Shown here piece by piece: positions 1-45,718 of a DNA stretch of 45,718 nucleotides. Source of the DNA: an uncultured Planctomycetaceae bacterium (GTDB taxonomy: Bacteria > Planctomycetota > Planctomycetia > Planctomycetales > Planctomycetaceae); NCBI GenBank assembly GCA_903896675.1, contig CAITYU010000307.1, positions 1 through 45,718 of the forward strand. Reading direction: 5' to 3'. The notes under the pieces were generated by a model. That model was not told the origin of the DNA and made no database searches. It worked only from the letters and a program-made list of their open reading frames with translations. The translations under genes were made by a program, and so were the position numbers. The first letter of the stretch is position 1. Every line of letters begins with the position of its first letter.

Positions 1-215
1 GAGCCGCAGGATCCAGCGACCTGACAAGCTGTTCGGCTCAGCGGGAGCTTCGCCCTCCCGAAGGGACGCAATCCAACAAAACCTGGGAGGGCGAGGCTCC
101 CGCCGAGCCGCGAAATCCAGCGACCTGACGAACTGTTCGGCTCAGCGGGAGCTTCGCCCTCCCGAAGGGAACCAACGCAGCAAACGTGGGAGGGCGAGGC
201 TCCTGCCAAGCCGCG
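1..215. repeat. Two tandem copies of a hairpin-forming intergenic repeat
   Basis: Two near-identical units of about 104 bp follow each other head to tail (starting at 1 and 105). Each contains long inverted arms: 35-59 pairs with 85-109 and 139-163 pairs with 188-212. The 25-base arms differ from perfect complementarity at only two positions, both of which can be G-U pairs in RNA; the arm core reads GCGGGAGCTTCGCCCTCCC. The first copy may begin before the window. It resembles dispersed palindromic REP-like elements often seen between planctomycete genes. The role is unknown; it could be a non-autonomous mobile palindrome or a transcript-end structure. Confidence 0.8.
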
Positions 216-327
216 GGATTCAGGAGCCTTACAGGCCCTTCAGCAGCAGCAGGGCCGGAATTACACGGCTCTGCCACCCTCGATCAGCATCTGTGTGCTT
301 GCCGGCGCATTCGTCAATCAGCCCTGA

Positions 328-771
328 CAACTGCACCTCGATTTCAGACTCCGCAAAAAATCCCAGCCCCTCAACCTGACCGACGATCTGCAAATTCACT
401 TTTTGCAACTGGAACACCTTCAGATCACGGCTGCGACACTGTATAATGAAATCGCTGTCGAACGGTGGTGCTGGTTTCTGTCCCACACCGACGAACTGAC
501 CACCGAACAGATCGCTCGTCTGCTGCCTGAACAGCAATTTTCCGAAGCTGCCAAAGTTCTTGAAATGATTGCTCGGACACCCAATCAACTTCGCGAATAC
601 AACGCCAGGCTCAAAGCCCAGCACTACAAGGAGGCCAGAATTCTTTGCGTGCAGCAGCAGCAGCAGGGCATCGAAATCGGCGAACAACGTGGCGAATCGC
701 GGGGCATCCGTATCGCACCGCTGCAGGAACAGATCCTGCAATTGCAGCAACTCAACAGCAGCCGATCCTGA
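328..771 (+). pseudogene. 5'-truncated Rpn-type (PD-(D/E)XK) nuclease remnant
   Basis: The open frame after the stop at 325-327 encodes about 147 residues resembling the middle and C-terminal part of Rpn family recombination-promoting nuclease/putative transposase proteins. Visible landmarks are LTDDLQIHFLQLEHL, a following ERWCWFL segment, an EAAKVLEMIA helix and the family-like tail YNARLKAQHYKEARIL running into a Gln-rich, charged end (IGEQRGESRG). The N-terminal catalytic half with the PD-(D/E)XK residues is missing; the sequence before 328 is unrelated or frameshifted and abuts the hairpin repeat. The first ATG in frame is at 403, but homology-like sequence begins before it, which argues for a remnant rather than a short gene. 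Family assignment is from recalled consensus, so moderately sure. Confidence 0.55.
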
Positions 772-882
772 GGCCATTTCAGATCTGCGCTGCAGAGTCA
801 AATTCACAAATCGCGTCGTGCTTTCCCCGCACGTTCACCCGCTCACTACCCCACGATTGATTCGGATTGGCAGACCCCCGGC

Positions 883-2367
883 ATGGCATCCACCCTTCAC
901 AGACTCACCCTGCTTCTTGCGGCAATTCCGGGCACCTTCAACGCACCCCAAACGTTCGCTGAGGACCCCGTTGCAGCAAGCCCAGCCACGTCGTTACGGT
1001 TTACCGATGCTGAACAGTCCATGAAATTCGTTCCCGGAGGGGGCGCTGCGTGCTGGGCTGATGTGAATGCGGATGGCTGGACCGATCTGTGTGCCGGCGG
1101 AACCGTCTGGCTGAACCGCGGCGGGCAGCAGTTTGAGAAGCTGGCCGACGGGTTCGGCGAGGTCGTGGCTGATGACTTCGACAACGATGGCTTCACCGAT
1201 CTGTTTTCGTGGTCACAGTTAAAGCTGTACCGCAACAACGCAGGCAAAAGCTTTGCAGTCTGGCCACTTCCCGAACTTCCCCGCACCGTCAGCCTCGCCG
1301 CCTGCTGGTCGGACCACGATGGTGACCACCGCCCCGACCTGTTTATCGCGGGCTACGAAGACTGGGATGCCGGTATCACGTGGCCTTCATTCTTTCTGCA
1401 GCAGCAACCCGATCACCAGTTTGTACTGACACAGACAGATCAGCGGTATCGAGCGCGCGGTGCGACGGCCTGCGATTTCGATCAGGACGGAGACTCGGAT
1501 ATCTACGTATCCAATTACCGACTTCAGCCCAATGTGCTGTGGCGTCGTGAGCCGCAGCAATTTGTCGACGTCGCTGCCGAACTCGGGGCCCTGGCAACAT
1601 CACCTGGATTCGACGGAGGCCACTCCATTGGAGCCGCCTGGGGTGATTTCGACAACGATGGGCACTTCGACCTGTTTGCCGGCAACTTCGCACACGTCGA
1701 TGATCGCGGTGATCAGCCCAAATCCCGGTTCCTCCGCTGTCTGGGCGCAAAGCTCGGCTGGAAGTTCGAAGACCGCGGCCCGTGCGGAGTCTTCTATCAG
1801 GAGTCGTGGGCATCCCCGGCGGTGGCTGATGCCGATGGCGACGGTCAACTGGACCTGTTCTTCACCAGCGTCTACGAAACGGCGTCATTCAATGTCAGGA
1901 ATCAGCCCACACTCTTTCTGCAGGCCGGCGAATGGCAATGGCTGGATCAGTCATCCCCCGTCGGGCTTTCCGGACTGCCACCAACTTATCAGGCCGCGTG
2001 GGCCGATTTTGATCAGGACGGTGACCCGGATCTGGTCTCCGCTGGGAGACTTTGGATCAACCAGTTGCCGCAGGGGCAGGCATGGCTGTCCGTTGAACTG
2101 CGTGGCACTCCACCACTGGCCGCTGTCAATGCCACCGGGGCTCAGGTCCTTCTGCGAATCGCCGATCGCACGTTCTGTCGTCAGGTCGAAGCCGGCACCG
2201 GTCAGGGCAATCAGAACGAAGCGACTCTGCTGTTCGGGTTGGGCCAGTTGCAGGGACCGGCCACACTGGAGGTTCTGTGGCCGGGAGGCAGACGATCGGT
2301 CCACAACGTCAGTCACCTGAATCAGCGTCTGCGAATCACTCCGCCAGCATTGACCGCTCCCAGGTGA
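883..2367 (+). CDS. Secreted FG-GAP/VCBS repeat protein with C-terminal ASPIC/UnbV domain
   Basis: This 494-residue protein begins with a signal peptide (hydrophobic stretch about residues 6-26, ending near TFAED). At least six repeats with the calcium-binding-like pattern DxDxDGxxD follow, for example DVNADGWTD, DFDNDGFTD, DFDQDGDSD, DFDNDGHFD, DADGDGQLD and DFDQDGDPD, the FG-GAP/VCBS blades of an integrin-like beta-propeller. The last 100 residues (VELRGTPPLAAVNATGAQV through EVLWPGGRR) match the ASPIC/UnbV module found after such propellers in CRTAC1-like proteins. It probably acts outside the cytoplasm in binding or adhesion; no enzyme activity can be inferred. It is monocistronic, followed by a convergent gene 77 bp away. 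The family call is secure, the role is not. Confidence 0.88.
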   Translation: MASTLHRLTLLLAAIPGTFNAPQTFAEDPVAASPATSLRFTDAEQSMKFVPGGGAACWADVNADGWTDLCAGGTVWLNRGGQQFEKLADGFGEVVADDFDNDGFTDLFSWSQLKLYRNNAGKSFAVWPLPELPRTVSLAACWSDHDGDHRPDLFIAGYEDWDAGITWPSFFLQQQPDHQFVLTQTDQRYRARGATACDFDQDGDSDIYVSNYRLQPNVLWRREPQQFVDVAAELGALATSPGFDGGHSIGAAWGDFDNDGHFDLFAGNFAHVDDRGDQPKSRFLRCLGAKLGWKFEDRGPCGVFYQESWASPAVADADGDGQLDLFFTSVYETASFNVRNQPTLFLQAGEWQWLDQSSPVGLSGLPPTYQAAWADFDQDGDPDLVSAGRLWINQLPQGQAWLSVELRGTPPLAAVNATGAQVLLRIADRTFCRQVEAGTGQGNQNEATLLFGLGQLQGPATLEVLWPGGRRSVHNVSHLNQRLRITPPALTAPR

Positions 2368-2444
2368 CTCCCCTGGACGAATCGGCAACCTTCGCTGCCG
2401 TTGTTCCGCTGCCCGCCCACTCAGGCCCCGGCCATGACCAGCGG

Positions 2445-3665
2445 CTACAACAGCGACAACGGATTCACCCGCGTCTGCAGCGGAAAGCTTACACGCTGAC
2501 CGTTCAGCCGATGGGATTCAAACACTCCGCAAATCATTTCGATGGTCTGGCGGCCCTGCTCACCATCGCAAAGCGGTTGCCGACCTTCACGTACCGCCCT
2601 CAGCAGGTCCCGCCCAGGCAGCACCTGTGATGTCAGCGCCTGAGCAAGCTTCGCGTCCGGCTCGGGTTTGCCAATACCTGCAGAACTGACTGCCTGCCAC
2701 ACCTGGGGCTGAGCAAAGTCCGGATCGAAGGGACTGCCCTGTCGGATTGCCGCCAGCGGATGCTGATCAGCCCGCAGGTCAATCACACCCTCGGTACCAA
2801 TAATCTGCAACCCGAATGACGCCGGTCGATCCGTCGCCGTATCGCGTCGGCGAGCATGCTGCAGGGAATCAAAGTAGAAGGGCAGCCCCGACTCAAGCTC
2901 GAATCGCGCATGCAGCTCGTTTCCCGCCAGCAGACCGATCCCTTCCGCTCCGTCCCGCACATCCGCCTTCTGCACCGGCCGACCGTCCTGCAGCAGCGTT
3001 GCACTGACAGCCCGCGGTGGCCCACCAAAATACGCCGCCAGATTCATGATATGCGAACCCAGTACCCACAGGTCGAGGGCACCGCCGCGCGCATCTTCCT
3101 TGCCACGTCCACGGTACTCCAGCACTCGACCAATCGCCCCCTCGACCAGCAACTGCCGAAGCACCGGAAGAACCGGGTGAAAACGATTCCGGTGCGCCAC
3201 CGCTATCCGCACACCCGCCGCATTCGCCGCCTGCAGCACTTCGTCTGCCTCTGCCGGAGTCCTGACGAATGGCTTTTCAATATAGATTCCCCTGACTCCA
3301 TGTTGAATGGCCGCCAGCAGCATATCACGGTGCTGATCGACGTGACGCGGACCAACAGCCACCACCTCCGGCTTCTGCTCCGCCAGCATCACGCGGTAGT
3401 CCGAATATGACTTCCCCGGCTTTAACAGGTTCATAGCAGCGGACAAACCGGCTGGATCCGCATCGGCGACTGCACAGATCTGCACATCCGGAATCTGCTG
3501 CCACATCGTATCCAGACCATGCCCGTAATTCCCCCGCCCCGTGTGACCAATCACGGCCACTCGCAACGCAACAGCATCGGAGACGGCCGCCATAACCGGC
3601 TCCAGAACCAGCCCCTGCACCGGCACCAGAACAGCAGACTGCAGCAAATGACGACGACTGATCAT
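2445..3665 (-). CDS. Gfo/Idh/MocA family oxidoreductase with Tat-type leader
   Basis: A 406-residue NAD(P)-dependent dehydrogenase-like protein. The start at 3665 is preferred over the upstream in-frame start at 3722 because a GGGGGAG ribosome site lies six bases before it and the protein then opens with a twin-arginine-like ISRRHLL leader. After the leader, RVAVIGHTGRGNYG is a Rossmann nucleotide-binding turn, and IYIEKPF is the conserved EKP motif of the family; GSHIMNLAAYFGG lies in the C-terminal substrate domain. Substrate is unknown; planctomycete paralogues of this kind are thought to act on sugars or their derivatives outside the cytoplasm. It lies 75 bp downstream of the amidohydrolase on the same strand, so the two are probably cotranscribed. 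Confidence 0.88.
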   Translation of the reverse strand: MISRRHLLQSAVLVPVQGLVLEPVMAAVSDAVALRVAVIGHTGRGNYGHGLDTMWQQIPDVQICAVADADPAGLSAAMNLLKPGKSYSDYRVMLAEQKPEVVAVGPRHVDQHRDMLLAAIQHGVRGIYIEKPFVRTPAEADEVLQAANAAGVRIAVAHRNRFHPVLPVLRQLLVEGAIGRVLEYRGRGKEDARGGALDLWVLGSHIMNLAAYFGGPPRAVSATLLQDGRPVQKADVRDGAEGIGLLAGNELHARFELESGLPFYFDSLQHARRRDTATDRPASFGLQIIGTEGVIDLRADQHPLAAIRQGSPFDPDFAQPQVWQAVSSAGIGKPEPDAKLAQALTSQVLPGRDLLRAVREGRQPLCDGEQGRQTIEMICGVFESHRLNGQRVSFPLQTRVNPLSLL

Positions 3666-3740
3666 GAACAGCTCCCCCCCACCGCGAACAAACTGCTGAA
3701 CGATTGCAGGCCGGTTTTCCATCGTTTCACATTCCCACTC

Positions 3741-5327
3741 TCACTTCACAGACACTGTTTTTCGCAATGATCGACCGGACAGGGCACCCGTCGGGACGCC
3801 ATCGTAAACCGCAAACACACCGTTCACAAGAACATGTCGTAAGCCCACAGAAACCTGCCACGGATTGTCGTAATCCGCTCGATCCCGAAACTCGGACGGT
3901 GAAAACACGACAACATCCGCAGCCAATCCCTCTTTCAAAAGCCCACGATCAGACATTCCCAGAATCTCTGCCGGCAGACCCGTTGCACTGCGGATCGCCG
4001 CCTCCGGGGTCAACACCCCTTCTTCAATCGCGTACCGCCCGATTTTTCGGGAGAATGTCCCGAAGGAACGCGGATGGGGCTGCGTTCCAGAGGGAATTTT
4101 CGAACCCCCGTCGCTGGCCGTAGCCACCCACGGCAAAGGCATCGCCAGCCGCAGGTCCTCTTCACTCATGTTGAAATTCACCACCGACGCCCCGCCGTTC
4201 CGCTCAATCTCCAGCACAATATCACACACCTCGCGGCCCTCCAGCCGCGATACTTCATCCAGTGATCGACCGACCCAGCTGCGGTTGTAACTGCACGACG
4301 CCAGTTGTATCCGCGTGGCAGTCGCCAGCTTCTGCAGTACGTCCTCACGAATCCGCGCTGCATCCCCCGGATCCCGCAAACGCCGCTCCAGCGCCTCGCG
4401 GCCGCCCTCCCGAGCCCATGCGGGCAGCAAAGTCGCCTCCAGCGATGTGCTGGAGGCCGTGTACGGATACTGATCCGCGGTCACCTGCTGGCCTTTTGCC
4501 CGAGCCTCCTCAATGCGGCTGATCGCCAGCCGCAATGTCCCCCACGACGGTCGCCCGCTGGCCTTGAAATGCGACACGTGCACGCGACAGCCGGATCCCC
4601 GCCCGATCTCCAGAGCCTCTTCGATGCTGGACAGCAACTCTGTTCCCTCACCACGAATATGGCTGGCATACATTCCTCCATGCCGCGCAACAACACCCGC
4701 CAGACCTGTCAGTTCGGATGTCGGAGTAAACGTGCCGGGAATATAGATCAACCCCGTCGACATCCCCCACGCTCCGTCCAGCATCGCCTGCTCAGCCAGT
4801 GCCAGCATCCGCTGCATCTCTTCCTCGGTCGCCGCCCGATTCACCCTCCCCATCACCTCCGCACGCAGACTGCCATGAGGAACCAGATGCGCCACATTCG
4901 TCCCCGCACCAAACTGATCAATCTCCGCAAGGAACTTCGCCGTATCCACGGGGCCAAAACCACAATTGCCCGTGACCATTGTCGTACAACCCTGCATCAG
5001 ATAATTCACGCTGCCGCGCGTCCTGCGGTCCAGCAGCGGCTCATCACTGTGAGTATGCAGGTCGATGAAACCGGGCGCAATGACCAGCCCCCGACAGTCA
5101 ATCTTCTGATCCGCAGGAGCCTCTGAATCGGCCGGCAGCAGACTGATGCGTCCCTCGCGAATACCCAGCGATCCCATACCGGGCGGACTGCCATCACCCC
5201 GGTGAATACAACCGTTCCACAGCAGCACCTCAAACCGCTGCACAGGGGTTTGCGTGGCCTCCTGAGCCCGGCATGATACGCCACACAGCAGCAGCCAGGC
5301 AAAACAACCAACGATCATTGTGCGCAT
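3741..5327 (-). CDS. D-aminoacylase-type (N-acyl-D-amino-acid deacylase) amidohydrolase, exported
   Basis: A 528-residue amidohydrolase-superfamily protein. The start at 5327 is chosen because AGAAGGGG precedes it and the protein then opens with a signal peptide (MRTMIVGCFAWLLLCGVSC, cleavage near RAQ). Metal-site landmarks include PGFIDLHTHSD, GNCGFG and VHVSHFKASG, and the C-terminal ATASDGG with HPRSFGTF is typical of D-aminoacylases, which release D-amino acids from N-acyl-D-amino acids using zinc. In planctomycetes many paralogues have unknown acyl substrates, so the exact reaction is inferred from family. It is the upstream gene of a two-gene unit with the oxidoreductase and is divergent from the second oxidoreductase, separated by about 200 bp. 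Confidence 0.88.
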   Translation of the reverse strand: MRTMIVGCFAWLLLCGVSCRAQEATQTPVQRFEVLLWNGCIHRGDGSPPGMGSLGIREGRISLLPADSEAPADQKIDCRGLVIAPGFIDLHTHSDEPLLDRRTRGSVNYLMQGCTTMVTGNCGFGPVDTAKFLAEIDQFGAGTNVAHLVPHGSLRAEVMGRVNRAATEEEMQRMLALAEQAMLDGAWGMSTGLIYIPGTFTPTSELTGLAGVVARHGGMYASHIRGEGTELLSSIEEALEIGRGSGCRVHVSHFKASGRPSWGTLRLAISRIEEARAKGQQVTADQYPYTASSTSLEATLLPAWAREGGREALERRLRDPGDAARIREDVLQKLATATRIQLASCSYNRSWVGRSLDEVSRLEGREVCDIVLEIERNGGASVVNFNMSEEDLRLAMPLPWVATASDGGSKIPSGTQPHPRSFGTFSRKIGRYAIEEGVLTPEAAIRSATGLPAEILGMSDRGLLKEGLAADVVVFSPSEFRDRADYDNPWQVSVGLRHVLVNGVFAVYDGVPTGALSGRSLRKTVSVK

Positions 5328-5526
5328 TGCAGAACCCCTTCTGTCACCTGCCCCGTGCCTCCACGACCGCCATACCCTCGACGATCGCCCCGCAGATTGC
5401 AAGTCTCACGCCCCCTGACCAAAGTGCGCCAGGACGGCCGAGTTCACCACTGGAACTCCCGCCCCGCCACCGCTATGCTGCCCCGCAGTCGTTCGCAACC
5501 TCAGACACAGAGTCGGAACTTCCTCC

Positions 5527-6906
5527 ATGACACAGCCTCGCAGAATTACTCGTCGCAGCACGCTGCTGAGCAGCATGGCAGCCGCAGCCACCATCCTGCC
5601 GCGCGGCTCACGCGCTGCCGGCTTCCGCGAAGCCATCGACCGACCCGTCGCAGCCGCAATCGGTACCGGCAGCCGCTGGTGCCAGAAAGCCACCGGCATC
5701 AATGGCCCGTGGGGCTCAGCACCGGATTTCCGTCGCTTCACAGACTACGCTGCCGTCTGCGATGCCGATGCTTCACGACGCGAACTGGCCGCCGGAATCG
5801 TTAAGGAATGGACCGGTTCCGCACCCTCACTGCATGCCGACTATCGCGCAATCCTCGACAACCCCAAAATCGATATCGTTCATATCTCAACACCCGATCA
5901 CTGGCACGCCAAAATGGCCGTTGAAGCCATGCTGGCCGGCAAGGACGTCTACCTCGAAAAACCCATGACCCTCACCATCCCTGAAGGTCGACTGATCTGT
6001 GACGTCTGCCGCCGGACCGGACGGATCGTGCAGATCGGTACCCAGCAGCGCAGCGAACGACAGTTCATCGAAGCCGTCGCACTGGCACACAGCGGGCGAC
6101 TGGGGCAACTGAAAAAAGCCACGTGCAGCATCGGCGGAGCTCCTCAAAGCCCCGCGCTGCCGGTCGCCACCGCCCCCGCAGCACTCGATTGGAACCTGTG
6201 GCAGGGACCTGCTCAGGAAAAGGAATTTCGCTACCTCGCAGGCGACAACGGCGAAACTCGCAGCTGGTCCCGCTGCCACTACGAATTCCGCTGGTGGTAC
6301 GAATACTCCGGCGGAAAACTCACCGACTGGGGCGCACACCATGTCGACATCGCCACGTGGGCACTGGCGAAAACTGACACCGGTCCGGTCCGAGTGATCC
6401 CGGAACATGTCAGACATCCCGTCGAATTTCGCGATGGCTATCCCGTCGACCCGGCCCGCTACAACACTGCCACAGAATTCCTGATTCGTGCTCAGTTCGC
6501 AGACGGAATCGAAATCGAAATCCGCCATGACGGTGATAACGGCATTCTGCTGGAAGGCACCGAAGGACGAATCTTCGTCAACCGCGGCCGTATCACCGGC
6601 AAACCCCACGAAGATCTGAAACAGAATCCACTGCCGGACGGCACACTGGAAAAGATCTACGGTGAACGCCCACTGACTGACCACTTCACAAATTTCTTCA
6701 CAGCCGTACGCGATCGCCGACAACCGATTTCTGACGTGTTCAGTCACCACCGCGCTCTGTCCACCTGCCACCTCGCTGGTATCGCCGCCCGCCTCGGACG
6801 GACCATCAACTGGAACCCCGAAACCGAACAGATCACAGACGATCCCACTGCCGCCGGACTGCTGGCACGCGAACCCCGAAAAGGCTTCGAAATTCAACAC
6901 GGCTGA
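5527..6906 (+). CDS. Gfo/Idh/MocA family oxidoreductase with Tat-type leader
   Basis: A 459-residue secreted dehydrogenase-like protein with a leader [18 protein letters not shown] typical of Tat export. The N-terminal Rossmann region is short of the classic GxGxxG (AAIGTGSRW), but [21 protein letters not shown] and [10 protein letters not shown] are the usual family landmarks (STPDHWH and EKP). The C-terminal half has [19 protein letters not shown], the conserved DWGxHxxD segment of the planctomycete-rich subgroup. It is related to but clearly different from the paralogue at 2445-3665. Substrate unknown, probably a sugar derivative. It stands alone on the plus strand, divergent from the D-aminoacylase gene and ending at a bidirectional hairpin terminator. 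Confidence 0.9.
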
Positions 6907-6960
6907 ACATCTCCGCTGCTGCGGAAACTTCTGAGTGTGTCCGCTTCGAATCAACCCGCC

Positions 6961-6999
6961 AAAAATAAAAAAACACCCGGTCACCCGGGTGTTCGTTTT
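6961..6999. terminator. Bidirectional rho-independent terminator
   Basis: A nine-base perfect stem (AACACCCGG at 6972-6980, CCGGGTGTT at 6985-6993) with a four-base loop is followed by CGTTTT on the plus strand and, on the minus strand, by a T-rich tract from the A-rich run 6961-6971. It sits between the convergent ends of the oxidoreductase (6906) and the microcompartment operon (7038) and can serve both. Confidence 0.85.
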
Positions 7000-7037
7000 G
7001 CACACACGAAATCGGTCGCTGCAGATCGCAACAGACA

Positions 7038-7967
7038 CTATTTGTTCAGCACCTTCGCAATGGTTTCCTTCAGCACGTTGGCACTCTGCACCAGCGCCGT
7101 CTTCTCTTTCGACCACAGCTCCACCTCGATGTGACTCTTCACACCGCTGCGGCCCATCACTGTCGGAATCGAAAAACACACGTCACGCACACCATAAGCA
7201 CCGCTCATCAGGCTGCTGACCGGATGGATCCGATTGTCATCCAGCGCGATGCTGTGCACAACGTCGGCTATTGAGACACCGACCGCAAAGCCCGCCCCAC
7301 CCTTCTTCTTGATCACCTCGGCACCGCTGCCGCGAGTCTTCTTTTCCACTTCCGCAATCAACGTCGGATTGACACCCGGGAACTTGTCCAGCGGCAGGTT
7401 GGCAATCTGTGCCATCGACCAGATCGGCACCATACTGTCGCCATGCTCACCGAAGATCGTTACGCTGACCTGAGTCGGCGGTACGTTCAGTCGCTGCGCC
7501 AGCATGCTGCGCAGGCGGGTCGTGTCAAGCACCGTTCCCAGTCCAATCACCTGTGATGCCGGCAGACCCAGTTCCTTCACCGCCAGATAGGTCAGCACAT
7601 CAACCGGGTTCGACACCACAAAGACAATGGCGTCCTTTTTCAGACCGTGCTGCTTCATGTCAGCCAGAATCGTTCGAAACAGGGCGACATTTCGGTTGAT
7701 CAGGTCCAGACGACTCTCGTCCGGCTTGCGACGCAGCCCCGCAGTGATCACCACCACGTCACTGTCCTTCACAGCTTCCGTACCCGCCGCGGAAATCCGC
7801 TGCGGTGCCATCAGCGAAGCCCCGTGCAGCAGGTCCAGTGCCTGCCCCTCACACAGCTCCCGATTCACGTCCACCAGCACAATGTCACTGACGATCTTTC
7901 CCGCCTGCAGTGCAAAACCCGCACAGGATCCTACCAGCCCGCCACCACCGATAATGCTGACCTTCAT
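7038..7967 (-). CDS. Lactate/malate-type dehydrogenase of the microcompartment operon
   Basis: A 309-residue NAD-dependent 2-hydroxyacid dehydrogenase of the LDH/MDH family. It has the GGGGLVG dinucleotide turn (residues 7-13), the acidic residue in LVDVN that favours NAD, the VSNPVD segment (N120), LDTTRLR, and the catalytic GEHGDS histidine (H175). The substrate-loop sequence AGLRRKPDESR puts Arg at the place that is usually Gln in lactate and Arg in malate dehydrogenases, so malate/oxaloacetate-type specificity is possible despite the expectation of lactate in this pathway. No encapsulation helix is obvious at either end, so it may act outside the shell. It is the last gene of the operon, 56 bp after the aldolase and just before the terminator. 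Corresponding genes in described planctomycete loci are, as I recall, called pvmO. Confidence 0.92.
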   Translation of the reverse strand: MKVSIIGGGGLVGSCAGFALQAGKIVSDIVLVDVNRELCEGQALDLLHGASLMAPQRISAAGTEAVKDSDVVVITAGLRRKPDESRLDLINRNVALFRTILADMKQHGLKKDAIVFVVSNPVDVLTYLAVKELGLPASQVIGLGTVLDTTRLRSMLAQRLNVPPTQVSVTIFGEHGDSMVPIWSMAQIANLPLDKFPGVNPTLIAEVEKKTRGSGAEVIKKKGGAGFAVGVSIADVVHSIALDDNRIHPVSSLMSGAYGVRDVCFSIPTVMGRSGVKSHIEVELWSKEKTALVQSANVLKETIAKVLNK

Positions 7968-8023
7968 TGCCGCTGCTTCCTGTTACTTCCAGACACGATG
8001 AATCCGAAACACACGAGGCTCAA

Positions 8024-8914
8024 TCAGGCCTTCCCCAGAGCCGCCATGACCTGCTGCGTAATCATCCGCACCAGATCCTCACTGACTTCCGCAGGCTTCT
8101 GCTCACACGGCTCGCCACACGGCTTCTGCAGGTAACCCGGATAATCCGGAGCCGGCTCAAAGGCCCGCTGTACAGGAATATTCTCCTTGTATCCCTCACG
8201 GAATGCACTGTTACCGCACAGGTCGCAGTTCTCATTGTGGAACCGCGGATCGTCGAAGCCCCACTTCTTCTTCAGATCCAGCAGCTCTCGACTTTTCTCC
8301 TCACTCAGATACATCGGCTGCCCAATCTGCTTCGCCAGCAGCAGGATCCGACAGTACGCATCCAGAATCTCAGTCTTCCAGTAGGCATCCTCAAGGTTCT
8401 TCCCGAAGGATACGGTCCCATGGTTCTTCAGAATGATCGTGTTTGTGGCCTTCAGAAACGGCACCACAGTGCTGGCAAAACGCTGGTCACCCGGAGTTTC
8501 ATAGGGGGCAATCGGCACCTCACCCATGAACACTTCCACCTCCGGCAGAATGCACTGCGGAATCGGCTCACCCGCCACCGCAAAGGCCGTCGCATGCGGC
8601 GGATGACAGTGTACCACCGACTTCACGTCCGGACGATGCTTCATGATCGCCAGATGCAGCAGCACCTCGCTGGTACGCTTGCGTTTCCCCGCAATCTGAT
8701 TGCCCTCCATATCCACCGCACAGATGTCGTCCGGCTTCATGAAACCCTTGCAGATCATGGTCGGAGTACACAGCACTTCGTTTTCGCCCACACGAATGCT
8801 GATGTTGCCGTCGTTGGCGGCCGCAAAGCCCTTGTTGTAAACACGCCGACCAATCTCGCAGATCTCTTCCTTCAGCGCCCGGTCGTTGATCCCGCTGTTC
8901 CACTTGTTAGCCAT
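8024..8914 (-). CDS. pvmN: Class II aldolase with C-terminal encapsulation peptide
   Basis: A 296-residue zinc-dependent class II aldolase of the AraD/FucA type, expected to cleave L-fuculose 1-phosphate or L-rhamnulose 1-phosphate into dihydroxyacetone phosphate and lactaldehyde. The ligand pattern is visible: E83 in TSEVLLH as catalytic acid, H102 and H104 in VHCHPPH and H165 in KNHG as zinc ligands. After the catalytic domain a linker with several Cys residues (NCDLCG, KPCGEPC) leads to a terminal amphipathic helix EDLVRMITQQVMAALG (about 279-294), which looks like a microcompartment encapsulation peptide. Its place in the operon between a BMC-P shell gene and the dehydrogenase fits the described PVM microcompartment, where the aldolase is the pathway entry enzyme. 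Exact sugar is inferred. Confidence 0.93.
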   Translation of the reverse strand: MANKWNSGINDRALKEEICEIGRRVYNKGFAAANDGNISIRVGENEVLCTPTMICKGFMKPDDICAVDMEGNQIAGKRKRTSEVLLHLAIMKHRPDVKSVVHCHPPHATAFAVAGEPIPQCILPEVEVFMGEVPIAPYETPGDQRFASTVVPFLKATNTIILKNHGTVSFGKNLEDAYWKTEILDAYCRILLLAKQIGQPMYLSEEKSRELLDLKKKWGFDDPRFHNENCDLCGNSAFREGYKENIPVQRAFEPAPDYPGYLQKPCGEPCEQKPAEVSEDLVRMITQQVMAALGKA

Positions 8915-8968
8915 CTTACTGCACCCTGACTGATTGTTTGGGGAATTACCTGTCCTCAGATGTCTCTG

Positions 8969-9250
8969 TCAGCCGACGCTGACCTGATCCAGTATCGCCG
9001 CGTTATAGGCGTCAATCGGTTTCGAATTCGGATGGAACGGCGTCGAAGCCTCGGCACTTTCCGTAACAGCCATCAGGCAGCCCGGACCCGCTCCCATTTC
9101 GTCATACACCACGACCGGCTCCGTCCGACCGGCTGCATCTCCCAGCAGCCCGGAATGCTTCAGCGGTACCGCCAGTTTCCATGAGGCCCCCTTCAGCGAA
9201 GGATCCCACTTCGACAGCGTTATCCGCCCGATACACTCCATAATCCTCAT
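8969..9250 (-). CDS. pvmM: BMC-P pentameric shell protein (EutN/CcmL family)
   Basis: A 93-residue vertex protein of the microcompartment shell. The start at 9250 overlaps the stop of the upstream gene as ATGA, suggesting translational coupling; alternative Met at 9241. Features of the EutN/CcmL fold are the opening ECIGRITLSKWDPSLKGASW, the central strand KLAVPL, VVVYDEMGAGPGCLMAV (the family's D-x-v-GAG-G signature) and a C-terminal DAYNAAILDQV. Pentamers of this family close the corners of the icosahedral shell. This is one of three BMC-P genes in the operon, which is characteristic of the PVM type. The letter M follows my memory of the planctomycete pvm naming. Confidence 0.9.
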   Translation of the reverse strand: MRIMECIGRITLSKWDPSLKGASWKLAVPLKHSGLLGDAAGRTEPVVVYDEMGAGPGCLMAVTESAEASTPFHPNSKPIDAYNAAILDQVSVG

Positions 9251-9954
9251 CGTCCCGCTCCCTGCTGCACTTCCCGCCAGCCGGAAGGTACTGATCGAAC
9301 CACCACGGACATCATCCGCAGCGCCCGTACCAGCTGCATCCAGCTCCAGCCCACTCCATCCAGGCACAGCACCGTAGGCCGCATCCGCTCAACCAAACGC
9401 TGCAGATCACCGCTGCCGGTCACCGCCGCTGCACGTACGTCCGCACGACGATTCAGCAGGCACGCAGACACCGCCGGATCCGCACTGACACATGCCAGCG
9501 GACGCCCGCCATGCAACTGCAGAATCCGACCGATCGCCGCATCCTCCCCGCTGACTGTCTCCACAACCCAGCCTGCCGAGCCGGCTGCAGACTCCACCAC
9601 AGCAGACCGCTGCAGTTGAATCAACAGCCCGCCCGCTGCCTTCGCAGCCACGGCTCCACCCGCCACCGCTTCCGACAACTGACTGGCCACACGTACCCCA
9701 TGACGACGCAGGTAATCCCGCCCCGATGGTGTCAGTACAGCACCCCGCATCAGTGACACCGTGCGACCAGCCACTCCCGCAGCCGACAACACCGCCTCTG
9801 ACACCACCAGACTGTTCAGCCGGATCACATCGTCAGACACCGCAGCAGACACCACAGCCGGAGACGCTGCTGCAGAGACGCCCGCCGGAACCGGCTGCAG
9901 CTCCCGCAGCACGCTCCGCACAATCTCTTCAACTTGTTCCGCTGTCAGCTTCAT
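9247..9954 (-). CDS. pvmL: Microcompartment-associated protein with encapsulation-like N-terminus and RpiB-like C-terminus, function unknown
   Basis: A 235-residue protein without a firm family. Residues 3-20 (LTAEQVEEIVRSVLREL) form an amphipathic helix of the kind that targets cargo to shells. An Ala-rich linker follows, then LMRGAVLTPSGRDYLRRHGV, a motif like the LTPSARD segment found in EutT and other microcompartment-associated proteins. The C-terminal part (ADVRAAAVTG, then PTVLCLDGVGW and LVRAL) recalls the VRAA...NVLCLGG pattern of RpiB/LacA sugar-phosphate isomerases, but the usual catalytic residues are not recognisable. It starts after a BMC-P gene and overlaps the next BMC-P gene by four bases. 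It may be cargo or an assembly factor; this is inference. Confidence 0.72.
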   Translation of the reverse strand: MKLTAEQVEEIVRSVLRELQPVPAGVSAAASPAVVSAAVSDDVIRLNSLVVSEAVLSAAGVAGRTVSLMRGAVLTPSGRDYLRRHGVRVASQLSEAVAGGAVAAKAAGGLLIQLQRSAVVESAAGSAGWVVETVSGEDAAIGRILQLHGGRPLACVSADPAVSACLLNRRADVRAAAVTGSGDLQRLVERMRPTVLCLDGVGWSWMQLVRALRMMSVVVRSVPSGWREVQQGAGR

Positions 9955-9985
9955 ACCCGTCGTCTGTCCGTTTCAAACACCGTCG

Positions 9986-10255
9986 TCAGGCCTGTGGCTG
10001 AGCATCCAGGATGCCCTGCACGGAAAACCGAATCGGACTGTCCTTCCGCTTCGTCAGTTGCTGGATGTACTTCGTGTCACTGGTGAAAAACACCAGATCC
10101 CCCTTCCTGGCACCCAGTGGATCAATCGCCAGCTGCGGAAACTCACCCTCCTGCAACTGCTGATCCAGCGGCTGCAGAACAATCAGCTTCCAGCCGTTCA
10201 GCGACGAATGCTTCACCGTCGCCGTCACATGCCCCAGTACCCTCGCGATCTGCAT
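9986..10255 (-). CDS. pvmK: BMC-P pentameric shell protein (EutN/CcmL family)
   Basis: An 89-residue EutN/CcmL-type protein: MQIARVLGHVTATVKHSSLNG is the classic family opening (xxAxVxGxVxATxKxxxLxG), followed by KLIVLQPL, a DPLGARKGDLVFFTS strand pair where the usual GAG-GD turn is GARKGD, and RFSVQGILD, the conserved AVVGIVD-like end. It is expected to form pentamers at shell vertices. It lies 14 bp downstream of the aldehyde dehydrogenase gene and 31 bp upstream of the unknown cargo-like gene, within the same transcript. The gene letter is recalled from the described planctomycete locus. Confidence 0.92.
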   Translation of the reverse strand: MQIARVLGHVTATVKHSSLNGWKLIVLQPLDQQLQEGEFPQLAIDPLGARKGDLVFFTSDTKYIQQLTKRKDSPIRFSVQGILDAQPQA

Positions 10256-10269
10256 GACTGCTCCCGCAC

Positions 10270-11703
10270 TCAGATAATGCGAAGGTCTTCCACCATCACA
10301 CAGCGACGCTGCCGAGTAAACGTCAGCGGACTGGTGACACCTTCACCGGTCGGAGTCGCAATGCTGAACGACAGGTAACCCTCTCCGCCCAGACCCAGAC
10401 CCGCCATACACGGACCATTCTTCACAAACAGCGTGGTGTTCATCACCCGCGCCATCTTCGTGATCGTATGCACATCACGCGAATGAATAATTGCCGTATG
10501 ACCGAAGCCGTGTTCGTATTTTCTTGCCAGTGCAATCGCGTGATCCGTGCAGTTCGTTCTGACGAACGGCACAAACGGCATCATCTGCTCTTCCGTGACA
10601 AACGGATTGTGCTCGTCCGTCTCCCCGTACAGAATCTGAGTTTCCGACGGAATCGACAGGCCGATCTGAGCCGCCAGCCACGACGCGTCACGGCCGATAA
10701 AGTCACGGTTCAACTGATAATGACCGCCCTGTTCCTTCGGCGGAGCAAACGCGATCGCCGTGAACGCCGCCGTCTGAGCCGCATTCAGGCGATATCCGCC
10801 ATGCTGCGATACCGCATTCATCAACTGGTCAAAAATCTCCTTCACGGCGAACACTTCCTTTTCGCCGATGCACAGCAGATTGTTGTCAAAAGCAGCACCC
10901 GCCACGATCGACTTCGCCGCATTGCTGATGTCGGCCGTCGCGTCCACCACCACCGGTGGATTGCCCGGACCCGCCACAATCGCCCGCTTCGGACTTCGCA
11001 GGGCCGCACGAGCCACTGCGGGACCGCCAGTCACAACCAGCAGCTTCACACCCCGATGGTCAAACACCTGCTGAGCCGACTCAATCGTGGGATTCCCCAC
11101 AATCGTCACCAGATTCTCCAGCCCCGTCGCCGCATGAATCGCCCGATTGAATCGTCGCACTCCCTCGCTGGCAATCCGCGCACCACTCGGATGCGGATTG
11201 CACACAATCGTATTCCCCGCCGCCACCATGTTCACAAAGTTGCCGGCCAGAGTCGGCAGTGAATGGGTCACCGGAGTAATCGCACCGATGACACCAAACG
11301 GAGCATACTCGGTGACCGTCAGGCCGTGACTGCCACTGACCGCATCCGTCCGCAGAAACTCAACACCCGGCACCGTGCGAATCGCCTTCAGCTTCGCAAT
11401 TTTATGCTCCAGACGACCAATCTTCGTCTCCTCAAACTCCAGACGCCCCAGCTCCTCCGCCTGCTCCTCGCAGATCCGCTTCACAATGTCAATCGCCGTC
11501 CGACGCTGCTCCAGCGACGCACGCGACAACTGCTCAAAGCCCTGCTGAGCCGCTGCGACCGCGTCATCCACATTCTCAAACACCCCCCAGCGGCCGGATG
11601 CCGACGGAGCCGCCGGAGCACGCCCCGTCAGCTGCGACAAAACCTCCTGAACCACCTGCCGTATCGTCTGCTCTGTTGCCTGCACGTCAGCTTCTCTCTG
11701 CAC
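10270..11703 (-). CDS. pvmI: CoA-acylating aldehyde dehydrogenase (PduP-like) with N-terminal encapsulation peptide
   Basis: A 477-residue aldehyde dehydrogenase expected to oxidise lactaldehyde (or propionaldehyde) with NAD and CoA to the acyl-CoA inside the shell. GTG at 11703 is preferred because GGAGG lies five bases upstream and the protein then opens directly with [20 protein letters not shown], an amphipathic helix typical of encapsulation peptides; an in-frame GTG at 11772 overlapping the previous stop lacks a site. Family marks are [34 protein letters not shown] and the active-site Cys in [14 protein letters not shown], which closely matches PduP/EutE rather than non-acylating enzymes. 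The neighbouring PduL and acetate kinase complete the acyl-CoA to acyl-phosphate to acid route. Confidence 0.94.
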
Positions 11704-11713
11704 GGTCGCCTCC
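11704..11713 (-). promoter_or_regulatory. Ribosome binding site deciding the GTG start of the aldehyde dehydrogenase
   Basis: GGAGG (11713-11709) followed by the five-base spacer CGACC sits directly before GTG at 11703. It is the best Shine-Dalgarno match in the 5' part of this frame and supports a 477-residue product over the 500-residue version starting at 11772. Confidence 0.65.
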
Positions 11714-11768
11714 ACGACCCTCTGCCACTTCGCCAGTCCCTCAGCGAATCTGTTCTGCCCCCGAAATC

Positions 11769-12080
11769 TCACTCACCCGAACGAAACACCGTCTTCGAAT
11801 GCACCTGCACCGTGTCCACAATCCCGATGATCGCTGCATCAATCGGCAGCTCCTTCGTCCCCGCCGTAAAACGGGCACTGGAACCCTGCACACACAGCAC
11901 CACTTCACCCTCGCCGGCACCCACCGTGTCAACCACCACAAACGAACGGCCCGTCGGCTTCAGACTCGACTGATCCTTTTCGTCCACCCGCAGCGGCTCC
12001 ACCAGCAGCAACTTCTGCCCAACCAGCGATTCAACCTTCTGAGTCGAAACGAGGCTGCCTGTAATCCTTGCGAGAAACAT
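11769..12080 (-). CDS. pvmH: BMC-P pentameric shell protein (EutN/CcmL family)
   Basis: A 103-residue EutN/CcmL shell protein starting at 12080 (upstream ATGs in this frame belong to antisense of acetate kinase). [21 protein letters not shown] is the family opening, [11 protein letters not shown] the second strand, and [23 protein letters not shown] the highly conserved D-x-vGAG-GE-V segment that lines the pentamer; [12 protein letters not shown] is the typical end. The tail KTVFRSGE is slightly longer than usual. The gene follows acetate kinase by 40 bp and its stop overlaps the more upstream possible start of the aldehyde dehydrogenase. This is the most canonical of the three BMC-P proteins here. 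Confidence 0.93.
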
Positions 12081-12120
12081 ACTCAGATCCCCGATACTGA
12101 AACCCCCGCACCGCCCCCGC

Positions 12121-13314
12121 TCATCGCGACGCAATTGCCGCTGCGGTCTGCCGAGCCACCACAATTTCCTCGTTCGTCGGAATCGTCCAGATCTGAACCC
12201 GACTGCCATCCTGATGCAGACCGGTCTCACCCTTCACGCCCCGATTACGCTCCGCACACAGCTGCACCCCGGCCCACTCCATGCGAGCACAGACGTTCGT
12301 CCGAATCCGCTCACTGTTCTCACCAATCCCGCCCGTGAAGACAATCACATCGGCACCACCCAGCAGCGCCATGTACGCCCCCACATAAGACCGAATCGAA
12401 GCCTCAAACAGCCGCAGAGCCAGCTCCGCACGCTCATGACCCGCAGCCGCCGCCTGCTCCAGATCACGACAGTCACCACTCAGTCCGCTGATCCCCAGCA
12501 AACCACCCTTCGACGACATCTCCGATAACACCTGCTCAAACGTCAGCCCCGTCGCCTTCATCACCACGGGAATCGCATAAGGATCAAAATCCCCCACACG
12601 ATTGTTGTTCGGCAAACCTCCCTGAGGACTCATTCCCATGGAAGCCGCCACACTGGCACCACCACTGATCGCACACACCGAAGCACTGCCACCCAGATGA
12701 CAGCTGATGATCTTCAGATCCGCACGCCCCAGCAGCTCTGCTGTTCGCCCCGCAATGAACCGATGACTGGCCCCATGAAATCCCCAGCGGCGAATCTCAT
12801 GCTGCGTGTACCACTCCCACGGTACCGCATACGCCCGATGCTCAAACGGAATCGTTTCATGAAAACCGGTCTCCAGAGCCGCCACGAGCGGAATCTGTGG
12901 AAATGCCTGCTGCAACTGACGCATCGCCCGCACATAAGGCGGGTTGTGCGCCGGAGCAATGTCTGACAACGCTTCCATCTTCTGCAGCAGCGGCTCGTCC
13001 ACGATCCGCACACCACTCAGACTGCCCGCAAACACCGCCTTGAATCCAATGCCGCCGACCTCGTCCACTGACTCCAGACAGCCATGCTCCGCATCCGTCA
13101 GCTGCTGCAGACAGATACTCACAGCCGCCGCATGATTCGGTACCGCCTGACGAAGCTCGGATCGGTGCGAACCGATCTCCGCAAAACAGGTGCTGATCGC
13201 GTCCGGCTGACCTATCCTGTCAATGCCGCCACGCGCCAGCTGCGTCTCATGCTCCAGATCAAACAGCCGATACTTGAAACTGGTTGATCCCAGATTGGCT
13301 ACCAGAACCTTCAT
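12121..13314 (-). CDS. ackA: Acetate kinase family protein (acid kinase) of the microcompartment operon
   Basis: A 397-residue ASKHA-fold kinase that converts acyl phosphate plus ADP to the free acid plus ATP. The start has AGGAGCAGGAG just upstream. Landmarks: [15 protein letters not shown] (N7 and the phosphate-binding loop), [39 protein letters not shown] (acetate kinase signature 2), [13 protein letters not shown] and [13 protein letters not shown]. In the PVM pathway it would act on lactyl or propionyl phosphate made by PduL and give substrate-level ATP. It may have broader specificity than housekeeping AckA; that is inferred from context only. It sits between the BMC-H and BMC-P genes; the 180 bp before it (13315-13494) is the largest gap in the operon and holds no recognisable gene. 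Confidence 0.95.
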
Positions 13315-13494
13315 CTCCTGCTCCTTCTCTGATCACAGTCGCAGCCTCAATGCCGCTCCCTGAACCGGCGTCCTGCTCCCTCTCACCACTCCCTCAGCTG
13401 TCACCACCCTCTGAACTTCACCGCTGCTTCCGCCCCGGAACCGGATCACTCCCGCAACCGCTCCGGGCGGAGGCATCAATGGTGTTCTCGTTTC

Positions 13495-13761
13495 TCACAG
13501 CACCGATTCCAGCAGTGATGCTTCCGGACGCGGAATCAGATGAGCACACACCAGCTCACCGGACTGCGAAGCCGCTGCCGCGCCCGCATCCACTGCAGCC
13601 CGCACCGAACCCACATCACCCTTGATGATCGTCGTGATGTATGCAGCACCAATGTTCAGCTGCTTCACCAGCGTCACATTGGCAGCCTTCAGCGCCGCAT
13701 CCGATGCATGCACAGCAGCCACCAGCCCCTTGGTCTCAATCATCCCAATCGCTTCGTTCAT
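13495..13761 (-). CDS. pvmE: BMC-H hexameric shell protein
   Basis: An 88-residue single Pf00936 BMC domain. The start at 13761 gives the canonical opening NEAIGMIETKGLVAAVHASDAALKAANV, followed by the AYITTIIKGDVGSVRAAVDAG strand-helix pair and the conserved C-terminal ELVCAHLIPRP. Upstream in-frame residues lie in the spacer and are not family-like; GGGGAAG precedes the chosen start. Such proteins form hexagonal tiles that make the shell facets, and the pore is lined by the residues after IIKGDV. Its close paralogue is the next gene upstream, so this is a duplicated pair typical of the PVM microcompartment. No BMC-T gene is present in the window. Confidence 0.96.
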   Translation of the reverse strand: MNEAIGMIETKGLVAAVHASDAALKAANVTLVKQLNIGAAYITTIIKGDVGSVRAAVDAGAAAASQSGELVCAHLIPRPEASLLESVL

Positions 13762-13848
13762 CGCTGACACTTCCCCTGAATTCTGATCCTGAAATGAAAA
13801 CTCTGACACAGTTTCCCGACACCACGGCAATCAGCCGCTGTCAGAAAA

Positions 13849-14157
13849 TCACTTCTTCGCTGCAGCCGGAGCCACCTTCGGCTTCGGCAGCACTGATGCC
13901 ACGTCCTCGTGCGGACGCGGAATCACTTCGGCACTGATCACCTGACCCAGCTTCGATGCCGCTGCTGAACCAGCATCCAGAGCAGCCTTCACGGCAGCGA
14001 CGTCGCCCGTAATAAAGGCCGTGACCAGACCACTGCCGATCTTGTCCCATGACACCAGCTGCACATTCGCAGCCTTCAGCATGGAATCAATCGCCTCCAG
14101 CATGCAGACGAATCCCTTCGTCTCAATCATTCCCAAAGCTTCACTCGTTCTTGCCAT
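13849..14157 (-). CDS. pvmD: BMC-H hexameric shell protein
   Basis: A 102-residue BMC-domain protein starting at 14157 (GGAGAGAG upstream). [21 protein letters not shown] is the conserved opening, [23 protein letters not shown] the pore-forming region, and [14 protein letters not shown] the domain end. A 16-residue tail ([14 protein letters not shown]) extends beyond the paralogue pvmE; Lys/Pro/Ala-rich tails of this kind occur on facet proteins. It is the first shell gene after pduL in the operon and probably the major facet protein. Relative abundance is inferred from promoter proximity only. Confidence 0.96.
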
Positions 14158-14266
14158 CTCAACTCTCTCCCCGCCGCAACCGCCCCCTCCCGGAACTGTC
14201 GCCGGCACCCGAAAAAACAACACTGATCCATCAGCGTCGGTGTAAAGAAAACTCAAACCTCACGAC

Positions 14267-15028
14267 TCAGTGACCACAGGCACACGGCTTCGGCTTCACC
14301 AGTTCCACCTTCACCGCACGATCCAGATTCACCGCATTACCCTCGTCCGTGTCCAGATGCACCTCCAGCTTGATCCCCTTGCCCGCTCGCACCGCCAGAT
14401 CCTCCAGCACCGTCGTGCACGCCGGTGACTCCACTCGCAGATGCACCAGATCCCCGTCCCGCACACCGTAATACTCAAGATCCTCAGGACCCATGTGCAC
14501 GTGCCGCATCGCACGAATCACACCCTGCTGCAACTCCACCACTCCATGCGGCCCCATCAGGACACACCCCGGAGTCCCCTTCACGTCACCACTGATCCGC
14601 ACCGGCAGGTCAATCCCCAGCGAGATCCCATCCGTAAATGCCAGCTCCACCTGCGAATCCGGACGACACGGTCCCAGCACCCGCACGTTCGGCAGCATCC
14701 TGCGACGAGGCCCCACCACGGCAACCGTCTCCTTCGCAGCAAAATAACCGTCCTGATACAACGCCTTCTCAGGAGTCAATTTCGCGCCCGGTCCAAACAG
14801 AATCTCCACATGCTGCTGTGTCAGATGGACATGGCGAGCAGAAATGTTGACCACCAGCGGCCGACGAGATGCCGCAGTCACCACAGACTCCACAGACTCC
14901 GCCGACGCCCGCAGCACCGGAATACCAGACTCACGTACACCCGCGGCCGGCCGTGAACCCAGATGACGAACCAGCACCTCCCGAACCACCCGCTCAACAT
15001 CCGCCGGATTTACTGTCGCTGTCGACAT
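14267..15028 (-). CDS. pduL: PduL-type phosphate acyltransferase with N-terminal encapsulation peptide
   Basis: A 253-residue phosphotransacylase that turns acyl-CoA and phosphate into acyl phosphate and free CoA, recycling CoA within the shell. Residues 8-23 ([16 protein letters not shown]) form an amphipathic encapsulation helix joined by a linker to two PduL beta-barrel repeats. Metal-binding motifs are NISARHVHL (H66, H68), MRHVHMG (H176, H178) and H225 in [12 protein letters not shown], the pattern of the PduL di-zinc site. The C-terminal end CACGH is unusual and could bind metal. It is the first enzyme gene after the regulator. As I recall it corresponds to pvmB in described loci. Confidence 0.95.
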
Positions 15029-15086
15029 GTCTGCCTGCCCCCCCCCTCAACCCTGCACAAACGAAACCACTCACCCCACACCAAAC

Positions 15087-15881
15087 TCAGCCCAAAGCCG
15101 CCGACGGACGCCGACTGCCACGCTCCACCCCCGCGACCTCCATGCGGATCCCCGACTGCTCCATCCGCTGCACCCACTCCTCCGAAATCCCGTCGTCCGT
15201 GACTATCTCATCCAGCACATCCAATGCACACAAATGTGACAACGCCCGCTGACCAAACTTGCTGCTGTCCGCCACCAATGTCACCCGATCCGCCGCCCGA
15301 ATCATCTGCCGCTCAGTCTCCACCAACAACTGGTTGCTGTTGAACAAACCGTCCGACGTGATCCCACCCGTGCTCATCACCAGACGCGATGCATGAATCT
15401 GCTGCAACGCCGTCACTGACAACTCACCCAGCGCCACACCCGTCTTCGGATACACATAACCACCAATAAAAATCAGCTCGATCTCACGACGATTCATCAG
15501 CAATGACGCAATCGGCAGCGAATTCGTCAACACCTGCAACGAACGACCCGCCAGGTGGCGGGCCACCTCCAGAGTCGTCGTGCCACCGTCCAGCAACACC
15601 GTCTCGCCCTCCGAAATCAATTCCGCCGTCCGACGCGCAATCCGCTGCTTCTCCAAAGAGGCCAAACCCCGACGAACATCGAAATCTGATTGAGTATCCC
15701 CGATGAAGGACGCACCGCCACGAGTTCGCTGGATCTGACCGGAGGCGTCAAGAAACTCCAAATCCCGTCGCACCGTCGACTCGCTGGCACCCAACTCGCC
15801 AACCAAAGACTGCAACGTGACGAATCCTCGCTCCTCAGCGATTCTGAGTATTCGAGATCGTCTTTCTTCCACAAGCATCAT
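15087..15881 (-). CDS. DeoR family transcriptional regulator, first gene of the microcompartment operon
   Basis: A 264-residue DeoR-type regulator. The N-terminal winged helix-turn-helix shows the family signature EERRSRILRIAEERGFVTLQSL and GASESTVRRDLEFLDASGQI (recognition helix about residues 33-45) followed by RTRGGA. The C-terminal sugar-phosphate sensor domain has LLDGGTTTLEVARHL and VLTNSLPIA, an ISOCOT-like phosphosugar isomerase fold found in DeoR proteins, and VADSSKFG near the end. It likely represses its own operon and is released by a sugar phosphate, by family analogy. The promoter and repeat pair directly upstream (15914-15973) fit autoregulation. A 58-bp gap separates it from pduL. 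Confidence 0.94.
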   Translation of the reverse strand: MMLVEERRSRILRIAEERGFVTLQSLVGELGASESTVRRDLEFLDASGQIQRTRGGASFIGDTQSDFDVRRGLASLEKQRIARRTAELISEGETVLLDGGTTTLEVARHLAGRSLQVLTNSLPIASLLMNRREIELIFIGGYVYPKTGVALGELSVTALQQIHASRLVMSTGGITSDGLFNSNQLLVETERQMIRAADRVTLVADSSKFGQRALSHLCALDVLDEIVTDDGISEEWVQRMEQSGIRMEVAGVERGSRRPSAALG

Positions 15882-15913
15882 GTTTCCGCCATTTCAGATC
15901 ACGGTTTTGACAG

Positions 15914-15942
15914 ATTATGACTGCTTCTGCAGGAGAAATCAA
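15914..15942 (-). promoter_or_regulatory. Sigma70-like promoter of the microcompartment operon
   Basis: On the minus strand TTGATT (15942-15937) and CATAAT (15919-15914) are separated by exactly 17 bp, close to the TTGACA/TATAAT consensus, and lie about 32 bp before the DeoR start at 15881. This is a by-eye match, but the spacing, position and AT context all fit. It would drive the whole 8.8-kb operon. Confidence 0.65.
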
Positions 15943-15973
15943 CGGATAAGCCGACTGGTAATGACTGATTCTG
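15917..15973. promoter_or_regulatory. Pair of direct repeats, candidate DeoR operators
   Basis: Two 13-bp repeats with one mismatch, ATGACTGCTTCTG at 15917-15929 and ATGACTGATTCTG at 15961-15973, start 44 bp apart. The first overlaps the -10 element and spacer of the operon promoter, where a repressor would block polymerase; the second lies upstream of the -35. Direct repeats are common DeoR-family operators. Binding is inferred, not shown. Confidence 0.45.
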
Positions 15974-16174
15974 ACTGAATTTTTCCCCAATCACCCTTTT
16001 CACTCAAGTCCCTCAACCGCTCGACTCTAGCACATCCGCAGAGTCGCGTTGCCAAATCTCAACAAATCCATACTCCCACAACACAACACATCCCCCCCAA
16101 TCACAACAATCCACACAACCCCGGAAAATCACCTACCCCACCAAATCACAAACTGTTCAAATGTTCCCCATGAA

Positions 16175-16203
16175 TTGACAATCACCGAAATTCAACCTAC
16201 ACT
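16175..16203 (+). promoter_or_regulatory. Sigma70-like promoter of the Ser/Thr kinase gene
   Basis: A perfect TTGACA (16175-16180), a 17-bp spacer and TACACT (16198-16203) lie about 75 bp before the kinase start. The stretch 16050-16170 upstream is unusually AT- and A/C-rich for this window, in keeping with a promoter region. It holds no gene. Confidence 0.6.
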
Positions 16204-16278
16204 TTCCAACGTTCTGCGGCGAAACCACCTACAATGCTCGCCCCAGCCTATGCCCATGGTCCACTGCGGTGAATCGGT

Positions 16279-19101
16279 ATGACGCAGCACAACTTCACCG
16301 ATGCACCCGACCCGCTGGCCTCCACTGCCCACGTCCCCCTCTCCGAACGACCACTCGTCGCCGAAGATGATCGCACCGTGATCAGTGCCCCGGACGGACC
16401 ACGCCCTGAGGCTCCCGCACCGCCAACCGTCTCCGAACAACTGCTGCACAGCCTGTTTCCCGCCAACGGCGTCTCCTCCGGTGAAGAAGCGGGCGTTCGA
16501 CTGGCCCATTTCGAAATCCGGCAGCGTCTGGGTGCCGGAGGCATGGGGGCCGTCTTCCTCGCCCTCGACCTGGAACTCGCCCGGGACGTCGCCCTCAAAA
16601 TCCTGCATCCCGGCCCATCCCGCGATCCTTCTCTCGTGGCCCGCTTTCGCAACGAAGCCCGTGCCTGTGCTCAACTGAATCACGACAATATCGCCCGCGT
16701 GTTCTACGCCGGAGCACAGGACGGCCTCTATTTCATCGCCTATGAATTCGCCAGCGGGCGCACCATCCGCGACCTGATCCTCGAACGCGGACGATTGACC
16801 GTCGCCGAAGCCGTGAACTACGCCATCCAGGTCACGCTGGCTCTGAATCACATTTCCGCCGCCGGCATCGTGCACCGCGACATCAAACCGTCAAATATCA
16901 TGCTGACGGATTCAGGTCGAGTGAAAGTCGTCGACCTCGGACTCGCCCGTCGCGACATGGATGACTCCATTGGCGAAATCACCGTGGCCGGCACCACACT
17001 CGGCACCTTCGATTACATCGCCCCCGAACAGGCCCGCGATCCACGCAACGCCGATGTCCGCAGCGACATCTACTCGCTCGGCTGCACCATCTACCATATG
17101 GTTACGGGACAACCCCCGTACCCCGAAGGCACCGCACTCCAGAAACTGCTCGACCACCAGGGCAAAGCCCCTCCGGACCCGCGATTGATCAATGCCCGCG
17201 TCCCCGCCGAACTGGCCGCCATCGTCCGCCGCATGATGGCCAACGTCCCCGAACAACGCTACCAGGCTGCCTCACTGCTGCTCAGCGATCTGATGCAACT
17301 GGCAGTACGCCTCGGCCTGCAGAGTGTCCCGGCGGAAGGCATCGTCTGGCGCCCCAGACAACCCGCCAGATCGGCCGGTGTTCCGGGTGCGGCATGGCTG
17401 CTGGCCACAGTCCTCACAATCTGCGTCACGGCACTCACTCTGCAGTATTTCTCCGGTACAACTCGCTCCGGCCAAACGGCTGCAGTTCGGCCCGTTGCCA
17501 CCCTCGACCCGCAGGATTTTCGTCCCCGCGAAACACAGCCGCCTGTGACTCCGGCACCCGTTCCGACCGGCACAGACAACTCGACATCCCCCCCGGCAAC
17601 CCCCGCATCCGCACCTGACTCCGGCAACACCGTAAGTCCCGGCTCGCGCAGCTCCGATCTGCCACTGCTGGCCGATTCTGCTGTCCGACTGCCACTGTCA
17701 GTCATCCCTGCTCCGGGCTTGCCCACGCCACTCGTATTCCCTTTCGGAATACCATCCGAAATTGACGTCGAACCCGCCAGTCCACCCACGGCAGCCCCCT
17801 CGGCCACAGCCGAACAACTGGGCCCCTTCATCCTGCAGCAGTCCGGCCGCAAATCCCGATCATTCCGCACCCTCAAGGCCGCTGTCGCAGACGCCAGCTC
17901 GGGGGACGTCATCCTGCTGCGTTACAATGGCTACCCGGATGACCTGCCGGCACAACCACCCGTCCGGATCGTCGATATGAACCTGATCGTCCGCGCCGCT
18001 GACGGGTATCGACCGACACTCGAATTCGATGGCCTCGCCGAAAACTCACTCGAACCCGGCCAGATGTTCAGCCTGCTCAGTGGCGGAGCCCTGACGATCC
18101 GCGATATCGATCTGCGAATGATTGTTCGCGATGACCAGAATGTGGATCACTGGTCGCTGTTTCACCTGTCAGGAACAAACCGAGTCGTCCTCGAAAATGT
18201 CTGCATCGAATGCGCCAACCCTGCCAAACGGCCCGCGTCCCTGTTCGAACTTTCCGGAGATTCCAGCAGCACGGGTGAACTGCCGCAGGAAGAAACTGAA
18301 ATCTCGCTGAATCGGATTGCCTGCAGAGCCCAGGCCGACGCTTTCCACATTTCCAGCCAGCCCCGTGGCCGCATCCGCATGGTTGGCTGCGGTATGGTGC
18401 TTGATGGCAGACTCATGGATGTTCGCGGTGACGGTTCCATGCAGAACGCTCGCGGACTGCTCGAAGTCTTCGCCGAACACCTGACCTGCATGCACACCGG
18501 TCCCCTCATTCATGCCAGCGATATGGACCCCCAGCAACCATTGTCCTCCAAACGCCTGCTGCCACGCATCTCCGTCCGCAGCGAGGCCTCAGTCTACGCT
18601 GCCCTCTCTGCAGACGCTCCGCTGCTGCGATCCGACGGCAACTCGTGGATTGAAGACCTGGAATCCCTGTTGATCTGGAATGGCTTTACCAACCTCTACG
18701 ACAACTACAGCATGCTCTGGGTCATTGAGACCACCAATCTGGACTTCGCCGGTCGACGGCTGGATTTCCGAGGCTGGCAGGAACTCTGGCAGAAACGTAC
18801 CGATGGCGAAGATACTGCCGCCGAAGTTTCCGCCGGTGAAATCTGGAGGTTCCCGCTGACAGCACAGGACAACAGCCCGGACATGGCAGCCGTCGTCCCG
18901 GCTGTCTTTGAGCTGGATGCCGCACTCTTTCTGACAGGTACCCGGAACACCTTCCCGCGGGCCCGCGATGGCCTGATTCCGGGAGTGAATCCACAGGAAT
19001 TGCCCGCCTTTCCAAGGTCTCGCCCCCAGTCCCAGACGGCCCCTGAGCCCACCGCGCCGCAGGACATGCCCATGCCACTGCTGATGCCCTCCGGCCAGTA
19101 A
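16279..19101 (+). CDS. Membrane Ser/Thr protein kinase with large extracytoplasmic domain
   Basis: A 940-residue receptor-like Hanks-type kinase. The kinase domain spans about 78-345: P-loop GAGGMGAVF (85-93), VALK lysine K107, HRDIKPSN (199-206, catalytic D201), DLG (219-221) in place of the common DFG, APE (248-250) and DIYSLGCTIYHMVTG. Residues 1-75 are an acidic Pro-rich leader. A single membrane segment (about 370-391) is followed by a Pro/Thr-rich stalk to about 510 and an extracytoplasmic region of some 420 residues whose repeated short strands (LTIRDIDLRM, RVVLENVCIEC, RIRMVGCGMVLDGR) suggest a right-handed parallel beta-helix as in pectate-lyase-like folds. The ligand is unknown. The gene is divergent from the microcompartment operon, with its own promoter; no functional link can be claimed. 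Confidence 0.9.
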   Translation: MTQHNFTDAPDPLASTAHVPLSERPLVAEDDRTVISAPDGPRPEAPAPPTVSEQLLHSLFPANGVSSGEEAGVRLAHFEIRQRLGAGGMGAVFLALDLELARDVALKILHPGPSRDPSLVARFRNEARACAQLNHDNIARVFYAGAQDGLYFIAYEFASGRTIRDLILERGRLTVAEAVNYAIQVTLALNHISAAGIVHRDIKPSNIMLTDSGRVKVVDLGLARRDMDDSIGEITVAGTTLGTFDYIAPEQARDPRNADVRSDIYSLGCTIYHMVTGQPPYPEGTALQKLLDHQGKAPPDPRLINARVPAELAAIVRRMMANVPEQRYQAASLLLSDLMQLAVRLGLQSVPAEGIVWRPRQPARSAGVPGAAWLLATVLTICVTALTLQYFSGTTRSGQTAAVRPVATLDPQDFRPRETQPPVTPAPVPTGTDNSTSPPATPASAPDSGNTVSPGSRSSDLPLLADSAVRLPLSVIPAPGLPTPLVFPFGIPSEIDVEPASPPTAAPSATAEQLGPFILQQSGRKSRSFRTLKAAVADASSGDVILLRYNGYPDDLPAQPPVRIVDMNLIVRAADGYRPTLEFDGLAENSLEPGQMFSLLSGGALTIRDIDLRMIVRDDQNVDHWSLFHLSGTNRVVLENVCIECANPAKRPASLFELSGDSSSTGELPQEETEISLNRIACRAQADAFHISSQPRGRIRMVGCGMVLDGRLMDVRGDGSMQNARGLLEVFAEHLTCMHTGPLIHASDMDPQQPLSSKRLLPRISVRSEASVYAALSADAPLLRSDGNSWIEDLESLLIWNGFTNLYDNYSMLWVIETTNLDFAGRRLDFRGWQELWQKRTDGEDTAAEVSAGEIWRFPLTAQDNSPDMAAVVPAVFELDAALFLTGTRNTFPRARDGLIPGVNPQELPAFPRSRPQSQTAPEPTAPQDMPMPLLMPSGQ

Positions 19102-19267
19102 TACCACCCCGGCACCCGAAAATTCAGGCATCCCCCCCCCGTCGTTGCCGGTTTCTCTCGCATTCAGCAGCCGCACAGAGTATGCTTCCCGGCACATTCT
19201 GCCGGTTTTCGTTCGAAGCGCAGGCTTCCGATACCGGCTCTGATTTCCTTCCGCTGGACATCCTGCC

Positions 19268-21745
19268 ATGCCTTTGCCTCTGCTGCGACAACTGCTCCTG
19301 TCGGCTGTTCTCGTAACGTTGTGCTGTTCCGGTTTTGCCCCTGCCCGGGCTCAGCAGCCTGCTGCCACCGCCGCCTCGGCCGAGCGAACTTTCGCCAGTC
19401 TCGAAGTGTTTCCCCCAACCGTTGTCATCTCTTCCATCCGAGATGCCCGGCGGGTTGTCGTGACTGGCGTTACCACCGATGGCCAGCGAATCGACGTCAC
19501 GGCCAAAGCCACTTTCTCCACCCAGACGCCGGTCTTCGCCGTCGATGCTGACAATTACCTGACGCCTCTGGCCGCAGGTTCGGGGATGCTGAAGGTGGAA
19601 GCCGTCGGCCTGTCAGCCGAGGTGCCGGTCCAGGTAGCATCGATGGACCCTGTTCCTGTCCAGTTCTCCCGCGAAGTCAATCCACTGCTCAGCAAATCCG
19701 GCTGCAATCAGGGCCTCTGCCACGGCTCGGCCAATGGCAAAAACGGCTTCAAGCTCTCACTCCGCGGATACGACTCCTTCTACGATTACCGCGCCCTCGT
19801 TGACGACATCTCCGGGCGTCGCTTCAATCGATCGCAGCCCTCGCAAAGCCTGATGCTGCTGAAACCAACACAGGGGGTCCCGCATGAAGGCGGATTCCTG
19901 TTCGACGAACAGTCCCGCACCTATCGCGTGCTGGAGCAGTGGATTGCCGAAGGCTGCAACTACAAGGCCGATTCGGCTCGCGTGGTCAGCATCAAAGTGC
20001 ACCCGCCCACCCCGCTGCTGCAGTTGCGACACGATCAGCAGCAGTTGATTGTGATCGCCGAGTATTCCGATGGCAGCTCACGTGATGTCACTCGCGACGC
20101 CGTCTTTGATACCAGCAACTTCGAAGTCGCCACCGTTTCCAAAACCGGCCTGATCACCGCCGTGCAGCGCGGTGAAGCGGCCGCTCTGGTGCGCTACGAA
20201 GGCAATTATGCCGCAGCACCAATTTCCATCCTCGGTAACCGGGACGGCTACCAGTGGACTCCACAGCCCGAACACAACTTCATCGACGGACTCGTGCACG
20301 CCAAACTGCAGCGCATGAAGATTCTTCCGTCAGACCTCGCCGGCGACGCTGAATTCCTCCGACGCGTCTCACTCGATATCACCGGTGTTCCACCGGGGAT
20401 TGCCGAAATCCAGGCTTTCCTGCAGGACAAAACTGAAACACAGGCCAAACGCACCGCCAAGATCGATCAGTTGCTGGCCAGTTCCGGCTACGTGGAACAC
20501 TGGACTCTCAAATGGAGCGACCTGCTGCTCAACCGCCGTAAAACCCTCACCGAACGCGGTGTCTGGTCCTTCCGCAACTGGATTCGCCAGTCCGTCGCTG
20601 CCAATCGTCCATACCAGCAGTTCGCGGCTGAACTGATCACCGCGAATGGCAGTACCTTCGAAAATCCCGCCGCCAGCTACTACCGCATTGCACGTGAACC
20701 CAAAATGGTCATGGAAAACATGACCCAGGTGTTCCTCGGCACCCGCTTCAACTGCAATCAGTGCCATGACCACCCCTTCGAGCGCTGGACTCAGCGCCAG
20801 TACTATGAGCTGGCAGCATGGATGGCGGACGTCGGTCGCCGTCCGCTGCCAGATGGTGATGAATTCATCTTCACGATGAGCTCAGCAGTGCCGGTTGTGA
20901 ATCCCGATACCAATCAGCCGGCAGCGCCCAGGTTCCCGTTCGAACATGGCGGAACTGTGGATGCTTCAGCCACGCGTCGGGAACAGCTTGCTCAGTGGCT
21001 CACCGCCAAAGAAAACCCCTACTTTGCCAAAAGCATCGTCAACCGGTACTGGAGCTACTTCTTCGGTCGCGGCATTATCGATCCGGTGGACGACATCCGC
21101 GCGGGGAACCCGGCATCCAATCCGGAACTGCTGGATGCCCTGACAAAGGACTTCATCGATAACAATTACGATCTGAAACGCCTGATCCGGCTCATCTGCA
21201 CTTCCGTCACCTATCAGCGCAGTCTCGACGCCAATCAGTGGAATGAGGACGACTCCAGCAACTTCTCGCACGCACTGCCTCGGCGACTCGCTGCTGAACA
21301 GCTCTACGATTCCATCATTCAGGCTGCCGGTGCCCCCCGCGCTCTGCCAGGAGTGCCGGCTGGCTTCCGCGCTGCCGAGCTTCCCGACCCGCAGGTCGAA
21401 GTCGCATTCCTCGACATGTTTGGACGCCCGCCCCGCGAATCACCGTGCGAATGCGAGCGCACCAGCGATGTCAGTCTCGGACAGACTCTGAACATGGTGA
21501 ATGGTGCCACGATCGGCGACGCCATCGCTCACCCTCAGGGAATCATCGCTCGCACGTTGGCCGCAAACGCAACCACCGAACAGTTGATCGAAACAATCTA
21601 CCTGTCGGTGCTTTGCCGCCAGCCGTCGGCTGAAGAACTGCAACAGGCTCAGGCCTACTTCGCCGCCGCAGGCACTCCGAAAGAGGCGGCTGAAGACCTG
21701 ATGTGGGCTCTCATCAACAGCCCAGGATTCCTGTTCAATCGCTGA
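19268..21745 (+). CDS. Secreted DUF1549/DUF1553 protein with Ig-like domain and CxxCH-type motifs
   Basis: An 825-residue planctomycete-type protein with a signal peptide (cleavage near APARAQQ). Residues about 45-125 are a bacterial Ig-like (BIG2) strand domain; a second such strand set appears around 245-320 (VIAEYSDGSSRDVTRDAVFD). CNQGLCHGSANGKNGF (146-161) and FNCNQCHDHPFERW (about 495) are cytochrome-like Cys/His motifs seen in this family, of which the second has the CxxCH form and could bind haem. DUF1549 occupies about 335-545 and DUF1553 about 570-820 (FAKSIVNRYWSYFFGRG, LLDALTKDFI, PRRLAAEQLYDSI). Function is not established; partners are often DUF1501 proteins, one of which lies at 42735 but not next to it. 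It ends at a strong terminator. Confidence 0.9.
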   Translation: MPLPLLRQLLLSAVLVTLCCSGFAPARAQQPAATAASAERTFASLEVFPPTVVISSIRDARRVVVTGVTTDGQRIDVTAKATFSTQTPVFAVDADNYLTPLAAGSGMLKVEAVGLSAEVPVQVASMDPVPVQFSREVNPLLSKSGCNQGLCHGSANGKNGFKLSLRGYDSFYDYRALVDDISGRRFNRSQPSQSLMLLKPTQGVPHEGGFLFDEQSRTYRVLEQWIAEGCNYKADSARVVSIKVHPPTPLLQLRHDQQQLIVIAEYSDGSSRDVTRDAVFDTSNFEVATVSKTGLITAVQRGEAAALVRYEGNYAAAPISILGNRDGYQWTPQPEHNFIDGLVHAKLQRMKILPSDLAGDAEFLRRVSLDITGVPPGIAEIQAFLQDKTETQAKRTAKIDQLLASSGYVEHWTLKWSDLLLNRRKTLTERGVWSFRNWIRQSVAANRPYQQFAAELITANGSTFENPAASYYRIAREPKMVMENMTQVFLGTRFNCNQCHDHPFERWTQRQYYELAAWMADVGRRPLPDGDEFIFTMSSAVPVVNPDTNQPAAPRFPFEHGGTVDASATRREQLAQWLTAKENPYFAKSIVNRYWSYFFGRGIIDPVDDIRAGNPASNPELLDALTKDFIDNNYDLKRLIRLICTSVTYQRSLDANQWNEDDSSNFSHALPRRLAAEQLYDSIIQAAGAPRALPGVPAGFRAAELPDPQVEVAFLDMFGRPPRESPCECERTSDVSLGQTLNMVNGATIGDAIAHPQGIIARTLAANATTEQLIETIYLSVLCRQPSAEELQQAQAYFAAAGTPKEAAEDLMWALINSPGFLFNR

Positions 21746-21772
21746 ACTGAATTCAGCAGGCCTGAACGAAAG

Positions 21773-21813
21773 CAGGGGTCCTGAAGATTGCTCTTCAGGA
21801 CCCCTGTTTGTTT
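21773..21813 (+). terminator. Rho-independent terminator with 15-bp perfect stem
   Basis: CAGGGGTCCTGAAGA (21773-21787), loop TTGC and TCTTCAGGACCCCTG (21792-21806) form a perfect stem followed by TTTGTTT. It lies 28 bp after the DUF1549/DUF1553 gene and 35 bp before the end of the convergent BON gene. The T-tract is on the plus strand, so it mainly serves the upstream plus-strand gene. Confidence 0.92.
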
Positions 21814-21847
21814 CATCCGCAGCCGTTGTGCTGCAGCAGTCTCAGGA

Positions 21848-22900
21848 TCACCAGTTCTTCGGATTCATCACCCAGAACCAGTTGTCCTTCTCCTTGTTGA
21901 AGTTCAGCTGCCAGTATCCGTCGTCCCACTCGAGGGAGACTTCACGCCATCCCATCGGAACCTGCGGATACGGATAGAACGGTCCGATGTAAGGCCACGC
22001 ACTGGCACTGTACTGAGTCGGATAGCTGACGGCGGCCGAGTTCGGGTAGGCAGCATAAGCCGGCCACGCATAGTTCGGCAGGTTCGGATTGTTGAAGCTG
22101 GTCGGAGCGTATCCGCTGGCAGTCGGAGGTGCGCCCGGAGGACCCATCATCATCGGGCCAGGCCCCATGGCAACAGGTGTCGGCGGAGCCATCATCTGCG
22201 GCGGAGCCATCATCTGCTGTGGAGCACCCTGTGACACGCGAGCCACAGGCTGGGCAACGGCCAGACGATTGTTCATCTGTCGGACGCCAGGCACGGAGGC
22301 CGCAGCACGATGCAGCGCCTGCCGGTCAGCAGCGGTCGCAACCGAGCCTTCCATGGTGCAGACACCATCTTTGAATCGAACGGTCATCTCATCACAGGCG
22401 ACCCCGCAGCTCTGGATTGCCTGAGCAATCTCAGCGGCCATCTCCTGATTGGATTTCTTCGCCGGTGCCGGAGCTTCAGCAGCAACCTGCTGAATCATCG
22501 AAGGCTGCTTCGCAGCAGACTGCTGATGAGCAGCCTGAGCGATCATCGGCTGACCACCTGACGGAGGAGTGTACTTCAGGTTGTTCTCAACCCGCTCAAT
22601 GCCAGGCACGCTGCCGGCAGCTCGCTGTGCCAGAGACCGCTGGCTGGGATCGCTGACCGAACCGCTCAGGATCGCTGCACCTTCCCGAACCTCGATCTCA
22701 ATCCCAGTGCCGCGAACCTGCGCTGTTTTCAGTGCTGCAGCCACTTCGTTGGCCAGCTCCTGATTTCGAGCCTTCTCAGCAGAGCCAGAGAACGGCAACA
22801 CCGGTTTGAATTTTCCGCCCAGAAACCCATCCGCACTGGCGGCAGCCGGGCTGGCTGCCAGAACGCCCAGCACGAGTAACCACTTACCGTACTTTCGCAT
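21848..22900 (-). CDS. Secreted protein with two BON domains
   Basis: A 350-residue protein starting at 22900 behind a strong GGAGGAGAG site; the longer frame to 22975 lacks such a site. A signal peptide (KYGKWLLVLGVLAASPAAASA) is followed by two BON domains, about 45-110 (NQELANEVAAALKTAQ ... GAAILSGSVSD ... GIERVENNL) and about 150-215 (NQEMAAEIAQAIQSCG ... GVCTMEGSVAT ... GVRQMNNRL). BON domains bind phospholipid or stabilise envelopes. A Met/Pro/Gly-rich linker (QQMMAPPQMMAPP, GPGPMMMGPPG) and an aromatic region rich in Tyr/Pro/Ala lead to a conserved-looking end REVSLEWDDGYWQLNFN. It probably sits in the periplasm or envelope. The C-terminal domain has no name I recognise. Confidence 0.85.
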   Translation of the reverse strand: MRKYGKWLLVLGVLAASPAAASADGFLGGKFKPVLPFSGSAEKARNQELANEVAAALKTAQVRGTGIEIEVREGAAILSGSVSDPSQRSLAQRAAGSVPGIERVENNLKYTPPSGGQPMIAQAAHQQSAAKQPSMIQQVAAEAPAPAKKSNQEMAAEIAQAIQSCGVACDEMTVRFKDGVCTMEGSVATAADRQALHRAAASVPGVRQMNNRLAVAQPVARVSQGAPQQMMAPPQMMAPPTPVAMGPGPMMMGPPGAPPTASGYAPTSFNNPNLPNYAWPAYAAYPNSAAVSYPTQYSASAWPYIGPFYPYPQVPMGWREVSLEWDDGYWQLNFNKEKDNWFWVMNPKNW

Positions 22901-23358
22901 GAAAGCTCTCCTCCGTGAGGTACCTTCCGTTTCGGACCGCGCTCGTTCTGCTGGGAAACCGTCCCGGTGGTTCACTGATCTAAACGCTCGAGTCTGAACC
23001 TCTCCCGGTGAACGCCAGCACCGGAAGTCCTGATATGCTCAGTCCGCCTGCCACCCGCACAGCACCTGATCTCCAGAAGCCTTGCGTAGCAGCGCAACAG
23101 AAAGTCACATACTTGTCATCGGATGGGTCGTACCGTCTGGATAAGCAATTCTGCCTTTTTGGTTCCTGTCGGTTGTTCCTGAAGTGTGAGAAACACCGGG
23201 CAGCCACATCCGCTGACGGCAGATTCCGCCGAACCACAACTCCGGAATCCCCGAAATTCCTCAGATCCTTTGCGCTGGATTCCCGCCACGGCTATTGCGA
23301 TACTCAGACGCTCATCCTGCTGAATCAGGCAGGAATCTGTGTCCGGTGGAGCCTGCAA
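22901..23358. other. Divergent intergenic region, no gene recognised
   Basis: 458 bp lie between the divergent BON and MFS genes. A plus-strand frame is open from 23008 into the MFS gene, but its first 117 residues look neither like a transporter nor like a signal peptide, and a ribosome site supports the start at 23359. Promoters for both genes are expected here; none could be called with confidence. Confidence 0.5.
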
Positions 23359-24711
23359 ATGACTGAGACGGAGTCTGGATTCAATCGAGCACAGCGATTG
23401 TCAGTATTGGCCGCCGGCTTCGCCGCGTGGATGTTTGCAGGCCTCGAAAACGCCCTGTTTGTCCTCATCCACCGACAAATGATGCTGTCACTGCTCCCGC
23501 CCGGAACCCAGGAAACAGTCATCACCGAATGGTTCGCCTGGAATCAGGCGGCATTCATGCTGGGGGCTGCGACAGGCGGATGGATCTTTGGCCTGATGGG
23601 TGACCGTATCGGCCGCACGCGCGCACTTGGCGCCAGCGTTCTCTGCTACTCTCTGCTCACCCTCGCAGCGTGGTGGATCACGGACCCCGTTCTCATGTGC
23701 ACTGTGCGATTCCTCGCTATGCTGGGCTTCGGTGGCACCTGGCCCAATGCCGTCTCTCTGGTCACCGAGGCGTGGCCCGGTGCATCACGCCCCCTGCTGG
23801 CCGGTGTCATGGGGACAGCAGCAAACTTCGGCTTCGTACTCCTCGGCTGCCTTGGCCTGATCTTCGAAGTCACCCCCGACTCCTGGCGCTGGACGCTGTT
23901 CGTCGGTGGCTCTCCCGCTGTGCTGGGACTGGTGATTCTGCTGGCCGTACCTGAATCCCGACGCTGGCTGGCACAAAAACAGACAACCCGATACACCGAC
24001 AGCAGCGGCCAGGTGAGCCCGCCACAGCAATCCGTCACCGCACAGCTCTTCAGGCCCCCACTGCTCTCCAGAACCCTCATCGGTATCCTGCTGGGTTCCA
24101 TCCCTGTCATCGGTACCGCTGCCAACGCCAACTGGGTGGTCCCATGGCGAGACCAGGCGGCGGCCCGCCACGCTGAGCAGGCCACGGCTACCCCCTCCCA
24201 AAATGCAGCATCCACCACTCAGCAGAAGAAAAAAACCGGACAAAGTCCCCGCGACAAAGCCCGCACCATGATCAGTCGCTCCAGCGGCGCAGTGCTCGGC
24301 AGCCTCCTCGGCGGACTGATCGCCACGATCGCCGGAAGACGATTGTCCTACTTCCTCATCAGCCTCGCCACCTTCGCCGTCAGCTCCACTCTCTTCGGCA
24401 CCATGCAACCCAATGATCCATGGTTCGACTGGGCCGTATTTCTGCTGGGGTTCTGCGGAGTCGCCTACTTCGGCTGGTTACCCTTGTTCCTGCCGGAACT
24501 GTTCCCCGTCCACGTACGAGCCACGGGCAGTGGCATTTCATTCAATGCCGGTCGCATCGCAGCTGCCGCCGTCAGCGTCTTCGTGGGACTGCGGATGAGC
24601 TCCTTCGGTGGCGACTATGCATCCATCGGACTGTGGACCGGACTGATCTACGCAGTCGGGATGCTGGTGATCTGGCTGGCCCCCGCCAAACAGCCTACGG
24701 TACAGAAATAA
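23359..24711 (+). CDS. Major facilitator superfamily transporter
   Basis: A 450-residue polytopic membrane protein with about twelve hydrophobic segments. The start at 23359 is chosen because GGTGGAG precedes it and the protein then begins just before the first membrane helix. The family loop motif appears as GLMGDRIGRTRALG between helices 2 and 3, and PESRRWLA ends the first half, as in sugar/metabolite MFS transporters. A hydrophilic central loop of about 90 residues, rich in Gln, Thr and Lys (QQKKKTGQSPRDKARTM), is longer than usual. The second half includes GLIATIAGRRLSYF, a second copy of the loop motif. Substrate unknown. The following aldo/keto reductase gene starts 15-75 bp downstream and may share its transcript. 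Confidence 0.9.
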   Translation: MTETESGFNRAQRLSVLAAGFAAWMFAGLENALFVLIHRQMMLSLLPPGTQETVITEWFAWNQAAFMLGAATGGWIFGLMGDRIGRTRALGASVLCYSLLTLAAWWITDPVLMCTVRFLAMLGFGGTWPNAVSLVTEAWPGASRPLLAGVMGTAANFGFVLLGCLGLIFEVTPDSWRWTLFVGGSPAVLGLVILLAVPESRRWLAQKQTTRYTDSSGQVSPPQQSVTAQLFRPPLLSRTLIGILLGSIPVIGTAANANWVVPWRDQAAARHAEQATATPSQNAASTTQQKKKTGQSPRDKARTMISRSSGAVLGSLLGGLIATIAGRRLSYFLISLATFAVSSTLFGTMQPNDPWFDWAVFLLGFCGVAYFGWLPLFLPELFPVHVRATGSGISFNAGRIAAAAVSVFVGLRMSSFGGDYASIGLWTGLIYAVGMLVIWLAPAKQPTVQK

Positions 24712-24785
24712 CGCGTGGTTGCTTTATGAGTTTCAGCTTCTCCTCGCACCCATCCGGATCCCCGTTCGCTCGGCAAAGCCCACTC

Positions 24786-25709
24786 ATGAAACACCGTCGC
24801 CTCGGTCGAACCGGCCTCTGCGTGTCCGAGATCAGCTTCGGAGCCGGCCCCGTGTCCGGCCTGATGACCGGTGCAGACACTGACCAGCAACTGGAAGTCC
24901 TGCATACCGCAATACGAAGTGGTATCAACTGGATCGACACCGCTGCCGGTTATGGAAATGGCGCATCGGAAAAAGCCATCGGAAGTGCACTCCGACAACT
25001 CGACCCCGAGCAACACCTGCAGATCGCCACCAAGGTACGCATCCACAGATCCTCAAACGCCTCAATCCGTGAGCAGATCACGTCCGGAATTACAGCATCC
25101 CTCGGCCGACTGCAGCGATCGCACGTCACCCTGCTGCAGTTGCACAATGCTGTGACCGAACACCCCGATCAGGAACCGTTTTCACTGACTCCGGATGAAA
25201 TCCTCGGCCCGCAGGGCGTCGCTGCCATCTTCAACGAACTCCGCCAGTCCGGAATCATTGCCTGCTGCGGACTGACCGGGACTGGACACCCGACTGCACT
25301 TCGAACAGTTCTGCAAAGCCACGTGTTCGATACACTGCAAATCCCCTTCAACCGCCTGAATCCCAGTGCCGGAATGAGTGTGGCACCCGATTCCGTCCCC
25401 ACAGATTACGGCAACCTCCTCGCCGACTGCCAGCGACTGGGCATCGGAGCCTTTGCGATCAGAGTGCTGGCTGGCGGAGCCATCGCCGGAAATCCTCCCA
25501 GCGCCCACACACTCACAACCCCCTTTTTTCCGCTGGCCCTGTACCAGCACGACCTGCAGCAAGCCCGGTCGCTGGCAGCAGCCGAACCAGTCAGTCACAC
25601 CGTGCCACAGGCCATCCGCTTCGTTCTGCAGCACCCCGCTGTCTGCTCTGCCATCATCGGATTCGCTCAGCCCCATGAAGTACTGCAGGCCTGCGCTGCA
25701 GCCTGTTGA
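24786..25709 (+). CDS. Aldo/keto reductase
   Basis: A 307-residue NADPH-dependent oxidoreductase of the AKR fold. The start at 24786 gives the usual opening KHRRLGRTGLCVSEISFG; an in-frame ATG at 24726 would add 20 Ser/Pro-rich residues and neither has a strong ribosome site. The catalytic tetrad is D51 (NWIDTAAGYG), Y56, K83 (IATKVRI) and H120 (LLQLHN). A C-terminal AIRFVLQHPAVCSAIIGFAQPHEV is the cofactor-binding end typical of the family. Substrate unknown; sugars or small aldehydes are plausible. It follows the MFS gene closely. Its stop abuts the stop of the convergent gene with no base between them. Confidence 0.92.
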   Translation: MKHRRLGRTGLCVSEISFGAGPVSGLMTGADTDQQLEVLHTAIRSGINWIDTAAGYGNGASEKAIGSALRQLDPEQHLQIATKVRIHRSSNASIREQITSGITASLGRLQRSHVTLLQLHNAVTEHPDQEPFSLTPDEILGPQGVAAIFNELRQSGIIACCGLTGTGHPTALRTVLQSHVFDTLQIPFNRLNPSAGMSVAPDSVPTDYGNLLADCQRLGIGAFAIRVLAGGAIAGNPPSAHTLTTPFFPLALYQHDLQQARSLAAAEPVSHTVPQAIRFVLQHPAVCSAIIGFAQPHEVLQACAAAC

Positions 25710-26960
25710 TCACGGTACCGCAACAGGTTTCTCAGACTGCGTGCCCACACCCGCCGCCCGCTGCAGATCAATCAGCACCGATGGTCGCTGATACGCCTCC
25801 TCGGTCCCCTTCGCATAGGTCACCCACATCTTCAAAGCCGTCGCGTCGTAAACCACGTTCACCACGTTGCCGCCACGGATCGGTATCTGATTCGCCAGCT
25901 TTACCAGTGCCTCCCCATTCAGTTTACCGTGACTGCTCTTCAGCGTCGGGAACGCTCCGCGTCCCTCGTCATTGTAAACCACACCGTTCAGGACATTTGG
26001 AGCAAATTCATCGGTCGCATCATTGTCCTTCCAGATCAGAACTCGCCGATCCGCGGGTTCCGGTGCATGCGCCCGCACTTTCACAGCCCTGCGATCCGTC
26101 TGACCATCACCAAACACAAAGTGATACCGCTTGGTCATCGGCTGACGACCGAAAATCTCCAGCGTCTCAGTCAGAGACCTGGCATCATAAAGCATCGTGC
26201 GAAAGAATGCCGTAAAATGCGGCGCATGGACGAAATAAGGCGCCTCCTTCCGCGATGCATCACCCATCTCGGACAGAGCAATCCCATGAAAATTCATACC
26301 CGTGTGCGCTCCGCAGAAACCGGCAAAGGTCGGTACCACATGCGCTGAACCGACATCCGGCACATAAATCACGATCGCCGCAAAATTGTGAGCACCGATC
26401 TCCAGATTCCAGTCCAAATTGCGAGTCTGGTACAGATGCCCGTCCACCGTTGCATCACCCCACGCCGCAATACTGCTGCACGAATACGGCATCAGCAGCG
26501 GTACAGCATGCATGGCCTGCAGTGTTTTCAACGGCAGCCCGGAAGCATCCGCCACACCCGCCAACTCCTGCTCCAGCCTGTCATCCGCATATGCTGCAGT
26601 CCGGCTCCAAACCTCCTGCAACTGCTCCTCAGTCACTCCCAACTGACCGCAAACGCCCTGCAGTGCCGCTGGAATGAACGTCGTGATCTGCTGCCGCAGT
26701 GCTGCACCCAATTGCCTTCCCATCTCATAAGGTGTGCCGCGGACCACCACCAGAGGAATCTCTGCGTCACCCTGTCGCACCGTCGTCACGCTGGCCTCTC
26801 TCTGGGCAGCCGGGCGAGTAAAAATACCCGGACTTTCGGGAGGCTGAACCGGCCCGGCCTGCCCCGCAATCGCGGCTGTCTTCTTCGACAGCAACTCGTC
26901 AGCCACAAGGCCATCTGCACCAAACGCCAGAATCACCACCCAGAACAGCCTGTGATACAT
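25710..26960 (-). CDS. C45-type (acyl-CoA:6-APA acyltransferase-like) Ntn hydrolase, exported
   Basis: A 416-residue protein with a signal peptide (HRLFWVVILAFGADGLVA). The main domain resembles the C45 autoproteolytic acyltransferase/hydrolase family: VVRGTPYEMGRQLGAAL is the typical N-terminal segment, and PYSCSSIAAWGDATVDG contains the probable nucleophile C161, at which such proenzymes cut themselves, followed by YQTRNLDWN. GMNFHGIALSEMG and VVYDATALKMWVTYAKG are further family segments. These enzymes act on amide bonds of acylated amines or peptidic substrates; the planctomycete substrate is unknown. It is convergent with the aldo/keto reductase (stop codons adjacent, TGATCA). Upstream is a decayed region. 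Confidence 0.85.
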   Translation of the reverse strand: MYHRLFWVVILAFGADGLVADELLSKKTAAIAGQAGPVQPPESPGIFTRPAAQREASVTTVRQGDAEIPLVVVRGTPYEMGRQLGAALRQQITTFIPAALQGVCGQLGVTEEQLQEVWSRTAAYADDRLEQELAGVADASGLPLKTLQAMHAVPLLMPYSCSSIAAWGDATVDGHLYQTRNLDWNLEIGAHNFAAIVIYVPDVGSAHVVPTFAGFCGAHTGMNFHGIALSEMGDASRKEAPYFVHAPHFTAFFRTMLYDARSLTETLEIFGRQPMTKRYHFVFGDGQTDRRAVKVRAHAPEPADRRVLIWKDNDATDEFAPNVLNGVVYNDEGRGAFPTLKSSHGKLNGEALVKLANQIPIRGGNVVNVVYDATALKMWVTYAKGTEEAYQRPSVLIDLQRAAGVGTQSEKPVAVP

Positions 26961-27049
26961 AGTACAGTTTCCGCAGGAAGGTCAGGAAATTTCCCCACCA
27001 CCCAGTATTCCAATCCTGACAGGTTCCGTCAAACTGGCAACCTGCCGAT

Positions 27050-27231
27050 TCACCCGCCAACGTCAAAAGCTCCAAACGACGGAGCCGCCTCGGAACAAAT
27101 GGGGACAGCCCCGAGGCAAGCAGGTCCGCAGTGATGAATTCGACAACGCCCAATGCCAATTTCGGCAGGCGTGGGGCTGTGGTCGATTTCCCCGCACCAT
27201 TCGGTCCCGCAATCAGTACTGCTCCTGACAT
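27050..27231 (-). pseudogene. Zeta-toxin-like P-loop ATPase remnant
   Basis: From 27231 a frame opens with SGAVLIAGPNGAGKSTTAPRL, a Walker A (P-loop) of the zeta toxin/AAA_33 type, and continues EFITADLLASGLSPFVP, which corresponds to the conserved EFVNADxIAxGLSPF segment. After about 45 residues the similarity stops, the frame runs on with unrelated sequence and ends at 26899, inside the neighbouring gene. A full zeta-like protein has around 190-200 residues, so this is a truncated, probably dead gene. No intact antitoxin was recognised; a short minus-strand frame at about 27423-27553 could be its relic. Confidence 0.6.
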
Positions 27232-28385
27232 ACAGGAGGATGAACCGGAGCCTTCCGTCGAATTCTCTCTCTGCGGAGAGATTCAACAACAGTGGTCGCG
27301 GCACCCATGAGAACGTCATTCGTACTCCGGCGATATTCGGAACTGAGTTCTCACATCGCGCATACATGACTTGTCAGCGAATGGAGTAATTCCCTGCCCC
27401 GCGTCTCCTTCAAAAAATCCACTCAATTGAATTTCCTGCTGCGTTTCCCTCCCTGCTGGATGAACGTGGTCATCTGCCCATCGACAAACGCTGTGCCGAT
27501 CTGCTGCTTCAGCAGATTCGCCACGCATTCCAGAACGATTCTGCCACTCTCGAACTACGCCATGCGTCGTAGTGCTTGCGTACCCCCGATCCAGTTCTGC
27601 CGCGTCCGCACCATTCGAGGCTGTTTATCACTGCCGCGAGCGTCTCGCATCAGTCGCTGATGAAACGCACACAGGAGTCTCATGCACAGCGGCAGCCCAC
27701 CTGGCTTTTTGATTTCAGCCACAGCGAAAGACGGGATTCGCCGGTGGCAACGGGTATGGCACCAAAAGCATGGATCCGCTCCCCGGCAATGTCCGTGGCC
27801 ACGTACTTTTCAGTCTTTCGACTCATGGTTCGTTAAGCCTTCTTTCACTGAACTCTGTGCAAGTAAACGATTCCTTTGTAAGAACCATCTTCAGTCAGGG
27901 ATTCTTTACCAGCAGGAACGGAACGCGCAGTCTCCGTTCACCGATTGCCTGCCAGACCGCTGCCTCATGGAAGTTCAGCCATTCCATCCTGCAGGTTATT
28001 AACGTCCGAATCTTCAGCACTCCCGACGACCCGATCCGCCATCTTCCTGACGTCCTCAGCCGGCTCTGCAGCCACATTGCTGACCACCATTCGATGCCAA
28101 CCCAGGTTCCGCTCGCCTCAACAGCCTGTGGCGAGCCCGGATACCCACACGCGAAAAGTGCCCCCCCCCCGAGTGCCCACCGCTGAGCCGCTGAAAATGC
28201 CGTTCATCAAACCGGGGTTCCCAATCACATTCACCGGATTTGTCGCACAGGAATTCCTGCCCACATGGACAGATCATGGCTTGTGGGAATTCGCCCAAAC
28301 CTCCAGAATTGCCCGCAGCAACGCTGCGCTGTTCCGATATTTGTTCGTCCGCACATTTTCCCGGTACACAACAGGGACCATTACG
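27232..28385. other. Degenerate region without an intact recognisable gene
   Basis: About 1.15 kb between the zeta-like remnant and the altronate dehydratase gene has only short or atypical open frames on both strands. It has lower GC than its neighbours in places (27820-27920), a run of ten C residues at 28161-28170 and no clear ribosome sites. Together with the remnant it looks like a decayed insertion or lost accessory genes. A promoter for the gene at 28386 is expected near its right end but was not identified. Confidence 0.55.
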
Positions 28386-29933
28386 GTGTCAGACATATCC
28401 TCCGTGCTGATTCTGCACTCCTCCGATAACATCGCTGTCGCCCGCCGGGCTCTCCGGGCAGACGAATCACTCACTATCGGCACCAGCGTGGTCAAAATCA
28501 CAGAACCCATCCCGGTGTTCCATAAAGTCGCTGCTCAGCTCATCCCCAAAGGCAGCCCCATTCGCAAATTCGGACAACCAATCGGTTCCGCCGCCTGCGA
28601 CATCGCCCCCGGACAGTGGGTGCACACCCATAACGTCAGCCTCGATCGCGACCGATCCGGTTACGAGTTCTGCACGGATCTGCTGCAATTCCCCACACCA
28701 CCAGCACGCACATTTCAGGGCTATCGCCGCCGCAACGGTTCGGCCGGAACTCGTAACTACATCGCCGTCATCAGTACCGTCAACTGTTCTGCCACGACCT
28801 CCCGCTACGTCGCTCAGGAACTCGCCCGCACCGACCTCAGTCGCTACCCCAACATCGATGGTGTTATACCCATCGTTCACAAAAGCGGTTGCGCCTTCGC
28901 GTACAACAGCGATGACCACCTGCTGCTGAACCGCACACTCGCAGGATTCGCACGGCATCCCAATATCGCAGCCTGCATCGTCCTCGGACTCGGCTGCGAA
29001 ACCGCTCAGGCGTCCCACCTGCAGCAGACCCAGGGACTGGTACAACTGGGCGGAGCACTTGCCAGCGGTCGTGATGACCTCCCCATGATTCTCAACATCC
29101 AGGAAGTTGGTGGCGTCCGCAAAACCGTCGATCGCGCAGTCTCAGTCCTGCGAGAAATGCTGCCCGCCGCAAACGACGTGCGTCGGGTTCCCATTCCGCT
29201 GGCCGAACTCACACTCGGATTGCAATGCGGCGGCAGTGACGGCGCCAGCGGTATCACCGCAAACCCCGCACTTGGCTACGCCAGCGACCTGCTGGTGGCC
29301 CACGGAGCCGGCTCCGTGCTGGCAGAAACCCCCGAAGTCTACGGCGCTGAACAACTCCTCACACGCCGCTCCATCAGCCGCGAAGTGGGCGAAAAACTGC
29401 TCGAACGCATCCGCTGGTGGGAAGATTATGCCCGCCGCAACAATGCCTCCATCGACAACAACCCCTCCTACGGAAACAAACAGGGCGGCCTGACCACCAT
29501 CATCGAAAAGTCACTCGGAGCCGTAGCGAAAGGCGGTACAGCTCCGCTCCGCGACGTCTACCAGTTCGCGGAACCCATCACCTCCCGCGGCTTCACCTTC
29601 ATGGACACCCCGGGATACGACCCGATCTCCGTCACCGGACTTGTGGCAGGCGGCTGCCAGATCGTCGTGTTCACCACCGGACGCGGCAGCTGCTTCGGCT
29701 GCAAACCCGCACCCACAATCAAAGTCTCCACCAACACCCAACTGTTCGATCGCATGCGCGACGATATGGACATCAACGCCGGCTCCATTATTGACGGAGA
29801 ATCCGTCGAATCCGCCGGCACTCGCCTGTTCGAACAAATCGTCGCTGTCGCCAGCGGCAAACAGACTCTCAGCGAACAACAGGGAATCGGCGACGAAGAA
29901 TTCTGCCCGTGGATGCCTGGCCCCATCTTCTGA
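28386..29933 (+). CDS. Altronate dehydratase family protein (UxaA type)
   Basis: A 515-residue lyase expected to dehydrate a sugar acid, in the reference case D-altronate to 2-keto-3-deoxygluconate. The GTG start at 28386 follows AGGGA by eight bases and gives the family's length; the frame is open further upstream but that sequence is not family-like. The N-terminal SAF domain (about 5-85; VLILHSSDNIAVARR, GQWVHTHNV) is followed by the main domain beginning GYRRRNGSAGTRNYIAVISTVNC. Conserved Cys-containing motifs HKSGCAF, LGLGCE, LQCGGSDG and TGRGSCFGCKPAPTIKV are iron/metal-site candidates. It could instead act on galactarate-like or other aldonic acids. It is convergent with the lactonase gene 11 bp away. 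Confidence 0.88.
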   Translation: MSDISSVLILHSSDNIAVARRALRADESLTIGTSVVKITEPIPVFHKVAAQLIPKGSPIRKFGQPIGSAACDIAPGQWVHTHNVSLDRDRSGYEFCTDLLQFPTPPARTFQGYRRRNGSAGTRNYIAVISTVNCSATTSRYVAQELARTDLSRYPNIDGVIPIVHKSGCAFAYNSDDHLLLNRTLAGFARHPNIAACIVLGLGCETAQASHLQQTQGLVQLGGALASGRDDLPMILNIQEVGGVRKTVDRAVSVLREMLPAANDVRRVPIPLAELTLGLQCGGSDGASGITANPALGYASDLLVAHGAGSVLAETPEVYGAEQLLTRRSISREVGEKLLERIRWWEDYARRNNASIDNNPSYGNKQGGLTTIIEKSLGAVAKGGTAPLRDVYQFAEPITSRGFTFMDTPGYDPISVTGLVAGGCQIVVFTTGRGSCFGCKPAPTIKVSTNTQLFDRMRDDMDINAGSIIDGESVESAGTRLFEQIVAVASGKQTLSEQQGIGDEEFCPWMPGPIF

Positions 29934-29944
29934 CTGGTACTGTC

Positions 29945-31069
29945 TCAGCGGCCCGTTACCCCGGGCTGCACCGCATGCACCCACCACAGCCGCGGTCCAA
30001 CCTGCAGCTTGTCCACCTCCTGCAGAAAACCACGCACACCACCAATCTCAAATACCTGCAGATTTCCGGAAGCCTCGCCCGCCAGCAACAGATACCGCCC
30101 ACCAGGCACAATATCGAAGCACCGCGGTACAGGCTCACAGGCAACCTGCTCCAGCAGAGACAACTGGTCACCACTACCACTGATGCGAAACACCGCCAGA
30201 GAATTCGCGCCACGATTTGAAACAAACAGGTGCTGACCATCCGGATGCACCCGAATCTCAGCGGTGCTGTTCTGGCCCCGGAAGTCGTCAGGAATCGTTG
30301 ACAACGTCTCGCCGGCAACCAGACTGCTGCCCCGCAAAGTATACACCGTCACCGAATTGCCCTGCTCATTGTCCACATAGGCAATCGGAAGACGGGGATG
30401 CCACGCAAGGTGACGAGGCCCCGTCTGGTCAGGACACTGCAGAAACTTCGGCAAACCCGGAAGCAGTCGCCCGGCCAGTACCTCAAACCGAAACTGATAG
30501 ATGCGGTTGGGACCCGTGTGCGGCACAAAAACCAGACGGTTCGACGGATCAGGAACGACCGCATGCGCCTTCTCGGCCGTCGGGATCTCCTGCACCGGAC
30601 GCTCGGAAATCCGCCCATCAGACTCCACCCGATGAACCGAAACCTTCGCTGCCACATAATAGGCAGCAAACAGATAACGACCGGTTCGGTCCAAAGTGAT
30701 CTGCGCTGGGTCAGCCCCCGCTTCCACAGTACTGATCAACGTCAGCCGACCCGTCGCCGGCTCAATTCCAAAACTGCAAAGTTGCCCCGTGTCACGCATC
30801 GAGGCAAACAGATAACGGCCGTCCGCTGAAGATGTTAACGCAGCAGGCTCCCCTGGAGTCCTTATACTGTCCCGCTTTGCTGCACGACCGCTTGCCGCAT
30901 CAAATGACAGCAGATGAATCGATCGCTCGTCCGCCACACTGCAGTAAACAAAAATCGGCGCAGCATCCCTCGACTGGTCCGCAAGCACCCCAACATCACA
31001 GAACGGCAACAAACACCACAGAACCAGTCGAATTGCAGCCCCGAAGACACAACATTCACCCGGTCTCAT
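29945..31069 (-). CDS. Lactonase family seven-bladed beta-propeller (6-phosphogluconolactonase-like), exported
   Basis: A 374-residue protein of the bacterial lactonase family. ATG at 31069 is preferred to GTG at 31084 because GGGGG lies in front of it. A hydrophobic leader (FGAAIRLVLWCLLPFCDVGVLA) suggests export. Repeated blade motifs are SADGRYLFAS, DRTGRYLFAAYY, DPSNRLVFVPHTG, HPRLPIAYVDNE, HPDGQHLFVSNRG and VPGGRYLLLAGE, giving a seven-bladed propeller; the family position RHLAWHP is present. Known members hydrolyse 6-phosphogluconolactone, but exported planctomycete paralogues may act on other sugar lactones, which would fit its position beside a sugar-acid dehydratase. That link is inference. 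Confidence 0.88.
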   Translation of the reverse strand: MRPGECCVFGAAIRLVLWCLLPFCDVGVLADQSRDAAPIFVYCSVADERSIHLLSFDAASGRAAKRDSIRTPGEPAALTSSADGRYLFASMRDTGQLCSFGIEPATGRLTLISTVEAGADPAQITLDRTGRYLFAAYYVAAKVSVHRVESDGRISERPVQEIPTAEKAHAVVPDPSNRLVFVPHTGPNRIYQFRFEVLAGRLLPGLPKFLQCPDQTGPRHLAWHPRLPIAYVDNEQGNSVTVYTLRGSSLVAGETLSTIPDDFRGQNSTAEIRVHPDGQHLFVSNRGANSLAVFRISGSGDQLSLLEQVACEPVPRCFDIVPGGRYLLLAGEASGNLQVFEIGGVRGFLQEVDKLQVGPRLWWVHAVQPGVTGR

Positions 31070-31099
31070 GCCGCAATCCCCCACCCAAACGCCCCAGCC

Positions 31100-31330
31100 T
31101 CAGGTCTTCGCCAGATACAGCCGCTGAATGTCTTCGACCGTCACATGTATCACCCGCGCGAAACCCGTATGAGTCCGCTCATATGACACCTTTGCTGCCA
31201 GCTGCGGTTGCTGATGAAGCGACCGCGCCACCCACCGCCGATCCTCATCGGTCAGATTCCCTACCGACTTGTCCCAGACCGTCCTGGTTTCCATCACCAG
31301 TGAATCCACACGCGGATCAAACTTATCCAT
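31100..31330 (-). CDS. Small conserved-looking protein, function unknown
   Basis: A 76-residue protein with a GGGAG ribosome site eight bases before ATG 31330. It is acidic to neutral, soluble, without signal or membrane segment: DKFDPRVDSLVMETRTVWDK, then LTDEDRRWVARSLHQQPQLAAKV and a C-terminal VIHVTVEDIQRLYLAKT. The composition and codon use look genuine. It lies after the terminator that ends the ATP synthase operon, on the same strand, and 30 bp before the start of the lactonase, so it may be read by read-through or be the first gene of the unit with the lactonase. I do not recognise the family. Confidence 0.7.
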   Translation of the reverse strand: MDKFDPRVDSLVMETRTVWDKSVGNLTDEDRRWVARSLHQQPQLAAKVSYERTHTGFARVIHVTVEDIQRLYLAKT

Positions 31331-31347
31331 GAAAAATACTCCCGGGG

Positions 31348-31386
31348 AAACAAAAAGGAGCCCGACATGCGAACATGCCGGACTCC
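31348..31386 (-). terminator. Rho-independent terminator of the ATP synthase operon
   Basis: On the minus strand GAGTCCGGCATG (31385-31374), loop TTCG and CATGTCGGGCTC (31369-31358) pair along 12 bp including two G-U pairs, followed by CTTTTTGTTT (to 31348). It lies 44 bp after atpC and just before the small gene at 31330. Confidence 0.85.
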
Positions 31387-31429
31387 AGGATTCTAACGAT
31401 CAAAGCTTCAAAAGCCCAGCTTCCAGTGG

Positions 31430-31828
31430 CTATTCCCGCCCGGCAGCCTTCACGCGACGTCGCGCTGTCTCGATACGTCGCGACTTGCCACGATACTCCT
31501 CGTCCAGAATCGCTCGCTCAGCCAACACGTCCGACAACTGCTGCTGTGCCACACGGCGACTGATCTGACCGCACTCAACAGCCGAATTTGTCAGCACAGA
31601 GACCACTGGCCCCTTCACCTGCACAAACCCACCGTCAATAAAATACGACTCAGATTCGCCACCAGCCCCCTGCAAACGAAGCACGCCAGCACCCAGTCGA
31701 CCAACCAGCGGCGCCCGACCCGGATAAAACCCAGCACCACCGTCAAACAGAGGCACCTGCAGTGATGCCACCGGGCGGTCAAACAGAGTCTTCTCCGGAG
31801 TCACCAGCACTAACCGAAGATCGGCCAT
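31430..31828 (-). CDS. atpC: F-type ATP synthase epsilon subunit
   Basis: A 132-residue F1 stalk subunit. ADLRLVLVTPEKTLFDRPVASLQVPLFDGGAGFYPGRAPL is the beta-sandwich domain with the conserved ending (G-x-x-x-GRAPLVGRLGAGVLRL), followed by YFIDGGFVQVKGPVVSVLTN. The last 40 residues (AQQQLSDVLAERAILDEEYRGKSRRIETARRRVKA) form the helical hairpin that regulates ATPase activity in the family. GGAGTG precedes the start. It is the last gene of the ATP synthase operon, 41 bp after atpD and before the terminator. Confidence 0.96.
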   Translation of the reverse strand: MADLRLVLVTPEKTLFDRPVASLQVPLFDGGAGFYPGRAPLVGRLGAGVLRLQGAGGESESYFIDGGFVQVKGPVVSVLTNSAVECGQISRRVAQQQLSDVLAERAILDEEYRGKSRRIETARRRVKAAGRE

Positions 31829-31869
31829 AACACACTCCAGCGCACAAGCCCACGGACAATCAACAGCGA

Positions 31870-33342
<1,473 letters not shown>

Positions 33343-33432
33343 TTATCAATCTGGATCTGTTGGACTCTGTCAAAGCTGATTCTTGTCAGATCAGCATCAC
33401 AAATCAGCACAAAACTATCGCCGCGACACCCG

Positions 33433-34308
33433 TTAACCAAGCGCCGCTGCACCACCAATAATCTCCGCCAACTCCGACGTAATCCCCGCCTGACGAGCAC
33501 GGTTGTACTGCTGCTTCAGACTACCCGCCATCTCGTCCGCATTCTCCGTCGCACCCTTCATGGCTACCATTCGAGCAATCTGTTCGCTCACAATCGCATC
33601 CAGAAAGCACTTGAACAGCTTCGCCCGAAACGCCGCAGGCACAATCTCAGAAAGAATCTCCTCGGCTGATGGCAGAAACTCGTAGTCCACTCGACCGCTT
33701 CCAGTACTTCCACCTGCTCCCGCAAGGCTGGATATCGGCAAAATGGTCTCGACCACGGCCAGTTGCTTGGAAGATGAGATAAACCGGGTGTAAGCCACGT
33801 CCAGACGATCGATCCGACCGGCGATGTAGTCATCCACATACCGGGAAGCCAGAACTTCAACTTCGGCGAACGTCGTCTTGTCCTCGAAATGTGTGTACGC
33901 CTGCGACACCGCGATCTTCTGGAAGTTCAGAAACTTGATGCCACGCTTGCCGGATACTTCCAGCGAAACGTCCACACCACGTTCCCGCAAACCACGCAGA
34001 TGTGTCACCGCCTGACGCAATACACTGGCATTGTAGCCACCACAAAGCCCACGATTTGCCGTCAATACCAACAGCACACCACGCTTCTCCTCCGCATGCT
34101 TCTCCAGCAACGGATGTGAAAAACGCAGCTCCGCCTGTCCGAGGTCCCCGACGATCTCAGAAATCTTCCGAGTGTACTCGGCCGCCTCTGTGGCTCGGTC
34201 CATCGCCTTCTTGAAGCGACTGGTTGCGATCAGCTCCATCGTGCGCGTAATCTTGCGGATGTTACGCACCGCCTTGAGCCGTTTTACCAGCAAACGTCTG
34301 TTCGCCAT
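33433..34308 (-). CDS. atpG: F-type ATP synthase gamma subunit
   Basis: A 291-residue central-stalk subunit that rotates within the alpha3beta3 head. It opens with RRLLVKRLKAVRNIRKITRTMELIATSRFKKA, the long N-terminal helix with the conserved ITxxMExIA-x-S motif, and has LLVLTANRGLCGGYNASVLR in the Rossmann-like middle. The C-terminal MVAMKGATENADEMAGSL and YNRARQAGITSELAEIIGGAAAL form the second half of the coiled coil. Length and motifs are standard. It starts 58 bp after atpA. Confidence 0.97.
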   Translation of the reverse strand: MANRRLLVKRLKAVRNIRKITRTMELIATSRFKKAMDRATEAAEYTRKISEIVGDLGQAELRFSHPLLEKHAEEKRGVLLVLTANRGLCGGYNASVLRQAVTHLRGLRERGVDVSLEVSGKRGIKFLNFQKIAVSQAYTHFEDKTTFAEVEVLASRYVDDYIAGRIDRLDVAYTRFISSSKQLAVVETILPISSLAGAGGSTGSGRVDYEFLPSAEEILSEIVPAAFRAKLFKCFLDAIVSEQIARMVAMKGATENADEMAGSLKQQYNRARQAGITSELAEIIGGAAALG

Positions 34309-34366
34309 GGATCAGCCACACCGCAGAAAGGTTAACAAATCACGACAAATCAACAGCACACATGCA

Positions 34367-36473
<2,107 letters not shown>

Positions 36474-36536
36474 GGACAGCCTTCACTTCTTGCCTGCAGA
36501 CTACGCCGCCAACAGCCAAATCACACCGAAGACAAC

Positions 36537-37184
36537 TTAACGGGCAATCGACGCCAGAGCCTCTGTTACCAGACGCTCCTGATCAGAATCCTGCAGGGCA
36601 CGCCCCAGCACATGCTCGGTGGCAAGCACCACCTGAGCATTCAACTGGCTGAAGACATCTGCCAGGGCAGCATCCTTCGCCTGTCGGATCTCATCCCTGG
36701 TCCGCTGACGCAAAAGATCGACTTCACGCTGAGCACCAGCAATCAGGTCCTGACTGGTTCTCTCAGCGTCGCGGCGAGCTTCTGCAATCATGGCCGCCAC
36801 GTGCTGCTCAGCCTCACGCAACTGCTTCTGATAGTCCGCCAGCATGGCCTCCGCCTTCTTCCGATTCTGCTCTGCCTCGGCAATCGCACTGCGAATACCC
36901 GCCTCACGCTTGTCAAGGCCCTCAATCATCGGCTTCCAGGCAAATTTGCCCAGAACCAGCAGAAACAGGAAGAAAACGACCAGTGACCACAGCGCCAGAT
37001 CCCCCTTGAGACCCATGGGCACGCCAGTTTCATGGCCACCACCTGCGTGCTCACCCTCCGCGCTGCTCTCGACCGCAAAACATGCCGACGAAGTCGGCAG
37101 GCCACACGCGAAGACAGCAAACGTCAGCAGGAAAACCAAACCTGCAGGCCGAAACTTACCAGCGATTTTACCCGCGGACTTCAT
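36537..37184 (-). CDS. atpF: F-type ATP synthase b subunit with N-terminal leader
   Basis: A 215-residue peripheral-stalk subunit. The start at 37184 is chosen because GGGGTAG precedes it. Residues 1-37 look like a signal peptide (FRPAGLVFLLTFAVFACGLPTS) and are followed by a Gly/His-rich linker (EGEHAGGGHETG) before the true membrane anchor at about 61-80 (LALWSLVVFFLFLLVLGKFAW). The remainder is a long amphipathic coiled coil (EAGIRSAIAEAEQNRKKAEAML onward). A signal peptide before b is unusual in E. coli terms but recurs in planctomycetes and relatives as far as I recall. An alternative start upstream at 37295 is not supported by a ribosome site. Confidence 0.93.
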   Translation of the reverse strand: MKSAGKIAGKFRPAGLVFLLTFAVFACGLPTSSACFAVESSAEGEHAGGGHETGVPMGLKGDLALWSLVVFFLFLLVLGKFAWKPMIEGLDKREAGIRSAIAEAEQNRKKAEAMLADYQKQLREAEQHVAAMIAEARRDAERTSQDLIAGAQREVDLLRQRTRDEIRQAKDAALADVFSQLNAQVVLATEHVLGRALQDSDQERLVTEALASIAR

Positions 37185-37317
37185 TGCAGCTACCCCGAAC
37201 GCAGACGACACAGAACACGCAGTACCCAGGACCGTACGTAAACAGCACCAGCCAAAGCCCCAGAAGCGGCCGTACTCCGAAAAGACAGCTCGCACCCGAA
37301 ACCCTACTGCGAAGTCA

Positions 37318-37635
37318 TCACTTAATCATACAGACGATCAAGCCGATCACTGCAGCACCTTCGATCATCGCCGCCACAATCACCATGGCCCCGCGAATGT
37401 CGCCAGCAACTTCCGGCTGACGCGCCATGCTCTCAAACGCAGCCGCAGACAGACGCGAAATACCCAGACCCGCACCAATCACCACCAGACCAGCACCAAA
37501 AGTGGCGGTCAGATTGATCAGCGGAGCAGCAGCAGCGGCACCAGCGACGGCAGCACCTTCCTGGGCCAGAGCAGGCACGGTCAGAGCAGCAAACGCACAA
37601 ACGAACATCATCGCAAACTTCAGAATCTGAGCCAC
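37318..37635 (-). CDS. atpE: F-type ATP synthase c subunit with N-terminal leader
   Basis: A 105-residue ring subunit of Fo. Residues 1-24 (AQILKFAMMFVCAFAALTVPALA) look like a cleavable leader, followed by the two-helix hairpin: helix 1 about 42-65 with GAGLVVIGAGLGISRL, the polar loop ARQPE (71-75), and helix 2 with AMIEGAAVIGL, where E92 is the ion-carrying carboxylate. No sodium-type Gln is visible near the helix 1 site, so proton coupling is more likely. The mature part of about 80 residues is normal in length. Confidence 0.96.
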   Translation of the reverse strand: MAQILKFAMMFVCAFAALTVPALAQEGAAVAGAAAAAPLINLTATFGAGLVVIGAGLGISRLSAAAFESMARQPEVAGDIRGAMVIVAAMIEGAAVIGLIVCMIK

Positions 37636-37743
37636 AACAAACTCCTCTTAGTCAGAAACCAACCACGTCTGCAAAACGCCTGCCCCACAACGGCCGACAG
37701 GCTGGAACATCAACAAACCCCGTAGTCACCATAAAACAGCACG

Positions 37744-38778
37744 TCAGTGCTTATGCACGGCACCCGAGATGAAAATCGTCGCCAGAAAAGAAAACACATA
37801 AGCCTGGAGTACCGCCACGAGAAGTTCCAGCAACCCCACGCCAATCTGACCCAGAACACTGCCCACCGTCACGACACCCCACAAGGCCACAGGTCCCTTG
37901 GCCGCAGATCCGATGAACCCAAGAATCACGCCCAAAGCGGTATGACCGCCCATGATGTTACCAAACAATCGCAACGCCAGAATCGTGTGCTTGATCACAA
38001 AACCCATCAACTCGATCGGAAACATCAATGCCGACATCGCCAGATTCCCCACCCCGGTCATGCCCGTGTTCGGAATCAGATTCGCAAAAAATCCCCCCAC
38101 ACCCATCGCCTGAACGCCAAACAGAAAGCTGGCCATGAATGCACTGAAAGCCAGCGCTGCAGTGACGTTGATGTTCCCAGTCGCCGAACCCAGCGATGGT
38201 ACAGCCCCCAGCAGATTACAGAACAACACGTAAAAGAAACAACTCCAGACAAACGGCAGATAACGGTCAGCAGGATGCCCCCCGGTGGCTACTGCACCGT
38301 GGTGCCCGTGCCCGTGGTCTCCGTGGCCATGGTCTGCATGCCCGTGATCCCCATGGCCGTGGTCGTGGGAATGATCACCGATTGTCGGGCGGACCACCTG
38401 ATCGCGAATCGCCAGAGCAAAAGCTTCCCAGAAATTCCAGAAACGCCCCTTCGCGGGTTGTCCAGAACGAATTCTGGAACCCAGTCCTCGGAAAATTAAC
38501 AGACACAACACCAGCACCACGACCTGCAGCACCATGAACTTGGTCACGATCAGACCCGGATGCTTCGCTGTGCCGGCAAACGGCTGCGGAATCAGAATCT
38601 TCCCGACCAGGGCCCCGTTTACCTCGTCAAGAGACGCCTCCTGACCGAGATGCAGCACATGCTTCACATGCCAGGGAACATCACCAACAGCGGTGTAGGC
38701 GTGCGATGAAGTCAGGAAACTCGGCACTTCAAAGTAGCCGAAATCGCGAACGTGATGAAAATGGTCTTCAGCACTCAT
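37744..38778 (-). CDS. atpB: F-type ATP synthase a subunit with His-rich insertion
   Basis: A 344-residue Fo membrane subunit that forms the ion half-channels. The key arginine is in ILALRLFGNIMGGH, and GLLELLVAVLQAYVFSFLATIFI is the conserved last helix region. The N-terminal domain (about 1-75) is longer than in E. coli. Between the first membrane helix (about 79-97) and RYLPFVWSCFFYVLFCNLLG lies a hydrophilic insertion at residues 135-161 consisting almost only of His, Asp and Gly (bases 38296-38376). Such a stretch could bind metal or protons; no role is known to me. The rest of the protein is standard. Confidence 0.96.
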   Translation of the reverse strand: MSAEDHFHHVRDFGYFEVPSFLTSSHAYTAVGDVPWHVKHVLHLGQEASLDEVNGALVGKILIPQPFAGTAKHPGLIVTKFMVLQVVVLVLCLLIFRGLGSRIRSGQPAKGRFWNFWEAFALAIRDQVVRPTIGDHSHDHGHGDHGHADHGHGDHGHGHHGAVATGGHPADRYLPFVWSCFFYVLFCNLLGAVPSLGSATGNINVTAALAFSAFMASFLFGVQAMGVGGFFANLIPNTGMTGVGNLAMSALMFPIELMGFVIKHTILALRLFGNIMGGHTALGVILGFIGSAAKGPVALWGVVTVGSVLGQIGVGLLELLVAVLQAYVFSFLATIFISGAVHKH

Positions 38779-39081
38779 CTTGCGATCGATTCCGCCAAAA
38801 ACTCTGACACTGTGACTGCTACCAGACTTCTGTAAAACGCACGTTCACTATGTTTTCTCAGGCAGCCCGGGAAATTTCCAGTCAATCGACGGTTCCTGTC
38901 GAAGGCGGAGAGGAAATCCCGAAGTCGAGAGCCACAGGCGGGATTCAGACACCCGGGCAAAGACACAACCTGCCAGATCTGCAACACCCAAAAACTGACC
39001 GCGACCCATTCAGCCCTGAATCTCCATCCCGAAAAACGCAGCATGAACCTTCAAACGGTCACAAAAACCATTCGAGCGAAA
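38779..39081. other. Intergenic gap in the ATP synthase operon
   Basis: 303 bp separate the small membrane protein gene from atpB. A minus-strand frame of 89 codons (38775-39044) is open, but its Cys/Arg/Trp-rich translation and lack of a ribosome site make it unlikely to be a gene. The gap might hold an internal promoter for atpB; none was recognised. Confidence 0.45.
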
Positions 39082-39519
39082 TTACCTGCGACGCAACAGA
39101 ATGCTGAATTCCCATGCTTCAAAGGCCAGACTGATCAGGTAAAACCCCATCAGCCAGCCGTAAAACTGAGCAATCCCGACATCCGGCCACCACGCTTTCA
39201 CCACCAGAACTGCAGGTAACAGTACCGCGATCCGCAAACCCATTCTCAGCAGCATGGACTTTAAGGGGTCCTTCAGGATCGGCAATCCCGATAGCAGCAG
39301 ATTGATAAATCCAGGAATCACAACAATCAGCAACGCTCGCGTCATCCAGAGTAACCCGGACTCGCCAGCCAGCCCGCGCGCCGGCCACCAACTGACGACC
39401 CACAACGCTGCCGATAGAATCAGCAGGTTCAGAACACCCTTGGCGATCTGTGCTGCGGTAAGGCCACCACCACCCGAACTGCTCACAACCTGCCTCCCCC
39501 AGCCCGCCACTCTGATCAA
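39082..39519 (-). CDS. Small membrane protein of the ATP synthase operon (AtpI/AtpR-like position)
   Basis: A 145-residue protein with about four hydrophobic segments (LNLLILSAALWVVSWW, MTRALLIVVIPGFINLLL, MGLRIAVLLPAVLVVKAWW, FYGWLMGFYLISLAFEAW). It begins four bases after atpZ ends, so it belongs to the operon. Position before atpB and topology resemble ATP synthase I-chain proteins that assist Fo assembly or ion supply, but I do not see a diagnostic motif. It could equally be a lineage-specific Fo assembly factor. Confidence 0.75.
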   Translation of the reverse strand: MIRVAGWGRQVVSSSGGGGLTAAQIAKGVLNLLILSAALWVVSWWPARGLAGESGLLWMTRALLIVVIPGFINLLLSGLPILKDPLKSMLLRMGLRIAVLLPAVLVVKAWWPDVGIAQFYGWLMGFYLISLAFEAWEFSILLRRR

Positions 39520-39523
39520 AAAT

Positions 39524-39880
39524 TCAGTCCTGCTTCATCTCTGCAGGCCTGTCCGACTCCGGCCCAACCACCGACTCCGGCTTCGCACGACCAGAGACCC
39601 CGGGATGTCGAACGCCGTCCCTCGTATGCAGTGACTGTCGCTCCATCCTCAGCACCACCTGCCGCACAGCCAGCACTGCCGAAATAACACCCAGCACACC
39701 ACCGCAGATCGTCAGCACTGGCAAGCATCCGTAACGCTGGTCCAGCCAGTACCCTCCGTACGTCAGCAAACCGGCTGACAAGGACGCCGATAACAACTCA
39801 TGCGCCGTACGATATGATTCACCAATCGATTGCCCGTGGTCCCGACGATTCCGCTCGCCACCGCCCGGCTCGAAACTCAT
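39524..39880 (-). CDS. atpZ: AtpZ/AtpI-type ATP synthase accessory protein
   Basis: A 118-residue protein with two hydrophobic helices: LLSASLSAGLLTYGGYWLDQRYG, carrying the GYWLDxxxG signature of the AtpZ (F0F1-ATPase Ca/Mg-transport-associated) family, and LPVLTICGGVLGVISAVLAVRQV. A hydrophilic tail of about 45 residues follows. Family members are proposed to help c-ring assembly or magnesium entry. Its ATG overlaps the stop of the upstream DUF11 gene (TGATG), implying coupling. Confidence 0.85.
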   Translation of the reverse strand: MSFEPGGGERNRRDHGQSIGESYRTAHELLSASLSAGLLTYGGYWLDQRYGCLPVLTICGGVLGVISAVLAVRQVVLRMERQSLHTRDGVRHPGVSGRAKPESVVGPESDRPAEMKQD

Positions 39881-41805
39881 CAGGGCTGTACCTCGGTGCG
39901 AATTTCACCGATCAGTGGCTGAGCTGTACTTGCACTCGCCACGCGGATTCGACTGCTGTTCAGCCCCGCACGGCCACAGCGAACCTGCAACAGAAATTCG
40001 GCCGATTTCCCGGCCGCAATCTCCGGTAGTGATCGAAACACCAGCACGCCGTTTTCTGCGATGTAGTCCGACGGGCCCTCGACGTCGATCAGAGTCATTC
40101 CAGCAGGCAGCTCGCAGGACATACCGACCGAACGAGCCGGCTCGGAACCCGCGTTGCGAATCAGTACTCTGAGTGTCGTCTGTTGACCGCTTCTCGCCAC
40201 CGAACCCGCTCCCGCTGGCAAAGACGCCAGTTCCAGCCTCAGGTCAGCACTGCCCTCCACCTGCGTCACCTCCTCGGTTGAAGCCAGCTCGCCAAAGTCG
40301 GTCTGCGCGGTGATTCGATGAGCACTGCGACCACTTTTTCCAGCCTGCAGCATGGCCGTAAACTCTGTCGTCTCGCCAGGATTCAGAGTCCCCACGTACC
40401 ACTCGACACTGCGATCCGTCGCCAGATATCGGCCACCACGGTCCGCCGAAACAAACTGAAAGCCCGCCGGTAACTGGTACCGTGCCCTGACGTTGGCCGT
40501 TGCCACGATTCCTGTGTTCTCCAGTTGCAGCACGTAACTGCCCGGTTGCCCGGCAATCTCCTGATCTGGCACCTGCAAGGCCAAACGCAACTCCGGCTCA
40601 GCAACCTCCACCTTTGCCGTCGCCTCCGCCAGCAACTCACCCGTCCCCGCAGCCTTCAGTTCAATCTCCTGCATCCCGCCAGCTGTTGCAGTCAGCGACA
40701 GTCGAGCCTTTCGCGATTCACCGGGATTCAGTGTTCCAATGTCAATCGTCACCACAGCACCGGATTTGTGCTCAAGCCCCTCCGGCAGGCTGGCCACCAG
40801 CACCACATCCTCAGCCCGCCCCGTTCCGGGATTGCTCACTTCCACCATGACTGATGTCTGCTGACCCAACTCGGAATCCTCCGGAGCCGCCACGGACAAG
40901 GCCAGCTTCGGTTCAGTGATGCTGAGCCGACAGACCGCAGCAGCACTCACCGACAAAGCGGCCTCAAGACGCTGCTCACCCGCCGACTGCGGACGAATCC
41001 TCAGCGAGATTTCCCGGGATTCTCCCGCTCGCAGGCTGCCCAGAGCCCACCGCAATTCCCCGCCGTCCGCGTGCTCGGCAGGCGGTTCAGTCTCCAGCAG
41101 CTCCACCTCAACCGGACACAACACTTCCGCCACTGCACCAAACAGCGTCGCTGCACCGGAATTGCGAATTACCAACTGCGCCGTGCATTCTGCCCCCGGA
41201 GTCATCTCAGCAGGATATATCCACTCAATCGAAGCCATCGGCTGCTGCGAACCGGCGGAATCCGTGATTGGACGGTCCTGCCGGCGTGGCACTGCCATGG
41301 CATCAGGTCGTTCAGCCGGCTTGCCGGCTTGCTCGCTGACAGCAGGCACGCGTCCCGGCTCCGCTGCTACGGGTCGCTTCTGAGCCCGCGGCTGCGGCAA
41401 CTCAGGCTCCACCGTTTCCAGAAAACCGCTGGCATCCTCACCTCCAGCCCTGAAACCCATCAACTCAATCGGCCTCCGCTCAGCCAAAGACCCCTTCGCC
41501 GGGTTCTCAATTTCGCGGCTGAGCACCGCCGGACGAATCTTTTCTCGCATCGGCACATGTCGGGATACAGGCTCGGATTCAGCCTGCGAACCTCCCGTCA
41601 AACCTGACGTTGTCGCCCGCTCCGTCGAGGCTGGCACCGGCACACCCGAAAATGTTGTCATGCTGGCGCCGGAAGCGCGCCGCGGCAATGGCCGCACTGT
41701 CTGCTGACGCATCCGGTCCGCAAGCGTCGACTGCTGAGCAGCAGCGATGTCAGTTGTCAGCACACCGATCACAGCCGCCAGCAGACACAATTCCCGTAAT
41801 GGCAT
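39880..41805 (-). CDS. Secreted DUF11/CARDB-like repeat protein
   Basis: A 641-residue exported protein: signal peptide (LRELCLLAAVIGVLTTDIAAAQ), a Pro/Arg/Ser-rich region up to about 200, then four to five Ig-like DUF11 (conserved repeat) domains of about 90-110 residues. Each shows the pattern of an N...G.A strand, a L-P-x-G segment and a LxPGES-type turn, as in SNPGTGRAEDVVLVASLPEGLE, GTLNPGESRKARL, YQLPAGFQF, GTLNPGETTEFTA and CELPAGMTL. The domains are likely structural, at the cell surface or in the periplasm. Its stop overlaps atpZ by one base, so it heads the ATP synthase transcript, though no link in function is evident. Confidence 0.88.
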   Translation of the reverse strand: MPLRELCLLAAVIGVLTTDIAAAQQSTLADRMRQQTVRPLPRRASGASMTTFSGVPVPASTERATTSGLTGGSQAESEPVSRHVPMREKIRPAVLSREIENPAKGSLAERRPIELMGFRAGGEDASGFLETVEPELPQPRAQKRPVAAEPGRVPAVSEQAGKPAERPDAMAVPRRQDRPITDSAGSQQPMASIEWIYPAEMTPGAECTAQLVIRNSGAATLFGAVAEVLCPVEVELLETEPPAEHADGGELRWALGSLRAGESREISLRIRPQSAGEQRLEAALSVSAAAVCRLSITEPKLALSVAAPEDSELGQQTSVMVEVSNPGTGRAEDVVLVASLPEGLEHKSGAVVTIDIGTLNPGESRKARLSLTATAGGMQEIELKAAGTGELLAEATAKVEVAEPELRLALQVPDQEIAGQPGSYVLQLENTGIVATANVRARYQLPAGFQFVSADRGGRYLATDRSVEWYVGTLNPGETTEFTAMLQAGKSGRSAHRITAQTDFGELASTEEVTQVEGSADLRLELASLPAGAGSVARSGQQTTLRVLIRNAGSEPARSVGMSCELPAGMTLIDVEGPSDYIAENGVLVFRSLPEIAAGKSAEFLLQVRCGRAGLNSSRIRVASASTAQPLIGEIRTEVQP

Positions 41806-42116
41806 CTCGGCAACTCCCGACAGTTCCCCGGAAAACCCAGAATCAACAACCCGCAGTCACAACTCGGGCGCAACTCCACCACAACACCTCTATGTTCGAA
41901 TTTTCAGGTTCAACGGCTTAAATCGATCCGAACATCTGGGCGGTTTATGCTGACTTTCACGATTGCATCGAACTTTCCGCGACTGTCAACAGTCGCACAC
42001 ATCGGCATTTTTTGCCTTGCCGAGCATTCCGCCGCGTCCCCCAACCGCGGACGCATCCCTGAAAACCCGCATTGTCTGCCATCACAGCAAACTCAAACCT
42101 GGGTCACAGGATGGTG
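41806..42116. other. Intergenic region, probable promoter of the ATP synthase operon
   Basis: About 310 bp with no recognisable gene. It lies upstream of the DUF11 gene on the minus strand and should hold that operon's promoter. TTGAAC at 41910-41915 (minus strand) has no well-spaced -10 partner, so I do not call a promoter. Confidence 0.4.
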
Positions 42117-42606
42117 TGGGGGCCAGTGAGCCACCCACCGGGGCCAGCCAACGGGGCCAGCCAACGGGGCCAGCCAACGGGGGCCACCCACCGGGGCCAG
42201 CCACCGAGACCAGCCAACGGGGGCCAGCCACCGAGGCCAGCCACCGAGGCCAGCCAACGGGGGCCAGCCACCGGGGCCATCCACCGAGGCCATCCACCGA
42301 GGCCATCCAACGAGGCCATCCAACGAGGCCAGCCAACGGGGGCCAGCCAACGGGGGCCAACCAACGGGGGCAAGCCAACGGGGGACATCCACCGGGGCCA
42401 TCCATCGGGGCCATCCATCGGGGCCATCCATCGGGGCCATCCATCGGGGCCATCCATCGGGGCCATCCAGCGGGGGGCCATCCAACGGGGACAGCCAACG
42501 GGGACAGCCAACGGGGACAGCCATCGGCGGACAGCCATCGGCGGACAGCCATCGGGGCGAGCCATCGGGGGACATCCATCGAGGGACATCCATCGAGGGA
42601 CATCCA
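42117..42606. repeat. 13-bp minisatellite, about 36 copies
   Basis: A tandem array of a degenerate 13-bp unit with consensus CCATCCATCGGGG or CCAGCCAACGGGG. Five exact copies of CCATCCATCGGGG occupy 42398-42462. Variants are grouped: CCAGCCAACGGGG on the left, CCATCCACCGAGG near 42285-42330, CCATCCATCGGGG in the centre, ACAGCCAACGGGG, ACAGCCATCGGCGG and ACATCCATCGAGGG on the right. Unit length varies by one or two bases in the G run. The block structure points to growth by local duplication. Plus-strand T is rare on the left side. There are no spacers, so it is not a CRISPR array. Confidence 0.93.
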
Positions 42607-42734
42607 AAACAGGCCATCCACAAAAGACGCACACCATAGACTCACACCCGCGATACCCTGGTTCACTTGCCACTTGCAATTCCCTGCATACGACTGTGTA
42701 ATCTCACAACCACCCGCTGCACTCTCCCCCACAC

Positions 42735-44219
42735 ATGGCGTCTCCACGCCAGCCGCAACCCGCCACCATGCCCCCACGCAACACATCACAGCGCCTCAAT
42801 CAACGGCCTCGCCGAGCACTCCTGGCGGAGATCGGGGGAGGATTCGGACTCACGGCACTCGCCGATCTGCTGGCCGCTGATGAACCATCCGGCACCCCCG
42901 CGGTGAAACCACCAGAAACCAGCGGCCTGCATCATCCCGCAAAGGTCCGCCGAGTCATTCAGTTGTTTATGACTGGCGGTGCCAGCCCCATGGACCTGTT
43001 CGACTACAAACCGGAACTCGAACGACTGCACGGTCAGATGATCGGCCCGCAGGACAAACCCGAAGGCTTCACTGCGCCCGCCGGGGCCGTGATGAAAAGT
43101 CCGTTCACTTTCGCTCAATACGGCGAAACCGGTCGCTGGGTCAGCGAACTGTTCCCGCACCAGGCAAAAGTCATCGATGAGCCCGCGTTCCTGATGGCCA
43201 TGACCGGACGCACCAACGTCCATGGCCCCGCCAGTTATCTCGCCTGTTCCGGATTTACACTGCCCGGATTTCCCTGCTTCGGCGCGTGGGTTTCCTACGG
43301 TCTCGGCAGCCTGTCTCAGAACATGCCGGCCTTCGTCGTTCTGCCCGACCCCCGCGGATTACCCTACAACCAGAAGGGCAATTTCAGCGCCGGTTTCCTG
43401 CCTGCCAACCATCAGGGCACGGTCGTCGATGCCTCAGCCAGCCCGCCGATTCCCGATCTGCAGGCCGACAGCCGCTATGGATTTGCTCGTGGCCAGGCGG
43501 ACCGGGAGACTCTGACCGCCCTGCAAAACCTCAACCGCCGTCACGCCGCCCGCTACCGTGGCGACAGCCGCTTCGAAGCCCGTATTGCTGCCGCTGAACT
43601 GGCCGCAGCCATGCAGCTCAGCGCCCCCGAAGCCTTCGATCTTGCCACCGAATCCGAAACGACCCAGCAGGCCTACGGGCTGAACCAACCAGAAACTCAG
43701 GACTTTGGCCGACGCTGCCTGCTCGCCCGACGCCTGATTGAACGCGGTACCCGCTTCGTGCAGGTCTGGAGCGGTCCGCAGGGAGCCGTCAATAACTGGG
43801 ATAACCACGGCAATATTCAGACCGAACTGCCGCCCATGGCCCGCAGTGTCGATCAACCCATCGCCGCTCTGCTCACAGACCTGCAGCAGCGGGGACTGCT
43901 GGCCGACACACTGCTGATCTGGACCACGGAATTCGGACGAACCCCCTTCGCGCAGGGCTCACTGGGACGCGACCACAACAGCGGCACTTTCGTCACGTGG
44001 CTGGCCGGCGCCGGCATTCGCAAAGGCACCAATTGGGGACGCAGCGATGACCTCGCATACCAGACCGCAGAAGGCAAGACCTGGGGTTACGACCTGCACG
44101 CCACGATTCTGCACCTGCTGGGTATTGATCACCTCCGCCTGACATTTCGCAATTCGGGAATCGATCGACGTCTGACCGACGTGCACGGTCGAGTGATTCA
44201 CGAAATCCTGTCCGGCTGA
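42735..44219 (+). CDS. DUF1501 family protein (planctomycete secreted sulfatase-like fold)
   Basis: A 494-residue protein; an alternative ATG at 42768 would shorten it by 11 residues and neither start has a clear ribosome site. The leader QRPRRALLAEIGGGFGLTALADLLAAD has the Tat-like pattern usual for DUF1501. Landmarks are VIQLFMTGGASPMDLFDYKPEL, NVHGPASYLACSGFTLPGFPCFGAWVSYGLGS, CLLARRLIERGTRFVQVWSG, WDNHGNI and LLIWTTEFGRTPF followed by GRDHNSGTFVTWLAG, the metal-site-like motifs it shares with alkaline phosphatase/sulfatase relatives. Usually such genes follow DUF1549/DUF1553 genes; here it stands alone downstream of the minisatellite. Function unproven. Confidence 0.92.
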   Translation: MASPRQPQPATMPPRNTSQRLNQRPRRALLAEIGGGFGLTALADLLAADEPSGTPAVKPPETSGLHHPAKVRRVIQLFMTGGASPMDLFDYKPELERLHGQMIGPQDKPEGFTAPAGAVMKSPFTFAQYGETGRWVSELFPHQAKVIDEPAFLMAMTGRTNVHGPASYLACSGFTLPGFPCFGAWVSYGLGSLSQNMPAFVVLPDPRGLPYNQKGNFSAGFLPANHQGTVVDASASPPIPDLQADSRYGFARGQADRETLTALQNLNRRHAARYRGDSRFEARIAAAELAAAMQLSAPEAFDLATESETTQQAYGLNQPETQDFGRRCLLARRLIERGTRFVQVWSGPQGAVNNWDNHGNIQTELPPMARSVDQPIAALLTDLQQRGLLADTLLIWTTEFGRTPFAQGSLGRDHNSGTFVTWLAGAGIRKGTNWGRSDDLAYQTAEGKTWGYDLHATILHLLGIDHLRLTFRNSGIDRRLTDVHGRVIHEILSG

Positions 44220-44244
44220 ATCCCGACGTCAATACCGTCAGTAC

Positions 44245-45718
44245 TCAACTGTCAAGCAGCTCATCAGAATTGGCCATGAAGCCGGCCTCTTCCGAATTCT
44301 CAGCATCCGGCTTCATCGCATCAAACGCCACTCGATGCCCGGGCAGCCACAATGGCTCAATCTGCTTCCGCTGAAACATCCCGGCAATGTGTTCATGACA
44401 GGTAAAGAACAGCACCTGCTGGCCTTCACGAGCCACCTCAATCAGACAGTCCGCCGCTGCTTCCGTCCGCTCCTGATCGAAGTTGACGAACAGATCGTCC
44501 ATGATCAGCGGCAGTTCGATGCCGCGGCGAGCAAACTCACGCACGAGCGCGAAACGAATGGCAAGGAACAGCTGCTCGCGAGTTCCCCCGCTCAGTTGTT
44601 CCACCCGGAACGTCTGACCAAACTCATCATCAATACACAGATAATCTTCTCCCAGTGGAGCCCAGATGCGGTGATAACGCCCGGCTGTCATGCGATGCAT
44701 GTAGCCCGAAGCCGCCACCAGCGTCCCCGAGATGTTTTCCTGCTCAAACTTCCTCCGCATCTGCATCACGGCATCATGCTCAAACTGCAGTGCCAGCCAT
44801 TCCTCAGTTGCACGATAAATGTCAGCAGCCAGCCGTGAACGTCGGAAGAACTCCGCATGAGAATCGCGACGCGACTCCAGCAGCCGGATTTCCTGACGCA
44901 GGCTGCCCAGTTCTTCATGCCTCTTGCGCAGACCCTGCTCCACATCCTTCACCTCAGCCTGCAGCAACTGCAGCCGTTCACGCGTCGACTGAGCATCAAA
45001 ACGCAGCAACTCGTCCTCGACAATCGCCAGCTCAGTCTCCTGCCGCCCCGCCTCCAGCAGATCGTCCGTCGCGGCTTTCAGATCCTTTTCAATTCGCAGT
45101 CGCCGCTGCTGAATCTCCTGCTGCTTCTGAATCTCCTCCCGATTTGCCACGCCGGCACGCGCCAGTACAGCACCCCGCCGCAGCTCGGCCGCCTCCGCCT
45201 GATGCTGAGCATGCACGGAATCCCGCTGCTTCGTTTCCGAATCCCCCAACAACCGCTCACGCTCCGCACGATCGCGTTCATGAGTCTTCAATTGCTGCTG
45301 CCAGTTCGCCAGCACCTCCAGCGGCCGCGAATAATCATACTTCGCCGTGCTCTTCAGACGTCCACCCACCTGCTCCACACGCTGCCGCATCGAATCAAAC
45401 ATCCGCCGCAGCCCCTCCACCTCCGGAGCCGAGTTGCGCCACTGAGCAGCCAGCTCGCGAACGTCCTGCAACCGATGCCACCACTCAAATGCCTGCTCCG
45501 TTTGCAGCGTCTCCTGCATGCCCGTCGATGACAGCAGCCGACACCATTCCTGCCGCACCAGCGCCAGCTCCTGCTGAGCTGAACGGAAACGGTCCCGCAG
45601 CGTCTTCAGACGCATCCGCCTCGCCGCTGCTCGAAACTGCCTGCGCTGCAGTACCTCCAGCTCGGCAATCCGCGCAGAACAGGCACCAATCCGATCCACC
45701 ATCTCCGCCGTCGATGAC
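44245..45718 (-). CDS. YhaN/SMC-like AAA ATPase, C-terminal part (cut by window edge)
   Basis: The frame is open to the right edge with no stop, so the N-terminal P-loop half lies outside the window; the ATG at 45702 is probably internal. About 300 residues of charged coiled coil (LRDRFRSAQQELALVRQEW through KDVEQGLRKRHEEL) lead to the ATPase C-lobe with the ABC signature LSGGTREQLFLAIRFALV, Walker B LPLIMDDLFVNFD and switch histidine FFTCHEHI. The coiled coil also contains MHRMTAGRYHRIW, typical of YhaN near the head. Such proteins usually pair with an SbcD/YhaO-type nuclease in DNA repair; the partner would be upstream, outside the window. It ends 25 bp from the convergent DUF1501 gene. Confidence 0.9.
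   Translation of the reverse strand, partial: SSTAEMVDRIGACSARIAELEVLQRRQFRAAARRMRLKTLRDRFRSAQQELALVRQEWCRLLSSTGMQETLQTEQAFEWWHRLQDVRELAAQWRNSAPEVEGLRRMFDSMRQRVEQVGGRLKSTAKYDYSRPLEVLANWQQQLKTHERDRAERERLLGDSETKQRDSVHAQHQAEAAELRRGAVLARAGVANREEIQKQQEIQQRRLRIEKDLKAATDDLLEAGRQETELAIVEDELLRFDAQSTRERLQLLQAEVKDVEQGLRKRHEELGSLRQEIRLLESRRDSHAEFFRRSRLAADIYRATEEWLALQFEHDAVMQMRRKFEQENISGTLVAASGYMHRMTAGRYHRIWAPLGEDYLCIDDEFGQTFRVEQLSGGTREQLFLAIRFALVREFARRGIELPLIMDDLFVNFDQERTEAAADCLIEVAREGQQVLFFTCHEHIAGMFQRKQIEPLWLPGHRVAFDAMKPDAENSEEAGFMANSDELLDS

Follow-up and report, generated by a model that had tools for sequence, protein, structure and literature searches.

RAYT/TIRYT-type transposase terminal words as the probable source of a non-coding 13-bp minisatellite in a planctomycete

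We consider it probable that the intergenic array described here is a non-coding minisatellite composed of terminal words of RAYT/TIRYT-type transposases (HUH Y1 enzymes) and enlarged by slippage. The window, that is, the whole stretch of DNA analysed (45,718 nucleotides), is an entire contig (C307) of a genome of 5.89 Mb that is 95% complete and divided into 589 contigs (G000). Going beyond what the letters of the window alone can tell, we found that the unit of the array is a member of the end-word family of transposase genes of the RAYT/TIRYT type in this genus, sharing a core of 10-13 bases with the words that flank these genes. The array separates a DUF1501 gene from a divergent DUF11-domain gene (Table 1), and the minus-strand run beyond the latter comprises the genes for the a, alpha and beta subunits of ATP synthase. 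Among named records, the nearest relatives of the DUF1501 gene are planctomycete MAGs, and plasmid records gave no match.

Table 1. Features of the array and its surroundings in the window.
Feature	Location	Strand	Remarks
DUF11-domain gene, 641 aa, divergent	39880..41805	-	upstream of ATP synthase gene run
Array left edge, degenerate	42111..42138	+	
Tandem array, 35 head-to-tail units	42139..42607	+	Tandem Repeats Finder and segmentation
Five identical units GGGGCCATCCATC	42394..42458	+	identical to bases 1-13 of the A-type end-word GGGGCCATCCATCTGT (sister genomes G012, G013)
Three units GGGGACAGCCA(A/T)C	42487..42525	+	GGGGACAG agrees with the TIR consensus GGGGWSAS from the literature
Array right edge, degenerate, CAGGCCATCCAC	42608..42623	+	
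Promoter-like element TTGCAA-17-TGTAAT	42674..42702	+	between array and DUF1501 gene; conserved in G003 and G011
DUF1501 gene, 494 aa	42735..44219	+	PF07394, 1.7e-129

A minisatellite is made up of units of about 10-60 bp that follow one another head to tail with high identity, and this is how the array is built. Tandem Repeats Finder recognized a period of 13 with 33.1 copies and 88% matches at 42130-42570, and segmentation by hand gave units of 13 bp (22), 14 bp (12) and 15 bp (one), in agreement with an earlier note that had described, from the letters of the window, a large 13-bp minisatellite of about 36 copies. Most copies follow the consensus GGGG(A/C)CA(G/T)CCA, with CCAGCC (11 units), CCATCC (11), ACAGCC (5), ACATCC (4) or another sequence (4) as the inner word, and the GGGG end of every unit faces the DUF11 gene. 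The summed edit distance between adjacent units was 54; in 10,000 permutations it averaged 92.7 and never fell below 72. Neighbouring units are thus much more alike than in permuted orders, so that the blocks of like variants seen earlier are real and local expansion is indicated. The regularity attributed to the array proved less strict. The presence of 14- and 15-bp units breaks the supposed 39-bp cycle of reading frames, and the GGGG run thought to recur every 13 bases is replaced by CGAG or CGGCG in 11 of the 35 units.

The GGGG runs had also been thought capable of unusual DNA or RNA structure on the plus strand, G-quadruplexes being one candidate. No canonical motif (four G-tracts, loops of 1-7) was present on either strand of the array, and only when loops of up to 12 were allowed did 34 overlapping motifs appear. 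The G4Hunter mean was 0.41. We also considered a selected structural element, either a G-quadruplex on the plus strand or a long hairpin on the minus strand. The long-loop motifs and the folding of minus-strand RNA of the array (z of -7.7 relative to shuffles) speak for such an element, but the shuffles destroy the period and thereby inflate this z, plus-strand RNA reached only -2.05, and a four-unit piece of the array and four end-words, folded as DNA, were not clearly better than shuffles (z of -1.7 to +1.1). We regard a structural element as very improbable. No known RNA family was detected in 41500-43000 at E<=1.

The array contains open reading frames of 305 and 209 codons on the plus strand and of 235, 191 and 179 codons on the minus strand, and within 42117-42606 all six frames are free of stop codons for 159-163 of 163 codons. 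The openness noted previously is therefore genuine, but its meaning is not what it might seem. Six frames remained open for at least 150 codons in 3000 of 5000 simulated arrays of shuffled units and in 2184 of 5000 arrays of random 13-mers with 60% GC, and since such arrays commonly reach this state, the six open frames carry little information. Dicodon scores were negative for all five array ORFs (-28.5 to -124.3) and positive for the two flanking genes (+150.5 and +331.6); the model was trained on 86 long ORFs, and called genes score positive by construction and were possibly in the training set. Coding in rotating frames was rejected on the dicodon scores together with the shuffled-array simulation. 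A repeat translated in one or several frames, for which the open frames are the argument, would furthermore have to accommodate the 14- and 15-bp units that break the frame, and we assign it almost no probability. We conclude that the array does not look coding, and that multi-frame openness in arrays of this kind is no evidence of coding.

We then compared the same gap in other species. The gene pair is kept in the two nearest species, G003 (DUF1501 91% identical) and G011 (85%), and the distance from the DUF11 gene to the promoter-like element is 868 bases in the window, 405 in G003 and 2295 in G011. The word GGGGMCA occurs 23 and 0 times on the two strands of the gap in the window (control 4), along with eight copies of GGGGCCATCC; the exact C word GGGGACACASCA (see below) is absent from this gap. 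In G011 the corresponding counts are 36 and 3 (control 1), and the gap includes 12 copies of GGGGACACASCA and 11 of GGGGCCATCC. The G003 gap contains two GGGGACACACCA in tandem, but the looser GGGGMCA is not above control there (4 and 0 by strand, control 4). Evidence for the word family in the syntenic gap is therefore strong in G011, whereas in G003 it is weak, and a contrast in copy number of the array is visible between species only.

TTGCAA-17-TGTAAT, a promoter-like sequence kept in three species, is a candidate promoter of the DUF1501 gene. The array ends 66 bp upstream of it, so that transcription predicted to start from this element would not cross the array. Its location between two divergent genes, close to a conserved promoter-like element, and the presence of the word family in the gap of all three species raise the question of whether the array is regulatory, supplying binding sites or a variable spacer and thereby adjusting the divergent promoters of DUF1501 and of DUF11/ATP synthase. 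Since the promoter-like block is conserved next to a gap whose length and words vary widely, and since the words are also found at transposase genes and in further gaps, we judge this function improbable. Two broader roles for the word were rejected. A promoter or activator site of the downstream gene was dismissed as 11 of 20 called downstream genes run the other way. A general intergenic signal of this genome was dismissed as GGGG(A/C)CANCC occurs once in 30 kb of intergenic DNA sampled from the same genome without the array of the window; from this single copy it follows that the word is concentrated in clusters.

Such clusters exist: further 13-bp arrays of the unit are found on contigs C11 and C342, and a short one on C408. 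The array DNA matches 8 of the 18 genomes of the genus, its own included, at E<=0.001. GGGGMCANCCA occurs 85 times in its own genome, with 12 occurrences of the reversed control, and exceeds the reversed control in all 18 genomes of the genus, at least 2-fold in 17. Outside the genus it is above control in 23 of 41 genomes and at least 2-fold above in eight. The arrays on C11 and C342 both stop at contig ends, and in an assembly of 589 contigs the copy number in the window may be wrong. An outright assembly artefact is nevertheless extremely improbable: a single contig spans the array by way of distinct variant units, and arrays of this word family are also present in the assemblies of relatives.

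Other repeats were observed in the same genome. Longer repeats with GGGGCCACCCAAC words on one strand reach contig ends at 4100-4791 of C503 (L118; about 157 bp) and at 1-1000 of C516 (L119). A 38-bp tandem repeat at 176-512 of C30 (L125; 8.9 copies, 92% matches) has a unit unlike the 13-bp one. Intergenic heptamer arrays (CAGTGGT, CAGTTTT, CAGTTCT) are common, and were recorded at L115, L119, L125, L129, L168, L177, L180, L182 and L183. We know of no link between heptamer direct repeats (TAACTGA or G-rich heptamers) and a transposase. The sequence CAGTNNTCAGT occurs 67 times in 30 kb of intergenic DNA and 3 times in 183 kb of coding DNA. One of the heptamers, TCAGTTA, is the reverse complement of the TAACTGA repeat that features in PMC4679880, in whose text a word search found no planctomycete.

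Searching for the words without any gene in mind led to a protein. Many of the intergenic copies inspected in G013 were GGGGCCATCCATCTGT or close to it, and some preceded, by 112-126 bp, the gene for P0001, a protein with the motifs NHFH and YVDLNP. P0001 matched the NCBIfam family NF047646 (REP_Tyr_transpos) with an E of 1.1e-9 and 38 bits, below the cut-off of 80, and Pfam Y1_Tnp at 0.065 only. Homologues are present in all 18 genomes of the genus. Among 34 aligned relatives, 32 matched REP_Tyr_transpos and 17 matched Y1_Tnp at E<=0.01, and N71, H72, H74, Y185 and N189 were nearly invariant. A regular expression detected both the HUH and the Y motif in 28 of the 34, among them the C375 protein of the present genome with NL for NP, only the Y motif in L287, only the HUH motif in L290-L293 and neither in L267. 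In the alignment, L287 has NHTH, the Y motif of L291 and L292 lacks its P, and neither site is intact in L267 and L280, each being lost or altered. L280 (C408 of the present genome) and L267 (C173 of G011) are long ORFs without the catalytic Y in which one and both HUH histidines, respectively, are lost; these are possibly catalytically dead, perhaps repurposed, RAYT paralogues. A profile search of solved structures returned nothing usable (best E 0.33; the transposase chain 2ec2 at 0.93). The standard Y1_Tnp family, as distinct from the divergent family of P0001, was rejected as the mobiliser: it has no member in the present genome, is found in 12 of the 18 genus genomes, and lacked GGGG(A/C)CANCC at the six loci examined.

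Loci were then chosen by protein similarity, and words were counted within 700 bp of 43 genes from 54 loci. Eleven loci gave no row (L251, L266, L269, L272, L275, L281, L288, L297, L299, L300 and L301), being duplicates or partial matches or having no start near the expected place. Six of the 43 rows lack a downstream flank, and six more divergent genes stand outside the counts for the three subfamilies A, B and C. The subfamilies carry different words: mostly GGGGCCATCCATCTGT-like ones in A, GGTGCCA in B and GGGGACACASCA, often repeated, in C. For GGGGMCA, the 15 A genes have 15 direct and 1 inverted copies upstream and 2 direct and 7 inverted copies downstream, and the eight C genes have 31, 1, 6 and 29 in the same order. 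The 14 B genes have 20, 0, 3 and 12 copies of GGTGCCA and 0, 1, 0 and 2 of GGGGMCA; GGTGCCA at A genes amounts to 4, 1, 0 and 6, mostly at L295. Taken together, the 23 genes of A and C have 92 GGGGMCA words, 82 of them oriented inward and 10 outward, with 12 reversed-control words. At B genes, 32 GGTGCCA words point inward and 3 outward, with 3 GGGGMCA. The binomial probabilities (3e-15 for A and C, 4e-7 for B) are nominal, as words within one flank are not independent. The repeats are thus direct upstream and inverted downstream, and the genes that carry them encode the HUH motif and the catalytic Y (Y---NP), both as in TIRYT.

The arrangement was also examined without reference to a motif by aligning the upstream flank with the reversed downstream flank of the 37 genes that have both. 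A pair with z>=2 was obtained for 14 genes, and in 12 of these the shared word belongs to the present family: GGGGCCAKCCATCT-like at the A-type genes L250, L252, L255, L268 and L294, GGGGACACAGC at the C-type genes L263 and L285, and GGTGCCA- or TGCCATGCACC-like at the B-type genes L276, L278, L302 and L303. The twelfth, L295, is A by similarity and has a GGTGCCA- or TGCCATGCACC-like pair, a mismatch of word and subfamily that counts against our reading. The pairs of L259 and of the gene on C477 of the present genome are unrelated words. The other 23 genes, that on C375 of the present genome included, gave no significant pair; at C375, L279 and L270 the downstream words have both orientations or the wrong one. 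Many C-type flanks themselves consist of arrays, for example three 30-bp repeats at L287 and 19-bp repeats at L263. At four loci of G013 (L205, L221, L232 and L241) AAG is found about 30 positions downstream of the end-word, and GGTTTACG about 47 positions downstream in L205 and L241; these shared blocks hint at a longer non-autonomous element.

The abundance of the C word follows the C-type gene. GGGGACACASCA occurs 14, 101, 37, 146, 119 and 123 times in G000, G003, G007, G011, G012 and G013, the genomes in which C-type genes were identified among the matches listed, where 44 gene places were typed. It occurs 0-9 times in the other 12 genomes of the genus, in none of which a C-type gene was identified, and 0-5 times in 41 genomes outside, with control counts of 0-4 in the genus; counts across the 18 genus genomes were taken regardless of phylogeny, and C-type genes in the 12 low-count genomes are possible, G010 having one partial match (44% identity) outside the typed set.

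The present genome contains three relatives of P0001. The gene on C375 is of C type (NHFH and YIDLNL, with NL for NP), with GGGGACACAGCA 332 bp upstream and GGGGACACACCA 632 bp and more upstream. The gene on C477 is of B type with intact motifs and GGTGCCATGCACC 91 bp upstream. The gene on C408 is A-like, cut by the contig end, with NQFH, in which the first H is lost, and F for Y. An intact A-type gene was not found in this genome; the maker of A-type units may have been lost, may be missing from the assembly or may never have been present. Nor is there a transposase gene beside the array of the window, whereas in a TIRtron the gene lies between the repeats. This last circumstance speaks for an ordinary minisatellite that slippage produced out of a random G-rich stretch, in which case the resemblance to the end-words would be a coincidence or an effect of composition. 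The tight units, the local homogenisation and the 13/14-bp slips are as slippage gives, and the exact A-type 13-mer makes up only 5 of the 35 units, which also weighs against our own reading, as does the single direction of the units where element ends are inverted. On the other hand, this genome has the core at three further places, and the core exceeds control throughout the genus, occurs in the corresponding gap of the closest species, above all G011, and mostly faces inward at transposase genes. An origin from a chance seed is in our view rather unlikely.

Returning to an origin from transposase terminal words, we infer a role of the transposase from the likeness of the sequences. An end-word would have been left in the gap by the mobile system, and words would then have multiplied side by side. 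The tight 13-bp form would have grown and been homogenised by replication slippage or unequal recombination, and the array may have been tolerated because it lies upstream of the promoter-like element of the DUF1501 gene. A more direct route, which we put forward tentatively and think unlikely, is that a TIRYT-type Y1 HUH enzyme nicks on the 5' side of GGGG and, by rejoining, makes head-to-tail copies of the end-words that extend outward from the element.

TIRYT, the TIR-associated tyrosine transposases of TIRtrons, are described in PMC3733652 as having flanking inverted repeats, some of them GGGGWSAS; away from the genes, TIRs were also found in the form of dimers or clusters. In the classification given in PMC6006769, 20 of 26 TIRYT were placed in subclass 2.1 TnpAREP; for RAYT-like members of this subclass, Quentin et al. 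(PMC6006769) state that no REP-like partner was found nearby, that they are probably TIRYT and that further analyses are called for. TIRYT, which probably correspond to subclass 2.1 TnpAREP, are the nearest counterpart of the word-carrying genes. Like TIRYT, these have an HUH and Y---NP transposase, a long C-terminal part and inverted repeats. The consensus GGGGWSAS divides the words: GGGGACAG and the C word GGGGACAC fit it, the A word GGGGCCAT and the B word GGTGCCA do not. Unlike the case of TIRYT, there are three subfamilies with three words, C words form multi-copy arrays beside the gene, and the array of the window is solitary, one-directional and tight at 13 bp. The REP/REPIN-RAYT system is similar in that short words have multiplied both near an HUH transposase and at a distance from it, each type of transposase goes with its own type of word, and higher-order tandem clusters occur; RAYT-adjacent and tandem REP clusters are reported for P. 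fluorescens SBW25 in PMC3116915. The unit here is far shorter, with direct rather than inverted pairs, and whereas REP/REPIN sequences have a hairpin and a GTAG-type foot, the unit contains no GTAG and no hairpin that beats shuffles. In the portions of the TIRYT and REP/RAYT literature that we drew on, we met no solitary 13-bp one-directional array of a TIRYT/RAYT-type word. The array shares with the TAACTGA heptamer direct repeats, as presented in PMC4679880, its nature as an intergenic short-word repeat dispersed in the genome, with a different word and period. It resembles the bacterial short-repeat minisatellites and satellites outlined in PMC6749651 in being an intergenic tandem repeat whose period is not a multiple of three; unlike for those, a likely source of the unit can be named here.

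If the transposase does cut and rejoin as outlined above, gene-flanking and solitary arrays would be direct products of its action on single-stranded DNA, which would make it a minisatellite-writing bacterial enzyme. The genus offers a natural comparison: its three subfamilies have three words, and high counts of the C word are confined to the genomes with an identified C-type gene. Our results also suggest a source for a bacterial minisatellite.
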